Assembly (NCBI GenBank): GCA_947496065.1
Contig: CANMBF010000006.1
Location: 1-64,000, forward strand
DNA from: Bacteroidota bacterium
GTDB taxonomy: Bacteria > Bacteroidota > Bacteroidia > NS11-12g > UBA955
Direction of reading: 5' to 3'
Length of the DNA stretch: 64,000 nucleotides
In this document: positions 1 through 64,000 of the stretch, piece by piece
How the letters are laid out: each line of letters starts with the position of its first letter
Position numbering within the stretch: position 1 is the stretch's first letter
The notes under the pieces: model-generated
What the model was told of the DNA's origin: nothing
The model's database searches: none
What the model saw: only the letters and a program-made list of their open reading frames with translations
Made by a program: the position numbers and the translations under genes

Positions 1-328
1 GGGCTTTTACTCGCTTCTCTCATGAGAACGCCTTCGGCTTAGTTTTGGTTACTTTTTTGCCCACCAAGTATTCGCTTTGATGCCTTAATTTTAAATTAAA
101 TTATCAAAAAACAAAAAAGTAATAAAAGCTTAGTAGTTATTCGAAACCATATTTAAATGCACAACCTGCGCGCTAGGTCCATCGAGATTTCTATGCGTGG
201 TGGGCTTTTACTCGCTTCTCTCATGAGAACGCCTTCGGCTTAGTTTTGGTTACTTTTTTGCCCACCAAGTATTCGCTTTGATGCCTTAATTTTAAATTAA
301 ATTATCAAAAAACAAAAAAGTAATAAAA
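1..328. repeat. Tandem direct repeat, two 127-bp copies, period 201 bp
   Basis: Bases 1-127 recur without a visible mismatch at 202-328. The spacers after each copy are also related (both contain a CGAAACCATATTTAA core and CAACCTGCGCGCT or AAACCTGCGCGCT), so the whole 201-bp unit was duplicated and the distal part then diverged. The first copy starts at the window edge, so more copies may lie to the left. Neither strand carries a convincing gene. The sequence looks like a dispersed non-coding Bacteroidetes repeat; that is inference. Confidence 0.85.
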
Positions 329-566
329 CCGTAGTTATTATGCGAAACCATATTTAATTGCAAAACCTGCGCGCTGAGGGTAAGCATGCGTGGACCCAGC
401 CCGCATTAAAGTCACTGCTAATTTCGACATTTTAACTTTTGAAATTTGCGCCATATAATTAAGATTTGAATGACATTCCTTCATTGCAATATTATTTTTA
501 AAAGGTTTGGAAAGTGTGAGAATAAAACACCCCAAAAAGATAAAAAAATACTTAACGATATATTAT

Positions 567-597
567 TTGCCTTATCCTCTCTATTTCGATAAATTTG
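567..597 (+). promoter_or_regulatory. Bacteroidetes-type promoter for the GT2 gene
   Basis: TTG at 567-569, a 20-base spacer, then TAAATTTG at 590-597. This matches the phylum's -33 TTG and -7 TAnnTTTG elements. Transcription would start near 603, leaving a very short leader before the TTG start codon at 611. From the repeats to this promoter (329-566) I see nothing else convincing. Confidence 0.6.
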
Positions 598-610
598 CCA
601 CATTCACAGT

Positions 611-2569
611 TTGACCGATTTATCCATCATCATCGTTAACTACAACGTTAAAGCCTTGCTCGAGCAAACCCTGCTTTCGGTATACAAGGCCATACAACAC
701 CTACAAGTAGAAATTGTTGTGGTAGATAACCATTCGGCCGATGGCTCGTGCGAGATGGTGCAAGAGCGCTTCCCCAATGTTACACTCATAGCCAATAAAG
801 ACAACAAAGGCTTTAGCAAAGCCAATAACCAAGGCATACATATAGCCAAAGGGCGCAATGTGGTATTGCTCAATCCAGATACTGTGGTGAGTGAAGAAAC
901 CTTTGTTAAAACCGTTGCTTTTTTAGACAGTCATGCTGAAGCAGGGGCTTTAGGTGTGCGCATGATCGATGGGCGTGGGCAGTTTTTACCAGAATCGAAA
1001 CGCGGTTTACCAACACCAGCTGTGGCCTTTTATAAAATGACTGGCTTGGCCAAATTGTTTCCCCAATCTAAAACTTTTGGTCAGTACCATTTAAGTTATC
1101 TTAACGAATTCGAAACCCATGAGGCCGATATTCTAAGTGGTGCTTTTATGATGATAAAAAAAGAAGTACTCGAAAAAGTGGGCTTGCTCGATGAAACCTT
1201 TTTCATGTATGGCGAGGACATTGATTTGAGTTATCGCATTGTAAAGGCTGGGTATAAAAATTACTATTTTGCCGATACCACTATCATCCATTACAAGGGT
1301 GAGAGTACCAAAAAGCACAGCATTAATTATGTTAAAATATTTTACCAAGCCATGGCCATTTTTGCTAAGAAACACTATAGCAAACAGCAGGGTTGGTGGT
1401 TTGCCTTTTTAATTTATGCGGCCATTTATGCGCGTGCATTCTTGGCTTTGGTCATCAGGTTTTTTAAGTCGGTTCAGTTTGTGGCCCTCGACTTTGTTTT
1501 TATTTTCACAGGCTTTTATGGCCTCATGCGTTATTGGGAAATTTACAATAAATATGTGGTCGGTGGTTTTTATCCGCCTGAATATTTGTACTACCATGTG
1601 CCGGCTTATATCTTGTTTTGGGTAGGGGGCATTTGGTTGAGTGGGGGCTATGCCAATCCATTTAGGTTGAATAAAACAGCTAGGGGCGTGATTGCAGGCT
1701 CTATGGTTTTATTATCGGTGTATGCTTTGTTGCCAGAGTATTTAAGGTTCTCGCGTGCCTTAATTCTATTGGGCTCGGTATGGGCCTTGTTGATAACGAT
1801 AACACTGCGTTTGGTCTTCCATTTTATACGCTACAAACATTTGGATACCCAGGCCAGCCAGATATCGCAAGTGTTAATAGTGGGCGATATGCCCGAGTGC
1901 GAAAGGGTTCGCCATATCTTAAGCAATTATCCATTGCGATTTAAAATATTGGGTTTTGTAAAACCACAAGGTGTAACAACGCATGGCGAATGGGTGGGCA
2001 GTAGCGAAAACTTATCGATGTTGGCCGAGATTTATAAGGCCAACGAAATTATTTTTTGTGCCCGCGATGTAAGCAGTGCCGAGATTATGCAAACCATGGG
2101 CAATACCGATTTGCCCAAAGTAAAATTCAAAATCATGCCCGAGTCGGGCGACTATATTATTGGCAGTAATTCTAAAAATACAACAGGCGAATTTTACAGT
2201 GTAGACATTACGCCTTTATTGAAATTTAAATACATCCAAAAACGCAAACGCTTGCTAGATCTTTTGCTTTGTTTGTTATTCGTTTTGTTGTTGCCAGTGT
2301 TAGTTTTTCGTCCACGCTATTGTGCTACCATTTTTAAAAATTGGCTCAATGTTTTGCAAGGTCAAATGACTTGGGTGGGCTACGATACCAGTGTTGATAC
2401 AGAGTTGTTGCCTAAACTCAAAGCCAGTGTTTTTTCAGTAACATCTGCTATTAAAAACAAAGGCTTACAAGCCTCGCTTGTTAGCAGTTTAAATTTATTG
2501 TACGCCACGCATTATAATGTTGGCAAAGATTGCGAGTTGTTGATCAAAGCTTTTTTTAAGGGACGATAA
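611..2569 (+). CDS. GT2 glycosyltransferase fused to a relic polyprenyl sugar-transferase tail
   Basis: Predicted membrane glycosyltransferase for cell-surface glycans. The N-terminal 230 residues are a GT2 (GT-A) domain: DNHS at 39-42, LNPD at 87-90 and the acidic GED at 201-203 are the usual nucleotide- and metal-binding sites. Several hydrophobic segments follow from about 265 to 420. Residues 420-540 resemble the nucleotide-binding-like region of polyprenyl glycosyl-1-phosphate transferases (VLIVGD near 424). A WcaJ-like basic-hydrophobic hairpin follows (KRKRLLDLLL near 541), and then a stretch like the family's LxNVLKGDMSLVG motif (LNVLQGQMTWVGYD). The catalytic KFRSM core between them is absent, so the tail is probably not a transferase. 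TTG start: an in-frame stop lies just upstream and no ATG fits. Confidence 0.85.
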   Translation: MTDLSIIIVNYNVKALLEQTLLSVYKAIQHLQVEIVVVDNHSADGSCEMVQERFPNVTLIANKDNKGFSKANNQGIHIAKGRNVVLLNPDTVVSEETFVKTVAFLDSHAEAGALGVRMIDGRGQFLPESKRGLPTPAVAFYKMTGLAKLFPQSKTFGQYHLSYLNEFETHEADILSGAFMMIKKEVLEKVGLLDETFFMYGEDIDLSYRIVKAGYKNYYFADTTIIHYKGESTKKHSINYVKIFYQAMAIFAKKHYSKQQGWWFAFLIYAAIYARAFLALVIRFFKSVQFVALDFVFIFTGFYGLMRYWEIYNKYVVGGFYPPEYLYYHVPAYILFWVGGIWLSGGYANPFRLNKTARGVIAGSMVLLSVYALLPEYLRFSRALILLGSVWALLITITLRLVFHFIRYKHLDTQASQISQVLIVGDMPECERVRHILSNYPLRFKILGFVKPQGVTTHGEWVGSSENLSMLAEIYKANEIIFCARDVSSAEIMQTMGNTDLPKVKFKIMPESGDYIIGSNSKNTTGEFYSVDITPLLKFKYIQKRKRLLDLLLCLLFVLLLPVLVFRPRYCATIFKNWLNVLQGQMTWVGYDTSVDTELLPKLKASVFSVTSAIKNKGLQASLVSSLNLLYATHYNVGKDCELLIKAFFKGR

Positions 2570-2685
2570 TCCTTCATCGATGTAAAATAGTATTACATCC
2601 GTTACGCTCATTTTTAAACGAAATTTTGTCTCCTTTCACAGACTCATAAAGCCTTCGCGCGTTTGTATACTATAATTTTGAGTCC

Positions 2686-3387
2686 ATGAAATATCTGATG
2701 CTTATTGGCAATAGCCTGCGCGAAAGACAACGATTGGTTCGTTTGTTCTCAGTGATTATTGCAGGTTGTGTGGCCCTTATTGGCTTGCGATTTATTGTGC
2801 ATACCGATCGCACCTTTTTGTTCCTGTTATGGAATTTCTTTTTAGCTTTAATTCCTTTGGCTTTAAGTTCTTTGTTGGTGCAAATGAATCAACATAAAAT
2901 GAGTGTAATATCAATGCTTTTTGTAGGTATATGTTGGATGTTATTTTTCCCCAATGCTCCTTATATGTTGACGGATTTTATACACTTGGCTTACGGGCAT
3001 CCGCATTGGATGTTTTTAGATATTTTAACCATCAGTTGGTTTGCTGTTTCGGCTTTGTTAGCCGCCCTTATTTCTATGAATGATATATCGAATGTATTGC
3101 TCTCGAGGTACCACCGCAAAAGGGTATCGGTAATGGTTTTGGGTTTGAGTATGCTCACAGGTTTTGGTATTTATTTGGGTCGTTATTTAAGGTTTAACAG
3201 TTGGGACATAATAAACCAACCAGATGTTTTATTTTTGCAAATAGGAGAGCGTTTTATCGATCCTGTATCACATTCTAAAACTTGGTTGATTACCATTGGT
3301 TTTGGTATGCTCATTTACCTTGTGTACATGGGTTTGGTGTATGTTGGCAAAGAGATAAGCGAACAACAAAAAGTAAAAACAAAATAG
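2686..3387 (+). CDS. DUF1361 family membrane protein
   Basis: Polytopic inner-membrane protein of 233 residues with about six to seven hydrophobic segments. Family signatures are visible: LWNFFLALIPL near 49, FFPNAPYMLTDF near 87, and YLGRYLRFNSWD near 165. DUF1361 proteins have no established function. The gene lies 116 bp after the glycosyltransferase on the same strand and 7 bp before the next small gene, so it probably shares a transcript with the latter. The ATG start is followed by a normal coding frame and needs no adjustment. Confidence 0.88.
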   Translation: MKYLMLIGNSLRERQRLVRLFSVIIAGCVALIGLRFIVHTDRTFLFLLWNFFLALIPLALSSLLVQMNQHKMSVISMLFVGICWMLFFPNAPYMLTDFIHLAYGHPHWMFLDILTISWFAVSALLAALISMNDISNVLLSRYHRKRVSVMVLGLSMLTGFGIYLGRYLRFNSWDIINQPDVLFLQIGERFIDPVSHSKTWLITIGFGMLIYLVYMGLVYVGKEISEQQKVKTK

Positions 3388-3394
3388 AACTGTT

Positions 3395-3787
3395 ATGGCC
3401 ATTACAGATGCAACCCGTTTAAACATTTTCAATAAACTCAAAACACAACTCAATAAAATAGCACCACCCATGGTGGCCAAGTGCGATGATACTGCTATGG
3501 TCTATGAAATAATGGGCAATAAGCCAGTGCCCTATGGCCACGATAAAAAAATAGTGCCGGGCATGTACTTTGCTTCGATTGCGCAGCGCAAAGACTCAGT
3601 GGCTTTTTATTTTTTCCCTGCCTACATGAACGAAGGCATGCAAGCCCATGCCCCTTCGCTATTCAAATGTTTAAAGGGCAAAACCTGTTTTCATTTTAAG
3701 AAAGAAGAGCAGGTAGATGAAAAAGAATTAGCGAATCTATTGGAGGCAGGTGTAAAGGCTTGGTATGAATTGGGTTATATGCAATAG
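3395..3787 (+). CDS. Small DUF1801/YdhG-like protein
   Basis: Soluble protein of 130 residues without signal peptide. Its centre (MYFASIAQRKDSVAFYFFP near 68) and the CLKGKTCFHFKK stretch near 98 resemble the beta-strand core of DUF1801/YdhG-like proteins. Function in that family is not established. The assignment comes from remembered family patterns, not from a search. It follows the DUF1361 gene by 7 bp and is probably co-transcribed with it. A second, clearly broken member of the DUF1801 family lies at 56530-56890. Confidence 0.6.
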   Translation: MAITDATRLNIFNKLKTQLNKIAPPMVAKCDDTAMVYEIMGNKPVPYGHDKKIVPGMYFASIAQRKDSVAFYFFPAYMNEGMQAHAPSLFKCLKGKTCFHFKKEEQVDEKELANLLEAGVKAWYELGYMQ

Positions 3788-3858
3788 ATTAAAAATCTTA
3801 GCAAGCATTGATTACTTAATTCGTCAATTTGGTAAATTGTTCCACACTTCAACGCTGT

Positions 3859-4413
3859 TTAAATTTGAGTGGCTGGTTTCGTTTTAAGGGGTAATCTAAC
3901 TGACTTTAACCTATATCCTTTGGTCTTTATAATTTTATAATTGTATTTCGAGATGCGGTACCTAGGTCCATCGAATACACTGGCTGCTAAAGCAGTAATG
4001 GTGAGTCCAGCGGCAACACCCACAGGCGATTCAAACAAGCCAGAAAGAAGTGTTGTTGTAAGGCCTTGCATTAAAAAATAAATAGACAATATTTGGTATT
4101 CTGCGGCAGGGCGTCTTATCGTAGTGATGTATTTTATATTGAGAGTGTCAAATTCACCATCAAATCTATCTAAAAGGGCAATTTGTGAGTCATTCACAAT
4201 TTTGAATTTACCACGGTAGCCTCGACCATTCAACGTTTTTACTTTAATCACCCTGCGATCAGGTATTACAATTGTCCTGCCTCGGTTATTTCTTGGCTCT
4301 ATTAAAAGATATTTGCGTGTGAGCGTATCTACTTTCTTGGTTTGGGCCTGCGAAAGCAGTGGTAAGGCCATTAAAAAAACACAAAAGAATATTGACTTCA
4401 AAGACATAATCAA
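3859..4413 (-). CDS. Hypothetical exported protein
   Basis: I do not recognise a family. The first 24 residues form a clear signal peptide ending at a QAQ site. Residues 25-115 are basic and beta-rich, with repeated R/K-V/I patterns. A hydrophobic stretch follows (about 118-155, including GLTTTLLSGLFESPVGVAAG), and then a basic tail. It is probably anchored in the periplasm or at the membrane. It is convergent with the DUF1801-like gene and divergent from the M16 peptidase gene, with a 90-bp gap to the latter. The second Met (MSLKSIFF) is an equally good start. Confidence 0.6.
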   Translation of the reverse strand: MIMSLKSIFFCVFLMALPLLSQAQTKKVDTLTRKYLLIEPRNNRGRTIVIPDRRVIKVKTLNGRGYRGKFKIVNDSQIALLDRFDGEFDTLNIKYITTIRRPAAEYQILSIYFLMQGLTTTLLSGLFESPVGVAAGLTITALAASVFDGPRYRISKYNYKIIKTKGYRLKSVRLPLKTKPATQI

Positions 4414-4502
4414 AACTAATGGTTTTGTCGAAATAAAAAAAATTCAGCCATCTCTGCTATTTTTCTTAAATTTGGCATCCTTTTTAAAGTATAATAATCA
4501 AT

Positions 4503-7427
4503 ATGCATAAAATAATAATTGCCTTCTTGCTGATTACTGGCATGGGCCTGCAAGCACAAATCCGTTATGGCACCTATGGCCAAGAGAAACACGGTAAGTA
4601 TACGTATACCAAAGTGTCCAACGACCCTACCAACAGTCGCTGGTATGTCTTGTCAAACGGGTTAACCGTTATTCTTTCTGTGAACAAAGACCAACCGCGT
4701 GTTCAAACGTTAATTGCAACCAAAGCAGGTAGTAAAAATGATCCAGCTGATAACACTGGTTTGGCGCATTACCTCGAGCATTTGTTGTTCAAAGGAACCG
4801 ATCAATACGGTACACAAGATTATGCCAAAGAAAAAGTATACCTCGATCAGATTGATAATTTGTATGAGCAATACAACAAAACCACCGATGAGAAAAAACG
4901 CAAAAATATTTATCGTCAGATTGATAGCATCAGTGGCATGGCTGCTAAATTTAGCATTGCCAACGAGTACGATAAAATTTGTCAATCGCTAGGTGCCCAA
5001 GGTACCAATGCCTTTACAAGTGTTGAGCAAACAGTGTATGTTAATGATATACCGGCAAACCGCATTCACCAATGGATTGAGCTAGAAGCTGAGCGTTATA
5101 GAAATCCAGTGTTCCGTTTGTTTCATACCGAATTAGAGGCGGTGTATGAAGAAAAAAATATTTCACTAGACAACGATGGGGAAGAGGCTTACGAAAGATT
5201 ATACGCTAGCTTGTTCCGCACCCATCCTTATGGCACACAAACTACCATTGGTACTGTTGAGCATTTAAAAAATCCTTCATTAATAAAAATTAGAAACTAT
5301 TTTAATACCTATTATGTGCCGAACAACATGGCCATTATTATGTCGGGCGACATTGATCCAGAAGGTGTGATTGAAATGATAGACAAACATTTTGGTGGCT
5401 TGGTGAGCAAGCCAGTGCCAGCCTTTACGTTTAAACCAGAGTATCCACGTGGCCGTCCGGATAGTATTTCGGTGGTTGGTCCTGATGCTGCCAACCTCAT
5501 GATGGCATGGCGTTTTGATGGTGCAGGCACTAAGCAAGCTATGATGGTACGCATCATCGATTTGATTTTGAACAACAGCAAAGCGGGTTTAATAGATTTG
5601 AATTTGGTGAAAGAACAGAAGGTTTTATCTGCTGGTTCATCACCCGATTTTATGAAAGATTATGCTGTGCACATGTTATTTGGTAAACCAAAAGAGGGTC
5701 AGACCCTAGAGCAATTGCGCGATTTGTTGTTGGCCCAATTAGATAATATTAAAAAAGGAAATTTTGATACCACTTTGTTGAAAGCCATTGTGGCGAATAG
5801 CAATGTTGAAGAGATTCAAAAATTAGAAAGCAATGAAGGCATTGCCTATACCCAACTAGATGCTTTTGTAACCGGTCGTAGATGGATTGATGTATTGAAC
5901 AGCAATTTTGAATTGAGTAAGATTTCTAAAAAAGACATTGTCGATTTTGCCAATGAGTATTACACCAAAGGCTATTCTATCGTCTACAAGCGCACAGGCA
6001 AAGATGCCAAAAAAGAAAAAATTGAAAAGCCTACGATTACAGAAGTGGCTTTGAACAGAGATAAAACATCACCTTTTGTAACAGAATTAATCGAAGAAGA
6101 AGCCGATACCATTTACCCAGTGTTCATTGATTTCGAAAAAGACATGGAACGCGCCATGGTAGGCAATACAAAATTGTTGTACAAGAAAAATACAGCCAAC
6201 CAGTTGTTCACCATGTATTATGTGGTAGACATGGGCCGTTTAAACGATAAGAAATTATCGATAGCACTTGATTATTTACAATTCTTAGGCACCGATAAAA
6301 TGACTGCGGCCGACCTAGGGGCTAAGTTCTACCAATTGGCATGTAATTTCAATATCTCTGCAGGCGATAAAAGAAGTTATATTTCATTAACGGGTCCACA
6401 ACAAAATTTCAACGAAGCTTTAAAATTATTTGAAGATTTATTGGCCAATGCCAAGCCCGATCAAGAAGCTTTGAATACTTATATCGATCGACAATTAAAG
6501 AACCGTACCGATGCCAAATTAAACAAGCGTGCCATCTCATCGGCCCTTACCACTTATGCATTGTATGGCAAAGTGAATCCACGCACTTACATTTTAAGCA
6601 ATGCAGAATTAAAAATGTTGAAAGCCGAAGAATTGGTTGGCATTATTAAGAATGTTACCAAGCACCAGCACATGATCATGTACTTCGGGCCAGAGCCTAT
6701 CAATGTTTTACAAGCGACTTTGTTGGCGAACCACAAAACAGTACCGAATTTAATTGTACCACCAGCCGCTTATGTGTTCAAACCATTAACTGCACTAACT
6801 AACCAAGTGTATTTTACCAATTACGAAATGGTACAAGCAGAAATCAACTGGCGCCATACAGCAGATGTGTTTGACATTAACAAAGCGCCTATTATTAAAG
6901 CTTACAACGAATATTTTGGCGGTGGCATGAGCAGTGTAGTATTCCAGGAAATCAGAGAGTCGCGCGCCTTGGCTTACTCAACGTATTCTGTATACAGCCA
7001 AGCAGCCGAAAAAGGCAAGAACGATATCTTGGTAGCTTATGTTGGTACCCAAGCCGATAAGTTAAATGACGCGATTACTGCCATGAATGAATTGTTGAAC
7101 AATATGCCCGATAACGAGGAGAGTTTCAATCAAGCGAAACAATCTATATTGAGCAGCATCGAAGCCGAGCGCATCAACAAAACCGATGTGTTCTTTACTT
7201 ACCTAGGTGCCCTCGATCAAGGCATTGATTTCGACAACCGCAAAGCCATATACAACGCCATACTTACCATTCAATACAAAGACATCAAGGCCTTCCAAGA
7301 ACAACACGTAAAAGGTCAGAAATGGCTCATTAGCGTAGTGGGTTCAAAAGAAAAAATCAAGATGGACGATTTAAAAAAATACGGTGAGTTACACATCCTA
7401 ACTTTAGAAGAAATTTTCGGGTATTAA
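4503..7427 (+). CDS. M16 family zinc metallopeptidase, exported
   Basis: Two-lobed insulinase/pitrilysin-type zinc protease, 974 residues, which should cleave peptides in the periplasm. A signal peptide (MHKIIIAFLLITGMGLQAQ) starts the protein. The inverted zinc motif HYLEH is at 89-93, and the downstream glutamate region ELEAVYEEKN supplies the third ligand and catalytic helper. The second, non-catalytic lobe begins around 540. Its R/Y signature (the GGMSSVVFQEIRESRALAYS region) is near 806-825. Length fits two fused M16 halves. The gene is monocistronic, with a strong hairpin just after its stop. Confidence 0.92.
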   Translation: MHKIIIAFLLITGMGLQAQIRYGTYGQEKHGKYTYTKVSNDPTNSRWYVLSNGLTVILSVNKDQPRVQTLIATKAGSKNDPADNTGLAHYLEHLLFKGTDQYGTQDYAKEKVYLDQIDNLYEQYNKTTDEKKRKNIYRQIDSISGMAAKFSIANEYDKICQSLGAQGTNAFTSVEQTVYVNDIPANRIHQWIELEAERYRNPVFRLFHTELEAVYEEKNISLDNDGEEAYERLYASLFRTHPYGTQTTIGTVEHLKNPSLIKIRNYFNTYYVPNNMAIIMSGDIDPEGVIEMIDKHFGGLVSKPVPAFTFKPEYPRGRPDSISVVGPDAANLMMAWRFDGAGTKQAMMVRIIDLILNNSKAGLIDLNLVKEQKVLSAGSSPDFMKDYAVHMLFGKPKEGQTLEQLRDLLLAQLDNIKKGNFDTTLLKAIVANSNVEEIQKLESNEGIAYTQLDAFVTGRRWIDVLNSNFELSKISKKDIVDFANEYYTKGYSIVYKRTGKDAKKEKIEKPTITEVALNRDKTSPFVTELIEEEADTIYPVFIDFEKDMERAMVGNTKLLYKKNTANQLFTMYYVVDMGRLNDKKLSIALDYLQFLGTDKMTAADLGAKFYQLACNFNISAGDKRSYISLTGPQQNFNEALKLFEDLLANAKPDQEALNTYIDRQLKNRTDAKLNKRAISSALTTYALYGKVNPRTYILSNAELKMLKAEELVGIIKNVTKHQHMIMYFGPEPINVLQATLLANHKTVPNLIVPPAAYVFKPLTALTNQVYFTNYEMVQAEINWRHTADVFDINKAPIIKAYNEYFGGGMSSVVFQEIRESRALAYSTYSVYSQAAEKGKNDILVAYVGTQADKLNDAITAMNELLNNMPDNEESFNQAKQSILSSIEAERINKTDVFFTYLGALDQGIDFDNRKAIYNAILTIQYKDIKAFQEQHVKGQKWLISVVGSKEKIKMDDLKKYGELHILTLEEIFGY

Positions 7428-7447
7428 TTTATCCAAACACAACTAAC

Positions 7448-7477
7448 AAAAAAACATACCAATCGGTATGTTTTTTT
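7448..7477. terminator. Palindromic terminator, ACATACC family copy 1
   Basis: A perfect 13-bp stem (AAAAAAACATACC at 7448-7460 and its complement at 7465-7477) encloses the loop AATC. It lies 20 bp after the M16 stop codon and, with its T tract, can act as an intrinsic terminator in either direction. It belongs to a set of five related palindromes in the window. Confidence 0.65.
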
Positions 7478-7539
7478 GTTTTAGGACCATTTGTAAAGAA
7501 TATTGCGACTGTCAATTATGGAACACCTAATGTTATTAT

Positions 7540-7629
7540 TGCATTTAAGAACCCCGAAGTGGTTCAATCTGAATAGCTCCGCAGGAGCGTTCATCCCAAG
7601 CAAGGGGTTTGGCGGTTTTTTTGCTCTGC
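7540..7629. repeat. Palindrome-rich intergenic repeat
   Basis: Short inverted repeats sit side by side: GAACC/GGTTC (around 7550-7566) and GCTCC-GCA-GGAGC (around 7577-7589), then AAGCAAGGGGTTTGG and a T tract. This is typical of dispersed Bacteroidetes intergenic repeats. Nothing else is visible in the 300 bp between the M16 gene and the zinc-ribbon gene. Confidence 0.45.
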
Positions 7630-7729
7630 AAAAAAAGTGACAAACCCTCCATCCCCACCTCCACCATCCACCACCCCCTTTTGCCTTTTCAAAAATTTTT
7701 CCTATAATTGTTCAACTAAACTATCAAAC

Positions 7730-8089
7730 ATGACTGAAATCAAACAATGCCTCGACTGCGGTAAACCCATCAACGGGCGCAGTGACAAGAAATTCTGCGA
7801 TGATGCCTGTCGCAACAACTACAACAACAAACAACATTCCGATGCCAATACCTTTGTAAAAAAGGTGAACAATGCCTTGCGCAAAAACCGACGCATACTC
7901 GAAACCTTGATTCCTAAAGAAGGCAAGATTACTGTAAGTGAGAAAAAATTAAAAGAAGCTGATTTTAATTTCGATTTTCATACGGGCATTTACGAAACCA
8001 AAACAGGCACCATCTATCGCCTTTGCTACGAGTTTGGCTACATGCGCATCGAAGAAAATCGTTATATACTTGTAAAACGCGAGGCTTAA
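7730..8089 (+). CDS. Small zinc-ribbon protein
   Basis: Soluble 119-residue protein. The N-terminus holds four cysteines in a zinc-ribbon arrangement (CLDCGKPI near 7 and KFCDDACRNNY near 22), like DUF2116-type ribbons. The rest is a basic helix (NALRKNRRILETLIP) and a beta-rich C-terminal half. I start it at 7730 because this Met directly precedes the ribbon. The longer upstream frame begins with a proline/serine-rich stretch inside repeat DNA. Nucleic-acid or protein binding is plausible but not shown. It converges with the cytochrome c peroxidase gene with a 4-bp overlap. Confidence 0.75.
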   Translation: MTEIKQCLDCGKPINGRSDKKFCDDACRNNYNNKQHSDANTFVKKVNNALRKNRRILETLIPKEGKITVSEKKLKEADFNFDFHTGIYETKTGTIYRLCYEFGYMRIEENRYILVKREA

Positions 8090-9183
8090 AAAGGACTCTT
8101 AAGCGCTGGATTGTTTAGGTAAGTGGTATCCGTTAAAGTCTTTAAAAATTCAACCAAATCGGCCTTCTGCTGCGAGCTCAAACTTAATTGTTTGGCGTGC
8201 GAGGCAATATTAATGTCGAGGTTCGGTGAATTCAACTGGATTCTGTCCGAATAAAAATCCATCACTTCTTCGAGGGTGGTAAAGCGACCGTCGTGCATGT
8301 AAGGCGATGTAACGGCCACGTTGCGCAATGAAGGAGTTTTGAATTTCCCAATGTCTGTCGATAGCCCCGTGATATTGCCAAACCCCTTGTCGTTATGCAC
8401 CAAGTCGAGCCCATTGTTAGACATCGAACCATTCAAACTATTAATGCCAAAGAAAGGAATATTGCTATGGCAATGGAAACAATCGGCTCCACCAATTTGC
8501 GTGGGTTGCATAAATAAATTCAAACCGCGCAATGCCGAAGCACTAATCACATTCAAAGTATCGGTGCGGCCCCATAATTTATCAATGGGCGCGTTAAAAG
8601 AAATCATGGTGATCACAAATTGTTCTAAACCTTTAGCGATGTGTTGAGGTTCTATTTCATTGGTGTTAAAAGCCTTTTTAAATTGTGCTTGGTAACGGGG
8701 TGTTTTCGAAAGTTTTTTCACCAAAGCAAACAAGTTCATGTTCATTTCATCATGGGCTTGTATCGGCATCAACACTTGTTCTCTTAAAGTTTTAGCACGA
8801 CCATCCCAAAAGAACAATTTATTCCACATGAGGTTGTGCAAGGGCATGGCTTGTCGGTTGCCCAACTGTCCTGTTATGCCTTTGCTCACCCTGCGTTGAT
8901 CGCTAAAGCCTTTGGTTTGTCGGTGGCAACTCGCGCAACTTAAAGTACTATCACCCGAAAGTATAGGGTCGTAAAACAACATGCGACCAAGCATTACACC
9001 TTCTTCCGTCAATACATTATCGGCAGGTAAATTAAAGTGCGGATACCAAGGTTGATGCTCTAGAGTATAAAGCTTTGCTTTGGGTTCGTCGCCACCTGTA
9101 GGCGAAATATATTGGTCCTTCTTACAGCTTTTGGCAACAAGCAGTATAAGGAGGAGTGCTATGAATGAAATTTTTCTTATCAT
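8086..9183 (-). CDS. Di-heme cytochrome c peroxidase/MauG family lipoprotein (MbnH-like)
   Basis: Exported di-heme enzyme, 365 residues. Signal sequence with a cysteine at 20 (VAKSC), likely lipidated. Two heme c sites are visible: CASCH at 83-87 and CFHCH at 235-239, with the usual cytochrome c peroxidase C-terminal SPYMHDGRFTTLEEVMDFY near 295. Its start codon overlaps the stop of the MbnP-like gene by 4 bp (ATGA), so the two are translationally coupled. In methanotrophs the MbnH di-heme enzyme oxidises a tryptophan of MbnP to kynurenine; a similar protein-modifying role is inferred here. A plain H2O2 peroxidase is the alternative. Confidence 0.88.
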   Translation of the reverse strand: MIRKISFIALLLILLVAKSCKKDQYISPTGGDEPKAKLYTLEHQPWYPHFNLPADNVLTEEGVMLGRMLFYDPILSGDSTLSCASCHRQTKGFSDQRRVSKGITGQLGNRQAMPLHNLMWNKLFFWDGRAKTLREQVLMPIQAHDEMNMNLFALVKKLSKTPRYQAQFKKAFNTNEIEPQHIAKGLEQFVITMISFNAPIDKLWGRTDTLNVISASALRGLNLFMQPTQIGGADCFHCHSNIPFFGINSLNGSMSNNGLDLVHNDKGFGNITGLSTDIGKFKTPSLRNVAVTSPYMHDGRFTTLEEVMDFYSDRIQLNSPNLDINIASHAKQLSLSSQQKADLVEFLKTLTDTTYLNNPALKSPF

Positions 9184-9947
9184 TTGAAACTTGTAAATTC
9201 TAAGACGCCACCAATGTTTTGCATAAATTTATCCATTACCGGATCAGGATCGCCAGAGTGCGAAAAATCACCATCCGTTTTTAAGCTGTAGTTAATCGTA
9301 TTGCTAAAATATTTTTGCGCATCGACGTTAAATGTGAACTTGCCATTTTTGATTAAAGTATAATTGGTAACGAAACTATAGCGGCGTTTATTTTTATCGA
9401 GCGCCACATGAAAAGAGTAGGCTTTATCAAATCCTTTGTTCTTGTAATAACCTTCTATCACATTGAAAATATAACCGCCCGACCAGCCCCAGTGCATATC
9501 ACTCACCGAAGGGTTCATGGGATGGTTGAGTGGCCATTGTTGCGGATTGGCGTGGTTCACAACTGAATCGATACCAACAAAAAAGCGAATGGATTTATAG
9601 TCACCTTTGGGCACATTTTTAATCACAAAACTGTCAATTTTTTCTGTTAAGCTCAAGAAACCATAAGCTTCTGGTACCGTTACAAATTCGCCCGTTGTTT
9701 TTTCAAGTATAAAACCCGACATCAAAAATTTAAGTTTACTTACCGCAATCGTATCGCCTGCAGTGCTGATGAAAGGTGCCGATAAAAATGAAGTGAATTT
9801 AAAGGTCAGTTCAACCGCATCACTCGGAGCCTCTTGCGGAGGGTCTATTGGTTTTTCGTCGCAAGCCACCATAAGCAGTGTGCTAAATGTCACCAATGCA
9901 ATGGTTTTAAATTTTGATTGAAAGGATAAATATTTTTTAAATTTCAT
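9180..9947 (-). CDS. MbnP-like lipoprotein, partner of the di-heme enzyme
   Basis: Lipoprotein of 255 residues. The start at 9947 is chosen because it opens a clean signal sequence ending in a lipobox (LLMVAC, then DEKP). The longer frame to 10034 lacks this and overlaps the upstream gene. The beta-sandwich body has the MbnP-type segment MHWGWSGGY at 151-159, with two candidate tryptophans at 153 and 155, followed by FNVIEG. In the family a conserved tryptophan is oxidised to kynurenine and contributes to copper binding. That is family knowledge; here only the sequence context and the overlap with the MauG-type gene are seen. Confidence 0.8.
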   Translation of the reverse strand: MKFKKYLSFQSKFKTIALVTFSTLLMVACDEKPIDPPQEAPSDAVELTFKFTSFLSAPFISTAGDTIAVSKLKFLMSGFILEKTTGEFVTVPEAYGFLSLTEKIDSFVIKNVPKGDYKSIRFFVGIDSVVNHANPQQWPLNHPMNPSVSDMHWGWSGGYIFNVIEGYYKNKGFDKAYSFHVALDKNKRRYSFVTNYTLIKNGKFTFNVDAQKYFSNTINYSLKTDGDFSHSGDPDPVMDKFMQNIGGVLEFTSFK

Positions 9948-9960
9948 ATTGTAATAGGGT

Positions 9961-11877
9961 TTAATAAATGATGAGTTGTTTGCTAATAGAGTTTGTTGGC
10001 GTGTTAAATTGTATAACATATGATCCGCCTGCAAGGTTTTTAAAATCGAGTGGAAGTATGCTGCCTTTTAATTTTTTCTCATTAAAAGTTTCACTGTAAA
10101 TGGTTTTATAAGACGCATCGTACACTGTATACCCAATCAAATCGGTGTTGTTCAGCGCAGCATAAAAATTGCCAACGCCAGGATTTGGATATAAAATAAT
10201 TTGGTCGTTGTTGTTATTTTTAGGAAAATTAAGGATGACCTTTCCCAATATCCATTCGGAAGGGTCGAACACCAATTCTTTCACAATAAATGGCAAATTG
10301 ATTTCGAAGGTCTCAATAGCTTTGTTAATGGGTATGCGCAACAGTGTGTCAATGTTAAAGCCTTTTAATAAAATAGGCAAAGGCACATTGTACAATTCCA
10401 CCGAAGGGTGACTCTGTGTTTGGATAATATCGATGATGACTTTATTGCCTTTTTGGGTCCATTTAATGTTGTGAATCGGATAGCCTTCGCCCACAATACA
10501 ATCATTGAAATAATCGCTCAGGTTCATGCCCGAACTTTGTTCCATATAAAATTGTAAATTGTTTGATTTTGCAAACCCATAAGCCAATTGGTTGGCTTTT
10601 AAATAATTCCTGAGGCCTTCAAAAAAAGCTTGGTCGCCAATGAGCCAGCGCAATTGGTGCAATGCCATGGCACCTTTTTGATAGGTGGTGCGGTATTCGA
10701 ACAAAGGGCCAGTATTTATGGTGTCTTGCGAGCGCACTGAGCCATAAGTTTGCGACAAGGCATCGCGTTTAAAATTGCGCAATAGGGTATACCATTCTTC
10801 ACGTGGTTTTAAAAAATCATAACACAATAAATTGCAATAGGTCGCAAAGCTTTCGTTGAGCCATAAGTCGTGCCAAGTGCCGCAAGTTATTTTATCGCCA
10901 AACCATTGGTGGGCCAATTCGTGGGCAATCAAGTCGTAACCGAAATTACCAATAAAACTCATGGTTTGGTGCTCTATGCCACCGCCAACAGTGAATTGGG
11001 CATGACCGTATTTTTCTTTCTCAAAAGGATAGGCACCAAACAAACTGTCGAACAATTGCATCATAGGAATTGTGGCAGATGTTTTCGATCGCGCATCGGC
11101 TTCGTTGTGAGGAAAAACATAATTGAGTATTTCTAAATTCTTGCCACTTTTAAGCAAGGCATAATCGGAATAAACAGTGTATTTAGAGGCAGAAAAAGCA
11201 ACCAAATAATTGGCGATAGGGTAGCGGTGTTTCCAATGGTAGGTGTGCAACGTATCGGCCAATGTGATGGATTGTAAGAGGCCATTCGATGCTACTTTGT
11301 AAGCCGTATCAACTGTTACACGCACATCGAGCGAATCAATCTTATCAATTAAATTATCACGACAAGGCCACCAATAAGGCGCGCCATAAGGTTCGGAGAG
11401 GGTGGCTATAATTGGTCCTGAAGCGGTTACATTTCTGGCGTAAGCGCGTGTGTTTTGCATCGGCATACCTTGGTAATAAATACGCACACTGTCGAGCCTA
11501 CTGCTAGCAATGGTTTGATTAAAGGCAATGGTGATAATTTCATTCGCGCTATGCACAAAGATTAATTTTTCGTTACCGTGTTTAATGCTGTCAACGGTTA
11601 ATTCATTTCTTAAATCGAACGTCAACTGATTGATGGGTGCACTGGTTGTAAAATAAAAATTAACATCGCCCTTCAAGTAGGCCGTTTTCATGTTGGGTTT
11701 TAAATTCAAACTGGCATAAACTAGATCAATGGGTTCTTTGCCACTGCGTTTGGAACTGTATGGCTTAAGCTTATAATACTGCGCTATTTCACTTTTAGCT
11801 AAACTCTCTAAATCAACTTGAGATTTTAATTGAAAGGTAAGACAGCTAAATAAAAACAATGCGCTTAAACGTATCAT
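9961..11877 (-). CDS. M1 family aminopeptidase with T9SS type A sorting domain
   Basis: Secreted zinc aminopeptidase, 638 residues. Signal peptide ends near residue 19 (FQLKSQ). The M1 substrate loop appears as GGGIEHQTM, followed by the zinc motif HELAH at 319-323 and the third ligand in LNESF near 342. The last 80 residues form a type A T9SS sorting domain: LYPNPGVGNFYA, then YTVYDASYKTIY, then GGSYVIQF and a basic end. It should therefore be secreted across the outer membrane and attached to the surface or released. It lies only 13 bp upstream of the MbnP-like gene and on the same strand, so a shared transcript is possible. Confidence 0.93.
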   Translation of the reverse strand: MIRLSALFLFSCLTFQLKSQVDLESLAKSEIAQYYKLKPYSSKRSGKEPIDLVYASLNLKPNMKTAYLKGDVNFYFTTSAPINQLTFDLRNELTVDSIKHGNEKLIFVHSANEIITIAFNQTIASSRLDSVRIYYQGMPMQNTRAYARNVTASGPIIATLSEPYGAPYWWPCRDNLIDKIDSLDVRVTVDTAYKVASNGLLQSITLADTLHTYHWKHRYPIANYLVAFSASKYTVYSDYALLKSGKNLEILNYVFPHNEADARSKTSATIPMMQLFDSLFGAYPFEKEKYGHAQFTVGGGIEHQTMSFIGNFGYDLIAHELAHQWFGDKITCGTWHDLWLNESFATYCNLLCYDFLKPREEWYTLLRNFKRDALSQTYGSVRSQDTINTGPLFEYRTTYQKGAMALHQLRWLIGDQAFFEGLRNYLKANQLAYGFAKSNNLQFYMEQSSGMNLSDYFNDCIVGEGYPIHNIKWTQKGNKVIIDIIQTQSHPSVELYNVPLPILLKGFNIDTLLRIPINKAIETFEINLPFIVKELVFDPSEWILGKVILNFPKNNNNDQIILYPNPGVGNFYAALNNTDLIGYTVYDASYKTIYSETFNEKKLKGSILPLDFKNLAGGSYVIQFNTPTNSISKQLIIY

Positions 11878-11945
11878 AACAATATTATAACAAAGTTACA
11901 AAAAAATGGTGGAATGTGACGCTAAAAATGGATTTTTGCAGTCGA

Positions 11946-13130
11946 ATGAACGACTACCCAACTCTGAAACTGAATTCTGGTAAAGAAAAATCGCTACAAC
12001 GTTTTCACCCTTGGGTGTTTAGCGGCGCCTTGGCCAAAGACATTAAACACACGCCAGAAGGCAGTTTGGTGAATGTTACGGACAATAAAGATAATTTTTT
12101 AGGGATTGGTTATGTGCAACATGGCAGCATCGCAGTTAGAATTCTTTCTTTTGTTGAAACTGATATCAATCAAGACTTTTGGAATGCCGCAGTGCAAAGT
12201 AGTTGGGATATGCGCCAACGTATGGGCTTTACCAATAATCCATTGACCAATTGTTTTCGTTTAATGCATGGCGAAGGCGATTATATTCCTGGTTTGGTCA
12301 TCGATTATTACGAGGGTACCTGTGTCATTCAATGTCATACCAGTGGTATTTATGCCCACCGCGACTTGATAGCACAAGCCTTGATCAATGTTTTAGGCAA
12401 ACAGTTAAAAGCTATTTACGATAAAAGTTTTGAAACTTTGCATGGAGCAGTGCCCGAAGCGGTTAATGGATTTTTATTCGGTGTGCAAGAGGATAAAATG
12501 GTGCTCGAAAATGGGCACCAATTTAAAGTCGATTTTACCAATGGTCAGAAGACTGGTTTCTTTATCGATCAACGCGATAACAGACAATTGGTGGGGCAAT
12601 ATTCCAAAGGCAAAACAGTATTGAATACGTTTGCTTATACAGGTGGATTTTCAGTATATGCTTTAATGAACCAGGCTTTGCAAGTCGATTCAGTAGATGT
12701 TTCAAAATCGGCCATCGAATTGTTGAATGAAAACATGGCAACAAATTCACCAAGTGCTACCAATCACCAAGGCATCGCAGCAGATACTTTTAATTATTTT
12801 AAAACACTCGAACAACCATACGATATTGTGATATTAGATCCACCTGCTTTTGCAAAAAACAGAGGGGCTAAACACAATGCTTTGATGGGCTACAAACGCC
12901 TGAACATGGAAGGGTTAAAATATGTCAAAAAAGGGGGCTTGTTGTTTACCTTTAGTTGCTCGCAAGTAATAGATAGTTTTACGTTTAATCAAACTATTTT
13001 ATCGGCTGCGATTGAAAGCAAAAGACATATTAAAATATTGCATCGCTTAACCCAGCCGGCGGATCATCCTGTGAATATTTACCATCCTGAAAGCGAGTAT
13101 TTGAAAGGCTTGGTCTTGATGGTGGATTAG
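11946..13130 (+). CDS. rlmI: 23S rRNA (cytosine) methyltransferase, RlmI-type
   Basis: Class I SAM-dependent methyltransferase of 394 residues, close to the 396 of E. coli RlmI, which makes m5C1962 in 23S rRNA. The N-terminal PUA-like domain opens with LNSGKEKSLQRFHPWVFSGAL. The methyltransferase half has TGFFIDQRDNR near 199 and the SAM loop NTFAYTGGFSVYAL near 224. It also has the catalytic-type DPPAFAKN near 298 and the FSCS cysteine motif near 335. I start at 11946 because the upstream GTG adds ten residues unlike the family. Gene name is by family resemblance; the exact target base is inferred. Confidence 0.88.
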   Translation: MNDYPTLKLNSGKEKSLQRFHPWVFSGALAKDIKHTPEGSLVNVTDNKDNFLGIGYVQHGSIAVRILSFVETDINQDFWNAAVQSSWDMRQRMGFTNNPLTNCFRLMHGEGDYIPGLVIDYYEGTCVIQCHTSGIYAHRDLIAQALINVLGKQLKAIYDKSFETLHGAVPEAVNGFLFGVQEDKMVLENGHQFKVDFTNGQKTGFFIDQRDNRQLVGQYSKGKTVLNTFAYTGGFSVYALMNQALQVDSVDVSKSAIELLNENMATNSPSATNHQGIAADTFNYFKTLEQPYDIVILDPPAFAKNRGAKHNALMGYKRLNMEGLKYVKKGGLLFTFSCSQVIDSFTFNQTILSAAIESKRHIKILHRLTQPADHPVNIYHPESEYLKGLVLMVD

Positions 13131-13285
13131 GGACATCCTGTACCAGAGAGATTGTATAAATAAAATCTCACGATAAGTATAATTATCCACTTTAATAAAT
13201 TTCAATACATTTTATTTTAGCTTTGTAAGGCCATCAAAAATGTGGTTTCAAAAAGAAACGTAACTGCCCATTTGATGACTTTACT

Positions 13286-15817
13286 ATGAACACTTTTGAA
13301 GAAAATCCTGAACTAAAACTAGCCCTCGATTACGTTGAATATACGAATAAAAATATTTTTCTAACGGGCAAGGCTGGTACTGGTAAAACCACTTTTCTAC
13401 ACAATTTAAAAAAGCATTCGCCAAAGCGCATGGCAGTGGCAGCGCCCACTGGTGTAGCAGCCATTAACGCAGGTGGTGTTACCATCCATTCTTTTTTTCA
13501 GTTGCCTTTCGGTCCGCACATACCCGAGCATTTGCAAAAAGGCGCTAGCTTTAATCCGGGGGCACAGCAGAACAACAATAAAAAATTCAACCGCGAAAAA
13601 ATCAAGCTTATTCAGAGTTTAGATTTATTGGTGATAGATGAAATCAGTATGGTGCGTGCCGATATGCTCGATGCCATCGACGAGGTTTTGCGCAGGTATA
13701 AAAACCATTACCAACCGTTTGGTGGGGTGCAGTTGTTAATGATTGGCGACTTGCATCAGTTATCGCCCGTTATCAAAGATGATGAGTGGCACATGCTCAA
13801 AGAATATTACGATACCGTTTATTTTTTTAGTAGCAAAGCCTTGCAAAAAACAGAGCCAATAAGCATTGAACTCAAACATATTTACAGACAATCCGATCAG
13901 TATTTTATCAAGATGCTCAACAGTATCAGAGATAACAATGTCGATTACGATTTGTTGAATGAATTAAACGAGCGCTACATCCCCGATTTTAAACCAGGCG
14001 ATGATGAAGGTTATATCACCCTGACAACGCACAATAACAATGCGCAAACCATCAATCAAACCAAGCTCAGCGAATTGAAATTGGGATCGTTTTATTTCAA
14101 TGCCGATATCAAAGATGATTTTCCGAGTTATGCGTATCCTACCGAGGTAACGCTGGAGTTGAAGGTGAATGCACAAGTGATGTTTGTGAAGAATGACAGC
14201 TCGCGCGATAAGAATTATTACAACGGAAAAATTGGACGTGTTACAAAAATAGAAGGCAAAGATATTTATGTCAAATGCGATAGCGATTTGGCCGAAATTG
14301 TGGTAGGGCAGGAGGAGTGGCAAAATATTAAATATATATTGAACCCCAACACCAAAGAAATTGAGGAACAAGTACTCGGTACATTTAAACAATACCCTTT
14401 AAAATTGGCTTGGGCCATCACCATTCACAAGAGTCAGGGTTTAACCTTCGAGAAAGCCATTATCGATGCCAATGCGGCCTTTGCACATGGTCAGGTGTAT
14501 GTGGCGCTCAGCCGTTGTAAAACATTCGAAGGCATGGTGCTCAGTACGCCTATTATTGGCAATAGTATTAAGACCGATGAAGTAGTGGCTGAATTTACAA
14601 AAGATATACATCGCAACTTACCCAATGCCGGTGATTTGAAAGAATCTAAAACGCGTTTTCAACAAATGCTATTGGCCGATTTATTTGATTTTTCGGTCAT
14701 AGAAAAAGACATCCGATATTTCAATAAACTAATAGAAGGCAATAGTGCTATTTTGCATGGCAATTTGGAGCCAGAAATCAAATTATTGAACGATGCCTAT
14801 ACCAAGGAGATTCATGCGGTGAACGGAAAATTCAAAGTGCAGATGGCCCAATTATTAGCCGATGAATCTTTACCCGAAACCAACACGGAATTACAAGAGC
14901 GTGTGAAAAAAGCCAGTGCTTATTTTGCGCACCGATTAGATGTTGAGTTTTATGAAAAAACCAAAGAGATTATTATCGATTCGGATAATAAATTGGTGAA
15001 GGAATCGGTATATGAAGGCTTAGAAGATTTTCAGCGCAATGTGTTTGTAAAAATTCAGTGTTTCAAAAAAATGATGTTTGGTTTTGTAGCGTCTGATTAT
15101 ATGCATGCCAAAGCCAATGCCGAAATTGATTTTAAACCGATTATTAAGAGTCAGGTGTTGGCCAAAGTATATGTACCTAAAACCATGCAGCATGGCGAGT
15201 TGTACATCAGTTTGAAACAATGGCGCGATGAGATGGCGAGCGATAAAGACTTGGATCCCTACATGATTTTAGCCCAAAAAGTATTGATAGAAATAGTGAG
15301 TAAATTGCCGGTGACCGAATCTGAATTAATGGCCATTAAAGGCTTGGGTAAAAAGAAAATTGCACAATTCGGTAGCGCTATCATTGCGATTATCAAAGAC
15401 TATTGCATTGATCATAAGATTGAAAAAACGTTTCAAGAATCGGTAATGGACATGCCGATGAAAACGGAGAAAGAAAAACCTAAACAAGCCGCCCAAACAG
15501 CTGGCGATTCAATGCAAACTACCTATACGTTGTTTCAACAAGGACTTAATATGGAGCAAATCGCTGCGCAACGCAACCTTTCGCCCTCTACCATTGCCAC
15601 CCATTTGGCCGACCTAATCAGCATGGGGCAAGTGAGCATTGATGCCCTGGTCAACGAGGAAAATGTAGCCTTAATTGCCAAGGTTTTTAAGGCGAGTCCT
15701 GATAAAACATTAACAGAAATTAAAGGTATATTAGGAGATACATTTACCTACAATGAATTGAGGTATGTAAGAAATTATCTTGAATACATTGGTTTGATAA
15801 GCAATGAAAAAAAGTAA
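13286..15817 (+). CDS. Pif1/RecD-like DNA helicase with HRDC and HTH C-terminal domains
   Basis: SF1B-type helicase of 843 residues. Walker A is GKAGTGKT at 28-35, motif II is VIDEISMV near 119, and there is an ITIHKSQGLTFEKA motif near 380 and VALSRCKTFEG near 410. An HRDC nucleic-acid-binding domain covers about 636-708 (ending GLGKKKIAQFG). A winged/HTH region near 745-785 (MEQIAAQRNLSPSTIATHLA) follows. This architecture is common in Bacteroidetes and suggests work on structured DNA or replication intermediates. A decayed copy of its last 30 residues lies at 18408-18490, beyond the neighbouring O-acylation pair. Confidence 0.9.
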   Translation: MNTFEENPELKLALDYVEYTNKNIFLTGKAGTGKTTFLHNLKKHSPKRMAVAAPTGVAAINAGGVTIHSFFQLPFGPHIPEHLQKGASFNPGAQQNNNKKFNREKIKLIQSLDLLVIDEISMVRADMLDAIDEVLRRYKNHYQPFGGVQLLMIGDLHQLSPVIKDDEWHMLKEYYDTVYFFSSKALQKTEPISIELKHIYRQSDQYFIKMLNSIRDNNVDYDLLNELNERYIPDFKPGDDEGYITLTTHNNNAQTINQTKLSELKLGSFYFNADIKDDFPSYAYPTEVTLELKVNAQVMFVKNDSSRDKNYYNGKIGRVTKIEGKDIYVKCDSDLAEIVVGQEEWQNIKYILNPNTKEIEEQVLGTFKQYPLKLAWAITIHKSQGLTFEKAIIDANAAFAHGQVYVALSRCKTFEGMVLSTPIIGNSIKTDEVVAEFTKDIHRNLPNAGDLKESKTRFQQMLLADLFDFSVIEKDIRYFNKLIEGNSAILHGNLEPEIKLLNDAYTKEIHAVNGKFKVQMAQLLADESLPETNTELQERVKKASAYFAHRLDVEFYEKTKEIIIDSDNKLVKESVYEGLEDFQRNVFVKIQCFKKMMFGFVASDYMHAKANAEIDFKPIIKSQVLAKVYVPKTMQHGELYISLKQWRDEMASDKDLDPYMILAQKVLIEIVSKLPVTESELMAIKGLGKKKIAQFGSAIIAIIKDYCIDHKIEKTFQESVMDMPMKTEKEKPKQAAQTAGDSMQTTYTLFQQGLNMEQIAAQRNLSPSTIATHLADLISMGQVSIDALVNEENVALIAKVFKASPDKTLTEIKGILGDTFTYNELRYVRNYLEYIGLISNEKK

Positions 15818-15834
15818 AACCTGAAGAAGCAAGC

Positions 15835-16800
15835 TTATAAACTATCCCTTAAAATACTTGAGATTATCTGATGCCCGGCCTCATTAATATGTCCATCTCC
15901 ATGGTAGTAATTTCTGATTCCTGCGACATTGAATTGGGTTAGAACATTGATGGAAGGAATATTGTTTTTTATCAGATTCTGATAGATGCAATTGTAGTTT
16001 TTTAAATTGATGGAGGATAAATTATCATTAGCTGAATAAACTTCTTTATCCGGTAAAATGACCACTGTCAATGGCAGTCCTTGTTCGGTAAAAAATGCAA
16101 TCTTTTTTTTCAGTTGGACTATATTGTCTTTTATAAAAGTTGTATCGGGTCTTTTGCCGTAAAAGTGGTAATTACCATCACATTTTTTAAATAAACCTAT
16201 TAGACTTTTCTTTATTTTTCTGCCTGCATGGTTTTCATTGATATGGGTAAGACTTTGATCAAATTGGCTGTATTCTATCAAATGAATGGTCTTCTTTTCA
16301 AAGCAATCTTTATCCGAAAATAAACGGGCTACCATGACGTAGAAAATGCGTCTGACTTTTTTTGGTTTTTCAAGATTGTAAATCATGGTGAGATAATCGA
16401 GGGTGTAATCAGGAGCGCAATTATAAACACTGGTTGCGCCTTTGTTAAGCAAACCAGAAAATGTGAAATCGTAATCGGTGTTGCACCCTTGCGTATTTGA
16501 GCATCCTGCTAAAACAAGAGTAGCATCAGTGATTTTTGTTTTGTTCCTAAAACCATATTGATCTGTGAACCAATGGATAGGCTTTTTAACCGAACAATTC
16601 ATGTTGTGATTCTGATCGCCGGCATCATAAGAGGTATAATCCAAATGGGGTGTATACTGTGGTAATGACAAGTCTTTTTGTCCATTTTTCAAAAGGCCTT
16701 CTCTTTCCCAAAAACGGAAATAGATAAATGAATCGGGAGTGAACTGTATTACTAAGCACAGGAGAATAAAGCACGTCGATTTCAAGATAAAATGTTTCAT
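15835..16800 (-). CDS. SGNH-fold protein partnered with the MBOAT acyltransferase
   Basis: Membrane-anchored protein of 321 residues with one N-terminal hydrophobic segment (about 5-20). It has an SGNH-hydrolase layout: an LAGCSNTQG block with Ser101 where the GDS motif would sit, and DGHINEAGH at 302-310 giving the Asp-x-x-His/Asp-x-His element. Such proteins (AlgX/DltD-like) act outside the inner membrane with an MBOAT protein to acylate a polysaccharide. Its start overlaps the MBOAT stop by one base (TAATG), which supports the partnership. Substrate is unknown. It converges with the helicase gene, 17 bp away. Confidence 0.75.
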   Translation of the reverse strand: MKHFILKSTCFILLCLVIQFTPDSFIYFRFWEREGLLKNGQKDLSLPQYTPHLDYTSYDAGDQNHNMNCSVKKPIHWFTDQYGFRNKTKITDATLVLAGCSNTQGCNTDYDFTFSGLLNKGATSVYNCAPDYTLDYLTMIYNLEKPKKVRRIFYVMVARLFSDKDCFEKKTIHLIEYSQFDQSLTHINENHAGRKIKKSLIGLFKKCDGNYHFYGKRPDTTFIKDNIVQLKKKIAFFTEQGLPLTVVILPDKEVYSANDNLSSINLKNYNCIYQNLIKNNIPSINVLTQFNVAGIRNYYHGDGHINEAGHQIISSILRDSL

Positions 16801-18266
16801 TAGAATTGGAAATAAATAAACTCCTTGGAAGTTGTGTTGATATAAATAGAAACTAATAACAGCAGAACTGCATAAACGGTATAGCGTAGCGCTTTATTTT
16901 TAATGACTCTAAGTCTTCTTTCATCCCTTCTTAACCACCAGTCGGATAATAGTAAAACAAGGATATAAAACATAGACATTTGCAATGTGCTGCTCGTAAA
17001 ACTATTGGTAGTTGGCAGATGTAATAATTGAGCAGGATATTCAAAAATACTGACAGCGATTTGTCTCAGAAAGGCAACGGCAGATTTTAAATCATCCGCC
17101 CTGAAAAACACCCATGCCAACGTAACGAATGCGAAAGTCCACAGCATCTGTCTTAGCTCCTTAAAAGTAGGAAAAGCACGGTCCTGAGCAACAACAGTTG
17201 TTACAAATTGCCGGTTGCGGTTGCGCAACAGCAATGGTAAAAATGCCAGTGCATGCAAAGCGCCCCAGACGATGAAATTCCAGCTTGCGCCATGCCAAAA
17301 ACCACTCACTAAAAATATGATAAAGGTATTGCGAACAGCTTTCGATTTGCCTTCTTTTGAACCACCTAAAGGGATGTATAAGTAATCGCGGAACCAAGAA
17401 GAAAGCGAAATATGCCAGCGTCTCCAAAACTCTGCGATGTCGCGCGAGAAATAAGGAAATTTAAAATTGCTGAGCAGTTCGAACCCGAATAATTTGGCAG
17501 TGCCCAAGGCAATATCCGAATAACCACTAAAATCGCCATATATCTGAAAGGAAAAAGCGATGGCCCCCATCGCCAAAGTTACGCCATTTTCTTCCTCATA
17601 ATGATCGAAAATCTCATCTACCGAACTGGCCAGTGTATCGGCGATTACCACCTTCTTAAACAAGCCCCAAAGGATCAACCTACAGCCTTCAACAGCTTGG
17701 GTGTAATTGAAGAAACGAGATTTTTGAACCTGTGGTAACAAATGGTTGGCACGTTCTATTGGTCCTGCCACTAGAAGCGGAAAAAAGCTGACGAATACTG
17801 CATAATCAATAAAACTTTTTACGGGCTTTTGATGTCCTCTATAAATATCGAACACATAGGACATACCATGAAATGTATAGAATGAAATACCGATGGGTAA
17901 TGCAACTTGTAAAAGAATGGGGTTAGTATGCAGACCTAATAAATCAAAACCATTTTGGAATTGGGTAGCAAAGAAGTTGTAGTATTTAAATACACCAAGA
18001 ATTCCAAGATTATTAATGATACTTAACCAAAGAAATAATTTGGCTTTCTTTCGATTAGCAGAGGCAACCCAAAAGCCGTAGGCGTAATCCAAAGCTGTGC
18101 TGAGCATGAGTAAACCCATGAAATTCCAGCTCCACCAGCCGTAGAAAAAATAACTAGCAAATAAAATTAATCCATTTTGCCAACTCAGTTTTTTATTAAA
18201 AACAAACCAATACAGAATAAAAACGATTGGCAGAAAAAGTAAAAATTCAAAAGAATTAAATAACAC
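16800..18266 (-). CDS. MBOAT family O-acyltransferase (AlgI/DltB-type)
   Basis: Polytopic membrane protein, 488 residues, about ten to twelve hydrophobic segments. The MBOAT signatures are clear: FWRRWHISLSSWFRDYLYI near 273-291, and FWHGASWNF with the presumed catalytic His325. These enzymes pass acetyl groups across the inner membrane to sugars such as alginate or to teichoic acids. The next gene, an SGNH protein, overlaps by one base, which fits a two-part O-acetylation machine. The acceptor polymer cannot be told from the sequence. The start at 18266 is the first ATG of the open frame. Confidence 0.92.
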   Translation of the reverse strand: MLFNSFEFLLFLPIVFILYWFVFNKKLSWQNGLILFASYFFYGWWSWNFMGLLMLSTALDYAYGFWVASANRKKAKLFLWLSIINNLGILGVFKYYNFFATQFQNGFDLLGLHTNPILLQVALPIGISFYTFHGMSYVFDIYRGHQKPVKSFIDYAVFVSFFPLLVAGPIERANHLLPQVQKSRFFNYTQAVEGCRLILWGLFKKVVIADTLASSVDEIFDHYEEENGVTLAMGAIAFSFQIYGDFSGYSDIALGTAKLFGFELLSNFKFPYFSRDIAEFWRRWHISLSSWFRDYLYIPLGGSKEGKSKAVRNTFIIFLVSGFWHGASWNFIVWGALHALAFLPLLLRNRNRQFVTTVVAQDRAFPTFKELRQMLWTFAFVTLAWVFFRADDLKSAVAFLRQIAVSIFEYPAQLLHLPTTNSFTSSTLQMSMFYILVLLLSDWWLRRDERRLRVIKNKALRYTVYAVLLLLVSIYINTTSKEFIYFQF

Positions 18267-18407
18267 GTATTAATTATTAGGTTTTATCTATTTGGGGATT
18301 TTTTTTCCAACATTGAATAATCATAATCAAACGAAACTAATAAATAATCTGCAATATGTGAAATAATTGTTTTTCAGGAAAGTGATTTTTAATTTAATTG
18401 TTTTAAT

Positions 18408-18490
18408 AATGGGGCCTTATTAGACAAAGTCTTTAAGGGCAGACCTGATAAAATATTAATAGAAATTAAAGTGTTTGGAGGAGCCATTTG
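18408..18490 (+). pseudogene. Decayed copy of the helicase C-terminus
   Basis: Bases 18408-18490 align with 15662-15745 of the helicase gene at roughly three bases in four. In the same frame they read NGALLDKVFKGRPDKILIEI where the helicase has NVALIAKVFKASPDKTLTEI, then a TGA closes the frame. It is too short to be a gene and is a relic. The rest of the 525-bp gap between the MBOAT and LamG genes holds AT-rich sequence with no further gene that I can see. Confidence 0.7.
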
Positions 18491-18791
18491 ACAAGTAATA
18501 ACTTTAGAAATGGTAAATTAAAAATGATGATGTGCGTTTTATATTTTTCATAAGACTAATGGCAGATGGGAATCAATTTTCTGTCTGCCATTTTCTATTT
18601 ATTTAAAGTATTTTATTCCAACAAATAAAACACTTTCACACAATGGTTTATTAGGTTGGTGGTAGTTCATACCTTAAATCTATCCTTTCGTGGTAGTAAA
18701 GGGCACTTTCACCTTCTCTGACCTTCCTTTGGTTGATTTATTTTTTAAAGAATGGAATTAAGGTTAATATTATATTAGTTTATTAAAAAAT

Positions 18792-20117
18792 ATGAAAAAA
18801 ATAATACTAAGTATGTTCCTTGTAGGGACTTTATTAAATGCCAATGCACAGGTGCCAGGATATGTTCCAAGCAGCGGTTTGGCGGGTTGGTATCCTTTTA
18901 ATGGTAATGCAAACGATGAAAGTGGAAATGGGCGTAATGGAACATTAAATGGCGCAACAATATCAAGTGATAGAATTGGGAAATTAAATAGTGTGTATGA
19001 TTTTGATGGAATAAATGACTTTATTTCGGTTTCAAACGCACCTTTCACTAACTATCCATTTACAATATCTGCTTGGATATATATGAGGGATGTTAATAAT
19101 TCTATTAATCCTATTGTAGGATTAGGAGATTTTAGTAGTGACTATTTACATAAATTATATTTTTCTCCAAATGGCAATGGAACTGGGAAGCCTCAAATTG
19201 GTACAGCAGGGTTAAACGATATTACAAGTACTTCAAATGCTATATCAATTAATAATTGGAAGCATATTGTTCTAGTATTTAATTCCTATTCAAATTCTGG
19301 TATTCAATTTTATGTAAATGGCGTTCTATTGAGTTCAAACACAGCGGGTGGCTCTAATAATCCTATACCTTTAAATGCAACTGGTTTTAATATTGGCAAA
19401 CATACAATGGGAAATGGAACTAACTATTTTAAAGGTAAGATTGATGAATTAGGGTTATGGAATCGTGCACTTAGTTCTTCAGAAATCACAGATTTGTATA
19501 TCGGATGTCAATTATCAGTCTCTACCGAACCAGTCAATCAATCTTCAAGCATCAATGCTCAAGCCCAGTTCAATGTAGCTTTAAATGATACAACCGCCTC
19601 TTACCAATGGCAGTCAAACCATGCCAATTTGGGATGGTCAAACATACCATCAAGTACATATTATTCAGGTGTTGCATCAAAAAAATTAACAGTAAATAAT
19701 GTTCAAGTAAATAATCACAAACAACTCTTCAGAGTTATTGCTTCTAAAAATACTTGTAAAGATACTTCAGTTGTTGCAATGTTAACGGTTAATGATACCT
19801 GTATCACAAGTACCAGAGATACTCTTTATATCAAGGTTAATACAAGCAGTTTAAGTAATCCTGTTTACAACACGGTAAAGGTGTATCCTAACCCGAGTAG
19901 CACCCAAGTTATTATTGATAACGGCAACTACAGCACAATGGGTTCTTATACAGCTAAGATTGTTAATTCAATAGGTCAACAGGTGTTTCAATCTGTTATC
20001 AATCAACAACAGTTTGTAATAGATGTCAAAACATTGGGTGGAGCAGGTGTTTACACACTTTATATCACCGATGCTAACAACAAGGTGGTTGGTGTTAAGA
20101 AAATCGTTTTACAGTAA
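18792..20117 (+). CDS. LamG-domain secreted protein with T9SS type A sorting domain
   Basis: Secreted protein of 441 residues, probably a cell-surface carbohydrate or adhesion protein. Signal peptide MKKIILSMFLVGTLLNANAQ. A LamG/concanavalin-like domain spans about 28-235 (GLAGWYPFNGNANDESGNG at the start, KIDELGLWNRALSSSEI at the end). An Ig-like or fibronectin-like stretch follows around 240-335 (YQWQSN). A type A sorting domain starts at VKVYPNPSS near 362 and ends in KKIVLQ. The following lipoprotein gene begins 5 bp after its stop with the same first codons, so they are likely co-transcribed. Confidence 0.88.
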   Translation: MKKIILSMFLVGTLLNANAQVPGYVPSSGLAGWYPFNGNANDESGNGRNGTLNGATISSDRIGKLNSVYDFDGINDFISVSNAPFTNYPFTISAWIYMRDVNNSINPIVGLGDFSSDYLHKLYFSPNGNGTGKPQIGTAGLNDITSTSNAISINNWKHIVLVFNSYSNSGIQFYVNGVLLSSNTAGGSNNPIPLNATGFNIGKHTMGNGTNYFKGKIDELGLWNRALSSSEITDLYIGCQLSVSTEPVNQSSSINAQAQFNVALNDTTASYQWQSNHANLGWSNIPSSTYYSGVASKKLTVNNVQVNNHKQLFRVIASKNTCKDTSVVAMLTVNDTCITSTRDTLYIKVNTSSLSNPVYNTVKVYPNPSSTQVIIDNGNYSTMGSYTAKIVNSIGQQVFQSVINQQQFVIDVKTLGGAGVYTLYITDANNKVVGVKKIVLQ

Positions 20118-20122
20118 AAAAT

Positions 20123-20914
20123 ATGAAAAAAATAATATTATATTCAATCGTTCTTATTATTTCCGGTTGTGATAAAAAATATGATAAGAATAAGTTTAAC
20201 ATAAAAGAATTTATATCTGACCACAAAGATGAAATACTTGAAGAATATAAAAATGAGGGTATAGATACAGCATACCTTCAATTTGTAGGTTTTGCGAAAA
20301 AAGAAAATATCGAGGATTATAAATCCAATCCTACAATCTCGTATGACTTAATAATCAACATCCCTGATTTAAGAAAGATAGATTTATCAATGCCCATTTT
20401 TTTAGTAAATATGTCTTGTCTAAGACATTTTGAGGGGAATGGCTATCGTGATGCTGGAATTACTTTAGATGATTTGGATAGAGAATTAAATTCAGATTTA
20501 AATACCGCTAATTATATATATTCAGGAAAGGATTATAAATATGATGAGGTTTTTTATAACTGTGCTATAGCCACTATTGTTGATGGCAAATTTATTATTT
20601 TAAATGAAATTGAAAGTAAATATTTCCGTATTCTTTTGAAAATGGATTATGATATTATTTTATGGAATAAGTTTATTAAAAATAAGCCTCTAAAAAATGA
20701 ATATGAAAAAATATTTGCTGATTTAAATGGTCTACAAGTAGAAACTTGGATGAAAGGGAGCCAGGATTTTGAAACACAAATATCAAATGAAACTGAATTA
20801 TCGAATTGGGTTAAAAAATGTATCGTAAATCCACTCGAAACTAAATTAAATGATAGCGTTCGAGATACTGCAGCTAGTCCTGTCAAAGCTGACGCATTGA
20901 TGGCCACTCCCTGA
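20123..20914 (+). CDS. Hypothetical lipoprotein
   Basis: I do not recognise the family. The 263-residue protein starts with a lipoprotein signal (SIVLIISGC, Cys16) followed by a lysine-rich linker. The body is acidic/lysine-rich and mixed alpha/beta, with two cysteines (MSCLRHF near 96 and FYNCAIA near 141) and a third near 233. The DNA is noticeably more AT-rich than the flanking genes, as is the small lipoprotein that follows, which hints at recent acquisition. It is 5 bp downstream of the LamG gene. Confidence 0.6.
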   Translation: MKKIILYSIVLIISGCDKKYDKNKFNIKEFISDHKDEILEEYKNEGIDTAYLQFVGFAKKENIEDYKSNPTISYDLIINIPDLRKIDLSMPIFLVNMSCLRHFEGNGYRDAGITLDDLDRELNSDLNTANYIYSGKDYKYDEVFYNCAIATIVDGKFIILNEIESKYFRILLKMDYDIILWNKFIKNKPLKNEYEKIFADLNGLQVETWMKGSQDFETQISNETELSNWVKKCIVNPLETKLNDSVRDTAASPVKADALMATP

Positions 20915-21067
20915 TTCAAACCAAACTTTATTATAAACATTTAGTAAACTTTATTAATTAGCAAGATGGAATTAACACAATACCTCTAAAAAGATTTTAA
21001 ATAATCATAATAGACAAATTCAACAGGTTTATTAGACACAAAAACATCAATATACTATTAAAATAAA

Positions 21068-21316
21068 ATGAAAAATAAAATAAAAGTTGGGAGAATAATT
21101 GGATTCCTATTCGTGATTTTCCTTGCTAGTTGTGATGGAGGAAAATCACCTAAAGAATTTGCTAAAGAAATGTGCAATGAAATGGATAACGGCTCAGGTA
21201 TAATGCAAATTGCCAAGAAAGTTGGAAAAGAGAGAAATAAACATAGTGCTAGTTGGTTTGAAGAATATAAAGAAGAGGTAAATAGACTCGGCTGCGCGCA
21301 TCAAAACCCTTATTAA
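21068..21316 (+). CDS. Small hypothetical lipoprotein
   Basis: An 82-residue protein with a lipoprotein signal (IGFLFVIFLASC, Cys24) and a short, highly charged helical domain (KEFAKEMCNEMDNG, then EEYKEEVNRLGC). Two further cysteines could form a disulfide. No family is recognised. It stands alone, 150 bp after the previous lipoprotein, and is followed by a clear terminator. Confidence 0.55.
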   Translation: MKNKIKVGRIIGFLFVIFLASCDGGKSPKEFAKEMCNEMDNGSGIMQIAKKVGKERNKHSASWFEEYKEEVNRLGCAHQNPY

Positions 21317-21416
21317 TTACTATCTATAGAAGGGATAACTTGAAATTATCAGCTGATTTATTACTATTAATTTCAAACTAATATTTACCACTTAACCTAA
21401 TCAGATAATTGAAAGC

Positions 21417-21444
21417 TTGCACCTAAAAAGTGCAACCTTTTTTT
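21417..21444 (+). terminator. Intrinsic terminator
   Basis: TTGCAC at 21417-21422 pairs with GTGCAA at 21430-21435 around a CTAAAAA loop; a run of seven Ts follows. It is about 100 bp after the small lipoprotein gene. Confidence 0.7.
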
Positions 21445-21564
21445 GTTTAACTTTCTTTAGTATATAATGATGAAAACCTACTTAAAATTCAACAAAAAGG
21501 TGACACAGAAAAGTGACACAAAATAGAAAAACCACTTACTATATTTTTACTTAGAATAACTTAC

Positions 21565-21611
21565 TGTCCCGTGTTAGAGTCCGAACGGATTTTCGGACAC
21601 ACCACGGGACA
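21565..21611. other. Nested inverted repeat of unknown role
   Basis: Outer arms TGTCCCGTG (21565-21573) and CACGGGACA (21603-21611) match perfectly. An inner hairpin (GTCCGAA with TTCGGAC) lies between them. It sits directly before the tRNA-Met repeat array. There is no gene within it; it could be an end of a lost mobile element or a transcript structure. Confidence 0.5.
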
Positions 21612-21619
21612 ACAAAAAA

Positions 21620-21800
21620 TAAAAAAACCGCCTCAAGGGCGGTTTTAATTTTTTGTAGCGGAGGGGAGTCCGCCGCGGCGGACCCGGTCTTAGGGTTATG
21701 AATAAGGGAATAAAAAAACCGCCTGAAGGCGGTTTTAATTTTTTGTAGCGAAGGGGAGTCCGCCGCGGCGGACCCGGTCTTAGGGTTATGAATAAGGGAA
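21620..21800 (-). repeat. Two tandem partial tRNA-Met units (90-bp period)
   Basis: Two nearly identical units precede the intact tRNA. Each has the tRNA terminator hairpin followed on the plus strand by the complement of the tRNA 3' half: acceptor 3' strand, T arm, variable region and the CAT anticodon loop (tRNA-derived parts 21656-21703 and 21746-21793). The 5' half is missing. In both, the T loop has been replaced by the 16-bp palindrome GTCCGCCGCGGCGGAC (21668-21683 and 21758-21773). They cannot make tRNA. Confidence 0.8.
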
Positions 21801-21801
21801 T

Positions 21802-21826
21802 AAAAAAACCGCCTGAAGGCGGTTTT
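21802..21826 (-). terminator. Terminator of the tRNA-Met gene
   Basis: AAAACCGCC-TGAA-GGCGGTTTT; on the minus strand it is followed by a T run (complement of 21802-21808). It is copied at about 21711-21736 and, with a slightly changed loop, at 21621-21646 as part of the tandem units. Confidence 0.8.
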
Positions 21827-21835
21827 AATTTTTTG

Positions 21836-21909
21836 TAGCGGAGGGGAGAGTTGAACTCCCGGCCTTAGGGTTATGAATCCTACGCTCTAACCACCTGAGC
21901 TACCCCGCC
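21836..21909 (-). tRNA. tRNA-Met (anticodon CAT)
   Basis: Read on the minus strand, a 74-base cloverleaf. The acceptor GGCGGGG pairs with CTCCGCT plus discriminator A. The D arm GCTC/GAGC, the anticodon loop TTCATAA, and the T arm GGGAG-TTCAACT-CTCCC are all complete. The A-C mismatch at the top of the anticodon stem is, from memory, also seen in other Bacteroidetes elongator Met tRNAs. CCA is not encoded. Elongator rather than initiator identity is inferred from the acceptor and D-arm sequence. Confidence 0.93.
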
Positions 21910-21930
21910 ATTGTTTATTTTAGAACTATT

Positions 21931-22016
21931 TTGAGAGTTGAACTCTCGTCCGCCTGCGGCGGATATGAATCCTACGCTTTAACACTCCCGATAGCTATCG
22001 AGACTATCCTGCTATT
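21931..22016 (-). pseudogene. Degenerate tRNA-Met copy invaded by two palindromes
   Basis: On the minus strand this keeps recognisable tRNA-Met blocks: the D-arm end and anticodon region (AAAGCGTAGGATTCATA) and a T arm (GAGAGTTCAACTCTC). The 3' side of the anticodon stem is replaced by TCCGCCGCAGGCGGA. The D loop holds a second palindrome, centred on CGATAGCTATCG (21989-22000). It lies between the promoter and the intact tRNA. It is not expected to fold as a normal tRNA. Confidence 0.7.
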
Positions 22017-22029
22017 TTTAATTGGAGTG

Positions 22030-22061
22030 CAAAAGTAAGAATTTTTTTAAAAATTGGCAAA
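22030..22061 (-). promoter_or_regulatory. Promoter for the tRNA-Met locus
   Basis: Minus strand: TTTG (22058-22061), a 20-base spacer, then TACTTTTG (22030-22037), matching TTG-N19-21-TAnnTTTG. Transcription would begin just before the degenerate tRNA copy and continue into the intact one. Confidence 0.65.
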
Positions 22062-22140
22062 TTTTTGTGAAATAAAGCCAATTTAAATAGGAAATACAGC
22101 ATCAAAGCAGCTTAAAATTTCAGTTTATTTTTAAGGTGTA

Positions 22141-22156
22141 TATGACCAAAGTCATA
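22141..22156. promoter_or_regulatory. Crp/Fnr-like operator palindrome
   Basis: TATGACCAAAGTCATA is a perfect inverted repeat (TATGAC, CAAA, GTCATA) of the TGAC-N4-GTCA type bound by several Crp/Fnr regulators. Its centre is about 64 bases before the transcription start predicted from the promoter at 22179-22207. A REC-Crp fusion regulator is encoded 1.8 kb downstream. Binding is inferred. Confidence 0.55.
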
Positions 22157-22178
22157 CCTTTTTAGAGAGTTTAGTAGG

Positions 22179-22207
22179 TTGCGATAATTCCCTATGAAGT
22201 ACATTTG
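22179..22207 (+). promoter_or_regulatory. Promoter of the signalling island
   Basis: TTG (22179-22181), an 18-base spacer and TACATTTG (22200-22207). The predicted start is near 22213, about 20 bases before the ATG at 22232. A second TACATTTG (22680-22687) precedes the kinase gene without a well-placed -33 TTG. Confidence 0.6.
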
Positions 22208-22231
22208 CCATTGACTTACAAAAGCAACAAA

Positions 22232-22648
22232 ATGGAAATAACAATCAACGGCACTAGCACCCTTAGCCAAATTCAAGAAGCTTTTAAATCACATTATCCG
22301 TATTTGAAATTGGCGTTTTTTAAAACGACCCACGGCGGCTCTCAAATATTCAATAAAGCCCATTTAATAAGTGATCAAATGGCTACCATAAAAAGTTTAA
22401 GTACTGTTGATACCCAAGAAAGTCTTAGTATTAACGGGCATTTAAAGGTCAGTACATTGGAGCAGCATTTTATGGAACAATTTGGGATTCCTGTCCAGGT
22501 ATTTCGCAAATCGGGCTCGGCTTGGTTACAAACCAATACCAGCGACAATGAAACACTTGCAGAGCAAAATGCTAAAGGCCAGTTGACTAGCACTGCCAAT
22601 AATGAACATGGTGATGCAGATTATGATCTATACCACGAACAAGTCTAA
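22232..22648 (+). CDS. Small conserved protein, paralogue of the 25398-25775 product
   Basis: No named family is recognised. The 138-residue soluble protein shares a clear pattern with the product of 25398-25775. Both have an N-terminal IQExF...YPYLKLAFF block, a variable centre, and a C-terminal block of (F/Y)GI.V.V(F/Y)R.SG..WL.T...D..TL.EQN..G. I start at 22232, after the predicted transcription start; the frame from 22205 would begin inside the promoter. The kinase gene follows 65 bp later. The two paralogues bracket a kinase-regulator pair, which suggests a role in that signalling path, but nothing in the sequence shows what they bind. Confidence 0.7.
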   Translation: MEITINGTSTLSQIQEAFKSHYPYLKLAFFKTTHGGSQIFNKAHLISDQMATIKSLSTVDTQESLSINGHLKVSTLEQHFMEQFGIPVQVFRKSGSAWLQTNTSDNETLAEQNAKGQLTSTANNEHGDADYDLYHEQV

Positions 22649-22713
22649 ATTTTTGCAAAAAATTATTCTGAGGATGTCCTACATTTGTTTCCACTCACAA
22701 CAAATTAGGAATT

Positions 22714-23919
22714 ATGCCCGAATATTATCATCTAAAAAAAGGAATGGCCGATAGCGAAGCACTTTTTCAACATGCCACCGAAGGCATACTTGTTGTCAAT
22801 CAGCAAGGCGATATCGTGCGTTTCAATCCGAGTGCCGAAAAATTATTTGGTTATGCCAATGCCGAACTGCTAGGAAAGAAAATAGAAATATTGATTCCTC
22901 AGCGTTTCGCACACAACCATACAAATCATCGCGACAAATACGCCAATAATCCGCATTCACGCCCAATGGGTTTGGGAATGGAATTATGGGGTCTGAAAAA
23001 AGATGGTTCGGAGTTTCCTTTGGAAATAAGTTTAAGTCCTTTTCAATCACCAGATGATGGCCGATATATCATGGCCTTCATTATGGACATTACCGTTCGA
23101 AAGCAAGCCGAAGAAAAGCAAAAAAACTATTCCGTTGAACTTGAACGCCAAGTTAAAAACAGAACCCTTATTTTAGAGGAGGCCATACAAGAACTCGAGA
23201 AAACAAAAAAGGAATTACACCTCGCCCTTCAAAAAGAAAAGGAGTTGAATGAATTAAAGTCGCGCTTTGTCTCCATGGCCTCGCACGAATTTAGAACACC
23301 ACTTACCACTATGATGTCTTCGCTCTCTTTGGTTACACGCTATGGCGAGAATAATGATACAGACAACCAACTCAAACACGTTGGCAAAATCAAAAATGCC
23401 ATCAATAATTTAACAGATATCCTCAACGATTTTCTCTCCGTTAGTAAATTGGAAGAAGGCAAAGTCGAAAATTTGCCAGAGCGCTTAGATATCAAAATTT
23501 TTATGAGCGAAATTATTTCTGATATGCAATCGATGGCAAGTGCCGAACAAATCATCGTACAACAACACGTTGGCAAAGCACAGGTGAATATCGACCGCAA
23601 GTTATTAAAGAATATATTGTTCAATTTAATTTCAAATGCCATCAAATTTTCGCCAACGAAAGCCACCATCGATATCCATACACAAGTCAATAATTCAACC
23701 ATTCGCATTGATGTGCGCGACCATGGTATTGGTATTTCAAAAGAAGATCAAAAACATTTATTTGAGCGCTTTTTTAGAGGGCATAATGCCACCCATATTC
23801 AAGGTACCGGCTTAGGATTAAACATTGTCTCCCAATATGCCGAATTAATGAATGCATCACTCGATTTTGTAACAGAAGAGAACAAAGGCACAACATTTAC
23901 GATTATCATTCCACAATAA
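22714..23919 (+). CDS. PAS-domain sensor histidine kinase
   Basis: Cytoplasmic kinase of 401 residues with no membrane segment. A PAS domain covers about 12-125 (GILVVNQQGDIVRFNPSAE, then GLKKDGSEFPLEISLSPF). A coiled coil follows (about 130-180). HisKA carries the phosphoacceptor in SHEFRTPL, His191. The ATPase domain has the N box NILFNLISNAIKFSP near 290, G1 DHGIGIS near 347 and G2 GTGLGLN near 368. The PAS helix contains RFAHNHTNH; His69 falls at the position of the FixL heme ligand, but many non-heme PAS domains share a similar stretch. It lies 23 bp before the response regulator gene and is its likely partner. Confidence 0.93.
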   Translation: MPEYYHLKKGMADSEALFQHATEGILVVNQQGDIVRFNPSAEKLFGYANAELLGKKIEILIPQRFAHNHTNHRDKYANNPHSRPMGLGMELWGLKKDGSEFPLEISLSPFQSPDDGRYIMAFIMDITVRKQAEEKQKNYSVELERQVKNRTLILEEAIQELEKTKKELHLALQKEKELNELKSRFVSMASHEFRTPLTTMMSSLSLVTRYGENNDTDNQLKHVGKIKNAINNLTDILNDFLSVSKLEEGKVENLPERLDIKIFMSEIISDMQSMASAEQIIVQQHVGKAQVNIDRKLLKNILFNLISNAIKFSPTKATIDIHTQVNNSTIRIDVRDHGIGISKEDQKHLFERFFRGHNATHIQGTGLGLNIVSQYAELMNASLDFVTEENKGTTFTIIIPQ

Positions 23920-23942
23920 ATTAAATACAAATCAAAGGCAGT

Positions 23943-25001
23943 ATGAAAAAAATATTATTAATTGAAGACAATACAGATGTAAGAGAAAACACTTCGGAAA
24001 TTTTGCGTTTAGCACAATACGAAGTCATTACAGCGGTTAATGGTAAGGAAGGCGTTGAAAAGGCGCAATCAGAAAAGCCAGACATTATTATATGTGATAT
24101 TATGATGCCCATACTCGATGGTCATGGGGTGCTGCACATGCTTTCGAAGCAAGAAGAAACCGCTAGCATTCCTTTTATATTTTTAACTGCTAAAGCCGAG
24201 CGAAGCGATATGAGAAAGGGCATGGAAATGGGTGCAGATGATTATTTAACCAAACCCTTCGATGATGTAGAATTGTTAAATGCCATTGAAAGCAGGCTTA
24301 AAAAAAATGATATTTTAAGGAAAGAATTTACTAAAAATATTGGGGGTTACAATGAATTTGTACAAGAGGCCAAAGGCTTCGAATCGCTCAAAGAATTGTC
24401 ATTACAACACGAGAAAAAACTAATTAAAAAGAAAGATGATATTTATGCTGAAGGCAGCTTTCCAAAAGGCATTTACTTTATCAATAAAGGCAAAGTAAAA
24501 ACCTACCAATCGAACGAACAAGGCAAAGAATTAATCACCGAATTGTACAAAGAAGGCGAATTTTTTGGTTATTTATCGCTTTTGCAAAACGAAGCATATA
24601 CCAACTCTGCTGGGGCTTTAGAAGATTCAGAAATTTATTTAATACCCAAAGACGACTTTTTTGCATTGATGTATAAAAATATAGAAGTGTCGAAAAAATT
24701 TATTGAAATGCTTTCAAACGATTTGCGTGAAAACGAAAAGCAATTGGTAAAATTGGCCTATAATTCTGTTAGAAAAAGAGTGGCCGAAGCACTCGTTAAA
24801 TTATCTGATAAATATAAAACAGCAGGCACAGAAAAGTTTAGCATGAACCTTTCGCGCGAGGATTTAGCCAACATGGTAGGTACCGCTACCGAAACCGTTA
24901 TTAGAACCCTCAGTGATTTCAAAGAAGAAAAATACATAGAAGTAGCAGGTGGCACCATCAGTATTATCAACTACGATAAGTTGTCGCACATGAAGAATTA
25001 A
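23943..25001 (+). CDS. Response regulator with REC and Crp/Fnr domains fused
   Basis: Transcription factor of 352 residues combining a phosphorylation switch with a Crp-type body. REC spans 1-122, with acidic pair Glu8/Asp9, phosphoacceptor Asp52 (CDIMMP), Thr82 and Lys104. The cyclic-nucleotide-binding-like barrel spans about 140-255 (DDIYAEGSFPKGIYFINKGKVK and EGEFFGYLSLL). The Crp winged HTH spans about 270-345 (SREDLANMVGTATETVIRTL). The usual cAMP-binding RxSA signature is not seen, so the barrel may bind another ligand or none. The Crp-like palindrome at 22141-22156 is a plausible self-site. Translation follows the kinase by 23 bp. Confidence 0.92.
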   Translation: MKKILLIEDNTDVRENTSEILRLAQYEVITAVNGKEGVEKAQSEKPDIIICDIMMPILDGHGVLHMLSKQEETASIPFIFLTAKAERSDMRKGMEMGADDYLTKPFDDVELLNAIESRLKKNDILRKEFTKNIGGYNEFVQEAKGFESLKELSLQHEKKLIKKKDDIYAEGSFPKGIYFINKGKVKTYQSNEQGKELITELYKEGEFFGYLSLLQNEAYTNSAGALEDSEIYLIPKDDFFALMYKNIEVSKKFIEMLSNDLRENEKQLVKLAYNSVRKRVAEALVKLSDKYKTAGTEKFSMNLSREDLANMVGTATETVIRTLSDFKEEKYIEVAGGTISIINYDKLSHMKN

Positions 25002-25155
25002 AAGGCTATTCGCCTGTTTGCTGATTATTGTCATTTCGACCGCTGACCCTACTCATAATATAATTTAAGCGGCTGGTCTAAATTTGTAAGAACTTGATTT
25101 AAATACAATCGATAACCATTGATAGTGTATCCAAAAATTAAGAAAACTTTCAACC

Positions 25156-25392
25156 ATGCACCGCCACATTATCAACCACTCGTTTCCGAATAAGTCGCTG
25201 CAAGCACTTATGCATTATAAGTACAGTACTTTTTATAAAAACAAAGCGCAGGCAAATGGTTTAATCAACATGGCACTGATAACCCTCGCGATGTTTTCAA
25301 TATCCCTCTCTAAGGGCGCAGGTAATGGTGTTTTGGCATTTGTTTTAGAGGCCATTGTTTTTATCTTTTTGGTGCGTAAAATTAAGTTATAA
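25156..25392 (+). CDS. Small membrane protein in the signalling island
   Basis: A 78-residue protein with a basic, histidine-containing N-terminal half and two hydrophobic segments (about 36-51 and 57-74) ending in RKIKL. No family is recognised. It lies 5 bp before the second paralogous small protein and is probably translated with it. It follows the regulator gene by 154 bp that contain no clear terminator. Confidence 0.6.
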   Translation: MHRHIINHSFPNKSLQALMHYKYSTFYKNKAQANGLINMALITLAMFSISLSKGAGNGVLAFVLEAIVFIFLVRKIKL

Positions 25393-25397
25393 GGCCA

Positions 25398-25775
25398 ATG
25401 ATTCATCATAGTTTTAAGATCGATGAGAACAAAAAGCTCTTCATAATTCAAGAAGAGTTTAACAATACCTACCCCTATTTAAAGTTGGCGTTTTTCTTGC
25501 GCTCAGGTAAGCTTGAAAGCAATTTTATATTGGCCCGCAGACCCTTTAATCAAACAAACAAAACGCTGAAAGAATGCAGAACATTAGTATCCGATTTACA
25601 CATTGTGATAGCGCCACAAATGACAGTTTTAGATTTGGATCAACAGTTCCAGAACGCCTATGGTATTGGCGTGTTGGTTTATCGTCATTCGGGTAAAGTA
25701 TGGCTTGAAACGACATTAACCGATGCCTGGACTTTAGAAGAACAAAACGGGCAAGGCGAGGCCTTGAGCACCTGA
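25398..25775 (+). CDS. Small conserved protein, second paralogue
   Basis: A 125-residue soluble protein homologous along its length to the product of 22232-22648: IIQEEFNNTYPYLKLAFF near 16-33, then YGIGVLVYRHSGKVWLETT near 88-106 and TLEEQNGQGE at the end. The central segments differ. Its position closes the kinase-regulator island. Function unknown; duplication with divergence is the direct observation. Confidence 0.7.
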   Translation: MIHHSFKIDENKKLFIIQEEFNNTYPYLKLAFFLRSGKLESNFILARRPFNQTNKTLKECRTLVSDLHIVIAPQMTVLDLDQQFQNAYGIGVLVYRHSGKVWLETTLTDAWTLEEQNGQGEALST

Positions 25776-25849
25776 AGTTAGCATTCCCATCTGGTCAAAA
25801 GTTTTTTTTCAAAGGCACCTTTTTTCTCCTATATTTTGTCCACATTGCG

Positions 25850-25879
25850 TTGTTAAACGCCAATGCTTTTGTATTTTTG
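25850..25879 (+). promoter_or_regulatory. Promoter of carB
   Basis: TTG (25850-25852), a 19-base spacer and TATTTTTG (25872-25879), ending 17 bases before the ATG. It separates carB from the signalling island. Confidence 0.65.
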
Positions 25880-25896
25880 CCAAATTTTATTCTTTT

Positions 25897-28713
25897 ATGC
25901 CCAAAGATCTATCCATCAAATCAGTCTTAATAATAGGGAGTGGTCCCATCATCATCGGTCAAGCTTGCGAATTCGATTATTCAGGTAGCCAAGCCGCACG
26001 CTCATTGAGAGAAGAGGGTATTGAGGTATCGCTTATCAACAGCAATCCGGCCACTATCATGACCGATAAAGTAACAGCCGATCATGTTTATTTATTGCCC
26101 CTCACTTGTCAGTCGATTGAAAAAATATTACAAGAAAGACATATTGATGCCGTATTGCCTACCATGGGTGGTCAAACAGCCTTAAACCTTTGTATTGAAG
26201 CCGAAGATTTAGGTCTTTGGGAAAAATACAATATCCGTATCATTGGGGTTGATACAGCGGCCATTCAAAATACAGAAAACAGAGAATTGTTTCGCCAATT
26301 AATGATTGATATTGGTATAGGGGTTGCTACCAGTGGGGTTGCTAATTCACTATTGGAAGGTAAAGAAATTGCGCAGCGCATTGGTTATCCTTTGGTTATT
26401 CGCCCTTCGTTCACCTTAGGTGGTACAGGTGGTGGATTTGTAAAAACAAAAAATGAATTAGATGAAGCCTTGCGAATTGGTTTAGAAGCTTCGCCAACAC
26501 ATGAAGTACTGGTTGAACAGGCGGTATTGGGTTGGAAAGAGTATGAATTGGAATTGTTACGCGATAATAAAAATGATATCGCAGTTATTTGTACCATCGA
26601 GAATTTAGATCCAATGGGCATCCATACAGGCGATAGTATTACCATAGCACCTGCCATGACATTGAGCGATACTTGCTATCAAAACATGCGCAACATGGCC
26701 TTTAGTATGATGCGCAGCATTGGCAATTTTGCAGGTGGTTGTAACGTGCAGTTTGCTGTAAATCCAGAGAATGAAGAAATCATCGCCATCGAAATCAATC
26801 CGCGTGTATCGCGTTCATCGGCGTTGGCAAGTAAAGCCACTGGTTATCCGATTGCAAAAATTGCTGCTAAATTATCCATTGGGTATAATTTAGATGAGCT
26901 TAAAAATCCAGTAACCAAAACGACTTCAGCCTTCTTCGAACCAGCCATTGATTATGTCATTATCAAAATTCCAAGATGGAACTTCGATAAATTTAAAGGA
27001 GCCGATAAGAGCCTTGGTTTGCAAATGAAATCAGTAGGCGAGGTAATGGCCATTGGTCGCAGTTTTCAAGAAGCTTTACAAAAAGCATGTCAATCTTTAG
27101 AAATTAGAAAACACGGTTTAGGTGCCGATGGCAACGGCATTAGAAATTTAGAGGAAATTGCCCACAGTTTGGAGAACCCTAGTTGGGACCGTTTGTTTCA
27201 CGTTAAAGATGCCATTGATATGGGTGTGCCTTTAACAACAATTCAAAAATTAACGCGCATTGATCGCTGGTATTTAGAACAAATGCTCGACTTGACCAAC
27301 ACTGAAAAGGAAATTAGAAGATTCACCCTCGATACTTTGCCAGAAGCGTTAATGCGTTCTGCTAAGAAAAAGGGTTATAGCGATTACCAAATTGCTTACT
27401 TAATTAAGAATTGTACCGAGGATGATGTGTATGCAAAACGCAAAGGCATGGGCATTACCCGTACTTATAAAATGGTAGATACCTGCGCTGCCGAGTTTCC
27501 TTCGCCAACCAACTATTTCTACTCTTGTTTTGAAGGCGAAAATGAAAGCATTGTATCAGATAAAAAGAAAATCATCGTATTGGGCAGTGGGCCTAACAGA
27601 ATTGGTCAAGGGATAGAGTTCGATTATAGTTGTGTACACGGTCTTTTAGCCGCCAAAGAAACGGGCTTCGAAGCCATCATGGTGAACTGCAATCCTGAAA
27701 CGGTAAGTACCGATTTCGATATGGCTAATAAATTGTATTTCGAGCCAGTATATTGGGAACATTTATGGGAGATCATAGAACTCGAAAAACCAGAAGGGGT
27801 TATTGTACAATTAGGCGGTCAAACCGCCTTGAAATTGGCAGAGAAATTACATGAACGTGGCATTAAAATTATAGGGACTTCTTTCCCTGACATGGACATG
27901 AGGGAAGACCGCGGTTTGTGCAGTGATTTATTGAAAAAATTAGACATTCCTTATCCTAAATACGGTGTAACAGAAACAGCAGAAGAGGCAGTCAATATTG
28001 CACACGAAGTAGGTTATCCTGTATTGGTTCGCCCGAGTTATGTTTTAGGCGGACAAGGGATGAAAATTGTTATCAATGACGAAGATCTTGAAAATGCAGT
28101 CATTGGATTATTGGGTGATTTACCTGGCAACCGTGTATTGATTGATCACTTCTTAGACCGAGCAGAAGAAGCCGAATGTGATGTAATATGCGATGGCGAA
28201 GATTGCCATGTGATAGGCATGATGGAACATATTGAGCCAGCAGGTATTCACAGTGGCGATAGCAGCGCAGTATTACCACCCTTTAGCTTAAGTGAAAATG
28301 TAAAACAACGCATGGAAGAGTATAGCAGAAAGCTAGCATTCTCAATGAATATTCGCGGTTTGTTAAACATTCAATTTGCAGTTAAAGATGAGAAGGTTTA
28401 TGTAATCGAAGCCAATCCAAGAGCGAGTAGAACAGTACCATTTATTTGCAAAGCATACGACGTGCCTTATATTAATATTGCAACTAAAATAATGTTAGGG
28501 GTGAATAAATTAAAAGACTTTAACATCGTTAGAAAAGAGCAAGGGTATGCCATTAAATTGCCTGTGTTCTCATTTAATAAATTTCCGAATGTCAACCGTG
28601 AATTGGGTCCTGAGATGAAAAGTACTGGCGAATCAATTTTGTTTGTAAAAGACACCAAAGACCCTGAATTCCGAGAAATTTACAGCAAGAAAAGCATGTA
28701 TTTGAGTCGCTAG
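25897..28713 (+). CDS. carB: Carbamoyl-phosphate synthase large subunit, short form
   Basis: Makes carbamoyl phosphate for arginine and pyrimidine synthesis from bicarbonate, ATP and ammonia delivered by CarA. Two ATP-grasp halves are visible, each with its nucleotide-binding entry (IIGSGPIIIGQACEFDYSG near 12; VLGSGPNRIGQGIEFDYS near 561) and EINPR/EANPR metal-site motifs (near 304 and 847). The protein has 938 residues against 1073 in E. coli; the missing part is the C-terminal allosteric (MGS-like) domain. From memory this is the normal length in Bacteroidetes, so I do not call it truncated. No carA is in the window. Confidence 0.96.
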   Translation: MPKDLSIKSVLIIGSGPIIIGQACEFDYSGSQAARSLREEGIEVSLINSNPATIMTDKVTADHVYLLPLTCQSIEKILQERHIDAVLPTMGGQTALNLCIEAEDLGLWEKYNIRIIGVDTAAIQNTENRELFRQLMIDIGIGVATSGVANSLLEGKEIAQRIGYPLVIRPSFTLGGTGGGFVKTKNELDEALRIGLEASPTHEVLVEQAVLGWKEYELELLRDNKNDIAVICTIENLDPMGIHTGDSITIAPAMTLSDTCYQNMRNMAFSMMRSIGNFAGGCNVQFAVNPENEEIIAIEINPRVSRSSALASKATGYPIAKIAAKLSIGYNLDELKNPVTKTTSAFFEPAIDYVIIKIPRWNFDKFKGADKSLGLQMKSVGEVMAIGRSFQEALQKACQSLEIRKHGLGADGNGIRNLEEIAHSLENPSWDRLFHVKDAIDMGVPLTTIQKLTRIDRWYLEQMLDLTNTEKEIRRFTLDTLPEALMRSAKKKGYSDYQIAYLIKNCTEDDVYAKRKGMGITRTYKMVDTCAAEFPSPTNYFYSCFEGENESIVSDKKKIIVLGSGPNRIGQGIEFDYSCVHGLLAAKETGFEAIMVNCNPETVSTDFDMANKLYFEPVYWEHLWEIIELEKPEGVIVQLGGQTALKLAEKLHERGIKIIGTSFPDMDMREDRGLCSDLLKKLDIPYPKYGVTETAEEAVNIAHEVGYPVLVRPSYVLGGQGMKIVINDEDLENAVIGLLGDLPGNRVLIDHFLDRAEEAECDVICDGEDCHVIGMMEHIEPAGIHSGDSSAVLPPFSLSENVKQRMEEYSRKLAFSMNIRGLLNIQFAVKDEKVYVIEANPRASRTVPFICKAYDVPYINIATKIMLGVNKLKDFNIVRKEQGYAIKLPVFSFNKFPNVNRELGPEMKSTGESILFVKDTKDPEFREIYSKKSMYLSR

Positions 28714-28751
28714 AGAAGCATTAACTTTGTTAAACATTAACTTATTAAATT

Positions 28752-30257
28752 GTGAACGTGTTTAACAATAAAAAATCGCTCTTCGTTTTTTTAAGTATCG
28801 CTGTTTGGCTCATCCTTTATGGGGTTGGTCTTGCTAAGCATGAGTATTGGCGAGATGAAATGAGGGCCTTGTCCATTGCTATAAGTGCTCCTGCATTTTC
28901 CGATTTGCCATTGTATTTAAAAAATGAAGGCCATCCTATCTTATGGTACGCCATCCTTAAATTGGCCTTTGATTGTTTTCAGGCCACTTGGGTATTGCCA
29001 CTTTGCAGTTTTATTTTTAGTTTTGGCATTTTGGTATTGGTCATGTTCCGATCGCCATTTCCTTTATTGATAAAATTGCTATTAATTTTTGGTGTTTATT
29101 GTTTATATGAATATGGCATCAATGCGCGCAATTATGGCATCGGTGCATTTTTTATGTTGCTATTTGCAGACTCCTTTTCTCGTTATCCCAAAAATATTTT
29201 TCTTGCTTTTTTATGCTTGTCCATGGCAGCGCTCACCAATGTTTATGCCACTATGATGGTAGGTTTGATAGGTGTTTACACCATTCTTGAATACAAGAAT
29301 ACAAACGGATTAACAACGCCTTTAAAACTATCTATCCTAATTTTAATAACGGCCATTGGTTTTAGTTTGTATACCATGTTGCCTGATGCAAATTCTTTGG
29401 TGGCGTCTAAAAAAATCATTGACTTTGTTTCTATTAAAGAACTCTGGGTAGTGGGTAATGGTTTCGATGATTATTTGAATTACAAAATGCACTTTAGTGC
29501 CTACTTTTTGAGTGTAGTTTTGACTGGCGGTTTGCTTTTGTTTTTACCCAATTGGAGAACAATGCTTTTCTTAATACTTGCTTTAATTGCCATGGTATTT
29601 TTCTCCCTGTGCATCAAAGGTAATTTAATGCACCACCAAGGCATGTATTTTTATACGGTGGTGGTGTTTGCTTGGTTGCAATACGATACTATACAAGCAG
29701 TGTTGGCGCGAAAAAACATGGTCAGTGGTATAGTGTTTATTGGCCTTGTTATCAATGTTTTTGTTTTGGCAATACAAGTATTAAAAGGGTACGAAAAGTA
29801 TAAGGATGATATCGTGTCAATCCGAAGCGAGAGCAAAAGGTTTGGTCAGTGGTGTCAACAGAACCTAACAGATACTTCTATTTTAATAGCCGAACCCGAC
29901 TATACAATAGAGGGGGTCATGTATTATCATAATCAAGCATTTTACATTTCCCGCGAAAACCGCTACGGCACTTATGTGCATTTTACAAAAGCCAACCAAG
30001 CCTACCTCAATTTAGAAACTTTGATGTTTAAGGCCAATCAATTGAGCCAAATAAAGGAAAAAGTTTTTGTGGTATTTGATAAAAAAATACAAGTTTTAGA
30101 CACCATTTACAGCTATTCTTATGGTAAAAAATTTATCGTTTCTAAGCAGACAAGTCTAGCATTTACTGGGCAATACCAATTGATTGATTCCTTCAATCAG
30201 AACTTTTACAACGAGGAAAATTATTTTATTTATCAAAAAAATAAGGTAGGCCGTTAA
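28752..30257 (+). CDS. GT-C-like multi-pass membrane protein
   Basis: A 501-residue protein with eight to ten hydrophobic segments in the first 350 residues and a soluble C-terminal third. The first external loop has HEYWRDEMRALS near 30 and NEGHPILWY near 58. Such acidic and histidine residues are typical of lipid-linked-sugar transferases (GT39/GT83-like, GT-C fold), so it may add sugars to lipid A or proteins. That is family inference; the substrate is unknown. The start is GTG at 28752. The stop codon runs into a palindromic terminator of the ACATACC family. Confidence 0.7.
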   Translation: MNVFNNKKSLFVFLSIAVWLILYGVGLAKHEYWRDEMRALSIAISAPAFSDLPLYLKNEGHPILWYAILKLAFDCFQATWVLPLCSFIFSFGILVLVMFRSPFPLLIKLLLIFGVYCLYEYGINARNYGIGAFFMLLFADSFSRYPKNIFLAFLCLSMAALTNVYATMMVGLIGVYTILEYKNTNGLTTPLKLSILILITAIGFSLYTMLPDANSLVASKKIIDFVSIKELWVVGNGFDDYLNYKMHFSAYFLSVVLTGGLLLFLPNWRTMLFLILALIAMVFFSLCIKGNLMHHQGMYFYTVVVFAWLQYDTIQAVLARKNMVSGIVFIGLVINVFVLAIQVLKGYEKYKDDIVSIRSESKRFGQWCQQNLTDTSILIAEPDYTIEGVMYYHNQAFYISRENRYGTYVHFTKANQAYLNLETLMFKANQLSQIKEKVFVVFDKKIQVLDTIYSYSYGKKFIVSKQTSLAFTGQYQLIDSFNQNFYNEENYFIYQKNKVGR

Positions 30258-30280
30258 AACATACTAAGCGGTATGTTTTT
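30256..30280. terminator. Palindromic terminator, ACATACC family copy 2
   Basis: AAAACATAC (30256-30264) pairs with GTATGTTTT (30271-30279) around TAAGCG. It overlaps the last base pairs of the preceding stop codon. Confidence 0.6.
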
Positions 30281-30382
30281 AATTGATTATAAAATCAAAG
30301 GCATTTTTCTTAATGCATTCATGATAATAATCAGTATGATTTTAGTAGTATGGTATAAACTTTGCCGTAGTAAATTAAACAC

Positions 30383-31018
30383 ATGAAGATTAAATTTTCT
30401 GCCATCCTTTTTGTTTCCTTTGCTTCATTTCTATTCTTAACGAATTGTACCAGCGAGGTAGCCACTCCCAATATCTGTTTTAAGGAAGATATATTGCCGT
30501 TATTCGTTTCGAATTGCACCCAATCAGGTTGTCACAATGGAATCGATAAAGAGGAGGATCTCGATTTAAGTAACTACGAAGGCATCATGAAAAGCATCAG
30601 AGCTAATCACCCGTACCAAAGCGAATCGTGGACGCAAATTAACTCAGGTGAAATGCCACCCTCACCGTATCATAAATTTACAAAATATGAGAATAATCAA
30701 ATTAAGCATTGGATCAAATCAGGTGCGCCTAATAGTTCGAATTGCAAAACATGTGATTCGACATTTACCTACAAAGCGAGAATTGAGCCCATTTTGAATA
30801 AATGGTGCGTTGGTTGTCATTCTGCAACGTATGCAGGCGGAGGCTATGATTTATCAAGCTATGACAAAACGATTTTAGCCATTCCCTACAGTAAGCTAGA
30901 AGGGTCGATACTTCATTCAGCCGGCTATTCAGCCATGCCAAAAAATGCAGGCAGTTTGTCCGATTGCGATATCACGGCGATTAAAAGTTGGTTGGCCGCT
31001 GGCCATCCTAATAACTAG
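30383..31018 (+). CDS. Lipoprotein c-type cytochrome with two heme-binding motifs
   Basis: Exported 211-residue protein. The signal sequence ends in FLTNC (Cys22), so it is probably lipidated. One canonical heme motif, CVGCH near 137, is preceded by NKW. A second, wider CTQSGCH (CX4CH) lies near 46. Each is followed by a GG/DLSSY segment, showing two related halves, as in cytochrome domains attached to Bacteroidetes and planctomycete surface oxidases. A role in electron transfer is inferred; no partner gene is adjacent. CX4CH heme attachment occurs but is less common, so the first site needs care. Confidence 0.75.
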   Translation: MKIKFSAILFVSFASFLFLTNCTSEVATPNICFKEDILPLFVSNCTQSGCHNGIDKEEDLDLSNYEGIMKSIRANHPYQSESWTQINSGEMPPSPYHKFTKYENNQIKHWIKSGAPNSSNCKTCDSTFTYKARIEPILNKWCVGCHSATYAGGGYDLSSYDKTILAIPYSKLEGSILHSAGYSAMPKNAGSLSDCDITAIKSWLAAGHPNN

Positions 31019-31156
31019 GTTTTAAGATATAATCTCTTATTTTTAAATCCTAAGGTTACCCTATGTAGCTAAATGGTATTATATTGAAATTAGATATCGA
31101 AAGTGTCTGAGGAGATATTCAAATTCTTTCCCCTAACTTTGTTTTGACTTTGTTCA

Positions 31157-31777
31157 ATGCATCAAAATTTAAATACCCTATTTCGCAGTCTTATTTGCTT
31201 CATAATAGCTATTGGTTTTAGTGCCAATGTTAAGGGCATGGGTTTACCTCCAAGCAGTTTAATTTTATCATTGGGTGCCAGTCGCATCAGTATGAAACCA
31301 GCCAAAGATTCTTCTATTGGGGGATTCAAACTACCTAAGCCCGGTATTTATGTAAAATTATCGGCCGAGAGTTATTTCAATTTTCGTGATTTTGTGCATG
31401 TCGATTTGAACATGAGTATCAACAAGGGGATTATGGACAATGGCTATATGAAGGAGAGTCGCCTGTGCTTTAATTATGGGTTTGGTAGGACCTACAAAAT
31501 AGCTAAGTTTTCTATAAGTCCAGGCCTTTGTTACAGCTCGGTAGGTTACGAAAACACCCTTACAAAAAAATCCATTGTCGAAACCCGTTTTGCGCCTTCA
31601 TTGGGAATGCAAACAGATTTAATAATTGTCAGTTCGGACTATCGGTACCTTGGTTTGTTTGTAGAAGGTTCTATTATGTTCGCTACACCCTCGCGTTGGG
31701 TGCACCAATTAACAGTAGGCCTTGCCTGGAAACCTAGCTTCCGCAAACCTGACAAAGATATTTATTTACCACAATAA
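31157..31777 (+). CDS. Probable outer-membrane beta-barrel protein
   Basis: A 206-residue protein with a signal peptide (LICFIIAIGFSANVKG) and alternating hydrophobic strands with aromatic ends, e.g. LSAESYFNF, SRLCFNYGFGR and YRYLGLFVEGSIMF. This is the pattern of small porin-like barrels. It ends in a short charged tail rather than a terminal aromatic residue. No specific family is recognised. A TAACTTTG element (31134-31141) lies 15 bases before the start. Confidence 0.55.
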   Translation: MHQNLNTLFRSLICFIIAIGFSANVKGMGLPPSSLILSLGASRISMKPAKDSSIGGFKLPKPGIYVKLSAESYFNFRDFVHVDLNMSINKGIMDNGYMKESRLCFNYGFGRTYKIAKFSISPGLCYSSVGYENTLTKKSIVETRFAPSLGMQTDLIIVSSDYRYLGLFVEGSIMFATPSRWVHQLTVGLAWKPSFRKPDKDIYLPQ

Positions 31778-31892
31778 TTGTAAATCTAGTGAACTCCATT
31801 TACCTTTCTCTTAAATAACTGCCACTTTATTGAATTTGGCTTTTAAAACCATGTGGTATTTGCTACTTTATTTTTATTAGATTTGCCTTGTA

Positions 31893-32474
31893 ATGGCAAG
31901 CAATAAAAAGGCAACAATACGCACCTATTCTGAAACCATACAAGGCGTTGATTTTTCCATAGATAAAAGCGATCGATTAGAATATGAAAATTGCGAGTTC
32001 ACCAATTGTATTTTTTCCACCTTATCGGATGTTAATTTTATCGACTGTCAATTCACCAATTGCAACTTGAGTAATATGCGTTTTAATTTCTGCGGCTTAC
32101 AAAACATTCTTTTTAAAGATTGTAAATTAATGGGAGCCGATTGCTCGCCTTCTAAAGATTTTTTGTTCGAAGTGCATTTTAAAAATTGCAACATGGATTA
32201 CACCTCATTCGATAAAAAAAGAATGAACAAAAGCAGTTTCGATAACTGTAAAATTCATGGTGCTAACTTTACACAGGCCGATTTATCAAAGGCTGTAATA
32301 GCTAATTGCGACTGGCATGATTCTATTTTTATCAATACTGATTTATCTGGTCTCGATTTTTCAACTTCACGTAACTTTTTAATCGACCCCACCATGAATA
32401 CATTAAAGAAAACAAAATTCTCTAAAATGGATTTAACTGGGTTGCTCTTTCGCCTCGATATTATCATAGAATAA
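31893..32474 (+). CDS. Pentapeptide-repeat protein (Qnr-like)
   Basis: Soluble 193-residue protein made almost entirely of A(D/N)LXX-type five-residue repeats (CEFTNCIF, CQFTNCNLSNMRF, ANFTQADLSKAV, TDLSGLDF), which fold into a right-handed quadrilateral helix. A short break (about 95-105) separates the repeats into two runs, as in Qnr and related gyrase-protecting proteins. Gyrase protection is a family possibility, not shown. A TAGATTTG element lies at 31878-31885. Confidence 0.85.
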   Translation: MASNKKATIRTYSETIQGVDFSIDKSDRLEYENCEFTNCIFSTLSDVNFIDCQFTNCNLSNMRFNFCGLQNILFKDCKLMGADCSPSKDFLFEVHFKNCNMDYTSFDKKRMNKSSFDNCKIHGANFTQADLSKAVIANCDWHDSIFINTDLSGLDFSTSRNFLIDPTMNTLKKTKFSKMDLTGLLFRLDIIIE

Positions 32475-32554
32475 ATAGGGATTGACAAAAATTTCAATTT
32501 AACCAAAGCAAAAAAAATGCTAAAAGGTTTTATTCCTTCGCTTAACTTTGTGCC

Positions 32555-33256
32555 ATGAATCTATCGAATAAAATTGCTGTGGTAACAGGCGTAAGCAAAG
32601 GCATTGGTGCAGCTTTATGTCAACAATTGTTAGAAGAGGGTGCCATGGTGTTTGGCCTTGGTCGCAATCCCTATCCCGAACAACATCCTAATTTCACTTT
32701 TATTCCCACGGATGTAAGAAATTATGAAGCCGTTGAAAAAGCATGGCATCAGATTTTTATGGCAAGCAATCAACACATCGATATTTTGATTAACAATGCT
32801 GGCTTAGGTTATTTTGGGAATGTCGAAGATTTATCCATGTTGGAATGGGACGAAATGATGCAAACCAATGTAAATGCCATGTTTTATTGCACGCGATTAG
32901 CGGTACCAAAAATGAAAGCCAATGGCATTGGTCATATCATAAACATTGCTAGCACAGCTGGTTTAGAGGGCATGCCCATGGTGAGTGGCTATTGCGCAAC
33001 CAAATGGGCAGTGAAAGGTTTTTCGGAGAGTTTATGGCGCGAGTTAAGAGATTTTAAAATTAAAGTGACATGTGTGTACCCAGGTTCAACTAAAACCGAT
33101 TTCTTTCGCAACAGTCCGAATATCCAACCCCACGATTACATGTTAATGCCCCAAGATGTGGCCGCAATGATGGTATATGCTTTAAAAACACCCGACAATT
33201 TTCACCAAGTGAATTTAGAGGTACGACCGCTTCAGCCCAAAGGGCCTAAGCAATAA
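32555..33256 (+). CDS. SDR family NAD(P)-dependent oxidoreductase
   Basis: Classical short-chain dehydrogenase of 233 residues. Nucleotide-binding GVSKGIG near 11-17, the NNAG motif near 81, and the catalytic Ser then YCATK motif near 148-152 are present. Substrate cannot be predicted. The -7 element TAACTTTG (32543-32550) ends only four bases before the ATG, which would put the transcription start at or next to the start codon. The mRNA may be leaderless. Confidence 0.9.
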   Translation: MNLSNKIAVVTGVSKGIGAALCQQLLEEGAMVFGLGRNPYPEQHPNFTFIPTDVRNYEAVEKAWHQIFMASNQHIDILINNAGLGYFGNVEDLSMLEWDEMMQTNVNAMFYCTRLAVPKMKANGIGHIINIASTAGLEGMPMVSGYCATKWAVKGFSESLWRELRDFKIKVTCVYPGSTKTDFFRNSPNIQPHDYMLMPQDVAAMMVYALKTPDNFHQVNLEVRPLQPKGPKQ

Positions 33257-33344
33257 TGAATCTCAAAGTTCTCGGGTCGGTACTTGCTGCTTTTTAAAAA
33301 TGGCAACGGATTTCAATTGGTAATTCACCAAGTAAATAATTTTA

Positions 33345-33373
33345 TTGCAAATGCTGATTATTCGTTACCTTTG
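33345..33373 (+). promoter_or_regulatory. Promoter of tatA
   Basis: TTG (33345-33347), an 18-base spacer and TACCTTTG (33366-33373), 24 bases before the ATG. Confidence 0.65.
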
Positions 33374-33397
33374 CAATCAATTAAATAAATTAATAAT

Positions 33398-33598
33398 ATG
33401 GGAAATCTAGGAGCAACTGAAATTATCTTAATAATTGTTGCGATTCTTATTCTTTTCGGTGGTAAAAAAATTCCAGAATTAATGCGTGGTGTTGGCCAAG
33501 GAATGCGTGAATTTCAAAATGCTAAAAACAATGTTAAAAGCGAAATTGAAAAGGGCATGCAAGAAAAACCTCAGGACAAATCAACTGACGTTAAATAA
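33398..33598 (+). CDS. tatA: Twin-arginine translocase subunit TatA/E
   Basis: A 66-residue membrane protein: one N-terminal transmembrane helix ([24 protein letters not shown]), an FGGKKIPEL hinge, an amphipathic helix ([14 protein letters not shown]) and a charged tail. It forms the pore component for export of folded proteins. tatC is not in the window. gatA starts 20 bp later on the same strand and may be co-transcribed. Tat export is relevant to the fused EutBC lipoprotein at 48788-51100, whose signal carries RK. Confidence 0.93.
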
Positions 33599-33618
33599 AT
33601 TCTGTATTTTTTTAGTGC

Positions 33619-35037
33619 ATGAAAAAACGTTTTTCATCACTGGCAGACATTCAATCTGAAATTTCTGCTAGTCAACTTACCTTACCGGCTTTAGTCGATT
33701 ATTATCTCGAGCAAATCAATCAGCACGTTGGTTTAAATGCCTTTTTAGAAGTTTTTTCTGAAGAAGCCAAAGCCAATGCGATTTCTATTCAGCAAAAAAT
33801 AGATAACAAAACTGCCGGTAAATTAGCGGGTATGGTCATTGCGATTAAAGATAATATCGTATACAAAGGCCATCATTCATCTGCATCATCCAAAATATTA
33901 GGGGGCTTTACCTCTCTTTTTTCTGCAACTGTGGTTGAACGCTTATTAGCCGAAGACGCTATTATCATTGGCCGCACCAATTGCGATGAATTTGCCATGG
34001 GCGCTTCGAATGAAAATTCTGCATTCGGTCCTGTTTTAAATGCAGCTGATACCAGCCGTGTGCCAGGAGGCAGTAGTGGTGGAAGTGCTGTAGCAGTTCA
34101 AGCCGACATGTGTTTGGCTTCTTTGGGCAGCGACACTGGTGGTTCTATCAGGCAGCCTGCAGCATTTACGGGTCTTTATGGTCTTTATCCAACCTATGGT
34201 CGTATCAGTCGCTGGGGCTTAATCGCCTTTGCAAGTAGCTTCGATCAAATTGGTCCGTTTACAGCCAGTATACACGACATGGCTTTGTTGATGAGCATTA
34301 TTGCAGGTGAAGACGAAAACGATGCCACCATGGCCAAAAGAAAGGCTGATAGTAGCGAAGTAAAAGTTCAAAGTAAACCATTGAAAATTGCTTACATCAA
34401 CGATTGTTTAAATAATAAGGGCCTCGATCCTCAAATTAAGGCGAGTACCGAAAGTTATATTCAGTTATTAAAAGACAAGGGACATGAAGTGCATGGAATC
34501 AATTTTCCATACCTAGATGCCATGGTGCCATGCTACCAAGTCTTAACAACGGCCGAAGCGAGCAGTAATTTAAGTCGCTTTTCTGGTTTAATGTACGGCT
34601 ATAGAAGTGCAAACGCTACCGATTTAGAAAGTACGTTTAAGAAAAGTAGAACCGAAGGATTTGGTCCGGAAGTGCAACGCAGAATCATGTTGGGTACTTT
34701 TGTTTTGAGCAGCGATTACTATGATGCTTATTATACCAAAGCACAAAAAGTAAGACAACTCATTCGTCAAAAAACGTTAGATATTTTTGAAACGTATGAT
34801 TTAATATTAACACCAACTACAAGTACGCCTGCCTTTAAGCTAGGCGAAAAAGCCAGCGATCCTGTAGCCATGTACTTGGCCGATTTGTTTACCGTACAAG
34901 CTAATTTGGCGGGCATTCCTGCCATTTCTATTCCTGCTGGCATAGATAGATTAACCAATATGCCAATAGGCTTACAATTGATGGCTAAGCCGTTTGAAGA
35001 GGCATTGTTATACAGCGTTGCTGAACAACTTAAATAA
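33619..35037 (+). CDS. gatA: Glu-tRNA(Gln)/Asp-tRNA(Asn) amidotransferase subunit A
   Basis: Amidase-signature enzyme of 472 residues that releases ammonia from glutamine so GatB can amidate misacylated tRNA. The Ser-cisSer-Lys triad is present: Lys77 in AIKDN, Ser152 in PGGSSGGS, and the nucleophile Ser176 in DTGGSIRQPA. Spacing matches well-known GatA proteins. gatB and gatC are not in the window, as is usual when the genes are scattered. Start follows tatA by 20 bp. Confidence 0.94.
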   Translation: MKKRFSSLADIQSEISASQLTLPALVDYYLEQINQHVGLNAFLEVFSEEAKANAISIQQKIDNKTAGKLAGMVIAIKDNIVYKGHHSSASSKILGGFTSLFSATVVERLLAEDAIIIGRTNCDEFAMGASNENSAFGPVLNAADTSRVPGGSSGGSAVAVQADMCLASLGSDTGGSIRQPAAFTGLYGLYPTYGRISRWGLIAFASSFDQIGPFTASIHDMALLMSIIAGEDENDATMAKRKADSSEVKVQSKPLKIAYINDCLNNKGLDPQIKASTESYIQLLKDKGHEVHGINFPYLDAMVPCYQVLTTAEASSNLSRFSGLMYGYRSANATDLESTFKKSRTEGFGPEVQRRIMLGTFVLSSDYYDAYYTKAQKVRQLIRQKTLDIFETYDLILTPTTSTPAFKLGEKASDPVAMYLADLFTVQANLAGIPAISIPAGIDRLTNMPIGLQLMAKPFEEALLYSVAEQLK

Positions 35038-35091
35038 GTTGTAGAAAATTATTCAAATCTTATTTCAAATTTTTGCTTTTCTTTGCATCAA

Positions 35092-35172
35092 AGTTTTGGG
35101 GTGCTGAAAATATTTAGCTGAGATTAAACCCACAATACCTGGATAAGTGTAATTACTGCGACAGGAAAAACT
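35092..35172 (+). promoter_or_regulatory. TPP (thiamine pyrophosphate) riboswitch
   Basis: The aptamer core is present in order: GGGGTGCTG (35098-35106), AGCTGAGA (35116-35123), an ACCC block, ATACCTGGATAAGTGTAATT (35135-35154) and ACTGCGACAGGA (35154-35165). AGTTTT (35092-35097) and AAAACT (35167-35172) close the P1 stem. This matches the THI element consensus. It lies 70 bases before the TonB receptor gene and should switch that gene off when TPP is plentiful. Confidence 0.93.
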
Positions 35173-35241
35173 AGAATTAGTAGCCAATGTTCTCTTGTGT
35201 TATTAATTTCAAACCCCACAACTTTATTTTTTAAAAATCAA

Positions 35242-37704
35242 ATGAAAATAAAGTTCACCCTTATCCTGATGTTGGCATGCCTCAGTGCAAATGCTCAAAA
35301 CAAAACCCCACAGTTTAATTTCACATTTACCTGTGTTGATGAAGACAGCAATGCGGTCACAGATTTTTATTCCAAAATAATTGGAACCGATTCTAGTAAT
35401 TTTATTCCCAATAAAAATCAATACAATTTAATGCCAGGTCAATCCTATGTATTGGTGATTCAAAAATTTGGCTATTGGGAGTCGCGCACAATCATCCAAT
35501 CAACAGGTATTGAGCAAACCATCCGATTAAAAGAAAAATCCATAGAGCAGGCAGGTTATATTCTAAAAGCGACAAGGGTCGATAAAAACAATGCCTTTGC
35601 CTATACCAATATCGATGCAAAGGAATTAAGGTCACAGAATTTAGGACAAGACTTTACTTACTTAATTGGCAATACACCATCGGCTGTCACTACAAGTGAT
35701 GCGGGCGCTGGCGTTGGTTATACAGGTATTAGAATTAGGGGCAGCGATGCCACACGTATTAATGTCACCATTAATGGAGTACCCGTTAACGATGCCGAAA
35801 GCCATGGGGTGTATTGGGTGAACATGCCCGACCTGGCCAGTTCAACCAACAGTGTGCAAGTACAACGCGGGGTGGGAACTAGTACCAATGGCAACGGTTC
35901 ATTTGGCGCCAATATCAGCATCAATAATATTGAGAATAGCAGCATGCCAGGTTTTCAAATGCAACAATCGTATGGTTCATTCAATACATCAAAAAGTAAC
36001 TTAAAATTCAGTACCGGTAGAATTGGTAATTTTTCTTTCAGTGGGCGTTTGTCTAAAATAGTATCAGATGGTTATATTGATAGAGCAAGCAGTAATTTAT
36101 CGGCCTTTCAATTCAATTTAAATTATTATAAGAACAAATGGGCCATTAATGCGGTTAGTTTTGGTGGTAAAGAAAAAACCTACCAATCATGGTATGGCAC
36201 CCCTCAAAGCAGATATGAAAATGACCAAGCAGGTGTCAAAGCATTTATTGAAAGGAATCCAACCACTATTACAACCCATCAACAAGCCGAAAACTTATTA
36301 AACAGCGGCAGAACCTATAATTACTATAAGTATAAAAATCAAACAGATAATTATTGGCAGAACCATTACCAATTGCACATAGGCAAACAATTTAATAAGC
36401 TGAACTTTAAATCTTCGTTTTTTACAACTACAGGGAAAGGGTATTACGAAGAGTTTAAAGACGGTGCTACTTTTTTGAATTATGGTGTCAATAATTATAT
36501 AAGTTCTAAAAAAGATACGGTAACATCTACTGATTTGATCCGTCAAAAATGGTTAGACAATATTTACTTTGGTAATTTTTCTTCGCTCGATTACAATGGT
36601 ACTAATTTAAAATTGAATGCAGGCATAGGCGCAACCAGTTACCGCGGTAAGCATTTTGGAAAAGTTATTTGGGCAGATATTGCCCAACCTTTTGGCAACA
36701 ACCAAGACTATTACCACGCAACAAGCGAAAAGAATGAAATCAATGGATTCTTAAAAGGGGAGTACACGTTATTAAAGGGGCTAAAAGCATTAGCAGAATT
36801 GCAATTCAGGAAAATTAATTATAGTAGCTCAGGTATTGGTTCTGATTTAAACATTGTAAATTTTAAACAATCTTACAATTTCTTCAATCCAAAGGTTGGC
36901 TTCAACTACCAATTGAATAGAGCGAATCAAACATATGCGAGTTATAGTAGGGGTAACAGAGAGCCTGTGCGCAGCGACTTTACAGACAATGTCAATAAAG
37001 ATATTCCGAAGTCCGAACAATTGGCAGATTATGAATTGGGTTGGATTAACAAAGGCCGTACCCATTTTATACAATTGAATGCCTATTATATGAACTACAT
37101 TAATCAATTGGTACTGACCGGTGCTGTCAATGATGTGGGAAATCCTATTAGAAAGAATGTCGATGCTTCTTTTAGAAGAGGAATAGAATTGATAGCAATG
37201 AAATCGATTATGAAAGGAAAGCTCAGCTTCGAGGGCAATTTAACCTTGAGCCAAAATAAGATCAAATCATTTAGCGATATCTATTATGATTATGGTGATA
37301 GCGGCGAACGCTATGATGAAATTAAAGTAGTTCATCAAAACACTGATATTTCATTTTCGCCAAACGTTATTGGCTATTTTGGAATAACAGATAAGCACAT
37401 CAAAAATTTGCAAATGGGAATTAACCTAAAATATGTTGGCAAACAGTATCTCGATAACACCAAAAATGAGGGTCAAAAATTGAATTCTTATGGCATAATT
37501 AACCTCAATTTTCAGAAGGAAATCAAAATAAAGAATGCGCCAACGCTAGTATTTAGAGGGGTTGTAGGCAACCTTGGTAGTATTAATTACACAAACAATG
37601 GGTATACTTTCAAATATGTATGGAAGAAGGAAACCATCACCGAAAATTTTTATTACCCTCAAAGTAAAATTAATTTTTTGTTCGGACTCGATGTCAAGTT
37701 TTAA
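35242..37704 (+). CDS. TonB-dependent receptor, predicted thiamine transporter
   Basis: Outer-membrane 22-strand receptor, 820 residues from the Met at 35242, which starts a clean signal peptide (MKIKFTLILMLACLSANAQ). A short beta-sandwich domain precedes the plug (about 115-230: TGIRIRGSDATRINVTINGV, then NSVQVQRGVGTSTNG). The barrel has aromatic-ended strands and a terminal FLFGLDVKF. The upstream TPP riboswitch is the basis for predicting thiamine (or a thiamine precursor) as substrate; outer-membrane thiamine receptors under TPP control are known in Bacteroides. No inner-membrane transporter is adjacent. Confidence 0.9.
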   Translation: MKIKFTLILMLACLSANAQNKTPQFNFTFTCVDEDSNAVTDFYSKIIGTDSSNFIPNKNQYNLMPGQSYVLVIQKFGYWESRTIIQSTGIEQTIRLKEKSIEQAGYILKATRVDKNNAFAYTNIDAKELRSQNLGQDFTYLIGNTPSAVTTSDAGAGVGYTGIRIRGSDATRINVTINGVPVNDAESHGVYWVNMPDLASSTNSVQVQRGVGTSTNGNGSFGANISINNIENSSMPGFQMQQSYGSFNTSKSNLKFSTGRIGNFSFSGRLSKIVSDGYIDRASSNLSAFQFNLNYYKNKWAINAVSFGGKEKTYQSWYGTPQSRYENDQAGVKAFIERNPTTITTHQQAENLLNSGRTYNYYKYKNQTDNYWQNHYQLHIGKQFNKLNFKSSFFTTTGKGYYEEFKDGATFLNYGVNNYISSKKDTVTSTDLIRQKWLDNIYFGNFSSLDYNGTNLKLNAGIGATSYRGKHFGKVIWADIAQPFGNNQDYYHATSEKNEINGFLKGEYTLLKGLKALAELQFRKINYSSSGIGSDLNIVNFKQSYNFFNPKVGFNYQLNRANQTYASYSRGNREPVRSDFTDNVNKDIPKSEQLADYELGWINKGRTHFIQLNAYYMNYINQLVLTGAVNDVGNPIRKNVDASFRRGIELIAMKSIMKGKLSFEGNLTLSQNKIKSFSDIYYDYGDSGERYDEIKVVHQNTDISFSPNVIGYFGITDKHIKNLQMGINLKYVGKQYLDNTKNEGQKLNSYGIINLNFQKEIKIKNAPTLVFRGVVGNLGSINYTNNGYTFKYVWKKETITENFYYPQSKINFLFGLDVKF

Positions 37705-37897
37705 AATTGTTTAATAAATTAAAATAAAAATTAAACAAAAAGTTCTTTATTCACTCTTTTTTAACACACTAAAACAAATTAAATCGACTGTAAATCAATC
37801 AACTATAATAAATTTTTGAAAAAAAAAGCATCATTTTTAAAAGGATTGTGGTAATAATTTTTTGATGCTAACTTGAACATATTATCAATCAAGAGAT

Positions 37898-40800
37898 ATG
37901 AAAAGTTTTAGTTTAAAAAGTTTAGTTTTAGTAGTTTTAATTTTGTTGGGTAAAAACACTTATGCGTGCAACATCGCACCAGCGTTCACTTATTCAACTA
38001 CCCACACATGTGGTTTACCGTATATCGTAAAGGTTAAAAACACCTCTACTGGTAGTTATAAAAATAAAGCCACCTTTTGGTGGAAAATCAACAATATTTT
38101 AGTCGATTCAACCAAAGGGTTAGATTCAACTACTTTATTACTTAAAAAAGTAGGCAGCAATAGTATTAAATTGTTTGTAAAAGATTCAAGTGGTTGCATC
38201 GATTCATCGTCTGCTGCTTCTATTACTGTTACAAGTAATGCAAAATCTGTTATCGATCAATCGGGGAATGGTACTTATAATCCTTTTTGGATTAACTGTA
38301 TTCAATACATTGCCGATCCTGATACTTTTTCTGTAAAAATAGAATCGAGCGATACCTTAAAGAAATTAAAAATATTTTGGGGCGATGGTTCTATGGATAC
38401 CACCGGTGCTGATTTTGCGCCAGGCAAAGTAAAAACACATTTATACAATCAACTCGGTGTGTTCACTTTTAAAGTGGTAACCAAAAATGGTACTTGTATC
38501 GATACTGTATATGGCACTGCTTACAATCAAAGACAACCTACCGCGGGTATCGTGGGTCCTCCTTCAGGTTCTAACAGAGGTTGTGTACCTTTCGTTTTAA
38601 GAATTGTAAATGCTTCTTATAATATTTCTGACAATACCACTTTCGATATCGATTGGGGCAATGGCGATAAAGAAACCAAATCTGCTGCAAGTTTTGCAGA
38701 TACCATTTACCACAAATATGTAAAAGGCGTTTGTAATGCGATTTTGCAAATCAAAGCGAAAAATGCTTGCGGTAGTTCATTAGCTACTTGGAATCCAGTA
38801 GATGTGAGCGATAAGGATAAAGCTTTATGGACTGTTACGACCACTTGCGATCCAACAAAGAATTTTATTTTCCAAAATGCTACTGATGACAAATATTGTT
38901 TATTGCCAGATTTAAAAGAATACTTTTGGAATTTTGGTGATGGCACAACTGTAGGTTGGACCACTAGCAAAGCCGATCAATACCACAAGTATGCTAAAGA
39001 AGGTGATTATGTCATTACCTTGATTGCAAAAAATGGTTGCGGAAAAGATACTTTCAAATCATTGCTTAGAGTTTATCATCAGCCTAAAGCAGGTTTTGTC
39101 TATAACATTAACAGAGGTTGCAAGCCTTTGAATGTAAATGTTAAAGATACTTCTAAAGGCAGAGGTTATACCCGCACTTGGACCATTACAGATAAAAACG
39201 GTTCAACCAAATATACTGATTCATTATTGTCTTATTCATTTAACAATGCTGGTGTTTATACCATCAAGTTAATTGTTGCGAATAAATGTGGTGCCGATTC
39301 AGTGATTAAAACTTTCCGTGTGAACGATAAGCCAACTGCAAAATTTGCAAAAATCGCTAGCACTTGTATTCCTCAAACAGTTAATTTCACCAATACGTCT
39401 ACTTCTTACTTTGTAAATCCTTCTTATGCTTGGGATTTCGGCGATGGTACAAAAAGTACGACAGCTAACCCAGCTTCGAAAGTGTACACCACTGCTGGTA
39501 ACTACACAGTGCGTTTAATCGTTAGCGATACATGTGGATTAGATACTTTTAGTCAAACATTTACTGCTTATGGTTTACCTAAAGCAAAATTATCTGGTGA
39601 TACTGCCGGTTGTACCTTCGATTCACTGCTTTTCAACAACCAATCAATTAATTCTAATCAATACAATTGGACCTTTGGCGATAATACTTCAGTTTCAGAT
39701 ACAGTGAAAGGCGTCTACAAACATGTATACACAACTGCTGGTTTATTCAATGTGCGTTTAATTGCTGGTACAGGTGCTGGTTGTAAAGATACCACATACC
39801 ATACTGTAAGAATTAAGCCAGGCGCAAAAGCACAATTCACCATCAATCAGAATTATGCATGTACCCCTGCTACATTTAAATTTCTAAATACTAGTATTTA
39901 TGGTAAAGATTTTAGATGGTATGCTAACAATAAGTTAATTTCTACTGCTATCAATTTAACAGACTCTATCCTTTATAACGATACCACTATTGTTCGTTTG
40001 AAATTAATTGCGACAAGTGCTTCTTCTTGTCAAGGCGATTCAATGGAGAAAGTATACTTCACACCTAAAAATCCTAAAGCCATTATTTCTAATAAAGATT
40101 CAGGTTGTGGTATTTTAAAAGTCATTTTCAAAAATGTTTCAACCAATGCCTACACTAACACATGGAAACTAGGCAATGGTTCAACTAGCACCAGTGTTAA
40201 TCCAACTGCTTATTATGCATCTGCTAAAAAAAGAGATACTACTTACACTATAAAATTAAATGTTACCAACTGGACAGGTTGCAAAGATTCTACTTCAGTA
40301 ATTGTGAAAGTATTTCCTGGTCCTACAGCAGCATTTGTTTCAAATAAAGTTAATGGTTGTGGTCCATTAGGCGTAAGTTTTACAAACCAATCAACCACCA
40401 ACAATAGCAACAACAAAAACACTTTACAATACAAATGGATTTTTAATAATGGGGGCACTTCAACTACTACCAATCCATCTGCTACTTTCAATGCAAGCAA
40501 AACAAAAGATACTTTTTACACAATTTCTTTGAAAACTACAACTGCGAATGGTTGCTATGATTCAATTTCAAAAAGCATTCAAGTTTATCCTCAACCTTTC
40601 GTTAATTTTGTGGCCGATAAAACAAGCGGTTGTCAGTTGTTAAAAGTTAATTTCAACAACCAATCTAATCCACGTGATACTGGCTCAATCGCCATCATAT
40701 CTTTCAAATGGAATGCGGGAAATGGTCAAATAGGTAGTACTAAAAATTTCAGCGCATCATTCAAAGCAGCAGTTTCTAGAGATACTATTTATAAAACCAA

Positions 40801-43456
40801 ATTGGTTGGTTACAGCGAACATGGTTGTAAAGACAGTAGCACGATAAACATTACAGTTCACCCTGATCCGAAAGCACAATTCAATTTAAATGTTGTAAAA
40901 GGTTGCACCCCTTTGAATGTTAAGACCCTTAATAATTCTGTAGCCTACGATGGTGGTGCTTTAACCCATAGCTGGAAATTTGGTAATTCATTAATCAGCT
41001 TTGCTGGCGATGATTCTTTGGTTTATTACAATTACAAAAATAAAGATACCACTTACAAAGTATGGTACGAAACAACAAGTCAGTATGGTTGTAAAGACAC
41101 TGCTACTAGTTTAGTAACTGTGCATCCTAAGCCAATTGCAGCTTTCACCATGTCAACTAAAAAAGGTTGCGCACCTTTACAAGTGAATTTAACCGATGCT
41201 TCTGTTAATCCTAATAGTTATTTCTGGGGAATTGGCGCACAAATGAGTGGCGCTGGTGCAACTAAAACAATTGTGTTACCAGGCATTAAAATTTTCGATA
41301 CTACATACTATATCAACCATGCGGTTACTTCTTCTTATGGTTGTTTAAGCGATACTGTTTACCAACAAGCATTGGTGCTTGGCCGTCCGGATGCCGATTT
41401 CGATTTAGCGAAAGATTCATTGTGTTCTAAAGAGTATGTAAACTTTATTAACAATACGTTGGGAGGTTTTAAATACACTTGGAAATTTGGCGACAATACG
41501 ACTTCAAGTTCAATTAACCCACGTCATAAATTTTATATCAATCCTTTGAACTACCGCGATACTATTTATCGTGTAACACTTGAAGTGTTATCTTCTGCAG
41601 GTTGCAAAGACACTACAAAACAAGATGTGTACATTGTTAACAAACCAAAAGATTTAATGGTATTGGATAAAACCGTTGGTTGTACAGATTTAACCATTAA
41701 AATGAGCCAAAGCTCAAAAGCTTACAAAACTGATTACTGGGAGTTTGGTGATAATACCGGTGAAGCGTATACCGATGTTGTAACACACACTTATACCAAC
41801 GTTTCAAATATTACCTATTCTCCAAAAGTAACCTTGCGCAGATCACGTTTTAATTGCTATGATACTGCAAAGACTATCTTATTGGTTTATCCACGTCCTA
41901 CTGCCGATTTAAAAGCATCAAGAAACAATCCTTGCGATATTGGCTACTACCAATTCGTTAACAAGTCTAAAAACTTCTCTCAAAACGAATGGACTTTCAA
42001 TGATGGAAGTGTATATGCAGCGTCTAGTTTCTCAAAGGTATTACCTTCTTCAGAAGTGGTAGATACTTTCTATTCTGTTCAATTAATTGTTAAGAACAAT
42101 TATGGTTGTGCTGATACTGCTGATATGACCATTAAAGTAAAACCTAAAATGAAAATTCGTTTTAGCAAAAATCAAGTTGAAGCTTGCGAAAAAGGAGTTG
42201 TTGATTTTAAAAATGAATCAGTGAATGGCGTTAGATATTTTTGGAAGTTTGGTGATGGTGGTTTATCTACCGAAATCAATCCTTCATATGTATACAATCA
42301 ATTCGGTTCTTACAGCATTATCTTATTTGGTTACGACAAAGATGGTTGTGTAGATAGTACAAGCGGAAATGATGTATTCAATGTAATTGAACGTCCACAT
42401 GCCGACTTCGATTATTTAATGAGAAAACCAATGTTACCAAATGCTATTGTTGGATTTGTAGGCAAGCCTATGATTACTTCAACCAATGTCAATAACTTAA
42501 AATATGAGTGGGATTTTGGTGATGGTTCTGTTAACAATGCAAGTAACTTTGTAAAAGATCCTGACCACACTTATGTGAGCGCTGGTAATGTTGAAGTAAG
42601 ATTTACAGTTTACAATAAGCAATGTTCTGATTTTATTGTTAAACCTATCTTTATTCAAAATGCTAAACCAATCGTAAAATTCAGTGCTGATAAATTCGAA
42701 GGTTGTGCACCATTAAATGTTAAATTTATTAATACTTCTACACACGCTACCAGCTACCGTTGGATATTTGGTGATGGTTCAGCAGATTCAGAAGAAGAGA
42801 ATCCAGTACACAAATTTGAATTTGCAGGTACTTGGGATGTTACTTTAATTGCAACTGGTGTGGGTGGTTCTACTACAGTTACCTACCCAGGAATGATTAC
42901 AGTAAACCCAACGCCTAAAGCTGACTTTACAGTTGATCAACGTTTCATGAGTTTGCCAAATGCAAATTTCTTTATCAATAACAAAACGAATAATTCAATC
43001 GCTCAAAAATGGACTTTAACAGATAGTGTTGGCAATGTTTTAAATACGTCGAATATGAGAAACCCTAACTTCACTTTAAATGTAAGCGGTAGATTCGGTG
43101 TAACCTTAATTGCAACCAATGGTTACAATTGTTCTGATACTTTATTTAAGCCTTCTTACTTAACCACCATGTTGCCAGGTTATTGCTATGTGCCAACAGC
43201 CTTTACCCCAAATAACAATGGAAGAAATGATGGATTTAAGCCTTCATTGGTAAGTGTTAAAAATGGCAATTATACCTTTAGCATCTTCACCAGATGGGGA
43301 CAAAAAGTATTTGAAACCAACGACATTAATGAAGAGTGGGATGGTATATTTAACGGTCAGTTATGCGAGCAAGAAAATTATGTGTGGAAAGTAACTGGTC
43401 AATTTGAAAACAATGATGAATTTACCTTCAGAGGAATGGTCGTCCTTTTGAGATAA
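37898..43456 (+). CDS. Giant PKD-repeat surface protein with gliding/T9SS type B C-terminal domain
   Basis: Secreted protein of 1852 residues, probably a surface adhesin or filament. Signal peptide MKSFSLKSLVLVVLILLGKNTYA. Most of the length is PKD-like domains of about 85-100 residues, each marked by GC.P..V.F.N.S and W.FGDG or K(F)G(N/D)G motifs and often a GCKD loop. The paired cysteines suggest a disulfide in many repeats. The last 90 residues (YVPTAFTPNNNGRNDGFKP, FTRWGQKVFET, WDGIFNGQLC) are the CHU_C/type B sorting domain that directs T9SS secretion. Monocistronic, with a strong terminator. Confidence 0.93.
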   Translation: MKSFSLKSLVLVVLILLGKNTYACNIAPAFTYSTTHTCGLPYIVKVKNTSTGSYKNKATFWWKINNILVDSTKGLDSTTLLLKKVGSNSIKLFVKDSSGCIDSSSAASITVTSNAKSVIDQSGNGTYNPFWINCIQYIADPDTFSVKIESSDTLKKLKIFWGDGSMDTTGADFAPGKVKTHLYNQLGVFTFKVVTKNGTCIDTVYGTAYNQRQPTAGIVGPPSGSNRGCVPFVLRIVNASYNISDNTTFDIDWGNGDKETKSAASFADTIYHKYVKGVCNAILQIKAKNACGSSLATWNPVDVSDKDKALWTVTTTCDPTKNFIFQNATDDKYCLLPDLKEYFWNFGDGTTVGWTTSKADQYHKYAKEGDYVITLIAKNGCGKDTFKSLLRVYHQPKAGFVYNINRGCKPLNVNVKDTSKGRGYTRTWTITDKNGSTKYTDSLLSYSFNNAGVYTIKLIVANKCGADSVIKTFRVNDKPTAKFAKIASTCIPQTVNFTNTSTSYFVNPSYAWDFGDGTKSTTANPASKVYTTAGNYTVRLIVSDTCGLDTFSQTFTAYGLPKAKLSGDTAGCTFDSLLFNNQSINSNQYNWTFGDNTSVSDTVKGVYKHVYTTAGLFNVRLIAGTGAGCKDTTYHTVRIKPGAKAQFTINQNYACTPATFKFLNTSIYGKDFRWYANNKLISTAINLTDSILYNDTTIVRLKLIATSASSCQGDSMEKVYFTPKNPKAIISNKDSGCGILKVIFKNVSTNAYTNTWKLGNGSTSTSVNPTAYYASAKKRDTTYTIKLNVTNWTGCKDSTSVIVKVFPGPTAAFVSNKVNGCGPLGVSFTNQSTTNNSNNKNTLQYKWIFNNGGTSTTTNPSATFNASKTKDTFYTISLKTTTANGCYDSISKSIQVYPQPFVNFVADKTSGCQLLKVNFNNQSNPRDTGSIAIISFKWNAGNGQIGSTKNFSASFKAAVSRDTIYKTKLVGYSEHGCKDSSTINITVHPDPKAQFNLNVVKGCTPLNVKTLNNSVAYDGGALTHSWKFGNSLISFAGDDSLVYYNYKNKDTTYKVWYETTSQYGCKDTATSLVTVHPKPIAAFTMSTKKGCAPLQVNLTDASVNPNSYFWGIGAQMSGAGATKTIVLPGIKIFDTTYYINHAVTSSYGCLSDTVYQQALVLGRPDADFDLAKDSLCSKEYVNFINNTLGGFKYTWKFGDNTTSSSINPRHKFYINPLNYRDTIYRVTLEVLSSAGCKDTTKQDVYIVNKPKDLMVLDKTVGCTDLTIKMSQSSKAYKTDYWEFGDNTGEAYTDVVTHTYTNVSNITYSPKVTLRRSRFNCYDTAKTILLVYPRPTADLKASRNNPCDIGYYQFVNKSKNFSQNEWTFNDGSVYAASSFSKVLPSSEVVDTFYSVQLIVKNNYGCADTADMTIKVKPKMKIRFSKNQVEACEKGVVDFKNESVNGVRYFWKFGDGGLSTEINPSYVYNQFGSYSIILFGYDKDGCVDSTSGNDVFNVIERPHADFDYLMRKPMLPNAIVGFVGKPMITSTNVNNLKYEWDFGDGSVNNASNFVKDPDHTYVSAGNVEVRFTVYNKQCSDFIVKPIFIQNAKPIVKFSADKFEGCAPLNVKFINTSTHATSYRWIFGDGSADSEEENPVHKFEFAGTWDVTLIATGVGGSTTVTYPGMITVNPTPKADFTVDQRFMSLPNANFFINNKTNNSIAQKWTLTDSVGNVLNTSNMRNPNFTLNVSGRFGVTLIATNGYNCSDTLFKPSYLTTMLPGYCYVPTAFTPNNNGRNDGFKPSLVSVKNGNYTFSIFTRWGQKVFETNDINEEWDGIFNGQLCEQENYVWKVTGQFENNDEFTFRGMVVLLR

Positions 43457-43516
43457 GATATTTTGTGAATTTTATCGGCTGACTACCGGTACTTATTTAA
43501 TATGGTTGATAAATGA

Positions 43517-43544
43517 GGGTTGTTCGAAAGAGCGACCCTTTTTT
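43517..43544 (+). terminator. Intrinsic terminator of the PKD gene
   Basis: GGGTTGTTC (43517-43525) pairs with GAGCGACCC (43530-43538), including two G-T pairs, around a GAAA tetraloop; six Ts follow. Confidence 0.85.
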
Positions 43545-43671
43545 AATTTTGTTGATAGTGTCATTATTAGACAACGTATGGTTGCGGTTGGTTAAAGGAG
43601 GCATTATGATGCATGTCATAGGCGATGCTAATGATTTGTCTTATATTTGTTAGACAATAATTAACAATACG

Positions 43672-44301
43672 ATGGCCACTTCTTCAAAAAAAACAGTTCA
43701 AAAACCATTGCTTGCAAGAATTGCAGAGCAGCTATTAAAAGACCAACAGGAACTCGATCATTTAGCCGTTCAACTCTCCTTAGGAAAAGTGGAGGTTAAA
43801 GATAGGTTTGAAGCATTGAAGCAAAAGCTGAAAACCAGTGTTCATGATTTTAAGGTCGACCTAAAAGAGGTATACAATGAAAACAAAGAATGGTCAATTG
43901 GTTTTAAGGAAAAATTGAATCATCTTGATGAGCAACTCTCGGCTTCGAAAGCAGAGACCAAAGAAGTATTTAAAGCCCAAAAGAAAAACATTGTCCATGC
44001 CATGGATTTGGTAAAAGAGGAAATCAAAAAAAATCCTGAAGTCCATAAGGTTTCCGATTTTTTTACAGCCGCTTCTGAAAAAGCAAGATTGCAAATCCGT
44101 TTATTCGAAATGAAGTGGGGCAGTAAAGAGAAAGTATTGACAGGCTTTAGAACGGAAATGAAAAAGGCCTCTGAAAAAGTAGATGAAATAATAGCCGATG
44201 CAAAGGTGAATAAACAAAAAGCTGAAGTGAAATTAAAAGGATTTAACACAGAGATTCACGAGGCTTATGGCCATTTTAAAAAGGCCATAAAATCATTGTA
44301 A
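43672..44301 (+). CDS. Coiled-coil hypothetical protein
   Basis: A 209-residue, lysine- and glutamate-rich protein that is almost entirely helical with heptad-like spacing (e.g. LLKDQQELDHLAVQLSLGK, KTSVHDFKVDLKEVYNENK). There is no signal peptide or membrane segment. No family is recognised. Its last 9 bases overlap the end of the convergent TSUP transporter gene, so transcripts of the two could be antisense at their 3' ends. Confidence 0.65.
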   Translation: MATSSKKTVQKPLLARIAEQLLKDQQELDHLAVQLSLGKVEVKDRFEALKQKLKTSVHDFKVDLKEVYNENKEWSIGFKEKLNHLDEQLSASKAETKEVFKAQKKNIVHAMDLVKEEIKKNPEVHKVSDFFTAASEKARLQIRLFEMKWGSKEKVLTGFRTEMKKASEKVDEIIADAKVNKQKAEVKLKGFNTEIHEAYGHFKKAIKSL

Positions 44302-45018
44302 TATTTTTACTAAGGTGGAAATACCTGTGATTAAAATAAGTAATAAAACCAAAGATTTAAATTGTTTGTCGTTCACCTTAGTGAGTATTTTTTTACCAAT
44401 ATAAGTGCCCACAACACTGACAATAAAAAGTATGGGAATGAGGTATAAATCGTGGTAATGCACATACCCATTAAAAAAATAAACGACACTTCGCGAAGCA
44501 TCAATTCCTAAATCAATAATGGCAGAGGTGGCGATGAACACTTCGGTACTTAGGCCATAAGCGGCCAAGGTTAATCCGCGAATAGCGCCACCAGTACCTA
44601 CCAAGCCGGCAAACAAGCCTGAAAGCACACCACCTGCAACTGAATTGTTAGTTGTTGGTTGAATGCGTATGTTTTTAAAAATTAGGAAAAACAAGCTAAG
44701 CAGTATGAGGAAAATAGAGAGGATAAATTCAAGTTTGATTGAACCAATAAACGTACTTAAATAGGCGCCTATAATGACAAAAATTACGGCAGGTATACCA
44801 ATGTTTAACAAAAGTTTTTTATCGACCCCCTCTCTAAAAAAAAATATTTTTGTGAGGTTGCTCGAGACATGGAACAGTGCAGTAATACCTAAAACTGAAT
44901 GAAAATCGAGGAAGTATCCAGCAATTGGAATGAAAAACAGAGAAGATCCAAATCCACCAACAGTTCCAAGGATCTCTGCAACCAAAGCAAGCAAAATAAA
45001 GTAAAAAAGATAATCCAT
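44293..45018 (-). CDS. TSUP (TauE/SafE) family membrane transporter
   Basis: Polytopic protein of 241 residues with about seven to eight hydrophobic segments. Family features are GTVGGFGSSLFFIP near 18 and SGLFAGLVGTGGAIRG near 133, two related loops from the internal duplication. TSUP proteins export or import sulfite, sulfoacetate or similar organosulfur anions; the substrate here is unknown. Start at 45018 gives the expected first helix. Confidence 0.88.
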   Translation of the reverse strand: MDYLFYFILLALVAEILGTVGGFGSSLFFIPIAGYFLDFHSVLGITALFHVSSNLTKIFFFREGVDKKLLLNIGIPAVIFVIIGAYLSTFIGSIKLEFILSIFLILLSLFFLIFKNIRIQPTTNNSVAGGVLSGLFAGLVGTGGAIRGLTLAAYGLSTEVFIATSAIIDLGIDASRSVVYFFNGYVHYHDLYLIPILFIVSVVGTYIGKKILTKVNDKQFKSLVLLLILITGISTLVKILQ

Positions 45019-45108
45019 TAGTAATGTTTATTTGAAGTCAAATGTACATTTTTATTTAAAAAAAAAGGCATTGCCATCTATTGAAAAGAGGTGATAAGTT
45101 ATTCAGAA

Positions 45109-45130
45109 GGCCTTTCCAATAAGAAAGGCC
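45109..45130. terminator. Intergenic hairpin
   Basis: GGCCTTTC (45109-45116) and GAAAGGCC (45123-45130) pair perfectly around CAATAA. There is no clear T run. It lies in the 377-bp gap between the TSUP gene and the 45396-45935 gene; the rest of the gap is AT-rich with one more ACATACC palindrome. Confidence 0.45.
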
Positions 45131-45308
45131 CCTGAATATTCAACAACAACACTACACTAATTATCTTAAGAGGTGAAAAGTGCCCCGGTGTTTATTATAA
45201 GCATGCGAAGGGCAGCCATATTCAATAACATAGACATAGACATCCATTTGACAAACCTTGTTGTTATTAGATAACGCTAAGTCTATCCATATCTTGTTAT
45301 ACAATAAA

Positions 45309-45330
45309 AAACATACCAACTAGTATGTTT
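45309..45330. repeat. ACATACC-family palindrome copy 3
   Basis: AAACATAC (45309-45316) pairs with GTATGTTT (45323-45330) around CAACTA. It lies just beyond the 3' end of the 45396-45935 minus-strand gene, where it could terminate that operon. Confidence 0.55.
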
Positions 45331-45395
45331 ATTTTAAGTTGATAAATTTCAGAGGTTTAAAAACATGATAAAGGTGGTTACAATTAAAATTAAAT

Positions 45396-45935
45396 TTAAG
45401 GAACATCATTAACCTTGTTGGCCCAATTGTTCTTAATATTTATGAGTACTAAAACCGAACCTAATAATCCACCCAATAATTCTCCCCAAATGGAGCCTCC
45501 TACCCAAGCATATTTCATTTGTTCAATTGCATCAGTTGGGGTCCAAGGGAAATGCGAGCGATAAAATTCGGGACTTAATCGCACCAACATTACTGCTAAC
45601 AAGCCACCAATGGTCCAGCAAGCCAATACAATAATGGCAATGCGTATAATATTTTTGAAAGCAAATGCATAATTAGCTTTGCCTTTTGTAATCATGCCAA
45701 ATCCAATGGTAAAGATGATGGCAAAAAACACGCCATGAAATAGGCCTTCTAAAACACCTTGCGCCACACTTGCTATCCATATCTCTTTAAAACCCCAATT
45801 CATGGTTGTTTTAAAATAATAGGGACTTACAGCACCATTTACCATGTTAGTTATTGCGCCAATTGTTCCACCCATCAATATGCAAGTAAGCGCAATTAAG
45901 AAAATATTTTGAATACCCGAATTTTGCTTTATCAT
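45396..45935 (-). CDS. Hypothetical four-helix membrane protein
   Basis: A 179-residue protein with four hydrophobic segments (about 12-32, 54-80, 92-116 and 148-166), and the loop between the last two rich in prolines and aromatics (SHFPWTPTDAIEQMKYAW). No family is recognised. It begins 9 bp after the stop of the small secreted protein, indicating a two-gene operon. Confidence 0.6.
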   Translation of the reverse strand: MIKQNSGIQNIFLIALTCILMGGTIGAITNMVNGAVSPYYFKTTMNWGFKEIWIASVAQGVLEGLFHGVFFAIIFTIGFGMITKGKANYAFAFKNIIRIAIIVLACWTIGGLLAVMLVRLSPEFYRSHFPWTPTDAIEQMKYAWVGGSIWGELLGGLLGSVLVLINIKNNWANKVNDVP

Positions 45936-45944
45936 ACTTTTGCT

Positions 45945-46348
45945 TTAATTGGCTGTCTTTCTTTTGTAGTAGCATATCGCAGGAGGGGATTGCATGAAAT
46001 CATAGAAGATAATTTCTAATCTTTTTTCCGAAATATAAGAGATAATGCAATCATAGGGTGGCCAATTAATTGCCATACCTTTAGTACTTACTTGGGTGCT
46101 ATCCTTTAAATTAAAACTAAAGGGATTGACATGTACTTTTGGCAATAAATGGACATCATATTTTGTTACTATAAATTCAATTTTACTATGAAAAGTGTCT
46201 TGTGATTCCCACTCCCCTTTTAAAAGTGACACATTTATAAATTTGTCTTTATTCGCATTGATCATACTGTCTAAATTAACTTGTGCTTTGATTGAAGAAC
46301 TCAAAAAAACAAACCGCTCAACACGCCATATTTTAAAAATTCTATCAT
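45945..46348 (-). CDS. Small secreted protein, frame broken in a 7-base homopolymer
   Basis: The intact frame (to 46304) lacks a credible start: its TTG codon lies inside what reads as a signal peptide (FVFLSSSIKAQ). An ATG at 46346-46348 in another frame encodes MIEFLKYGVLSGLFF and then stops at the run of seven Ts (46303-46309, As on the plus strand). One extra T would join them into a perfect signal peptide ending SSSIKAQ. The mature part (about 115 residues, LLKGEWESQD at the start) is beta-rich and lipocalin-like in feel; no family is recognised. A sequencing or assembly error, or slippage, could explain the break. Confidence 0.55.
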
Positions 46349-46717
46349 TATATTTAGATTCAGTTTCATTTTTAACAAAGATAATTCCTTTGTTATGTAT
46401 TTTTTTAGTTTATTTAGAGTTCAGCAATATCAATACTAAAGCCGATATTAAACGTTTATAAACGGTTCTATTCGACTGTAAGTACTTAATTACCGACTCT
46501 AGAAATCTAACATCCCCAACTTTGCACTGAACCAGAAAGGTCTAGGGTTTTTGAAACAAGCATTCCTATAGGGTTCTAAAGATAATAAAATATGAATAAA
46601 AAAGAAATGACCTCACGGTTCAGCGCAAGCATCAATAAATCGGAACTATTGTGTTTTAATTTCAAATTCACTCACAGTATTACGACTAAAAGCAAAAAAT
46701 TTAAATACATATATATC

Positions 46718-47107
46718 ATGAAAAATTTAATCAATTCAGTACGTCTAATGGGCAATGTAGGAGCAACTCCTGAAGTAAAAATGTTTGACAATGGCAGTAA
46801 GGTTGCTAAGTTAAGATTAGCCACTAACGAGAAACAAAAAAACGCAAAAGGCGAAACCATCGCTATCACCCATTGGCACAATTTAGTGTTCTGGGGCAAG
46901 CAAGCCGAGCTTATTGAAAAGTACATCGACAAAGGAGAGCGCATTGCCATCGAAGGCACATTGGCCAACCGCTTTTATGAAACAAATACTGGTGAAAAGC
47001 GACAGATTACAGAAGTCAAAGTAGATAGCTTCGAATTTGTGAGTCGCAAAGTTCAGAACAATCAGGTTGCCAATGAATCAATAGTGCCAGCGGATCTTCC
47101 ATTCTAA
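46718..47107 (+). CDS. ssb: Single-stranded DNA-binding protein, copy 1
   Basis: OB-fold SSB of 129 residues: NSVRLMGNVGATPEVK at the start, then KVAKLRLATNEKQ, THWHNLVFWGKQAELIEKYI and KGERIAIEGTLANRFYE. It ends in DLPF, the acidic/aromatic tip that recruits repair proteins. I start at 46718. The frame extends upstream to 46592, but that part is unlike any SSB and the second copy begins at the equivalent Met. Its 5' region (about 20 bases plus the first 70 bases of coding DNA) is almost identical to that of copy 2. Confidence 0.93.
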   Translation: MKNLINSVRLMGNVGATPEVKMFDNGSKVAKLRLATNEKQKNAKGETIAITHWHNLVFWGKQAELIEKYIDKGERIAIEGTLANRFYETNTGEKRQITEVKVDSFEFVSRKVQNNQVANESIVPADLPF

Positions 47108-47172
47108 TTTAATAATTAAAAAGTGTAAGCAATCAATTTAAAAATAGTAAAAAATTTAAATACATATATATC

Positions 47173-47562
47173 ATGAAAAGTTTAATCAATTCAGTACGTC
47201 TAATGGGCAATGTAGGAGCAACTCCTGAAGTAAAAAGTTTCGACAATGGAAACAAAGTAGCAAAATTAAGATTGGCAACAAACGAAAAACAAAAAAATGC
47301 AAAAGGTGAAACGGTTGAAATCACCCATTGGCACAATTTAGTATTTTGGGGCAAGTCGGCAGAGCTTATCGAAAAGTACATCGACAAGGGCGAACGCATT
47401 GCCATCGAAGGTACGCTTGCCAACCGTTTTTATGAGACCAAAACAGGCGATAAAAGACAAATCACCGAAGTGCGTGTGGAGAGTTTTGAGATGGTGGGAA
47501 GAAAGAACCAAACGAATTCACCGGTTGTGGAGTTTACGGTAGCAGATGATCTGCCGTTTTAA
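47173..47562 (+). CDS. ssb: Single-stranded DNA-binding protein, copy 2
   Basis: A 129-residue SSB in tandem with copy 1, 455 bp downstream. The products are about 80% identical by eye and both end in DDLPF/ADLPF. The shared leader AAAAAATTTAAATACATATA before both ATGs shows the duplication included the 5' untranslated region. Differences are concentrated in the last 40 residues. Two SSBs are common in Bacteroidetes; which is the housekeeping copy cannot be told. Confidence 0.93.
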   Translation: MKSLINSVRLMGNVGATPEVKSFDNGNKVAKLRLATNEKQKNAKGETVEITHWHNLVFWGKSAELIEKYIDKGERIAIEGTLANRFYETKTGDKRQITEVRVESFEMVGRKNQTNSPVVEFTVADDLPF

Positions 47563-47625
47563 AATAATGATTAGTAGTTTGTTTTTTCCTTTTTTTTGAT
47601 GAAGGATTGAAGTTGTGTTAAGCTA

Positions 47626-47654
47626 AAAAGGTGCTCCGTTAGGAGCACCCTTTT
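47626..47654 (+). terminator. Intrinsic terminator after the ssb pair
   Basis: GGTGCTCC (47630-47637) pairs with GGAGCACC (47642-47649) around GTTA; flanking AAAA and TTTT extend the stem. Confidence 0.85.
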
Positions 47655-47770
47655 GGCGTCTTTATACAGCATATATAAAAATATTTTAATGCGCAATTAC
47701 AAATTTCATAACCATGTCACTAATACTGGCGAAATATAAACCTTTTTTCCATGTTTCTTTATCAATTTTA

Positions 47771-48247
47771 TCAATGTGTGCTATTTAAATACCAGATGCT
47801 CGCATTTAGAATGCCTGCAAAACTAACCCATAAGAGGTAAGGCAACTGAAGCCAGGCCGCTGTTCTGTTTAGGGTGTAAAAGCTTGTTATCATTAGTAAA
47901 ATGCTCATCCACATCAATCCAATTTCAAATAAAGCAAGTCCTAAAAGATGGAGTTGAAAAAACAAAAAACTCCAACAAAAATTCAAAAATAGTTGAAACC
48001 AGAAAATCCCTATTGCATTTGCTCTTTTGGTTTTTGTGCTAGAATTCAAAATTAAATTAAAAGAAATACCCATTAATAAATAGAGTAGGGTCCATACAGG
48101 ACCAAATAAATAATTGGGTGGATTAAAGCTCGGTTTATTGAGATGGACATACCAAGTGCTGATATTATTGGCTGTGGCGATGCCACTAATCGCCCCTACT
48201 GCAAAAGGACTTAGTAAGCAAAGTAAAAATTGTAAGACTTTGTGCAT
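47771..48247 (-). CDS. tspO: TspO/MBR family membrane protein
   Basis: Five-helix membrane protein of 158 residues. The tryptophan-rich signatures are intact: NKPSFNPPNYLFGPVWTLLY near 37-56, MGISFNLI, FCWSFLFF near 90-97 and YLLWVSFAGILNASIWYLN at the end. TspO proteins bind porphyrins and cholesterol-like ligands and act in stress or tetrapyrrole control. It is the last gene of a co-directional run with Arr, EutBC and a hydrolase (78-bp gap to Arr). Confidence 0.93.
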   Translation of the reverse strand: MHKVLQFLLCLLSPFAVGAISGIATANNISTWYVHLNKPSFNPPNYLFGPVWTLLYLLMGISFNLILNSSTKTKRANAIGIFWFQLFLNFCWSFLFFQLHLLGLALFEIGLMWMSILLMITSFYTLNRTAAWLQLPYLLWVSFAGILNASIWYLNSTH

Positions 48248-48325
48248 CGCATATATTTAACAAACAAAATATTAAAAAAGATTTAGAATTGGTCATAAAT
48301 AGTCAAAAAACAAAGTTGACTAAAA

Positions 48326-48751
48326 TTATTCTTGAATGGCTTCAATGCCTTGGGCTTTTAGGTCCGCCAATCGGTCCTTCATTTTTTGCAGTTGTTCTTT
48401 TGTATGACCTTCCCAAACCGTTAATTCATCGACGATTTTTAATGGGTGGCCGCTGCGGTAAGATCTGGTAGGATTGCCTGAAAATTTCTTGTTTGTTAAA
48501 TTAGGATCGTCTTCAAATTGAGGAACCATGGGTTCTACAATAAAGATTCTACTAGGGCCATCACCTAATGCCAATTCAGCACCCCAAATAGCAGCATCGA
48601 GGGTGGCAGTGAAGTAGACAAAATTGGCTTTATTATTTTGCCCATAATTAGATGCGTAACCTGGCACTATATAATTGCCAATTTTGAGATTGGCTTTGGT
48701 GCCATGGTAATAGGTGGAGAAGTTACCCAGGCTGTCTTTTTGTGCTTCCAT
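48326..48751 (-). CDS. arr: Rifampin ADP-ribosyltransferase (Arr)
   Basis: Soluble 141-residue enzyme that transfers ADP-ribose from NAD+ to rifampin. Diagnostic segments are YYHGTKANLKIGNYIVPGY near 14-32, NFVYFTATLDAAIWGAELA near 43-61, IFIVEPMVPQFEDDPNLTNKKF near 69-90 and NPTRSYRS near 93. The length equals known Arr proteins. Here it lies 36 bp after the EutBC stop in a chromosomal, non-mobile context, so an intrinsic resistance or housekeeping ADP-ribosylation role is likely. Confidence 0.93.
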   Translation of the reverse strand: MEAQKDSLGNFSTYYHGTKANLKIGNYIVPGYASNYGQNNKANFVYFTATLDAAIWGAELALGDGPSRIFIVEPMVPQFEDDPNLTNKKFSGNPTRSYRSGHPLKIVDELTVWEGHTKEQLQKMKDRLADLKAQGIEAIQE

Positions 48752-48787
48752 ATTGAATTTTACAGGTTAAATTGTTACAGTTAAAAT

Positions 48788-51100
48788 TTACTGTTTACTA
48801 AATAATTCATTTATGATTTTTGCCACGGTATTACTTGCTTCTATCGGGTTTAATGCAGTATCAGAAATGCCTGACACAACCTTTGTTATATCATGATCAA
48901 TAACACCCTTTGAATTCCATTTTAAACTTTCAGCAACGGTTAAGTAGGCCGAAAAATTATGATGTTCAGACCCTGGTCGTTCGCCAATAATATGTAGAAT
49001 GCCATGTTTTTTAGGTGTTGAATTATTGCTGCCAAACAATATTTCTCCGCACGCATAACCAGCTCTCACACGGCCATTGTTTATGAAGATTTGATTATTT
49101 CCTAATGTATAATTATCATCACTAAGCATTTTAATTAGGTTAGACAAAAAGGGCGCAAGGTGCCCATGGTCCATAATTGCTTTTACATTCAATCCATCAG
49201 AAATTACAATTTGGATGTCAGGTATATTTTTTTGCCAATTGGTTTTAATTGCCTTAAGCTTTTTAACGGCATTTGCGTTTAAAACTTCGCCAGAAGCAGG
49301 GTGATAAACATAATCTTTTCTATTTAGAGACCGCGTGTTAATTGGAACAGTCGCTTTTAAATTATTAATAAAAGAAGGATCCATTTCTGTCCATAAACAA
49401 ACTTTCGCATCCTCGTATAAATAATGAACCCTTTTATCTAAAGCGTCTGGGAGGTCCCAATAATTTTTGCCATAGCCTTGAGCAATTGGTACCCCTCGGC
49501 TTTCAATTCTTGAAATCGCTGCTTTGCCTTCTTGATAGATATCGCTGATGGACTTTGCACCTTTTTTGGTTTGTAGATATTTGTAATAAACCCAAATTGG
49601 ATCTCCAAAATGTTCTGTAGGTTGTCCATTGGCATCAATGATTTCAAGTTTTTTGTAGAAGTCCCACATGGCATCGTTCACCTTATAGCCAAATTGTTTT
49701 CTAATTTTTACGTGGTTGTTAAAAGCGGTTGTAAGATAACTTAACATGGGGTCATTTTTGGTTGGCAAGGCCATTAAGTATGCAGGATTGGCGGGCATTA
49801 CTTGATCAATGCACCAATCTAAATCATCTAAGGTAACATCCATATGCAGGGTAGAACAGATATCTAAACCAATTGTATGTCCATGCAGTTTGCCCATAAC
49901 AGTATCTTCTAAACAACAACGTACCAATTGTTCTTTGGTTCTGAAAACCTCTGGTCCAATAAATCCCGCCACATCATTAACATGCACCCAAGCATTGGTT
50001 TCATTTTTAAGTTTCATTATTTTTTGTTTGAGCACTCTTAAAAAGCCATACTTGCGCGATTCATGAATCACCATGTCAAACCCTTCACCGTGGCCATTGG
50101 TCATATCGGCACCTTGTCCAGTTTCTGCATAAAATCCATAGTGGCCATTTCTTAGTGCGGCATATTTCATCATTTTTTCTATGGTTACATCGAAGGTTTT
50201 ATTGGCATTTACAGTGCTTGCAAGGCTTTGAAACCAGATGCCCGTGCTTCCTGGGTTTTGTTTCTCTACCTCTGCTTGCACATCAACATGCGAAAGCACA
50301 CAGTGGGGTATAATTTCTTCTAAATCAAAACTTTTAATTATTTCAAAAAGTGCGTTTTCAATTTTGGCAACAGATGCTGGTTCGCTTGAAACAGGATTGG
50401 TGCCTAAAACGACATCGCCAACTGCATAAGCCCAAGCATTAAATACTTGCCAGGTGATGTCTTCAATATCGTCTGTTGGTGAATTGGGTTGCACCCTAGC
50501 ACCCATGTACCCTTTCTCACCAATATTGCTATTGGGAAGTGGATTAAAAATCTTTTTACTAAGCAGTACGAGTTCTTCATTGCTCAATAATTTTACTAAA
50601 CAGGCAATCACATCGCTGCTTAGGCAAGGCATAATGCCTTTAATTTTTTCTTCTGTTTCTGTTAGCAGAAAGTTTTTTAATTCTTTGAAAGTCCAACTCT
50701 CAATGGTTTGATTTTGCAACGTTGCTTGTTGCATCAGAATCAAAAGTTCATCTGAATAAACTACATTTTTATTGAGGTCGCCTAATTTTGTATTACCTAA
50801 CAATACTCTGGCATTTAGTCTCGAAGCCTCGTTAGCAGCTGCAATTTTCAATGATTCATCACCCTCTTTGAATTCATTTGCAGCGCCTAAAATTTGTTTA
50901 TAGAGGGTGTTACTAAATGAGCCATTTGTGCGCTGAATATATCCAAATATATCTTCACCTAATGCGGGTGTTTCAATAATGGGTGCAATGGTACTTTGGC
51001 TAAAACTTTGTTCTTTTTTGCCAAAGAGATTGCAACTACTTAACAATAAAACGGAAGCACTCGCATAGCTTGTTTGTTGTATGAATTTTTTTCTGTTCAT
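48788..51100 (-). CDS. eutBC: Exported fused ethanolamine ammonia-lyase (EutB-EutC)
   Basis: Adenosylcobalamin-type ethanolamine ammonia-lyase with both subunits in one 770-residue chain. The EutB part spans about 110-560 (GARVQPNSPTDDIEDITWQV, VNDVAGFIGPEVF, GLDICSTLHMDVTLDDLDW, LPTKNDPMLSYLTTAFNNH). The EutC part follows a linker and has VISDGLNVKAIMD near 630 and HIIGERPGSEHHNFSAYLT near 703. The N-terminus MNRKKFIQQ...LLLSSCN looks like a Tat-type lipoprotein signal (RK plus FI, Cys23). I start at 51100; the upstream extension to 51313 is not family-like. No other eut genes or microcompartment genes are nearby. It lies 32 bp after the hydrolase gene. Confidence 0.88.
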   Translation of the reverse strand: MNRKKFIQQTSYASASVLLLSSCNLFGKKEQSFSQSTIAPIIETPALGEDIFGYIQRTNGSFSNTLYKQILGAANEFKEGDESLKIAAANEASRLNARVLLGNTKLGDLNKNVVYSDELLILMQQATLQNQTIESWTFKELKNFLLTETEEKIKGIMPCLSSDVIACLVKLLSNEELVLLSKKIFNPLPNSNIGEKGYMGARVQPNSPTDDIEDITWQVFNAWAYAVGDVVLGTNPVSSEPASVAKIENALFEIIKSFDLEEIIPHCVLSHVDVQAEVEKQNPGSTGIWFQSLASTVNANKTFDVTIEKMMKYAALRNGHYGFYAETGQGADMTNGHGEGFDMVIHESRKYGFLRVLKQKIMKLKNETNAWVHVNDVAGFIGPEVFRTKEQLVRCCLEDTVMGKLHGHTIGLDICSTLHMDVTLDDLDWCIDQVMPANPAYLMALPTKNDPMLSYLTTAFNNHVKIRKQFGYKVNDAMWDFYKKLEIIDANGQPTEHFGDPIWVYYKYLQTKKGAKSISDIYQEGKAAISRIESRGVPIAQGYGKNYWDLPDALDKRVHYLYEDAKVCLWTEMDPSFINNLKATVPINTRSLNRKDYVYHPASGEVLNANAVKKLKAIKTNWQKNIPDIQIVISDGLNVKAIMDHGHLAPFLSNLIKMLSDDNYTLGNNQIFINNGRVRAGYACGEILFGSNNSTPKKHGILHIIGERPGSEHHNFSAYLTVAESLKWNSKGVIDHDITKVVSGISDTALNPIEASNTVAKIINELFSKQ

Positions 51101-51132
51101 ATTGAATGGCTTAATTCTTTCGAAATTGTTTT

Positions 51133-52167
51133 TTATTGTTTTACTTTTTTTATGAATTTGATGAGTCCATTGAAGTATGTTTTTTGATCGTCGTAATAGC
51201 AAAAATGACTGCCATTTGGACACAATAAAAATTCGCCTTTGGGTATTTGTTGACTCATCCATTCCAAATATTTGGGGTCCATGGTATCGTATGTAGCACC
51301 TATCACAAGACAAGGCACTTGAATGTTTTTTAATTCAGCACTCACATCCCAATTGGCGAGTTTGCCAGCCACACCAAATTCACTAGGACCTTGCATATTA
51401 TTGTAAAGTTCGTAGTTTAATTTGCTCATGAATCTGTTCACTGGTTCGGGCCATTCTTTTAAACGGATGATGTGTTTAGAATAAAAATGGGGATTTAATA
51501 ATTCCATGTATTTGGGGTTTTGGAAATCACCATTTTTTTCTATTGTGCGAATAGTATCTAAAACCGCAGGTGGCATTTGTTTGGCCAATACTTCATTGGC
51601 ATATTGTCCATAGGCGGGGCAACTGGCCATCATATCTGAAATGATTAATCCCTTCAAATGCGATTGGTATTTGAGGGCGTATTGCATGGCCAAGATACCA
51701 CCCCAAGAATGACCTAATAAATAAAAATTATTATTGTCTAAATTTAATGCAATACGCACTTGCTCAAGTTCTTCAACAAAACGCGGCAAATCATAAAAAG
51801 CGGTATCTTTTGGATTGTCCGAATTGCCAGAGGCCAATTTGGCGTAATAAATAAATTCAATATTTTCTTTTGGTAAAAAATTTTCGAAACATTCAAATGC
51901 ATCGTGCGAGCCGCCTGGTCCGCCGTGTAGCAGAAGTACACGCACAGTTGGATTGTTGCCCATGCGCTTGGTCCATACCTTAAAGGGACCCTTAGGGGTA
52001 TTAATGGTAATTAATTTCACGCCACCTACCTGTACGCCAGAATCGGGGTTGTTAAAATAAGTTGAATGAAGACTATCTGCCGATGATTTGCTATTGGCTG
52101 TTGAGCATGCTTGTAAGCTAGAAATAAGGAGGATAATTAGGAGGCATTTTATGCTATAATAGTTCAT
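51133..52167 (-). CDS. Alpha/beta hydrolase lipoprotein, proline iminopeptidase-like
   Basis: Exported S33-type hydrolase of 344 residues. The lipoprotein signal ends LQAC (Cys21). The oxyanion region LLLHGGPGGSHD near 79, the nucleophile Ser154 in GHSWGG, a late Asp (GATYDTMDP near 290) and the terminal His in NGSHFCYYDD near 319 complete the fold. The family DQxGSG element reads AKLASG here, a conspicuous change. It likely cleaves N-terminal proline or another small amide/ester in the periplasm. Directly upstream of EutBC. Confidence 0.85.
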   Translation of the reverse strand: MNYYSIKCLLIILLISSLQACSTANSKSSADSLHSTYFNNPDSGVQVGGVKLITINTPKGPFKVWTKRMGNNPTVRVLLLHGGPGGSHDAFECFENFLPKENIEFIYYAKLASGNSDNPKDTAFYDLPRFVEELEQVRIALNLDNNNFYLLGHSWGGILAMQYALKYQSHLKGLIISDMMASCPAYGQYANEVLAKQMPPAVLDTIRTIEKNGDFQNPKYMELLNPHFYSKHIIRLKEWPEPVNRFMSKLNYELYNNMQGPSEFGVAGKLANWDVSAELKNIQVPCLVIGATYDTMDPKYLEWMSQQIPKGEFLLCPNGSHFCYYDDQKTYFNGLIKFIKKVKQ

Positions 52168-52283
52168 AAAGGATTCAATTATTTTTTGAGCGAATTTAGG
52201 GGAAAAGTGGATACCGCCAAAGGAAATAAAAGGATAACAACTGAATCGCGAAATCGTTACACAAAAAGTATAGTTTAAGATGT

Positions 52284-52943
52284 TTATGCTTTTGGAATTT
52301 GCACGGGTTCCCCTAAAAATTTCGGGGTGGTGCCAAAGAGGTCATCTACAAACACTTTAACCCGCGCCATTTTTTCTCTCATTTGTGTTTTCAAGCCTTG
52401 CCGAGTACTGACATCTTTGGCATTAAATCCAATGGCATATATACCTTCTTTTTCGGCAATGTAGAGGGCCCTTTCATTATGGAATTTTTGCGAAATAACA
52501 GTGACTGAATCTTGACCGAAAATGGCTTTTAATCGGACGACAGAATCGAAGGTTCTAAAGCCAGCATAATCCAAAAAAATTAGGTTCGAATCAATGCCCA
52601 TATTAATAAGATCTTCGCGCATCATGTCTGGTTCGCTGTAGGTTTTTCGCCCATTGTCACCACTGATTAAAACATACTTTATTTTGCCTGTTTTCAACAA
52701 TGCGAAGGTCGCTTCAATGCGCCTATCGTAGTAAGGGTTGTGATGGCCGTTTCTGCCGTCTCTTGAAGTTCCTAATAGGAGGCCAACTTTTGAATAAGGA
52801 ATCTCATCAGTTGAAGCATAGAGACGGTCTTTTGCCGAAGCTATAATAACATGGTTACAAATGAAAGTAATTAAGATTCCGATGGCTAAAAGAATTGTTC
52901 CATGGAAAACTAAAAATTTACGTTTGAAAAGGGGGCGTATCAT
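52284..52943 (-). CDS. SanA/YdcF-type membrane-anchored protein (DUF218)
   Basis: A 219-residue protein with one N-terminal transmembrane segment (about 12-33) and a DUF218 domain: GLLLGTSRDGR near 54, YYDRRIEATFALLKTGKI near 70, ISGDNGRKTYSEPDMMREDL near 93-112 and FRTFDSVVRLKAIF near 128. This layout matches SanA, which affects envelope permeability (vancomycin exclusion) in enterobacteria. The biochemical activity in the family is not settled. It is separated from the hydrolase by 116 bp. Confidence 0.85.
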   Translation of the reverse strand: MIRPLFKRKFLVFHGTILLAIGILITFICNHVIIASAKDRLYASTDEIPYSKVGLLLGTSRDGRNGHHNPYYDRRIEATFALLKTGKIKYVLISGDNGRKTYSEPDMMREDLINMGIDSNLIFLDYAGFRTFDSVVRLKAIFGQDSVTVISQKFHNERALYIAEKEGIYAIGFNAKDVSTRQGLKTQMREKMARVKVFVDDLFGTTPKFLGEPVQIPKA

Positions 52944-53070
52944 TTTTCTGATTTACAAAGTTGGCTCTTGTTCGGTATTCGAAAATTTAGTTTGAACACC
53001 TTTCTACAAAACTACATTAAAATTAAGAATAAGTAAAATTGGAAACACAATGTTCAATATGATTTGTTTG

Positions 53071-53096
53071 AAAAACATACCAATTGGAATTTTTTT
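53071..53096. repeat. ACATACC-family palindrome copy 4, degenerate
   Basis: AAAAACATACC (53071-53081), AATT, then GGAATTTTTTT (53086-53096); the right arm has lost TATG. It lies in the 314-bp gap between two divergent genes (52944-53257), which otherwise shows only AT-rich promoter-like sequence. Confidence 0.45.
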
Positions 53097-53257
53097 AATA
53101 TGCATTCACAAAATATAGTGTAGGAAGTTGAGGGCATGGTGCAATCATACTTCTATAAAAAGTCTCTGAAAATCAAATGTTTATATTTTTTTAATGTTTT
53201 GTCTAGACGTATGTTTAATATTTCATTTATAATTGCATAAAACTATAAAACAATGCA

Positions 53258-54424
53258 ATGTTCCAAAACACATCCATTCAATTTGAACTTTTAAAAAAGC
53301 GCGCCTTTAATTTAAGGTGGGCCGCGGTTCCTGAAGGGGTTATTCCACTCACAGCGGCCGATCCGGATTTTCCGAGTGCGCCCGAAATAGCAGAAGCAAT
53401 TAGTGGATTCGCCAAAGAGAAATATTATTGTTATGTTGCTCCCGAAGGCATGACGGATTTCAAAGAAAGCATTGCGCATTATTTTCAAACTAAGCGCCAT
53501 GTGCCTGTTTCGCCTGCATTAGCATTTCCGGTTAACAGCGCTGCGCATGGGATATACCTCACGTGTAAAGCCTTTTTAAATCCTGGTGATGAGGCGATTA
53601 TTTTTGATCCTGTCGATTTTTTATTTAGGTATTCCATCGAAGCAGTGAATGCCAAAGCGGTAAGCTTTGCAATTCCTGCAGGCATAGCAAACGTTAATTT
53701 CGAAGAACTTGAAACATTGATTACACCGCGAACAAAAATGATTTGCTTGTGTAATCCTCTAAATCCGACTGGAAAGGTTTTTACCAAGGCAGAATTAACG
53801 CAATTGGCCAAAATAGTTAGTCAACATGGTTTACTAATTTTATCTGATGAAATTTGGAGTGATATTGTTTTTGAACCCGCTGTATTTACAAGCATGGCCT
53901 CTATTGATGAAGCCATCAGGCAACAAACCATCACCATTACAGGTTTTAGTAAGTCGTATGGATTAGCTGGCTTGAGAATAGGGGCAGTGATTGCCCATAA
54001 TCAAAAACATTTTCAAATGTTAATGGACGCTTCGCTCCATTATTCCACCATTCATGGGGTGAGTGTGCTCTCGCAAGTGGCGGCTACCACTGCTTTAAAC
54101 CAATGTGACTATTGGTTAAAAGGATTTGTAAATCACCTGACCAATATGAAAAATTTACTGGTCAATGAATTGAACACCATTCCTGGTTTTAAATGCATAG
54201 CACCCGAAGGCTGTTATGTTGCGTTTACAGATATTCAACAAACAAATTTAACAAGTCAAGCACTCTATGAACGCTTATTAAACGAAGCCAAAGTAGCTGT
54301 GGTGCCTGGCCTAAAACAATGGTTTGGCGAAGGAGCCGAAGGGCATATTCGCATGAGTTTTGCGACTTCTGAAGTTGTATTGAGAGAAGCCATGCAAAGA
54401 ATCAAAAGGGAGGTTAAGGGATGA
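53258..54424 (+). CDS. PLP-dependent class I/II aminotransferase or C-S lyase
   Basis: Fold-type I PLP enzyme, 388 residues. The PLP lysine is Lys232 in TGFSKSYGLAG. The substrate-binding CNPLNPTGKVF lies near 165, the SDEIWSD metal-free Asp region near 196, and the C-terminal HIRMSFATS arginine near 367. The pattern fits the MalY/PatB to aspartate-aminotransferase range. It overlaps the next gene by 4 bp (ATGA), so its product probably acts with the flavoprotein-thioredoxin fusion. Confidence 0.85.
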   Translation: MFQNTSIQFELLKKRAFNLRWAAVPEGVIPLTAADPDFPSAPEIAEAISGFAKEKYYCYVAPEGMTDFKESIAHYFQTKRHVPVSPALAFPVNSAAHGIYLTCKAFLNPGDEAIIFDPVDFLFRYSIEAVNAKAVSFAIPAGIANVNFEELETLITPRTKMICLCNPLNPTGKVFTKAELTQLAKIVSQHGLLILSDEIWSDIVFEPAVFTSMASIDEAIRQQTITITGFSKSYGLAGLRIGAVIAHNQKHFQMLMDASLHYSTIHGVSVLSQVAATTALNQCDYWLKGFVNHLTNMKNLLVNELNTIPGFKCIAPEGCYVAFTDIQQTNLTSQALYERLLNEAKVAVVPGLKQWFGEGAEGHIRMSFATSEVVLREAMQRIKREVKG

Positions 54425-56361
54425 AGGCAGTAATCATAGGTGGGGGTATTGCTGGCCTAACCATGGCCTTACACCTTCAACGCAACCAATGGGAAGTGGT
54501 GGTTTGTGAAAAAGCAAATAGCCTTAAAACCCGCGGTCATGCTTTCTTAATTAATTATGAAGGGCTCTTAGTGTTGTCAGAATTTTTTAAGGAAACATCC
54601 CATAAATTATTAAAGCAAAGGGTTGATTTATTCAGTTTAAAACGGCCCGATGGGGAGGAAAAAATTAAGATACAATTGATTGATTGGTATTGCATGAAAC
54701 GCATTGATTTGATTGCATTTTTAAATTCGTTTTTTACAAAAAAAACACTCAGAGAAGGCAATGCCTTTTCGCATTTCTTGTACAATGGCGAAAAGGCCAT
54801 TGCTGCTGTATTTGAGAATGGTAGCATGGAATATGGCGATTTGTTTATAGGGGCCGATGGTAGTAATTCTAAAGTGAGACAAGTAATTCATTGCAAAACC
54901 AATTACAGTAAGATTGAAGTAAATGAAGTGGTAGGCACATCGAAAAAGCAATTGAACAATGCGACCAAAGAATTTTTATTTCAAAAAATTCAAAGCGAGG
55001 AAAAAGGACTTGCCTTTGGTTACATACCAGCATCTGAAGACGAGATGGTGTGGTTTATGCAATATGATGTAAAATTATCAAATGGGAAGGAGATTAGTCA
55101 CCCAGAAGAATTAAAAGCTTTTTGTACTGCAATGATGAAGGATTTTCCGGAAGATGTGCATGCGGTTTTAGAGGCTACCGATTTTAGAAATGCCTATATT
55201 TGGAAGACGAGAGATTTTGATTTAATTCCAGGTTTTCATAAAGAAAATGTTGTTTTAATTGGAGATGCTGCGCATTTGGCTTTGCCTTTTACCAGCGCTG
55301 GTACTTCGAACGCCATTGCCGATGCCAAATGTCTTTCTGAATGTCTGCAACATCATGCTAATTTTGAAACGGCTTTTCAAAATTATTACACCCTTCGGTC
55401 AGAAAAAGTTAAGAGTCATATTGAACAAGGGAGAGTACTCAAAAAAATATTTTTAAATCCCCGAAAATACAGTGAACGCGGTTTCCTTATGCCATTGGTT
55501 TCTCAAACTGATAATTATAAAAAATTTAAGGACAAGGAACATTTAACGATCATGTATTTCACCGATCCAATATGCTCTACCTGTTGGATTGCACAGCCTA
55601 TATTAAGAAGATTAGAAGTAGAGTATGGGGCCTATTTAAAATTTGAATATCACATGGGTGGATTATTGCCATCATGGAAAGATTATGCCAGAGGAGAAAT
55701 AAAGACACCCATAGATGCAGCAAAACATTGGGCAGAAGTTAACGATTCTCAGAATATGATTTTAGATGGCGATGTATGGATTGAAGATCCTATACATTCT
55801 TCCTATCCGCCTTCTATAGCTTTCAAAGCTGCACAATTGCAAGACAATGATAAAGCCATTACTTTTTTAAGGCGTTTAAAAGAATTTGTATTTTTAGAAA
55901 AGCGCAACATTACCCGTTGGAAAATAATAGAGAACGCAGCACTTACCAGTGGATTAGATGCAGCATTGCTAAAGAAGGATATTGAAATTAATGGCTTAAA
56001 ATTATTTAAAGAAGATTTGGTCTTAACAAAGGAAATGGAAGTAGTGATGTTCCCAACGTTCTTTTTTTTACAAAATGGAATTATAAAAAATACCATTAAG
56101 GGCTGCGAGACTTATGAAGTTTTTGAAGAAATTATTAAGAAATTATTGCCAGATGTAAAGAAAGAAACAGAGCGCTTATCGCCTGTGGCTATTTTCTCAC
56201 GTTTTCACAACATGACAGAAGATGAATATGCATTTGTAACCTATACGACTATTGAGGAAACGCGTATTATTTTAAATCAATTACATGAACAATTATTCAT
56301 CAATAAATTCTACAGCAAACACGGGGTGGTATGGATGTTTAATTTGAATGCAAGTATCTAG
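54421..56361 (+). CDS. FAD monooxygenase fused to a YjbH/DsbA-like thioredoxin domain
   Basis: A 646-residue two-domain protein in one uninterrupted frame. Residues 1-360 are a p-hydroxybenzoate-hydroxylase-type flavoprotein: dinucleotide-binding IIGGGIAGLTMA at 4-15, GADGSNSKVR near 141, and the FAD GDAAHLALPFTSAGTSNA loop from 281. Residues 372-590 are a thioredoxin-like domain of the Thioredoxin_5/YjbH kind with FTDPICSTCW (Cys385 and Cys388), YHMGGLLPSW and SSYPPSIAFKAAQ. I know no standard enzyme with this pairing. A shared redox reaction on a sulfur-containing product is inference. Coupled to the aminotransferase by a 4-bp overlap. Confidence 0.85.
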   Translation: MKAVIIGGGIAGLTMALHLQRNQWEVVVCEKANSLKTRGHAFLINYEGLLVLSEFFKETSHKLLKQRVDLFSLKRPDGEEKIKIQLIDWYCMKRIDLIAFLNSFFTKKTLREGNAFSHFLYNGEKAIAAVFENGSMEYGDLFIGADGSNSKVRQVIHCKTNYSKIEVNEVVGTSKKQLNNATKEFLFQKIQSEEKGLAFGYIPASEDEMVWFMQYDVKLSNGKEISHPEELKAFCTAMMKDFPEDVHAVLEATDFRNAYIWKTRDFDLIPGFHKENVVLIGDAAHLALPFTSAGTSNAIADAKCLSECLQHHANFETAFQNYYTLRSEKVKSHIEQGRVLKKIFLNPRKYSERGFLMPLVSQTDNYKKFKDKEHLTIMYFTDPICSTCWIAQPILRRLEVEYGAYLKFEYHMGGLLPSWKDYARGEIKTPIDAAKHWAEVNDSQNMILDGDVWIEDPIHSSYPPSIAFKAAQLQDNDKAITFLRRLKEFVFLEKRNITRWKIIENAALTSGLDAALLKKDIEINGLKLFKEDLVLTKEMEVVMFPTFFFLQNGIIKNTIKGCETYEVFEEIIKKLLPDVKKETERLSPVAIFSRFHNMTEDEYAFVTYTTIEETRIILNQLHEQLFINKFYSKHGVVWMFNLNASI

Positions 56362-56529
56362 TTTTTAAGATGGATTGACCATCGTAGTCCAAATTAAGAA
56401 GAAAGCATGTATTTTCTATACCCCTTCTATATTTTTTAAATCACCATGGCGTGTCCATGGCCCAATTCAAAGTGTGATATTAACAATTGGCACTTTCAGT
56501 TGCTTTAAGGGTCTTACTAATTGACGGGC

Positions 56530-56890
56530 TTAGTTGGATAGTTGCGCTGCTGCGATGGTGTATTGAATGGCTGCTTCTAATACTTTCATATGAATGTCCT
56601 TTAAACTTTTGAACTTAATGCAATAATAATTAACTGTGGCTTTGCCAATAGCAGGACCATAGACGCTGGCCAAATAATTTTTATCGGTTATTAACATACC
56701 GAATGGTATGTTTTCCATAGCCTATGTTAGGATTGGATACAACTTTGCCATCACTATTTTTACCATCTAAAAACCATCATTGGGCATGTGGCCTAATTGC
56801 CAAAATGCGATCGTTGAGGGTTTGCAAGTCGCTGCGTTTGGGTTCCGTTTGACTGTCAATATAGGCCTTGATTTGTGCTTCGATGGGCAT
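56530..56890 (-). pseudogene. DUF1801 family pseudogene
   Basis: Three family blocks remain in order: MPIEAQIKAYIDSQTEPKRS with SDLQTLNDRIL from 56890, then after an in-frame TGA, WFLDGKNSDGKVVSNPNIGY, then after a frameshift TDKNYLASVYGPAIGKATV and YYCIKFKSLKDIHMKVLEAA to 56530. Relative to the family as I remember it, the stop replaces one residue and about 25 residues are missing at 56693-56712, where an ACATACC palindrome sits. It follows the NmrA gene by 25 bp. Confidence 0.75.
56693..56712. repeat. ACATACC-family palindrome copy 5, at a gene breakpoint
   Basis: AACATACC (56693-56700) and GGTATGTT (56705-56712) pair perfectly around GAAT. It sits exactly where the DUF1801 pseudogene loses about 25 codons and changes frame. 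Confidence 0.65.
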
Positions 56891-56915
56891 AGGATTGATG
56901 CCTGGCAATAACACC

Positions 56916-57821
56916 TTAACGATTGGTTATATTCGCTTCAAGTAAAAACGATTTAACAGATGCCCAATGAATGTTGGCATATCGATCGTTATCATACTTT
57001 TGAAAAATTATCCTACCTTCCATCATATCTCTCATGTATTGCATGCCTTGCCAAGCGGGATAAAGTTCTCCGTTTGAAGGTGAAATAAATTTAGTTACAC
57101 GAATGAGAAAATTTAAAAGACCAATGCCACCGGGTTTCAATAGTTTAAATTTTGTTGTTGTTAGTTCAGTAAGCAGTTTTACAAATTGATGACAAGAAAG
57201 CCTATCGCCAGCAATTCTTAAATATCTTGGCGTGTTGTCATCCATTGCGGCTTCTGCAGTGAAATTTGCAACGTTATAAGTGGTGGTCAATTCTATGATT
57301 TGATCGGCATTTCCCCAACATAAAATTCTTTTCTGTTTAAAAAGGATTAATGGCATATCGGTGGTTAATAAATCCATAAAAGGCCCATTAAATATAGTTG
57401 TTGCCTTGATTGGTTGTTTGTCAAGATAGCTATGAAATGTTCTTCTTAAGTCTAAATTTCTATTTTTACCGGCTTTTAAGTTGGTGAAATCAATGGAATA
57501 ATCGCTTGGTATAAATCTTTGGACGTTTGCATCAATGGCAGCGTCTAAAAATATTTTTTGAGCGTCCATTATCGATTCACTTAAGCCGGCCAAAGCTGAT
57601 ACAAGGCAATGAGCGCCTATACAATGCTTTGAAATTTCGGCTTTATTTTTTGTGTCAACTTGAAATACTTTAACACCTTTTTGTTCTAATTCTTTTATTT
57701 TTATTGGGTCTGTTTCTAAACGTACAATTGCTCTTATTTTGGCACCTTTAGCTAATAAGGCAGTTACAATTTTACTGCCTAAATTTCCTGTTGCGCCTGC
57801 AACTACTATTATTTTTTTCAT
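56916..57821 (-). CDS. NmrA family NAD(P)-binding protein
   Basis: Rossmann-fold atypical SDR of 301 residues. Nucleotide-binding VVAGATGNLGSKIV at 6-19, then KIRAIVRLETDP near 31, which supplies the 2'-phosphate-binding arginine. The family's usual catalytic Tyr-x3-Lys is not evident, as in many NmrA-like redox sensors. It lies 40 bp downstream of the cupin gene and upstream of the DUF1801 pseudogene, all on one strand. Confidence 0.88.
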   Translation of the reverse strand: MKKIIVVAGATGNLGSKIVTALLAKGAKIRAIVRLETDPIKIKELEQKGVKVFQVDTKNKAEISKHCIGAHCLVSALAGLSESIMDAQKIFLDAAIDANVQRFIPSDYSIDFTNLKAGKNRNLDLRRTFHSYLDKQPIKATTIFNGPFMDLLTTDMPLILFKQKRILCWGNADQIIELTTTYNVANFTAEAAMDDNTPRYLRIAGDRLSCHQFVKLLTELTTTKFKLLKPGGIGLLNFLIRVTKFISPSNGELYPAWQGMQYMRDMMEGRIIFQKYDNDRYANIHWASVKSFLLEANITNR

Positions 57822-57861
57822 TTAAGCTTTCAATAAAAAGGATAGGACTTATTTTACTAAA

Positions 57862-58554
57862 TTAATGTTTGTGTTTGTGGTCATGGGAATGGTTGTGATC
57901 ATGGGAATGATTGTTTTCTTTTTTATCAAAAGGGAAATAATCAATCACATCATATTTCCATACATTGGTTGGAAATATCACGACAAGGTTTGCTGTTTTT
58001 CTGCCAATATTTTTAAAGGCATGCGGCACCATAGAAGGAATATTAATGATGTATGGGGCTTTAACGGTAAACATGGTATCACCCAGCGCATAGAGTATTT
58101 CTCCTTCTAGAAGCACATGGGATTCTTCTCCTTCGTGTGTATGCATTGGTGGCGCTCCGCCAGGAAATGTTTCAGTAATGCCAATGACCAAGTTTTGATA
58201 TCCGTTCTTATGGCCTTCCATCACATGCACATATTCGCCGGCTCCCGGATTAATAACAGGTAGATCCTCAACTTTTTTGACATAATCTTTCCAATATTTC
58301 ATGTTAGAGGTTTCGTAACCCGATGGAATCGTCCTTCTTTCAAGGACCTTAAAAGAATGGTGTTGTGCATGAAGGTATTCGATGATAGAGTCAGGAACGG
58401 TTTTGACTTCTTGTACCAGATTTGATATTGAAAATGTTTCTTTAATAGAGTCTTTAAGATTAGCGTCTGTATTGATTTTATTCGCCTTATTTAAACAAGA
58501 ATTGAAGAATAATGTAGTGACAATTCCTGCAATTAATACGGTCGTTTTTTTCAT
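57862..58554 (-). CDS. Cupin lipoprotein with histidine-rich tail
   Basis: Exported 230-residue protein. Lipoprotein signal ends FFNSC (Cys20). A cupin barrel occupies about 110-205 with the metal-site motifs PPMHTHEGEESHVLLEGE (His137, His139, Glu143 region) and VPHAF near 183. The last 16 residues contain eight histidines with intervening Ser, Asp and Lys (NHSHDHNHSHDHKHKH), a metal-binding tail. It probably binds a transition metal in the periplasm; enzyme activity is unknown. NmrA follows by 40 bp. Confidence 0.8.
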   Translation of the reverse strand: MKKTTVLIAGIVTTLFFNSCLNKANKINTDANLKDSIKETFSISNLVQEVKTVPDSIIEYLHAQHHSFKVLERRTIPSGYETSNMKYWKDYVKKVEDLPVINPGAGEYVHVMEGHKNGYQNLVIGITETFPGGAPPMHTHEGEESHVLLEGEILYALGDTMFTVKAPYIINIPSMVPHAFKNIGRKTANLVVIFPTNVWKYDVIDYFPFDKKENNHSHDHNHSHDHKHKH

Positions 58555-58821
58555 TTTATTTTGATTGATTAAAGCGAAATTAAAACTTAAAATTGAGAAA
58601 AACTAAAACAGTGGAATAGAATCAGAATCTGACTGTTTTTGAACTTGCCTGAAAAGAAAACCATTGTAAAAAATACTTGCCATGGCTTACTTCCATCGCC
58701 CAATTTCCAACTATTTTGTGCGTTTGTTTTCTTATGGCAGTATCACATAAGGTGGTTAAGTTATAAAAAAAACAGCTAAAGTAACTTACTTTAGCTGTTC
58801 CTATCAATAGGCTGTTAATGC

Positions 58822-59556
58822 TTATTTTGAAGCGTCATTATAAATTGTAATGGCTGGGGTACCCAATACGCCGGCATCTACCATTATTTTTTTAAGTGCT
58901 GGATTAGCTAATCTTGCTTTTGCTTTGGTTATATCAGATACCTCAAAAACAACATAGACTAAATTGGGGTCATCCACACCCTGTCCAAGAAATAAATCGT
59001 TCATACCATTTTCGGCTCTTGTGGCGGTTCCTTCGGCATCATATCCTTTAAGCCAAACATCAAAATCCTTTACTTTATGGACGATTTCCACACGGATGCC
59101 GTCTGTTTTTTGATTTTCTGCATTGTATCTTATTATGCTATAGAAATTTGCTATAGGTTTAGAAATTACACCTAGTTTTCCCATAACCTCCTTTAATCTC
59201 GGATCAATAATAAATAATTTTGCTTTTTCCATATCTGGCGTTGCAAAAGACATTTTAATGTCATTGGGTTTATCTGAAGATTTTTCAAGCGATATAAAAG
59301 ATAAGCCACTTGCCTGTCTTGCGGCTGAATCATTATTAAAACCTGGACGCCATAAACTGTAATCTTTTATGCCATGATAAATAACTAACATATTCATTGG
59401 TAGCGAGGGACCAGTTTTAATAGGCTCTGCAACGGTTGTTGTTGCACTGTCTGCGTTTTCTGCTGTCGTAGTTGTTGTTTTGTTGCCATTGTTGCAAGAC
59501 ATTATAACTAACGTTATACTCAATGCAATTAATAAATTGATTTTTTTCATTTTCAT
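58822..59556 (-). CDS. Lipoprotein with two dimeric alpha/beta-barrel repeats
   Basis: A 244-residue lipoprotein (LVIMSC, Cys21) with a threonine/alanine-rich linker (about 24-50). Then come two related halves: HGIKDYSLWRPGFNNDSAAR near 61-80 and HKVKDFDVWLKGYDAEGTAT near 159-178. Each is followed by a DPN/KPNDIKMSF or DPNLVYVVF strand and by LKEVMGKLGVISKP or LKKIMVDAGVLGTP. These are ferredoxin-like (ABM-type) repeats. Function unknown. The 560 bp upstream contain no gene that I can support. Confidence 0.7.
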   Translation of the reverse strand: MKMKKINLLIALSITLVIMSCNNGNKTTTTTAENADSATTTVAEPIKTGPSLPMNMLVIYHGIKDYSLWRPGFNNDSAARQASGLSFISLEKSSDKPNDIKMSFATPDMEKAKLFIIDPRLKEVMGKLGVISKPIANFYSIIRYNAENQKTDGIRVEIVHKVKDFDVWLKGYDAEGTATRAENGMNDLFLGQGVDDPNLVYVVFEVSDITKAKARLANPALKKIMVDAGVLGTPAITIYNDASK

Positions 59557-60120
59557 TTTTTTTATATTGCCTACTCTTAACGGTTTTCGGCTTCTCCGTT
59601 TTTTTAATTAATAATACATGTTACAGTATTTATGCAGTAATGCCAAACACACAGCATATATTGGTTTAATTTGCACGGAAATTATGCTAAAAAATTTGAA
59701 CATAAAAATATATTTAACAAATTCAAACCTTGTATTATAATAGTACCAAACACCAATAGCAAAAAAACATTGTTATGAGTAGCTTTAAAGAGGATAATAG
59801 AATTTAATTTCTCAAAAGAATGGGATGAAGAAAAATAAAATTGGACAATATTTTGCGTTTAAAATATTGATTCCACTTGCAATCTAGCAGTCTATTAAGT
59901 TTCATGATTGTGCTAGCTGACTATAGATAAGACTGTAAAAAAATGCTTGTGTCAAACGAACCGATTAAAAACAGATGCAATTAAAAACTTAATATTGCTA
60001 TTCACAGGAGGGCATGTTCGTGCTTTTTGAAAGCAGAATTTGATATCGTTTTTCTGATGGCTTCGTTCCATGCATGTTTTATTTTGCATTTTTGAATAAC
60101 ACAAAAAACGGCAATGTCGA

Positions 60121-60222
60121 TTAGTTGCGTGTATTGTCATTGCCCTTTTTTACCGCAATGGCAAAAGCAACACCAAATAACAGTGTAATAAGTGATGCGA
60201 AGTAGGGGATTAAATCAGTCAT
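60121..60222 (-). CDS. 33-residue membrane microprotein
   Basis: ATG at 60222 opens a 33-codon frame, MTDLIPYFASLITLLFGVAF then AIAVKKGNDNTRN, ending at 60121. It is one transmembrane helix with a short basic tail, a topology typical of regulatory microproteins. Its start overlaps the end of the 61-residue gene by 8 bp, so it is likely translated by coupling. It is too short for routine gene calling. Confidence 0.55.
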   Translation of the reverse strand: MTDLIPYFASLITLLFGVAFAIAVKKGNDNTRN

Positions 60223-60400
60223 TCTTGGAATTGTTAATTAATTTTAGATAAATACCAAAAGCCAAAATGGAAGGAACCCAAATACCAATAAAGCTCCCAT
60301 CTGCTTTTTGACCTTGAAAATAGAGAATTTCTGAGAATATTAAGGATAAGAATGCAGCTACAAAAAGTAATTTGTCTGCCATTGTAAATTTTTTAAACAT
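60215..60400 (-). CDS. Small two-helix membrane protein
   Basis: A 61-residue protein: basic start (MFKKFTMADK), hydrophobic segment 11-27, a QGQKADGSFIG loop and a second segment 38-53 ending YLKLINNS. I recall similar uncharacterised small proteins in Bacteroidetes but cannot name the family. It overlaps the 33-residue microprotein. Its promoter region carries two tandem AAAATATATTTT palindromes. Confidence 0.65.
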   Translation of the reverse strand: MFKKFTMADKLLFVAAFLSLIFSEILYFQGQKADGSFIGIWVPSILAFGIYLKLINNSKND

Positions 60401-60428
60401 TTTTTGAATCTAATTTTCTGTAAAATTA

Positions 60429-60456
60429 CAAAAATATATTTTAAAAAATATATTTT
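60429..60456 (-). promoter_or_regulatory. -7 element overlapped by two tandem AT palindromes
   Basis: TATTTTTG on the minus strand (60429-60436) fits TAnnTTTG about 30 bases before the small-membrane-protein gene. The 12-bp palindrome AAAATATATTTT occurs at 60431-60442 and again at 60445-60456, so a repressor bound there would block the promoter. No -33 TTG is seen. The rest of 60457-60659 is AT-rich without a gene. Confidence 0.4.
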
Positions 60457-60659
60457 AATTTTTTTTATTTTAAAAAATAAAGTAAATGTTGGATTTAATA
60501 TGCGGGCACCTCAAAAACATTGCAATAAACGATATATTTAACTAATTTCAGATTAAATTATAAACTGCATGTCGTCAAATAATTAACAACTTTGTGTTTG
60601 CTTTCACCGGCAATTAAATGCCGTTTCAGTAAGAAACAAAGTAGCGATTGATTTAGTTC

Positions 60660-60831
60660 TTATAGGATCTCATTGAACAAAATAAAGCCAATCATTTTTT
60701 CATTTTTAAAAAATATCGCGGCGTGGTGGCCAAAATTATTGAGGGCCATAGGTTGTCCTTTGCGTAAAATTGAACCATACACCTTATTTGCCGGTGCATT
60801 GATGCTAACATTTTACTGTAATTTATTCATA
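60660..60831 (-). pseudogene. Possible relic of an SRPBCC-domain gene
   Basis: From an ATG at 60831 the frame reads MNKLQ, a TAA, then NVSINAPANKVYGSILRKGQ and further open sequence to 60660. The NVSINAPANKVY segment resembles the first strand of SRPBCC/START-like proteins. The rest is not recognised. Weakly supported. Confidence 0.35.
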
Positions 60832-60877
60832 TATGTAAAATAATGAAGGAAGGTATTTGTATTTAGGACAGTAATTG

Positions 60878-61714
60878 TTAATTACTATTGCTGACTTGTA
60901 ATTGAAAGATGCGAGGGAGACTAATGATGGAATTTCTGTCGTTTGTAAATTGCGAAAGGTCTTTTGATATGGCTTCACATTCTTCTTCATTGGCAGTTTT
61001 TGACTCAAGTATTGAACTTCTAATTGCCTCAAAGGTAAGTGACGCTATTTGCTTACCTGGGCCTTTCATAAATACAGGTAGTTGCACGGATAATTCTGTA
61101 ACTTTGAAACCAGCTTCCCTGCAAAGTTGAGGAAGTTTTGGGCCGATGCAGGAATCGCACCCTCTGGCAATAGCTGAAGCTGAATATAATTGCGTGTAGC
61201 GGTCGAAGCCGTCATTTTGGGGATAACTGAAGCTTCCCATAAAGTCAACATCTTCAATTAATAGCGATCCACCTTCTTTCAGCATAGATTTTATTCTTGA
61301 AAGCGCTTTTAAAGGATCTTTCAAATGAGAAAGTAAAAATCTTGCGAGTATCCAGTCAAAGGAACCTGCAGCAGGCATGTTTGCGCTTTGCTCTATGTCC
61401 CATAATTCAAATAAGTGACTTTCCTTTAAATAGCCGGCCATTTTCAATTCTTCTGCGGCCATACTCAACATTTCAGGGTCACTGTCCATTCCCCACAATT
61501 CACTTTCTGGGTGAAGATGAGGAAGTATTCTTTTAAGCAGGGCTCCGCTGCCACATCCAAGGTCCAAACCACGTGATTTTGTTTTGAATAGGCCTACCTG
61601 TGTTAGAAATGAGAAGGAGCCTTGCCAGGTGGATTCCGCCAGCACTTCTAGCCTTGCGGCTCCTGCTATACTTCCATTAATAATGTAGGTCTTTGGTGTT
61701 GTTTGTTTGTTCAT
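60878..61714 (-). CDS. Class I SAM-dependent methyltransferase
   Basis: Soluble 278-residue methyltransferase. SAM motif I GLDLGCGSGALL near 49-60, the acidic GMDSDPEML near 75, and FDWILARFLLSHL near 119-131 are intact. The N-terminal YIINGSIAGAARLEVLAEST resembles the start of small-molecule N/O-methyltransferases. Substrate unknown. It is 62 bp downstream of the second methyltransferase on the same strand, and a shared biosynthetic task is possible. Confidence 0.88.
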   Translation of the reverse strand: MNKQTTPKTYIINGSIAGAARLEVLAESTWQGSFSFLTQVGLFKTKSRGLDLGCGSGALLKRILPHLHPESELWGMDSDPEMLSMAAEELKMAGYLKESHLFELWDIEQSANMPAAGSFDWILARFLLSHLKDPLKALSRIKSMLKEGGSLLIEDVDFMGSFSYPQNDGFDRYTQLYSASAIARGCDSCIGPKLPQLCREAGFKVTELSVQLPVFMKGPGKQIASLTFEAIRSSILESKTANEEECEAISKDLSQFTNDRNSIISLPRIFQLQVSNSN

Positions 61715-61775
61715 ACAGATAAATTATATAAGAAATGGGGTAATTATTAATTTTATAGCTAAGTCCGATACCATG

Positions 61776-62855
61776 TTATTTGTCAGATTGTTTTCCAACC
61801 TCCAGGATACTAAACATAGGGGAGCTCGTTTTTAATACATTCATGACTTTTAAATCTGCTTTTATCAGCAGTTGTTTCCATTCTTTTTCTGTGCGCTCGC
61901 GGCCTCCTGTAATAGCAAGCATATTGATATCAAAAAATTTGCCCATATCATATCCATTGCCTTCTAAAATTATTGCTTCAATAATTAGTAATTTACTTTC
62001 AGGTTTCATGGCACTATGAACATTCTTTAAAATGGCCACACATTGCTCGTCATTCCAGTCGTGCAGAATTTTTTTCATAATATAGCAATCGGCATCTGCC
62101 GGCACACTTTCAAAAAAGCTGCCTTTTTCAAATATGCATCTCTCGGCTAATTGCATATTTTTTATGCGCTCATTGGCCTCCAATTCCATATAAACTTCAT
62201 CGTAAATGATTCCCTTTACAGAGGTTGAATGGGTCAATATGGTTGTTAATAAGCCGCCATTACCGCCTCCAATGTCAACGATGGTGTTATGAGTTGAAAA
62301 ACGATATTCCTGTAGGATACTTTGAACAGATGATTCGGTAAGGCCACTCATGGCTTTGCCAAAGTTTTTTCCTTGCTCAGGGTTTGCATCAAAATATTTC
62401 CATACATCCATGCCGTACAAATTGTCAAAGGCAATGCCTCCTGTCTTGACGCTGTAAATTAAATTGCCCCAAGCTGCATAATGCTCACTGAGCTGAGCTA
62501 TTGCGTATGCTTTTAAAGACCCCTGCACATCACTTCTCAATGTATTACCAATAGAAGTGAGTTCAAATTCATGTTTGTTGTTTTCTGTAAAAACACCAAT
62601 GCTGCACAAGGCACGCATTAAACGATACAATGCGCCGGCATTGCAATGCGCTTCAATACTGAGTTCTTCTATGGTTTTAGGTTTTGCCGCTAGCAGGTCT
62701 GCAATATTAAGATTGGCAGCCACCGCTATGCAGCAGGGAGTCCAAAAGCCGGTGATCATATTCAGCATTTGCAGCGATGCCTTTTGATTGTTATTAACGC
62801 CATCGGAGGTCCATCCTAAAGAGGGAACGCTATCCTTACTATTTTCAATTGTCAT
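61776..62855 (-). CDS. O-methyltransferase, acetylserotonin/PF00891-type
   Basis: A 359-residue enzyme with an N-terminal winged-helix dimerisation domain (about 25-115: LLAAKPKTIEELSIEAHCNA, then LYRLMRALCSIGVF). The SAM-binding half has VDIGGGNGGLL near 193, the MKKILHDWNDEQCVAIL catalytic-base segment near 260-276 (His266), and GRERTEKEW near 318. Such enzymes methylate hydroxyls of phenolic, polyketide or carotenoid-like products. Together with the adjacent methyltransferase and SDR it suggests a small biosynthetic or modification cluster. Confidence 0.9.
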   Translation of the reverse strand: MTIENSKDSVPSLGWTSDGVNNNQKASLQMLNMITGFWTPCCIAVAANLNIADLLAAKPKTIEELSIEAHCNAGALYRLMRALCSIGVFTENNKHEFELTSIGNTLRSDVQGSLKAYAIAQLSEHYAAWGNLIYSVKTGGIAFDNLYGMDVWKYFDANPEQGKNFGKAMSGLTESSVQSILQEYRFSTHNTIVDIGGGNGGLLTTILTHSTSVKGIIYDEVYMELEANERIKNMQLAERCIFEKGSFFESVPADADCYIMKKILHDWNDEQCVAILKNVHSAMKPESKLLIIEAIILEGNGYDMGKFFDINMLAITGGRERTEKEWKQLLIKADLKVMNVLKTSSPMFSILEVGKQSDK

Positions 62856-63072
62856 TACCTTCTTTGTTTTTTATTGTTTTTTGTGGCATTAAGCAGACTA
62901 GTTATGGTATGGCTGATTCTTATGCAATACAAAAGCATTCTGCCGGTAATACTTTTTATAAGAATTTATATGAATTTTATATGACCTAATTGCTGTATTA
63001 TTTAATACTGCATTGAAAAAACCATTCAGGCAGAAATAATCTATAGTTTATTTTTAGAATTAGTTAAATTGA

Positions 63073-63819
63073 TTACTGAGCAACATATCCTCCATCTACA
63101 CTTAAAAGACTACCTGTCGTAAAAGCGCTTTCATCAGAAAGCAGAAATGCAACTGCAGCGGCAATTTCTGCAGGCTGTCCTATGCGACCTAGTGGCTGAT
63201 CTTTTTCAAAAATAGATTGAACTTCTTGGACATTCATCTGATTGGCTGCAGCAAACTGATCAATCACCCTATCGAGAAAGGGTGTATTAATAGAGCCAGG
63301 GCAGATGCAATTTACGCGTATGTTATAAGCAGCATACTCAACAGCCGTGCTCTTAGTCAATTGGCCGATCGCTCCTTTTGTAAGCCCATAAGCAGCACTC
63401 GAAGCTTTGCCTATAAAACATTGATCAGAGCCAGTCAAAACAATACTTCCGCGTTGCTGTTTTTTCATGATAGGCAGTACGCTTTTTAAGGAATGGAAAA
63501 CACCAAGCACATTAACACCAATGACATTGTGCAGACTTTCTTCATCTGTATCTTCAATGCTGCCCAAAAAATGTATGCCAGCATTGGCAAAAAGCATGTC
63601 TATTTTTTTTTCTTTTTCATAGACCCTATGAATGGCATCAGCAACGGACTGCATTATTCTTACATCACAATAAATAAAATACGCTGCATCATCGTCAGAT
63701 GCTTCTACAATATCCAGACAATATACCTTTGCTCCTCCTGCTCTCAGTAAATCCTTTGTTGCTTTTCCAATGCCTGTCGTGGCACCGGTTATAACTACCG
63801 TTCTATTGTTCCAATCCAT
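63073..63819 (-). CDS. SDR family NAD(P)-dependent oxidoreductase
   Basis: Classical SDR of 248 residues. TGATTGIG near 11-18, FANAGIHF near 80, Ser in TGSDQ near 133 and YGLTK (Tyr-x3-Lys) near 146-150 are all present, followed by CICPGSINTPFLDR and the terminal LLSVDGGYVAQ typical of ketoacyl-reductase-like members. It lies 217 bp upstream of the O-methyltransferase. Substrate unknown. Confidence 0.9.
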   Translation of the reverse strand: MDWNNRTVVITGATTGIGKATKDLLRAGGAKVYCLDIVEASDDDAAYFIYCDVRIMQSVADAIHRVYEKEKKIDMLFANAGIHFLGSIEDTDEESLHNVIGVNVLGVFHSLKSVLPIMKKQQRGSIVLTGSDQCFIGKASSAAYGLTKGAIGQLTKSTAVEYAAYNIRVNCICPGSINTPFLDRVIDQFAAANQMNVQEVQSIFEKDQPLGRIGQPAEIAAAVAFLLSDESAFTTGSLLSVDGGYVAQ

Positions 63820-63867
63820 TTTATTAATTTATATTTTCCTTTAATTATTTTAATTATAACGTAATTG

Positions 63868-63985
63868 TTATGTGGTCAAATTTATTGTTTTTTTGTTATT
63901 ACGCAATTCTTTTTTGAACATTGTTTTTGTCAAGCTCAAATATTCTGCAATTGTCTTTAGATTGCTATAGTTTTTAAAATTACAT
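63868..63985 (-). pseudogene. Fragment resembling an AraC-type HTH
   Basis: On the minus strand a short frame reads NYSNLKTIAEYLSLTKTMFK then KELRNN and stops at 63868. The IAEYL...MFKKELR spacing matches an AraC-family recognition helix. A stop codon closes this frame a few codons upstream, while the other frame (CFEVDVILK) is open there, so it may be frameshifted. The window ends before it can be judged. Confidence 0.35.
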
Positions 63986-64000
63986 CAACTTCAAAGCATT

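Follow-up and report, generated by a model that had tools for sequence, protein, structure and literature searches.

The window, that is, the whole stretch of 64,000 nucleotides that was analyzed, belongs to a draft genome (G000; 2.91 Mb, 79 contigs) and carries an intact tRNA-Met gene on its minus strand (Table 1). Two 90-bp units (21622-21711 and 21712-21801) lie 3' of this gene, each composed of a tRNA-Met 3' half and a terminator and 91% identical to the other; between them and the intact tRNA lies a third terminator. A tandem array of this composition had been described in the original prediction, where the partial copies were said to precede the tRNA; with the gene on the minus strand, their place is on its 3' side. 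Either unit was found by local alignment to contain tRNA-Met nt 32-75. In the shortest alignment of both units, AGTTCAACT (the 7-nt T loop with closing bases) is swapped for TCCGCCGCGGCGGA. The claimed replacement of the T loop by a palindrome was seen, but not exactly at the loop: closing bases are included, and the 16-nt palindrome first described spans one flanking pair. A search of the 2.91-Mb genome for the TCCGCCGCGGCGGA palindrome, suggested earlier as a check, returned just two sites, both in the array; these are the two most G+C-rich of the six perfect palindromes of ≥14 nt in the window. The terminator hairpin in the window and the palindrome both contain CCGCC/GGCGG, and the same palindromes also occur at unrelated places.

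A fourth, degenerate tRNA-Met copy, overlooked in the earlier description, sits on the 5' side between promoter-like sequence and the intact tRNA-Met and carries two further swaps. When the genome was searched with the sequence of the intact tRNA-Met, only the gene itself and one remnant were recovered; with no second full copy in G000, the process that made the array had to keep the tRNA functional. No ORF remains in the array. Rfam matches to P9, STnc130 and SurA within it scored below the gathering cutoff and were dismissed. Beyond the distal terminator lies another long hairpin (GTCCCGTG...CACGGGAC; window 21566-21610); similar hairpins were noted in L084 (2010-2055) and L353, and the same type follows tRNA terminators elsewhere in the genus.

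Table 1. Features of the tRNA-Met array and its flanks (positions in the window).
Feature	Position	Strand	Basis or remark
Intact tRNA-Met (CAT)	21835..21909	minus	ARAGORN, Rfam; sole full copy found in genome
Terminator immediately 3' of intact tRNA	21802..21834	minus	G+C-rich hairpin and T run, present three times
Displaced tRNA-Met 3' part, unit 2 (nt 32-75)	21745..21793	minus	local alignment
Palindrome TCCGCCGCGGCGGA replacing T loop, unit 2	21759..21772		sequence
Unit 2 terminator	21712..21744	minus	sequence
Displaced tRNA-Met 3' part, unit 1 (nt 32-75)	21655..21703	minus	local alignment
Palindrome TCCGCCGCGGCGGA replacing T loop, unit 1	21669..21682		sequence
Unit 1 terminator, most distal; by position, the gene's original terminator	21622..21654	minus	related terminator follows G009 displaced half
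Degenerate fourth tRNA-Met copy, 5' of the intact tRNA and downstream of the promoter	21933..22013	minus	
Palindrome TCCGCCGCAGGCGGA (plus strand TCCGCCTGCGGCGGA) replacing anticodon 3' strand and variable region, fourth copy	21949..21963		
Near-perfect palindrome TCTCGATAGCTATCGGGA (plus strand TCCCGATAGCTATCGAGA) replacing D loop, fourth copy	21986..22003		
GTTCT, shortened version of GTTCTT, the motif preceding the nuclease ORF in related elements	21922..21926	minus	sequence
Promoter-like TACTTTTGC upstream of 5' displaced copy	22029..22037	minus	sequence

The tRNA-Met locus was compared at the species level across the genus (one genome per species; the loci of G014 and G004 are incomplete). 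In G009, the intact tRNA is separated by a GIY-YIG ORF from a displaced 3' half that bears a swap of the same type. The order in this genome is promoter, three swapped partial tRNA copies, intact tRNA, new terminator, GIY-YIG ORF, displaced half, terminator and another ORF resembling the first. The displaced half reads AAGGCCGGG[TCCGCCTAAGGCGGA]CTCCCCTCCGCTA, i.e. CCGGG[TCCGCCTAAGGCGGA]CTCCCC around the swap; its junction is that of the window units, and the terminator after it resembles the window's. The ORF runs into the displaced tRNA part, its final codons being tRNA-derived, and is the only gene in the G009 DNA between the tRNA repeats, where no integrase gene was found. While tRNA-Met is occupied by the ORF in G009, remnants were found in G000, G013, G015, G008 and G016, and the flanks of G006, G017, G018 and G019 hold no partial copies. 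Copies lie 3' of tRNA-Met in G000, G009, G013 and G015, and 5' of it in G000, G008, G016 and G009. In a pseudo tRNA-Met of G015 (L125; C1 343394-344011), the D loop and anticodon loop are both swapped for palindromes and the stems are intact.

An assembly artefact, which the original prediction had named as the outcome that would undo it, is unlikely. The array copies differ from one another, five further genomes of the genus (G008, G009, G013, G015 and G016) have swapped or degraded relatives at tRNA-Met, and the complete genome of UKL13-3 (CP012155, L181) carries 11 tandem 80-bp D-loop-swapped 5' copies of tRNA-Asn upstream of tRNA-Asn. Close to this tRNA-Asn array lie eight tandem copies of a GIY-YIG ORF.

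Palindromes were counted in the G000 genome and beyond. CGATAGCTATCG occurs 15 times in G000 versus 0 for the reversed pattern, and TCCGCC(N0-12)GGCGGA 6 times versus 2. The 18-mer TCCCGATAGCTATCGGGA was found in 23/70 genomes of the family (controls, 0); it is an interspersed repeat, with some copies outside tRNAs, within other repeats. Several palindrome copies lie in partial tRNAs adjoining an intact tRNA, namely tRNA-Val in G000 and tRNA-Ala, Asn, Met and Val in relatives, so that the proposed search for other tRNA genes with swapped arms also gave positive results. The swaps trade one hairpin for another and leave the adjoining bases as they were, and the exchange first noticed in the window is both real and recurrent. 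Two otherwise complete-looking genes, for tRNA-Lys (L162) and tRNA-Thr (L201), have the D loop swapped for a palindrome. A literature search on the palindrome letters found nothing.

A scan of 84,980 genomes returned at least 117 stretches in which a D loop is swapped for the palindrome; among the matches listed, 80 titles all read as Bacteroidota names. These loci correspond to 119 strand-loci, which are the basis of all counts of palindrome-found loci. The form is uncommon, the D-loop-plus-palindrome pattern being present in 1/395 genomes drawn from the phylum (G000 alone). An intact same-strand tRNA lies ≤1 kb downstream at 97/119 strand-loci; 12 have <1 kb of sequence there and 10 are without one. 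The 7-nt acceptor strands of displaced copy and intact tRNA are identical at 81/97, where random tRNA pairs average 2.6/7, and sixteen kinds of tRNA are represented. A GIY-YIG ORF occupies the spacer at 16/97 loci (spacing 352-549 bp). Spacing at the remaining 81/97 is 47-202 bp, bar L210 (406 bp, with a degraded ORF). The GTTCTT motif is present in 12/16 ORF-bearing spacers and in 11/81 ORF-less ones (0.5 expected).

A promoter-like motif precedes the 5' displaced copy at 61/97 loci, versus 12/328 control windows, and was found inside the spacer at only 6/97. This position before the displaced copy, and rarely in the spacer, is most simply explained if the displaced copy is the original 5' end of the gene and the intact tRNA is the rebuilt one. 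Since promoter-like sequence precedes so many of them, the 5' displaced copies are probably transcribed.

Loci were also collected through the nuclease alone. PF01541 matches were obtained in 67/69 family genomes, many of them UvrC. The family sample consisted of 71 small non-UvrC GIY-YIG ORFs, none chosen through the palindrome; UvrC-like and about 450-aa GIY-YIG matches and a few contig-edge fragments were left out, and L052 and L060, which were found via the palindrome, were excluded from the counts. A same-strand tRNA lies within 700 bp of 36/71 ORFs (by rough estimate, 1-2% expected by chance), and at 34 of these the tRNA is on the 5' side. A displaced tRNA copy was found beyond the ORF at 20 of the 34; a further 13 gave none when tested, and one has too little sequence. 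Half of the displaced copies (10/20) contain a new perfect palindrome, L084 being an eleventh case clipped by the alignment. Unswapped, perfect displaced halves exist as well (tRNA-Asn in L338; tRNA-Val in L314 and L332). Class-wide, a relative of one query ORF was found in 75/295 genomes; 25 of the 30 loci fetched adjoin a tRNA, 20 of the 23 with enough sequence have a displaced tRNA part, and 17 of these 20 have a new palindrome, mostly with core CCGATAGCTATCGG. Four tandem copies of a small GIY-YIG ORF were noted in each of G694:C12 and G255:C1, with spacing of about 404 and 322 bp, respectively. A second type of small GIY-YIG gene (L007 1829-2122; G000 C5) has no tRNA nearby; it follows tandem repeats with TTCGACT..CAGCATGAC, and the same CCCGATAGCTATCGGGA palindrome lies mid-repeat.

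All six scanned ORFs of related loci matched PF01541 (E 5e-10 to 1e-18), and VYI, Y.G, R28, H32 and E66, which are catalytic-type residues, are invariant across 11 such ORFs. The ORF is free-standing between tRNA parts, without intron or intein; Rfam detected tRNAs only, and no intron, in 5/5 element loci. Values of dN/dS were well below 1 in three of eight ORF pairs (0.096/0.98, 0.24/1.66 and 0.029/0.075), and in the other five pN was well below pS. Judged from these substitution patterns, the ORF is under purifying selection.

Nuclease trees were built from 28 and 47 rows, the latter without L391 (no clean ORF), L377 and the second L335 ORF (near copies). On the 47-ORF tree, tRNA identity requires 18 changes versus 30.5 when shuffled, or 17 versus 26.3 without 11 palindrome-selected rows, on a tree whose deeper branches are weakly supported and where near copies favor any clustering; host genus is clustered too, but less (22 versus 26.3). 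The TCCGCC..GGCGGA palindrome class, defined by eye before tree building, forms one branch (support 95 with 28 rows and 100/96 with 47 rows) and comprises elements of tRNA-Met and initiator tRNA-Met (initiator by our reading of the tRNA) in two genera. In G011, this class is at initiator Met and the CGAT..ATCG class is at tRNA-Leu. Nuclease subfamily tracks the tRNA target and, less sharply, the palindrome class. Displaced halves in the tRNA-Val nuclease clade are without palindrome in 4/4 cases, and so the palindrome is not obligatory. With these cases, the idea that the palindrome is always gained after insertion was not secured. Within the genus, palindrome number and nuclease number are uncorrelated (rho 0.07); G016, for example, has nine palindromes and only two GIY-YIG matches.

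From these comparisons, the array in the window is probably a worn remnant of elements that consist of one free-standing GIY-YIG nuclease gene of about 90 aa inserting into tRNA genes. Two layouts recur. In the 3' form, the order is tRNA, terminator, ORF, displaced 3' part and terminator; in the 5' form, it is promoter, displaced 5' part, ORF and intact tRNA; a palindrome often takes the place of one arm in the displaced part. We conclude that the 3' side of the window would be an ORF-less remnant of a TCCGCC-class tRNA-Met element, and the 5' side that of a second, older-looking one. The elements would form a family of free-standing, homing-type GIY-YIG genes in Bacteroidota, for which we infer both mobility and cleavage. 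The nuclease would cut a tRNA gene that has no insertion yet, within or close to the arm that is later seen to be swapped, and repair off the element-bearing copy would bring in the ORF along with a rebuilt portion of the tRNA. Through the direct repeats, the ORF could then be amplified or deleted, which would leave units of the kind present in the window. In the least certain step, the cut site is probably abolished by the palindrome, which would also break homology in the displaced half and protect the insertion. Points against this reading are the missing ORF in the window, the rarity of the D-loop form in the phylum sample, the lack of correlation between palindromes and nucleases within the genus, the palindrome-free tRNA-Val clade and the 13 family sites that gave no displaced copy; among the genomes compared, one per species, no empty/filled pair within a species was seen. 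The earlier suggestion of a palindrome-targeting element was right in spirit as to an element; palindromes do not appear to be its target, as the palindrome sits in the displaced half and its class follows the nuclease subfamily.

The alternatives were weighed against the same loci. A purely mutational origin, in which tRNA ends are duplicated in tandem, template switching at hairpins swaps an arm and the nuclease neighbors are incidental, would account for the exchange of whole hairpins within unchanged flanks. It also accords with sister nucleases that have perfect and swapped displaced halves, where the swap is separable from insertion. This origin is nonetheless rather unlikely: many tRNA genes and many hosts share the same palindromes, the TCCGCC class is a single branch of the nuclease tree, and small GIY-YIG genes adjoin tRNAs at the 25/30 class-wide loci given above. 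Template switching, invoked originally for the swap, does not suffice alone when a few identical palindromes recur at many tRNA genes across the phylum, but it is a possible route by which the palindrome is copied in. Selection of the copies for a role as RNA, whether as leader hairpins or as tRNA-half decoys made by transcription, would fit the promoter-like motif before 5' displaced copies (61/97) and the fact that the exchanged arms are those needed for tRNA folding. Such a role is very improbable given that copy number and presence vary among species of one genus, that displaced parts decay (G013) and that the nuclease gene explains the layout.

Mobile DNA of other kinds was considered as well. 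If the partial copies were attachment-site remnants of a larger tyrosine-recombinase island, a tRNA 3' fragment beside a rebuilt tRNA would be its classical mark. There is very little likelihood of this, however, as related intact cases have a few hundred bp between the repeats, encoding a GIY-YIG protein, 5' parts are displaced too, and arm swaps are not expected of islands; the D-loop form was found in no viral contig, whereas the palindrome by itself was found in 37 viral stretches. The palindromes might instead be REP-like hairpins moved by RAYT (Y1) transposases and landing in tRNA remnants by chance, as the interspersed copies of TCCCGATAGCTATCGGGA, also outside tRNAs, and a weak correlation (rho 0.30 across 69 genomes) with Y1 counts could suggest. 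We regard this as the least probable of the alternatives: 10/23 palindrome-bearing genomes have no Y1 (PF01797) match, 11/24 Y1-bearing genomes have no palindrome, and the palindrome lies in a displaced tRNA part by a GIY-YIG gene in 17/20 class-wide cases. The correlation is absent within the genus (rho 0.00), and a RAYT link was rejected there.

A broader reading of the nuclease-borne insertions is offered tentatively, as a possibility that we consider somewhat less than even. Bacteroidota may harbor a family of minimal selfish elements, each with a single GIY-YIG gene dedicated to one tRNA gene. Such an element would restore the tRNA that it disrupts and label the disrupted half with a palindrome characteristic of its nuclease; this cognate mark could not be cut and would block loss of the element by recombination. 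No description of such a bacterial element was found in the literature searched on GIY-YIG with tRNA genes, Bacteroidota, palindromes or truncated tRNA. If true, one account would cover the tandem arrays of broken tRNAs, the scattered short palindromes and the small GIY-YIG genes that stand as orphans in Bacteroidota, and tRNA-cutting homing nucleases would reach from phages to bacterial chromosomes. Intact target, displaced half and nuclease together form ready sets for studying how an element can invade an essential gene without its loss, and the same sets bear on the source of hairpin-for-hairpin exchanges.

Several known systems share parts of this layout. REP/REPIN repeats with their RAYT transposases are short palindromes scattered over a bacterial genome; the palindromes here have no RAYT link within the genus and lie in displaced tRNA arms beside GIY-YIG genes. 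Tyrosine-recombinase islands in tRNAs displace a part of the tRNA and rebuild a working one; unlike these, the present elements span a few hundred bp, carry a nuclease gene only, displace both 5' and 3' parts and have no recombinase that we could see. UPF0213-type small GIY-YIG proteins (PDB 1ywl) have the same domain with a weak sequence match (E 0.072), and we know of no tRNA layout for them. The closest known system is phage SegB, with the free-standing GIY-YIG homing endonucleases related to it. As described in PMC13096335, SegB of phages T4/T6 is a free-standing GIY-YIG nuclease that has its cleavage sites within tRNA genes and causes tRNA and nuclease gene to be amplified in tandem; it is a direct precedent for both, and the tandem copies in UKL13-3 may be compared with the latter. 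The motif reported there for SegB, RAWTSGAAC, resembles the T-loop consensus on the other strand, a likeness that is our own reading of the letters and not the authors'. A loop swap would remove a RAWTSGAAC-like site and break homology able to delete the element. The present elements are like SegB in having a small free-standing GIY-YIG gene adjoining tRNA genes. SegB, however, belongs to phages and has a cluster of tRNA genes as its target (PMC13096335), whereas the elements described here lie in bacterial chromosomes, within a duplicated tRNA gene, and have proteins of about 90 aa, one tRNA per subfamily and a displaced half that often carries a palindrome-swapped arm.

Follow-up and report, generated by a model that had tools for sequence, protein, structure and literature searches.

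Enzymes that use adenosylcobalamin for radical chemistry are, to our knowledge, regarded as cytoplasmic, and adenosylcobalamin synthesis is normally intracellular. For ethanolamine ammonia-lyase (EAL), we take the substrate-binding residues of E. coli EutB to be R160, Q162, N193, E287 and D362, and the adenosylcobalamin contacts to be P194, Q246, S295 and M401 of EutB together with V207, E228 and C258 of EutC. In Salmonella, the peptide formed by EutC residues 1–19 directs entry into the microcompartment (PMC3299773). Reductive dehalogenase RdhA is a cobalamin enzyme that is exported in the folded state via Tat (PMC6095959), and exported reductive dehalogenases thus demonstrate that a cobalamin enzyme can use this route.

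Here we analyzed a stretch of 64,000 nucleotides of Bacteroidota DNA, hereafter the window, and identified on its minus strand a gene for a 770-aa EutB–EutC fusion (48788..51100), delineated from the open reading frame, Pfam and a structural model. The reading frame runs unbroken from an ATG at 51100 and encodes an EutB domain (residues 67–496, 49613..50902, minus strand; Pfam, E 5.7e-131), a linker that is mostly helical in the model (residues 497–561, 49418..49612, minus strand; placed by alignment and model), and an EutC domain carrying the motifs SDGL, GRVR and GERPG (residues 562–769, 48794..49417, minus strand; Pfam, E 1e-30). Both Pfam domains are thus found in a single chain, as an earlier note on this DNA had claimed. 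In alignment, the linker stands in for the N-terminal region of EutC. Among NCBIfam models, the EutB subfamily PRK15067 matched above its cut-off and the EutC equivalog PRK05465 matched below its cut-off. The predicted structure (pLDDT 83.9, pTM 0.82) resembles known EAL subunits in both halves, with its EutB part matching 3abo_A (Z 38.2, 2.7 Å over 431) and its EutC part matching 5ysr_D (Z 24.3, 4.6 Å over 235). Window residues R202, Q204, N235, E326 and D413 align with E. coli R160, Q162, N193, E287 and D362, and these substrate residues are identical in 79 of 79 aligned rows of the family described below. Cofactor positions Q246 and M401 of EutB and V207 and E228 of EutC are likewise invariant in all 79 rows, P194 is kept in 78 of 79, and the adenosylcobalamin contacts are otherwise preserved apart from S295, which is Thr in 78 of 79 rows, and C258, which is Val or Leu. 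Comparison with E. coli EutBC, which the earlier note had called for, therefore finds the active site intact at all five substrate positions and nearly all cobalamin positions. All sequence and structural tests that we applied identify the window protein as an EAL, with predicted activity.

To define the family, contigs were scanned with peptide patterns taken from the mature part of the protein, and signals were not selected for because the patterns came from that part. The scan recovered 79 relatives, nearly all full-length fusions, with 49–90% identity and an N-terminal extension comparable to the window's in nearly all of them. The window EutBC fusion with its N-terminal extension is real, and neither chance nor artefact. 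The fused clade spans Bacteroidota, Planctomycetota, Rhizobiales, Desulfobacterota, Acidobacteriota, Myxococcota and others, with Desulfuromonadales among the deltaproteobacterial relatives, and in a tree with twelve canonical EutB proteins a branch of support 100 separates the fused rows from them. Canonical EutB has no N-terminal extension, the chain beginning at the domain. Across 83 clade N-termini, 62 carry RR (59 by strict pattern and L020, L029 and L086 by eye), 8 carry RK, 10 are Sec-like, 2 lie at contig ends and 1 (L021) has no recognizable signal; an export-type N-terminus is present in 80 of the 83. All 8 RK members belong to Bacteroidota, the window protein included, and 7 of them have a cysteine ending the hydrophobic stretch, while most of the 10 Sec-like signals are more hydrophobic. 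In L089, a homolog from the same genus, an in-frame TAA falls within the EutBC match.

An independent check with the EutB family model over 294 Planctomycetota genomes yielded, within the clade, 10 proteins bearing RR, of which one came from the centre genome, and 2 lacking a signal (L150 and L154). It also returned 7 canonical EutB proteins, none with a signal, and 3 signal-less fusions (L136, L146 and L149) that group nearer canonical EutB. One planctomycete genome (G461) encodes both an exported-type fused EutBC (L130) and a signal-less fusion of the other clade (L136). The proposal that all fused EutBC proteins are exported was dropped in view of the signal-less fused proteins among Planctomycetota, and the missing signals of L021, L150 and L154 indicate that the enzyme can evidently stay in the cytoplasm. 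Predicted export signals are thus the rule in the clade without being universal, and fusion also arises outside it. Among 395 Bacteroidota genomes, canonical EutB (~460 aa) occurs in 11 and the fused form in 2; a canonical copy accompanies the fused form in one of 17 genomes, that of Bradyrhizobium, and is missing from the other 16. Judged by these sequences, fused EutBC with an export signal forms a broad family and is no isolated curiosity, a breadth that the earlier note had missed. Titles and abstracts in the open-access literature yielded no relevant description of an exported or fused EAL, and within that literature the family is apparently undescribed so far.

We examined the start of the gene and the nature of its N-terminus. 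The in-frame N-terminus reads MNRKKFIQQTSYASASVLLLSSC, and residues 1–24 align without gaps to two relatives of 88–90% identity. After the ATG at 51100, the frame offers no second ATG until codon 123, and the interval contains only the TTG codons 19, 84, 100 and 120. This lack of an ATG and the alignment of codons 1–24 in relatives speak against a start downstream of the signal region, which the earlier note had named as a finding that would refute its reading. An ordinary cytoplasmic EAL, in which the N-terminus is no export signal or the start lies beyond it, could draw on TTG codons 19 and 84 and would resemble the few clade members without a signal, but conservation of signal-like N-termini in many phyla, the distance to the first alternative ATG and the absence of such an extension from canonical EutB make this reading very improbable.

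Residues 1–22 (MNRKKFIQQTSYASASVLLLSS; 51035..51100, minus strand) form an export signal recognized from the sequence and from relatives, with RK at the twin-arginine place, and lead to a lipobox cysteine, Cys23 (LSSC, residues 20–23; 51032..51034, minus strand). A lipobox-like cysteine is also present in L002, L003, L004, L063, L072 and L086, and the prediction that the window protein is an exported lipoprotein is well supported. The earlier note had proposed a Tat lipoprotein, and of this claim the export-type signal and the lipobox stand. The twin-arginine pair of the S/T-R-R-x-F-L-K motif is absent from window EutBC, which has NRKKFI, so that the motif by itself does not establish Tat, and the TIGR01409 Tat HMM gave no match to window EutBC at E 10, with several relatives near the cut-off. 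All host Tat signals recognized by the Tat model carry RR. In E. coli, exchanging RR for KK sharply lowers or abolishes Tat export (PMC3383694); the window pair is RK and not KK. Several features nonetheless point to Tat: the motif's F and I/L are retained, the close relative L086 combines an RR pair with the same lipobox, and the h-region hydrophobicity of 1.72 falls within the range of host RR Tat signals (1.62–2.02) and below most Sec lipoproteins of the window (2.2–2.6), although the classes overlap. With RR clade-wide, a Tat-like h-region of low hydrophobicity and TatC encoded in the host genome, Tat export of the window protein is plausible.

Because of the RK pair and the missing Tat HMM match, the window protein, like its relatives with RK, may instead be a Sec lipoprotein, in which case an apoprotein would be exported unfolded, fold in the envelope and take up receptor-imported cobalamin. 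This reading is compatible with the lipobox, with the B12 import genes of the host and with ten relatives that have clear Sec-like signals, several of them adjoining corrinoid-type transporter genes. It sits poorly with an h-region as weakly hydrophobic as host Tat signals, with the retained F and I/L and with the RR pair and shared lipobox of L086, and it would need adenosylcobalamin outside the cytoplasm; we hold it possible but rather unlikely. Of the two routes we judge Tat the likelier for the window protein, at about twice the likelihood of Sec, and we consider it probable that the protein is an exported, lipid-anchored and catalytically competent single-chain EAL that most likely travels via Tat. 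The earlier note had further suggested that Tat allows the cofactor to be loaded first, and this fails as a family-wide rule, given the Sec-like signals of about ten members.

We next compared gene neighborhoods. A lipoprotein gene of the proline iminopeptidase-like alpha/beta hydrolase family (51133..52167, minus strand) lies 32 bp upstream of window EutBC and is its sole conserved neighbor, kept in L002 and L003, and a possible operon partner. Elsewhere in the window, an Arr (rifampin ADP-ribosyltransferase) family gene scoring above its NCBIfam cut-off lies 36 bp downstream of EutBC (48326–48751, minus strand), a tandem pair of very similar single-stranded-DNA-binding-protein-like genes occupies 46592–47107 and 47173–47562 (plus strand), a single open reading frame at 54421–56361 (plus strand) looks, on inspection by eye, like an FAD-dependent oxidoreductase with a DsbA/SpxH-like thioredoxin domain behind it, and a DUF805b RNA family match lies at 59568–59600 (minus strand). 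In L018, L019, L028, L071 and L073, the genes after EutBC encode a membrane protein and an ABC ATPase, and in four of the five they also include those for a periplasmic binding protein and a FecCD-type permease. The best models in L073 are corrinoid for the ATPase and BtuC for the permease, though neither match reaches its curated cut-off, and a cobalamin riboswitch there precedes a TonB receptor for which B12 receptor is the second-best model; across twelve related loci, Rfam placed a cobalamin riboswitch in L073 only and none in the window. Several deltaproteobacterial and acidobacterial members with Sec-like signals adjoin corrinoid-type ABC transporter genes, an association that is confounded with phylogeny. 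Genes for aldehyde ferredoxin oxidoreductase lie next to EutBC in L030, L032 and L036 and near it in L071 and L073, and a group of rhizobia has Zn-dependent alcohol dehydrogenases upstream of EutBC, one of them AdhP by model cut-off. Such B12-transport and aldehyde or alcohol enzyme neighbors fit B12 use and acetaldehyde production, and no common neighbor theme emerged beyond the delta/acidobacterial and rhizobial members and the nearest Bacteroidota.

The proximity of B12 transport genes to several members could also suit a non-catalytic exported cobalamin-binding protein for B12 capture or storage. B12 binding alone would not need the five substrate residues that are invariant in 79 rows, however, and acetaldehyde-using enzymes adjoin other members, so that we regard such a role as highly unlikely. 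Two further protein families recur at these loci. Membrane proteins of ~270 aa lie between Sec-type EutBC and corrinoid-type ABC genes (L073:8388-9200, L018:8244-9071 and five other loci), and the L073 protein has no Pfam or NCBIfam match and a model of pLDDT 69 with no significant PDB match. Upstream of exported-type EutBC lies a signal-peptide-bearing, beta-barrel-like family ending in F (L073:4832-5746, L071:4949-5926 and six other loci); its L073 member has no Pfam match, and the family is possibly an outer-membrane channel.

The host genome, ~97% complete, encodes a PduO-type adenosyltransferase. It also contains one cobalamin riboswitch, which precedes genes for a BtuB-like receptor and for a binding protein weakly resembling BtuF. 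No EutA was found in this genome, the sole candidate being rejected as FtsA, and no BMC shell gene occurs across it. The absence of reactivase and microcompartment genes, which the earlier note had reported for the surroundings of EutBC, thus extends to the whole genome. Four aldehyde dehydrogenase matches are present, and we know of no reactivase able to work ATP-free in the periplasm.

In the model that we infer for export and its route, for lipidation, for the state of the cofactor and for substrate and physiological role, the chain would fold and bind adenosylcobalamin in the cytoplasm, be exported by Tat through a degenerate RK motif, and be anchored by a lipid at Cys23, either to the outer face of the inner membrane or on the outer membrane. 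Outside the cytoplasm it would use adenosylcobalamin to convert ethanolamine, drawn from phospholipid turnover or the surroundings, into acetaldehyde and ammonia, and both products would diffuse or be transported inward. Fusion of the subunits would allow one signal to export both at a 1:1 ratio, and confinement of acetaldehyde formation to the envelope may replace the role of the microcompartment. Sec-type members would acquire the cofactor outside, which the adjoining transport genes make conceivable. We give even chances to the broader proposal of a widespread extracytoplasmic family of adenosylcobalamin radical enzymes, in which single-chain EAL would be exported via Tat or Sec, the envelope would replace the microcompartment and Sec members would use periplasmic B12.

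A family that carries export signals across several phyla would raise the questions of how an exported enzyme obtains or retains adenosylcobalamin, how its activity is kept up in the absence of ATP-driven reactivation, and whether acetaldehyde can be handled in the periplasm in place of a microcompartment. These questions are directly testable in cultured carriers, which include Roseivirga pacifica, Jiulongibacter sediminis, Sinorhizobium, Rhizobium and Microvirga.

Comparison with known systems defines what is shared and what is distinct. With EutBC of E. coli (PDB 3ABO/5YSN/5YSR) and Listeria EutB (2QEZ), the window protein has in common its domains, predicted fold, and substrate and cobalamin-contact positions, at ~30% identity in EutB and 22% in EutC. 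In contrast to canonical EutBC, it is one chain with an export signal, it has no EutC N-terminal region and therefore no 1–19 targeting peptide, and its host has neither reactivase nor shell. The signal-less fused EutBC proteins of Planctomycetota (L136, L146 and L149) share an EutB–EutC fusion like the window's but have no export signal and form their own well-supported clade nearer canonical EutB. RdhA differs from window EutBC in having an RR motif where the window has RK, and its chemistry is unrelated to that of EAL, with extra Fe-S clusters and no adenosyl radical. Together, these sequence-based comparisons identify the window protein as an EAL in a new arrangement and probably in a new location.
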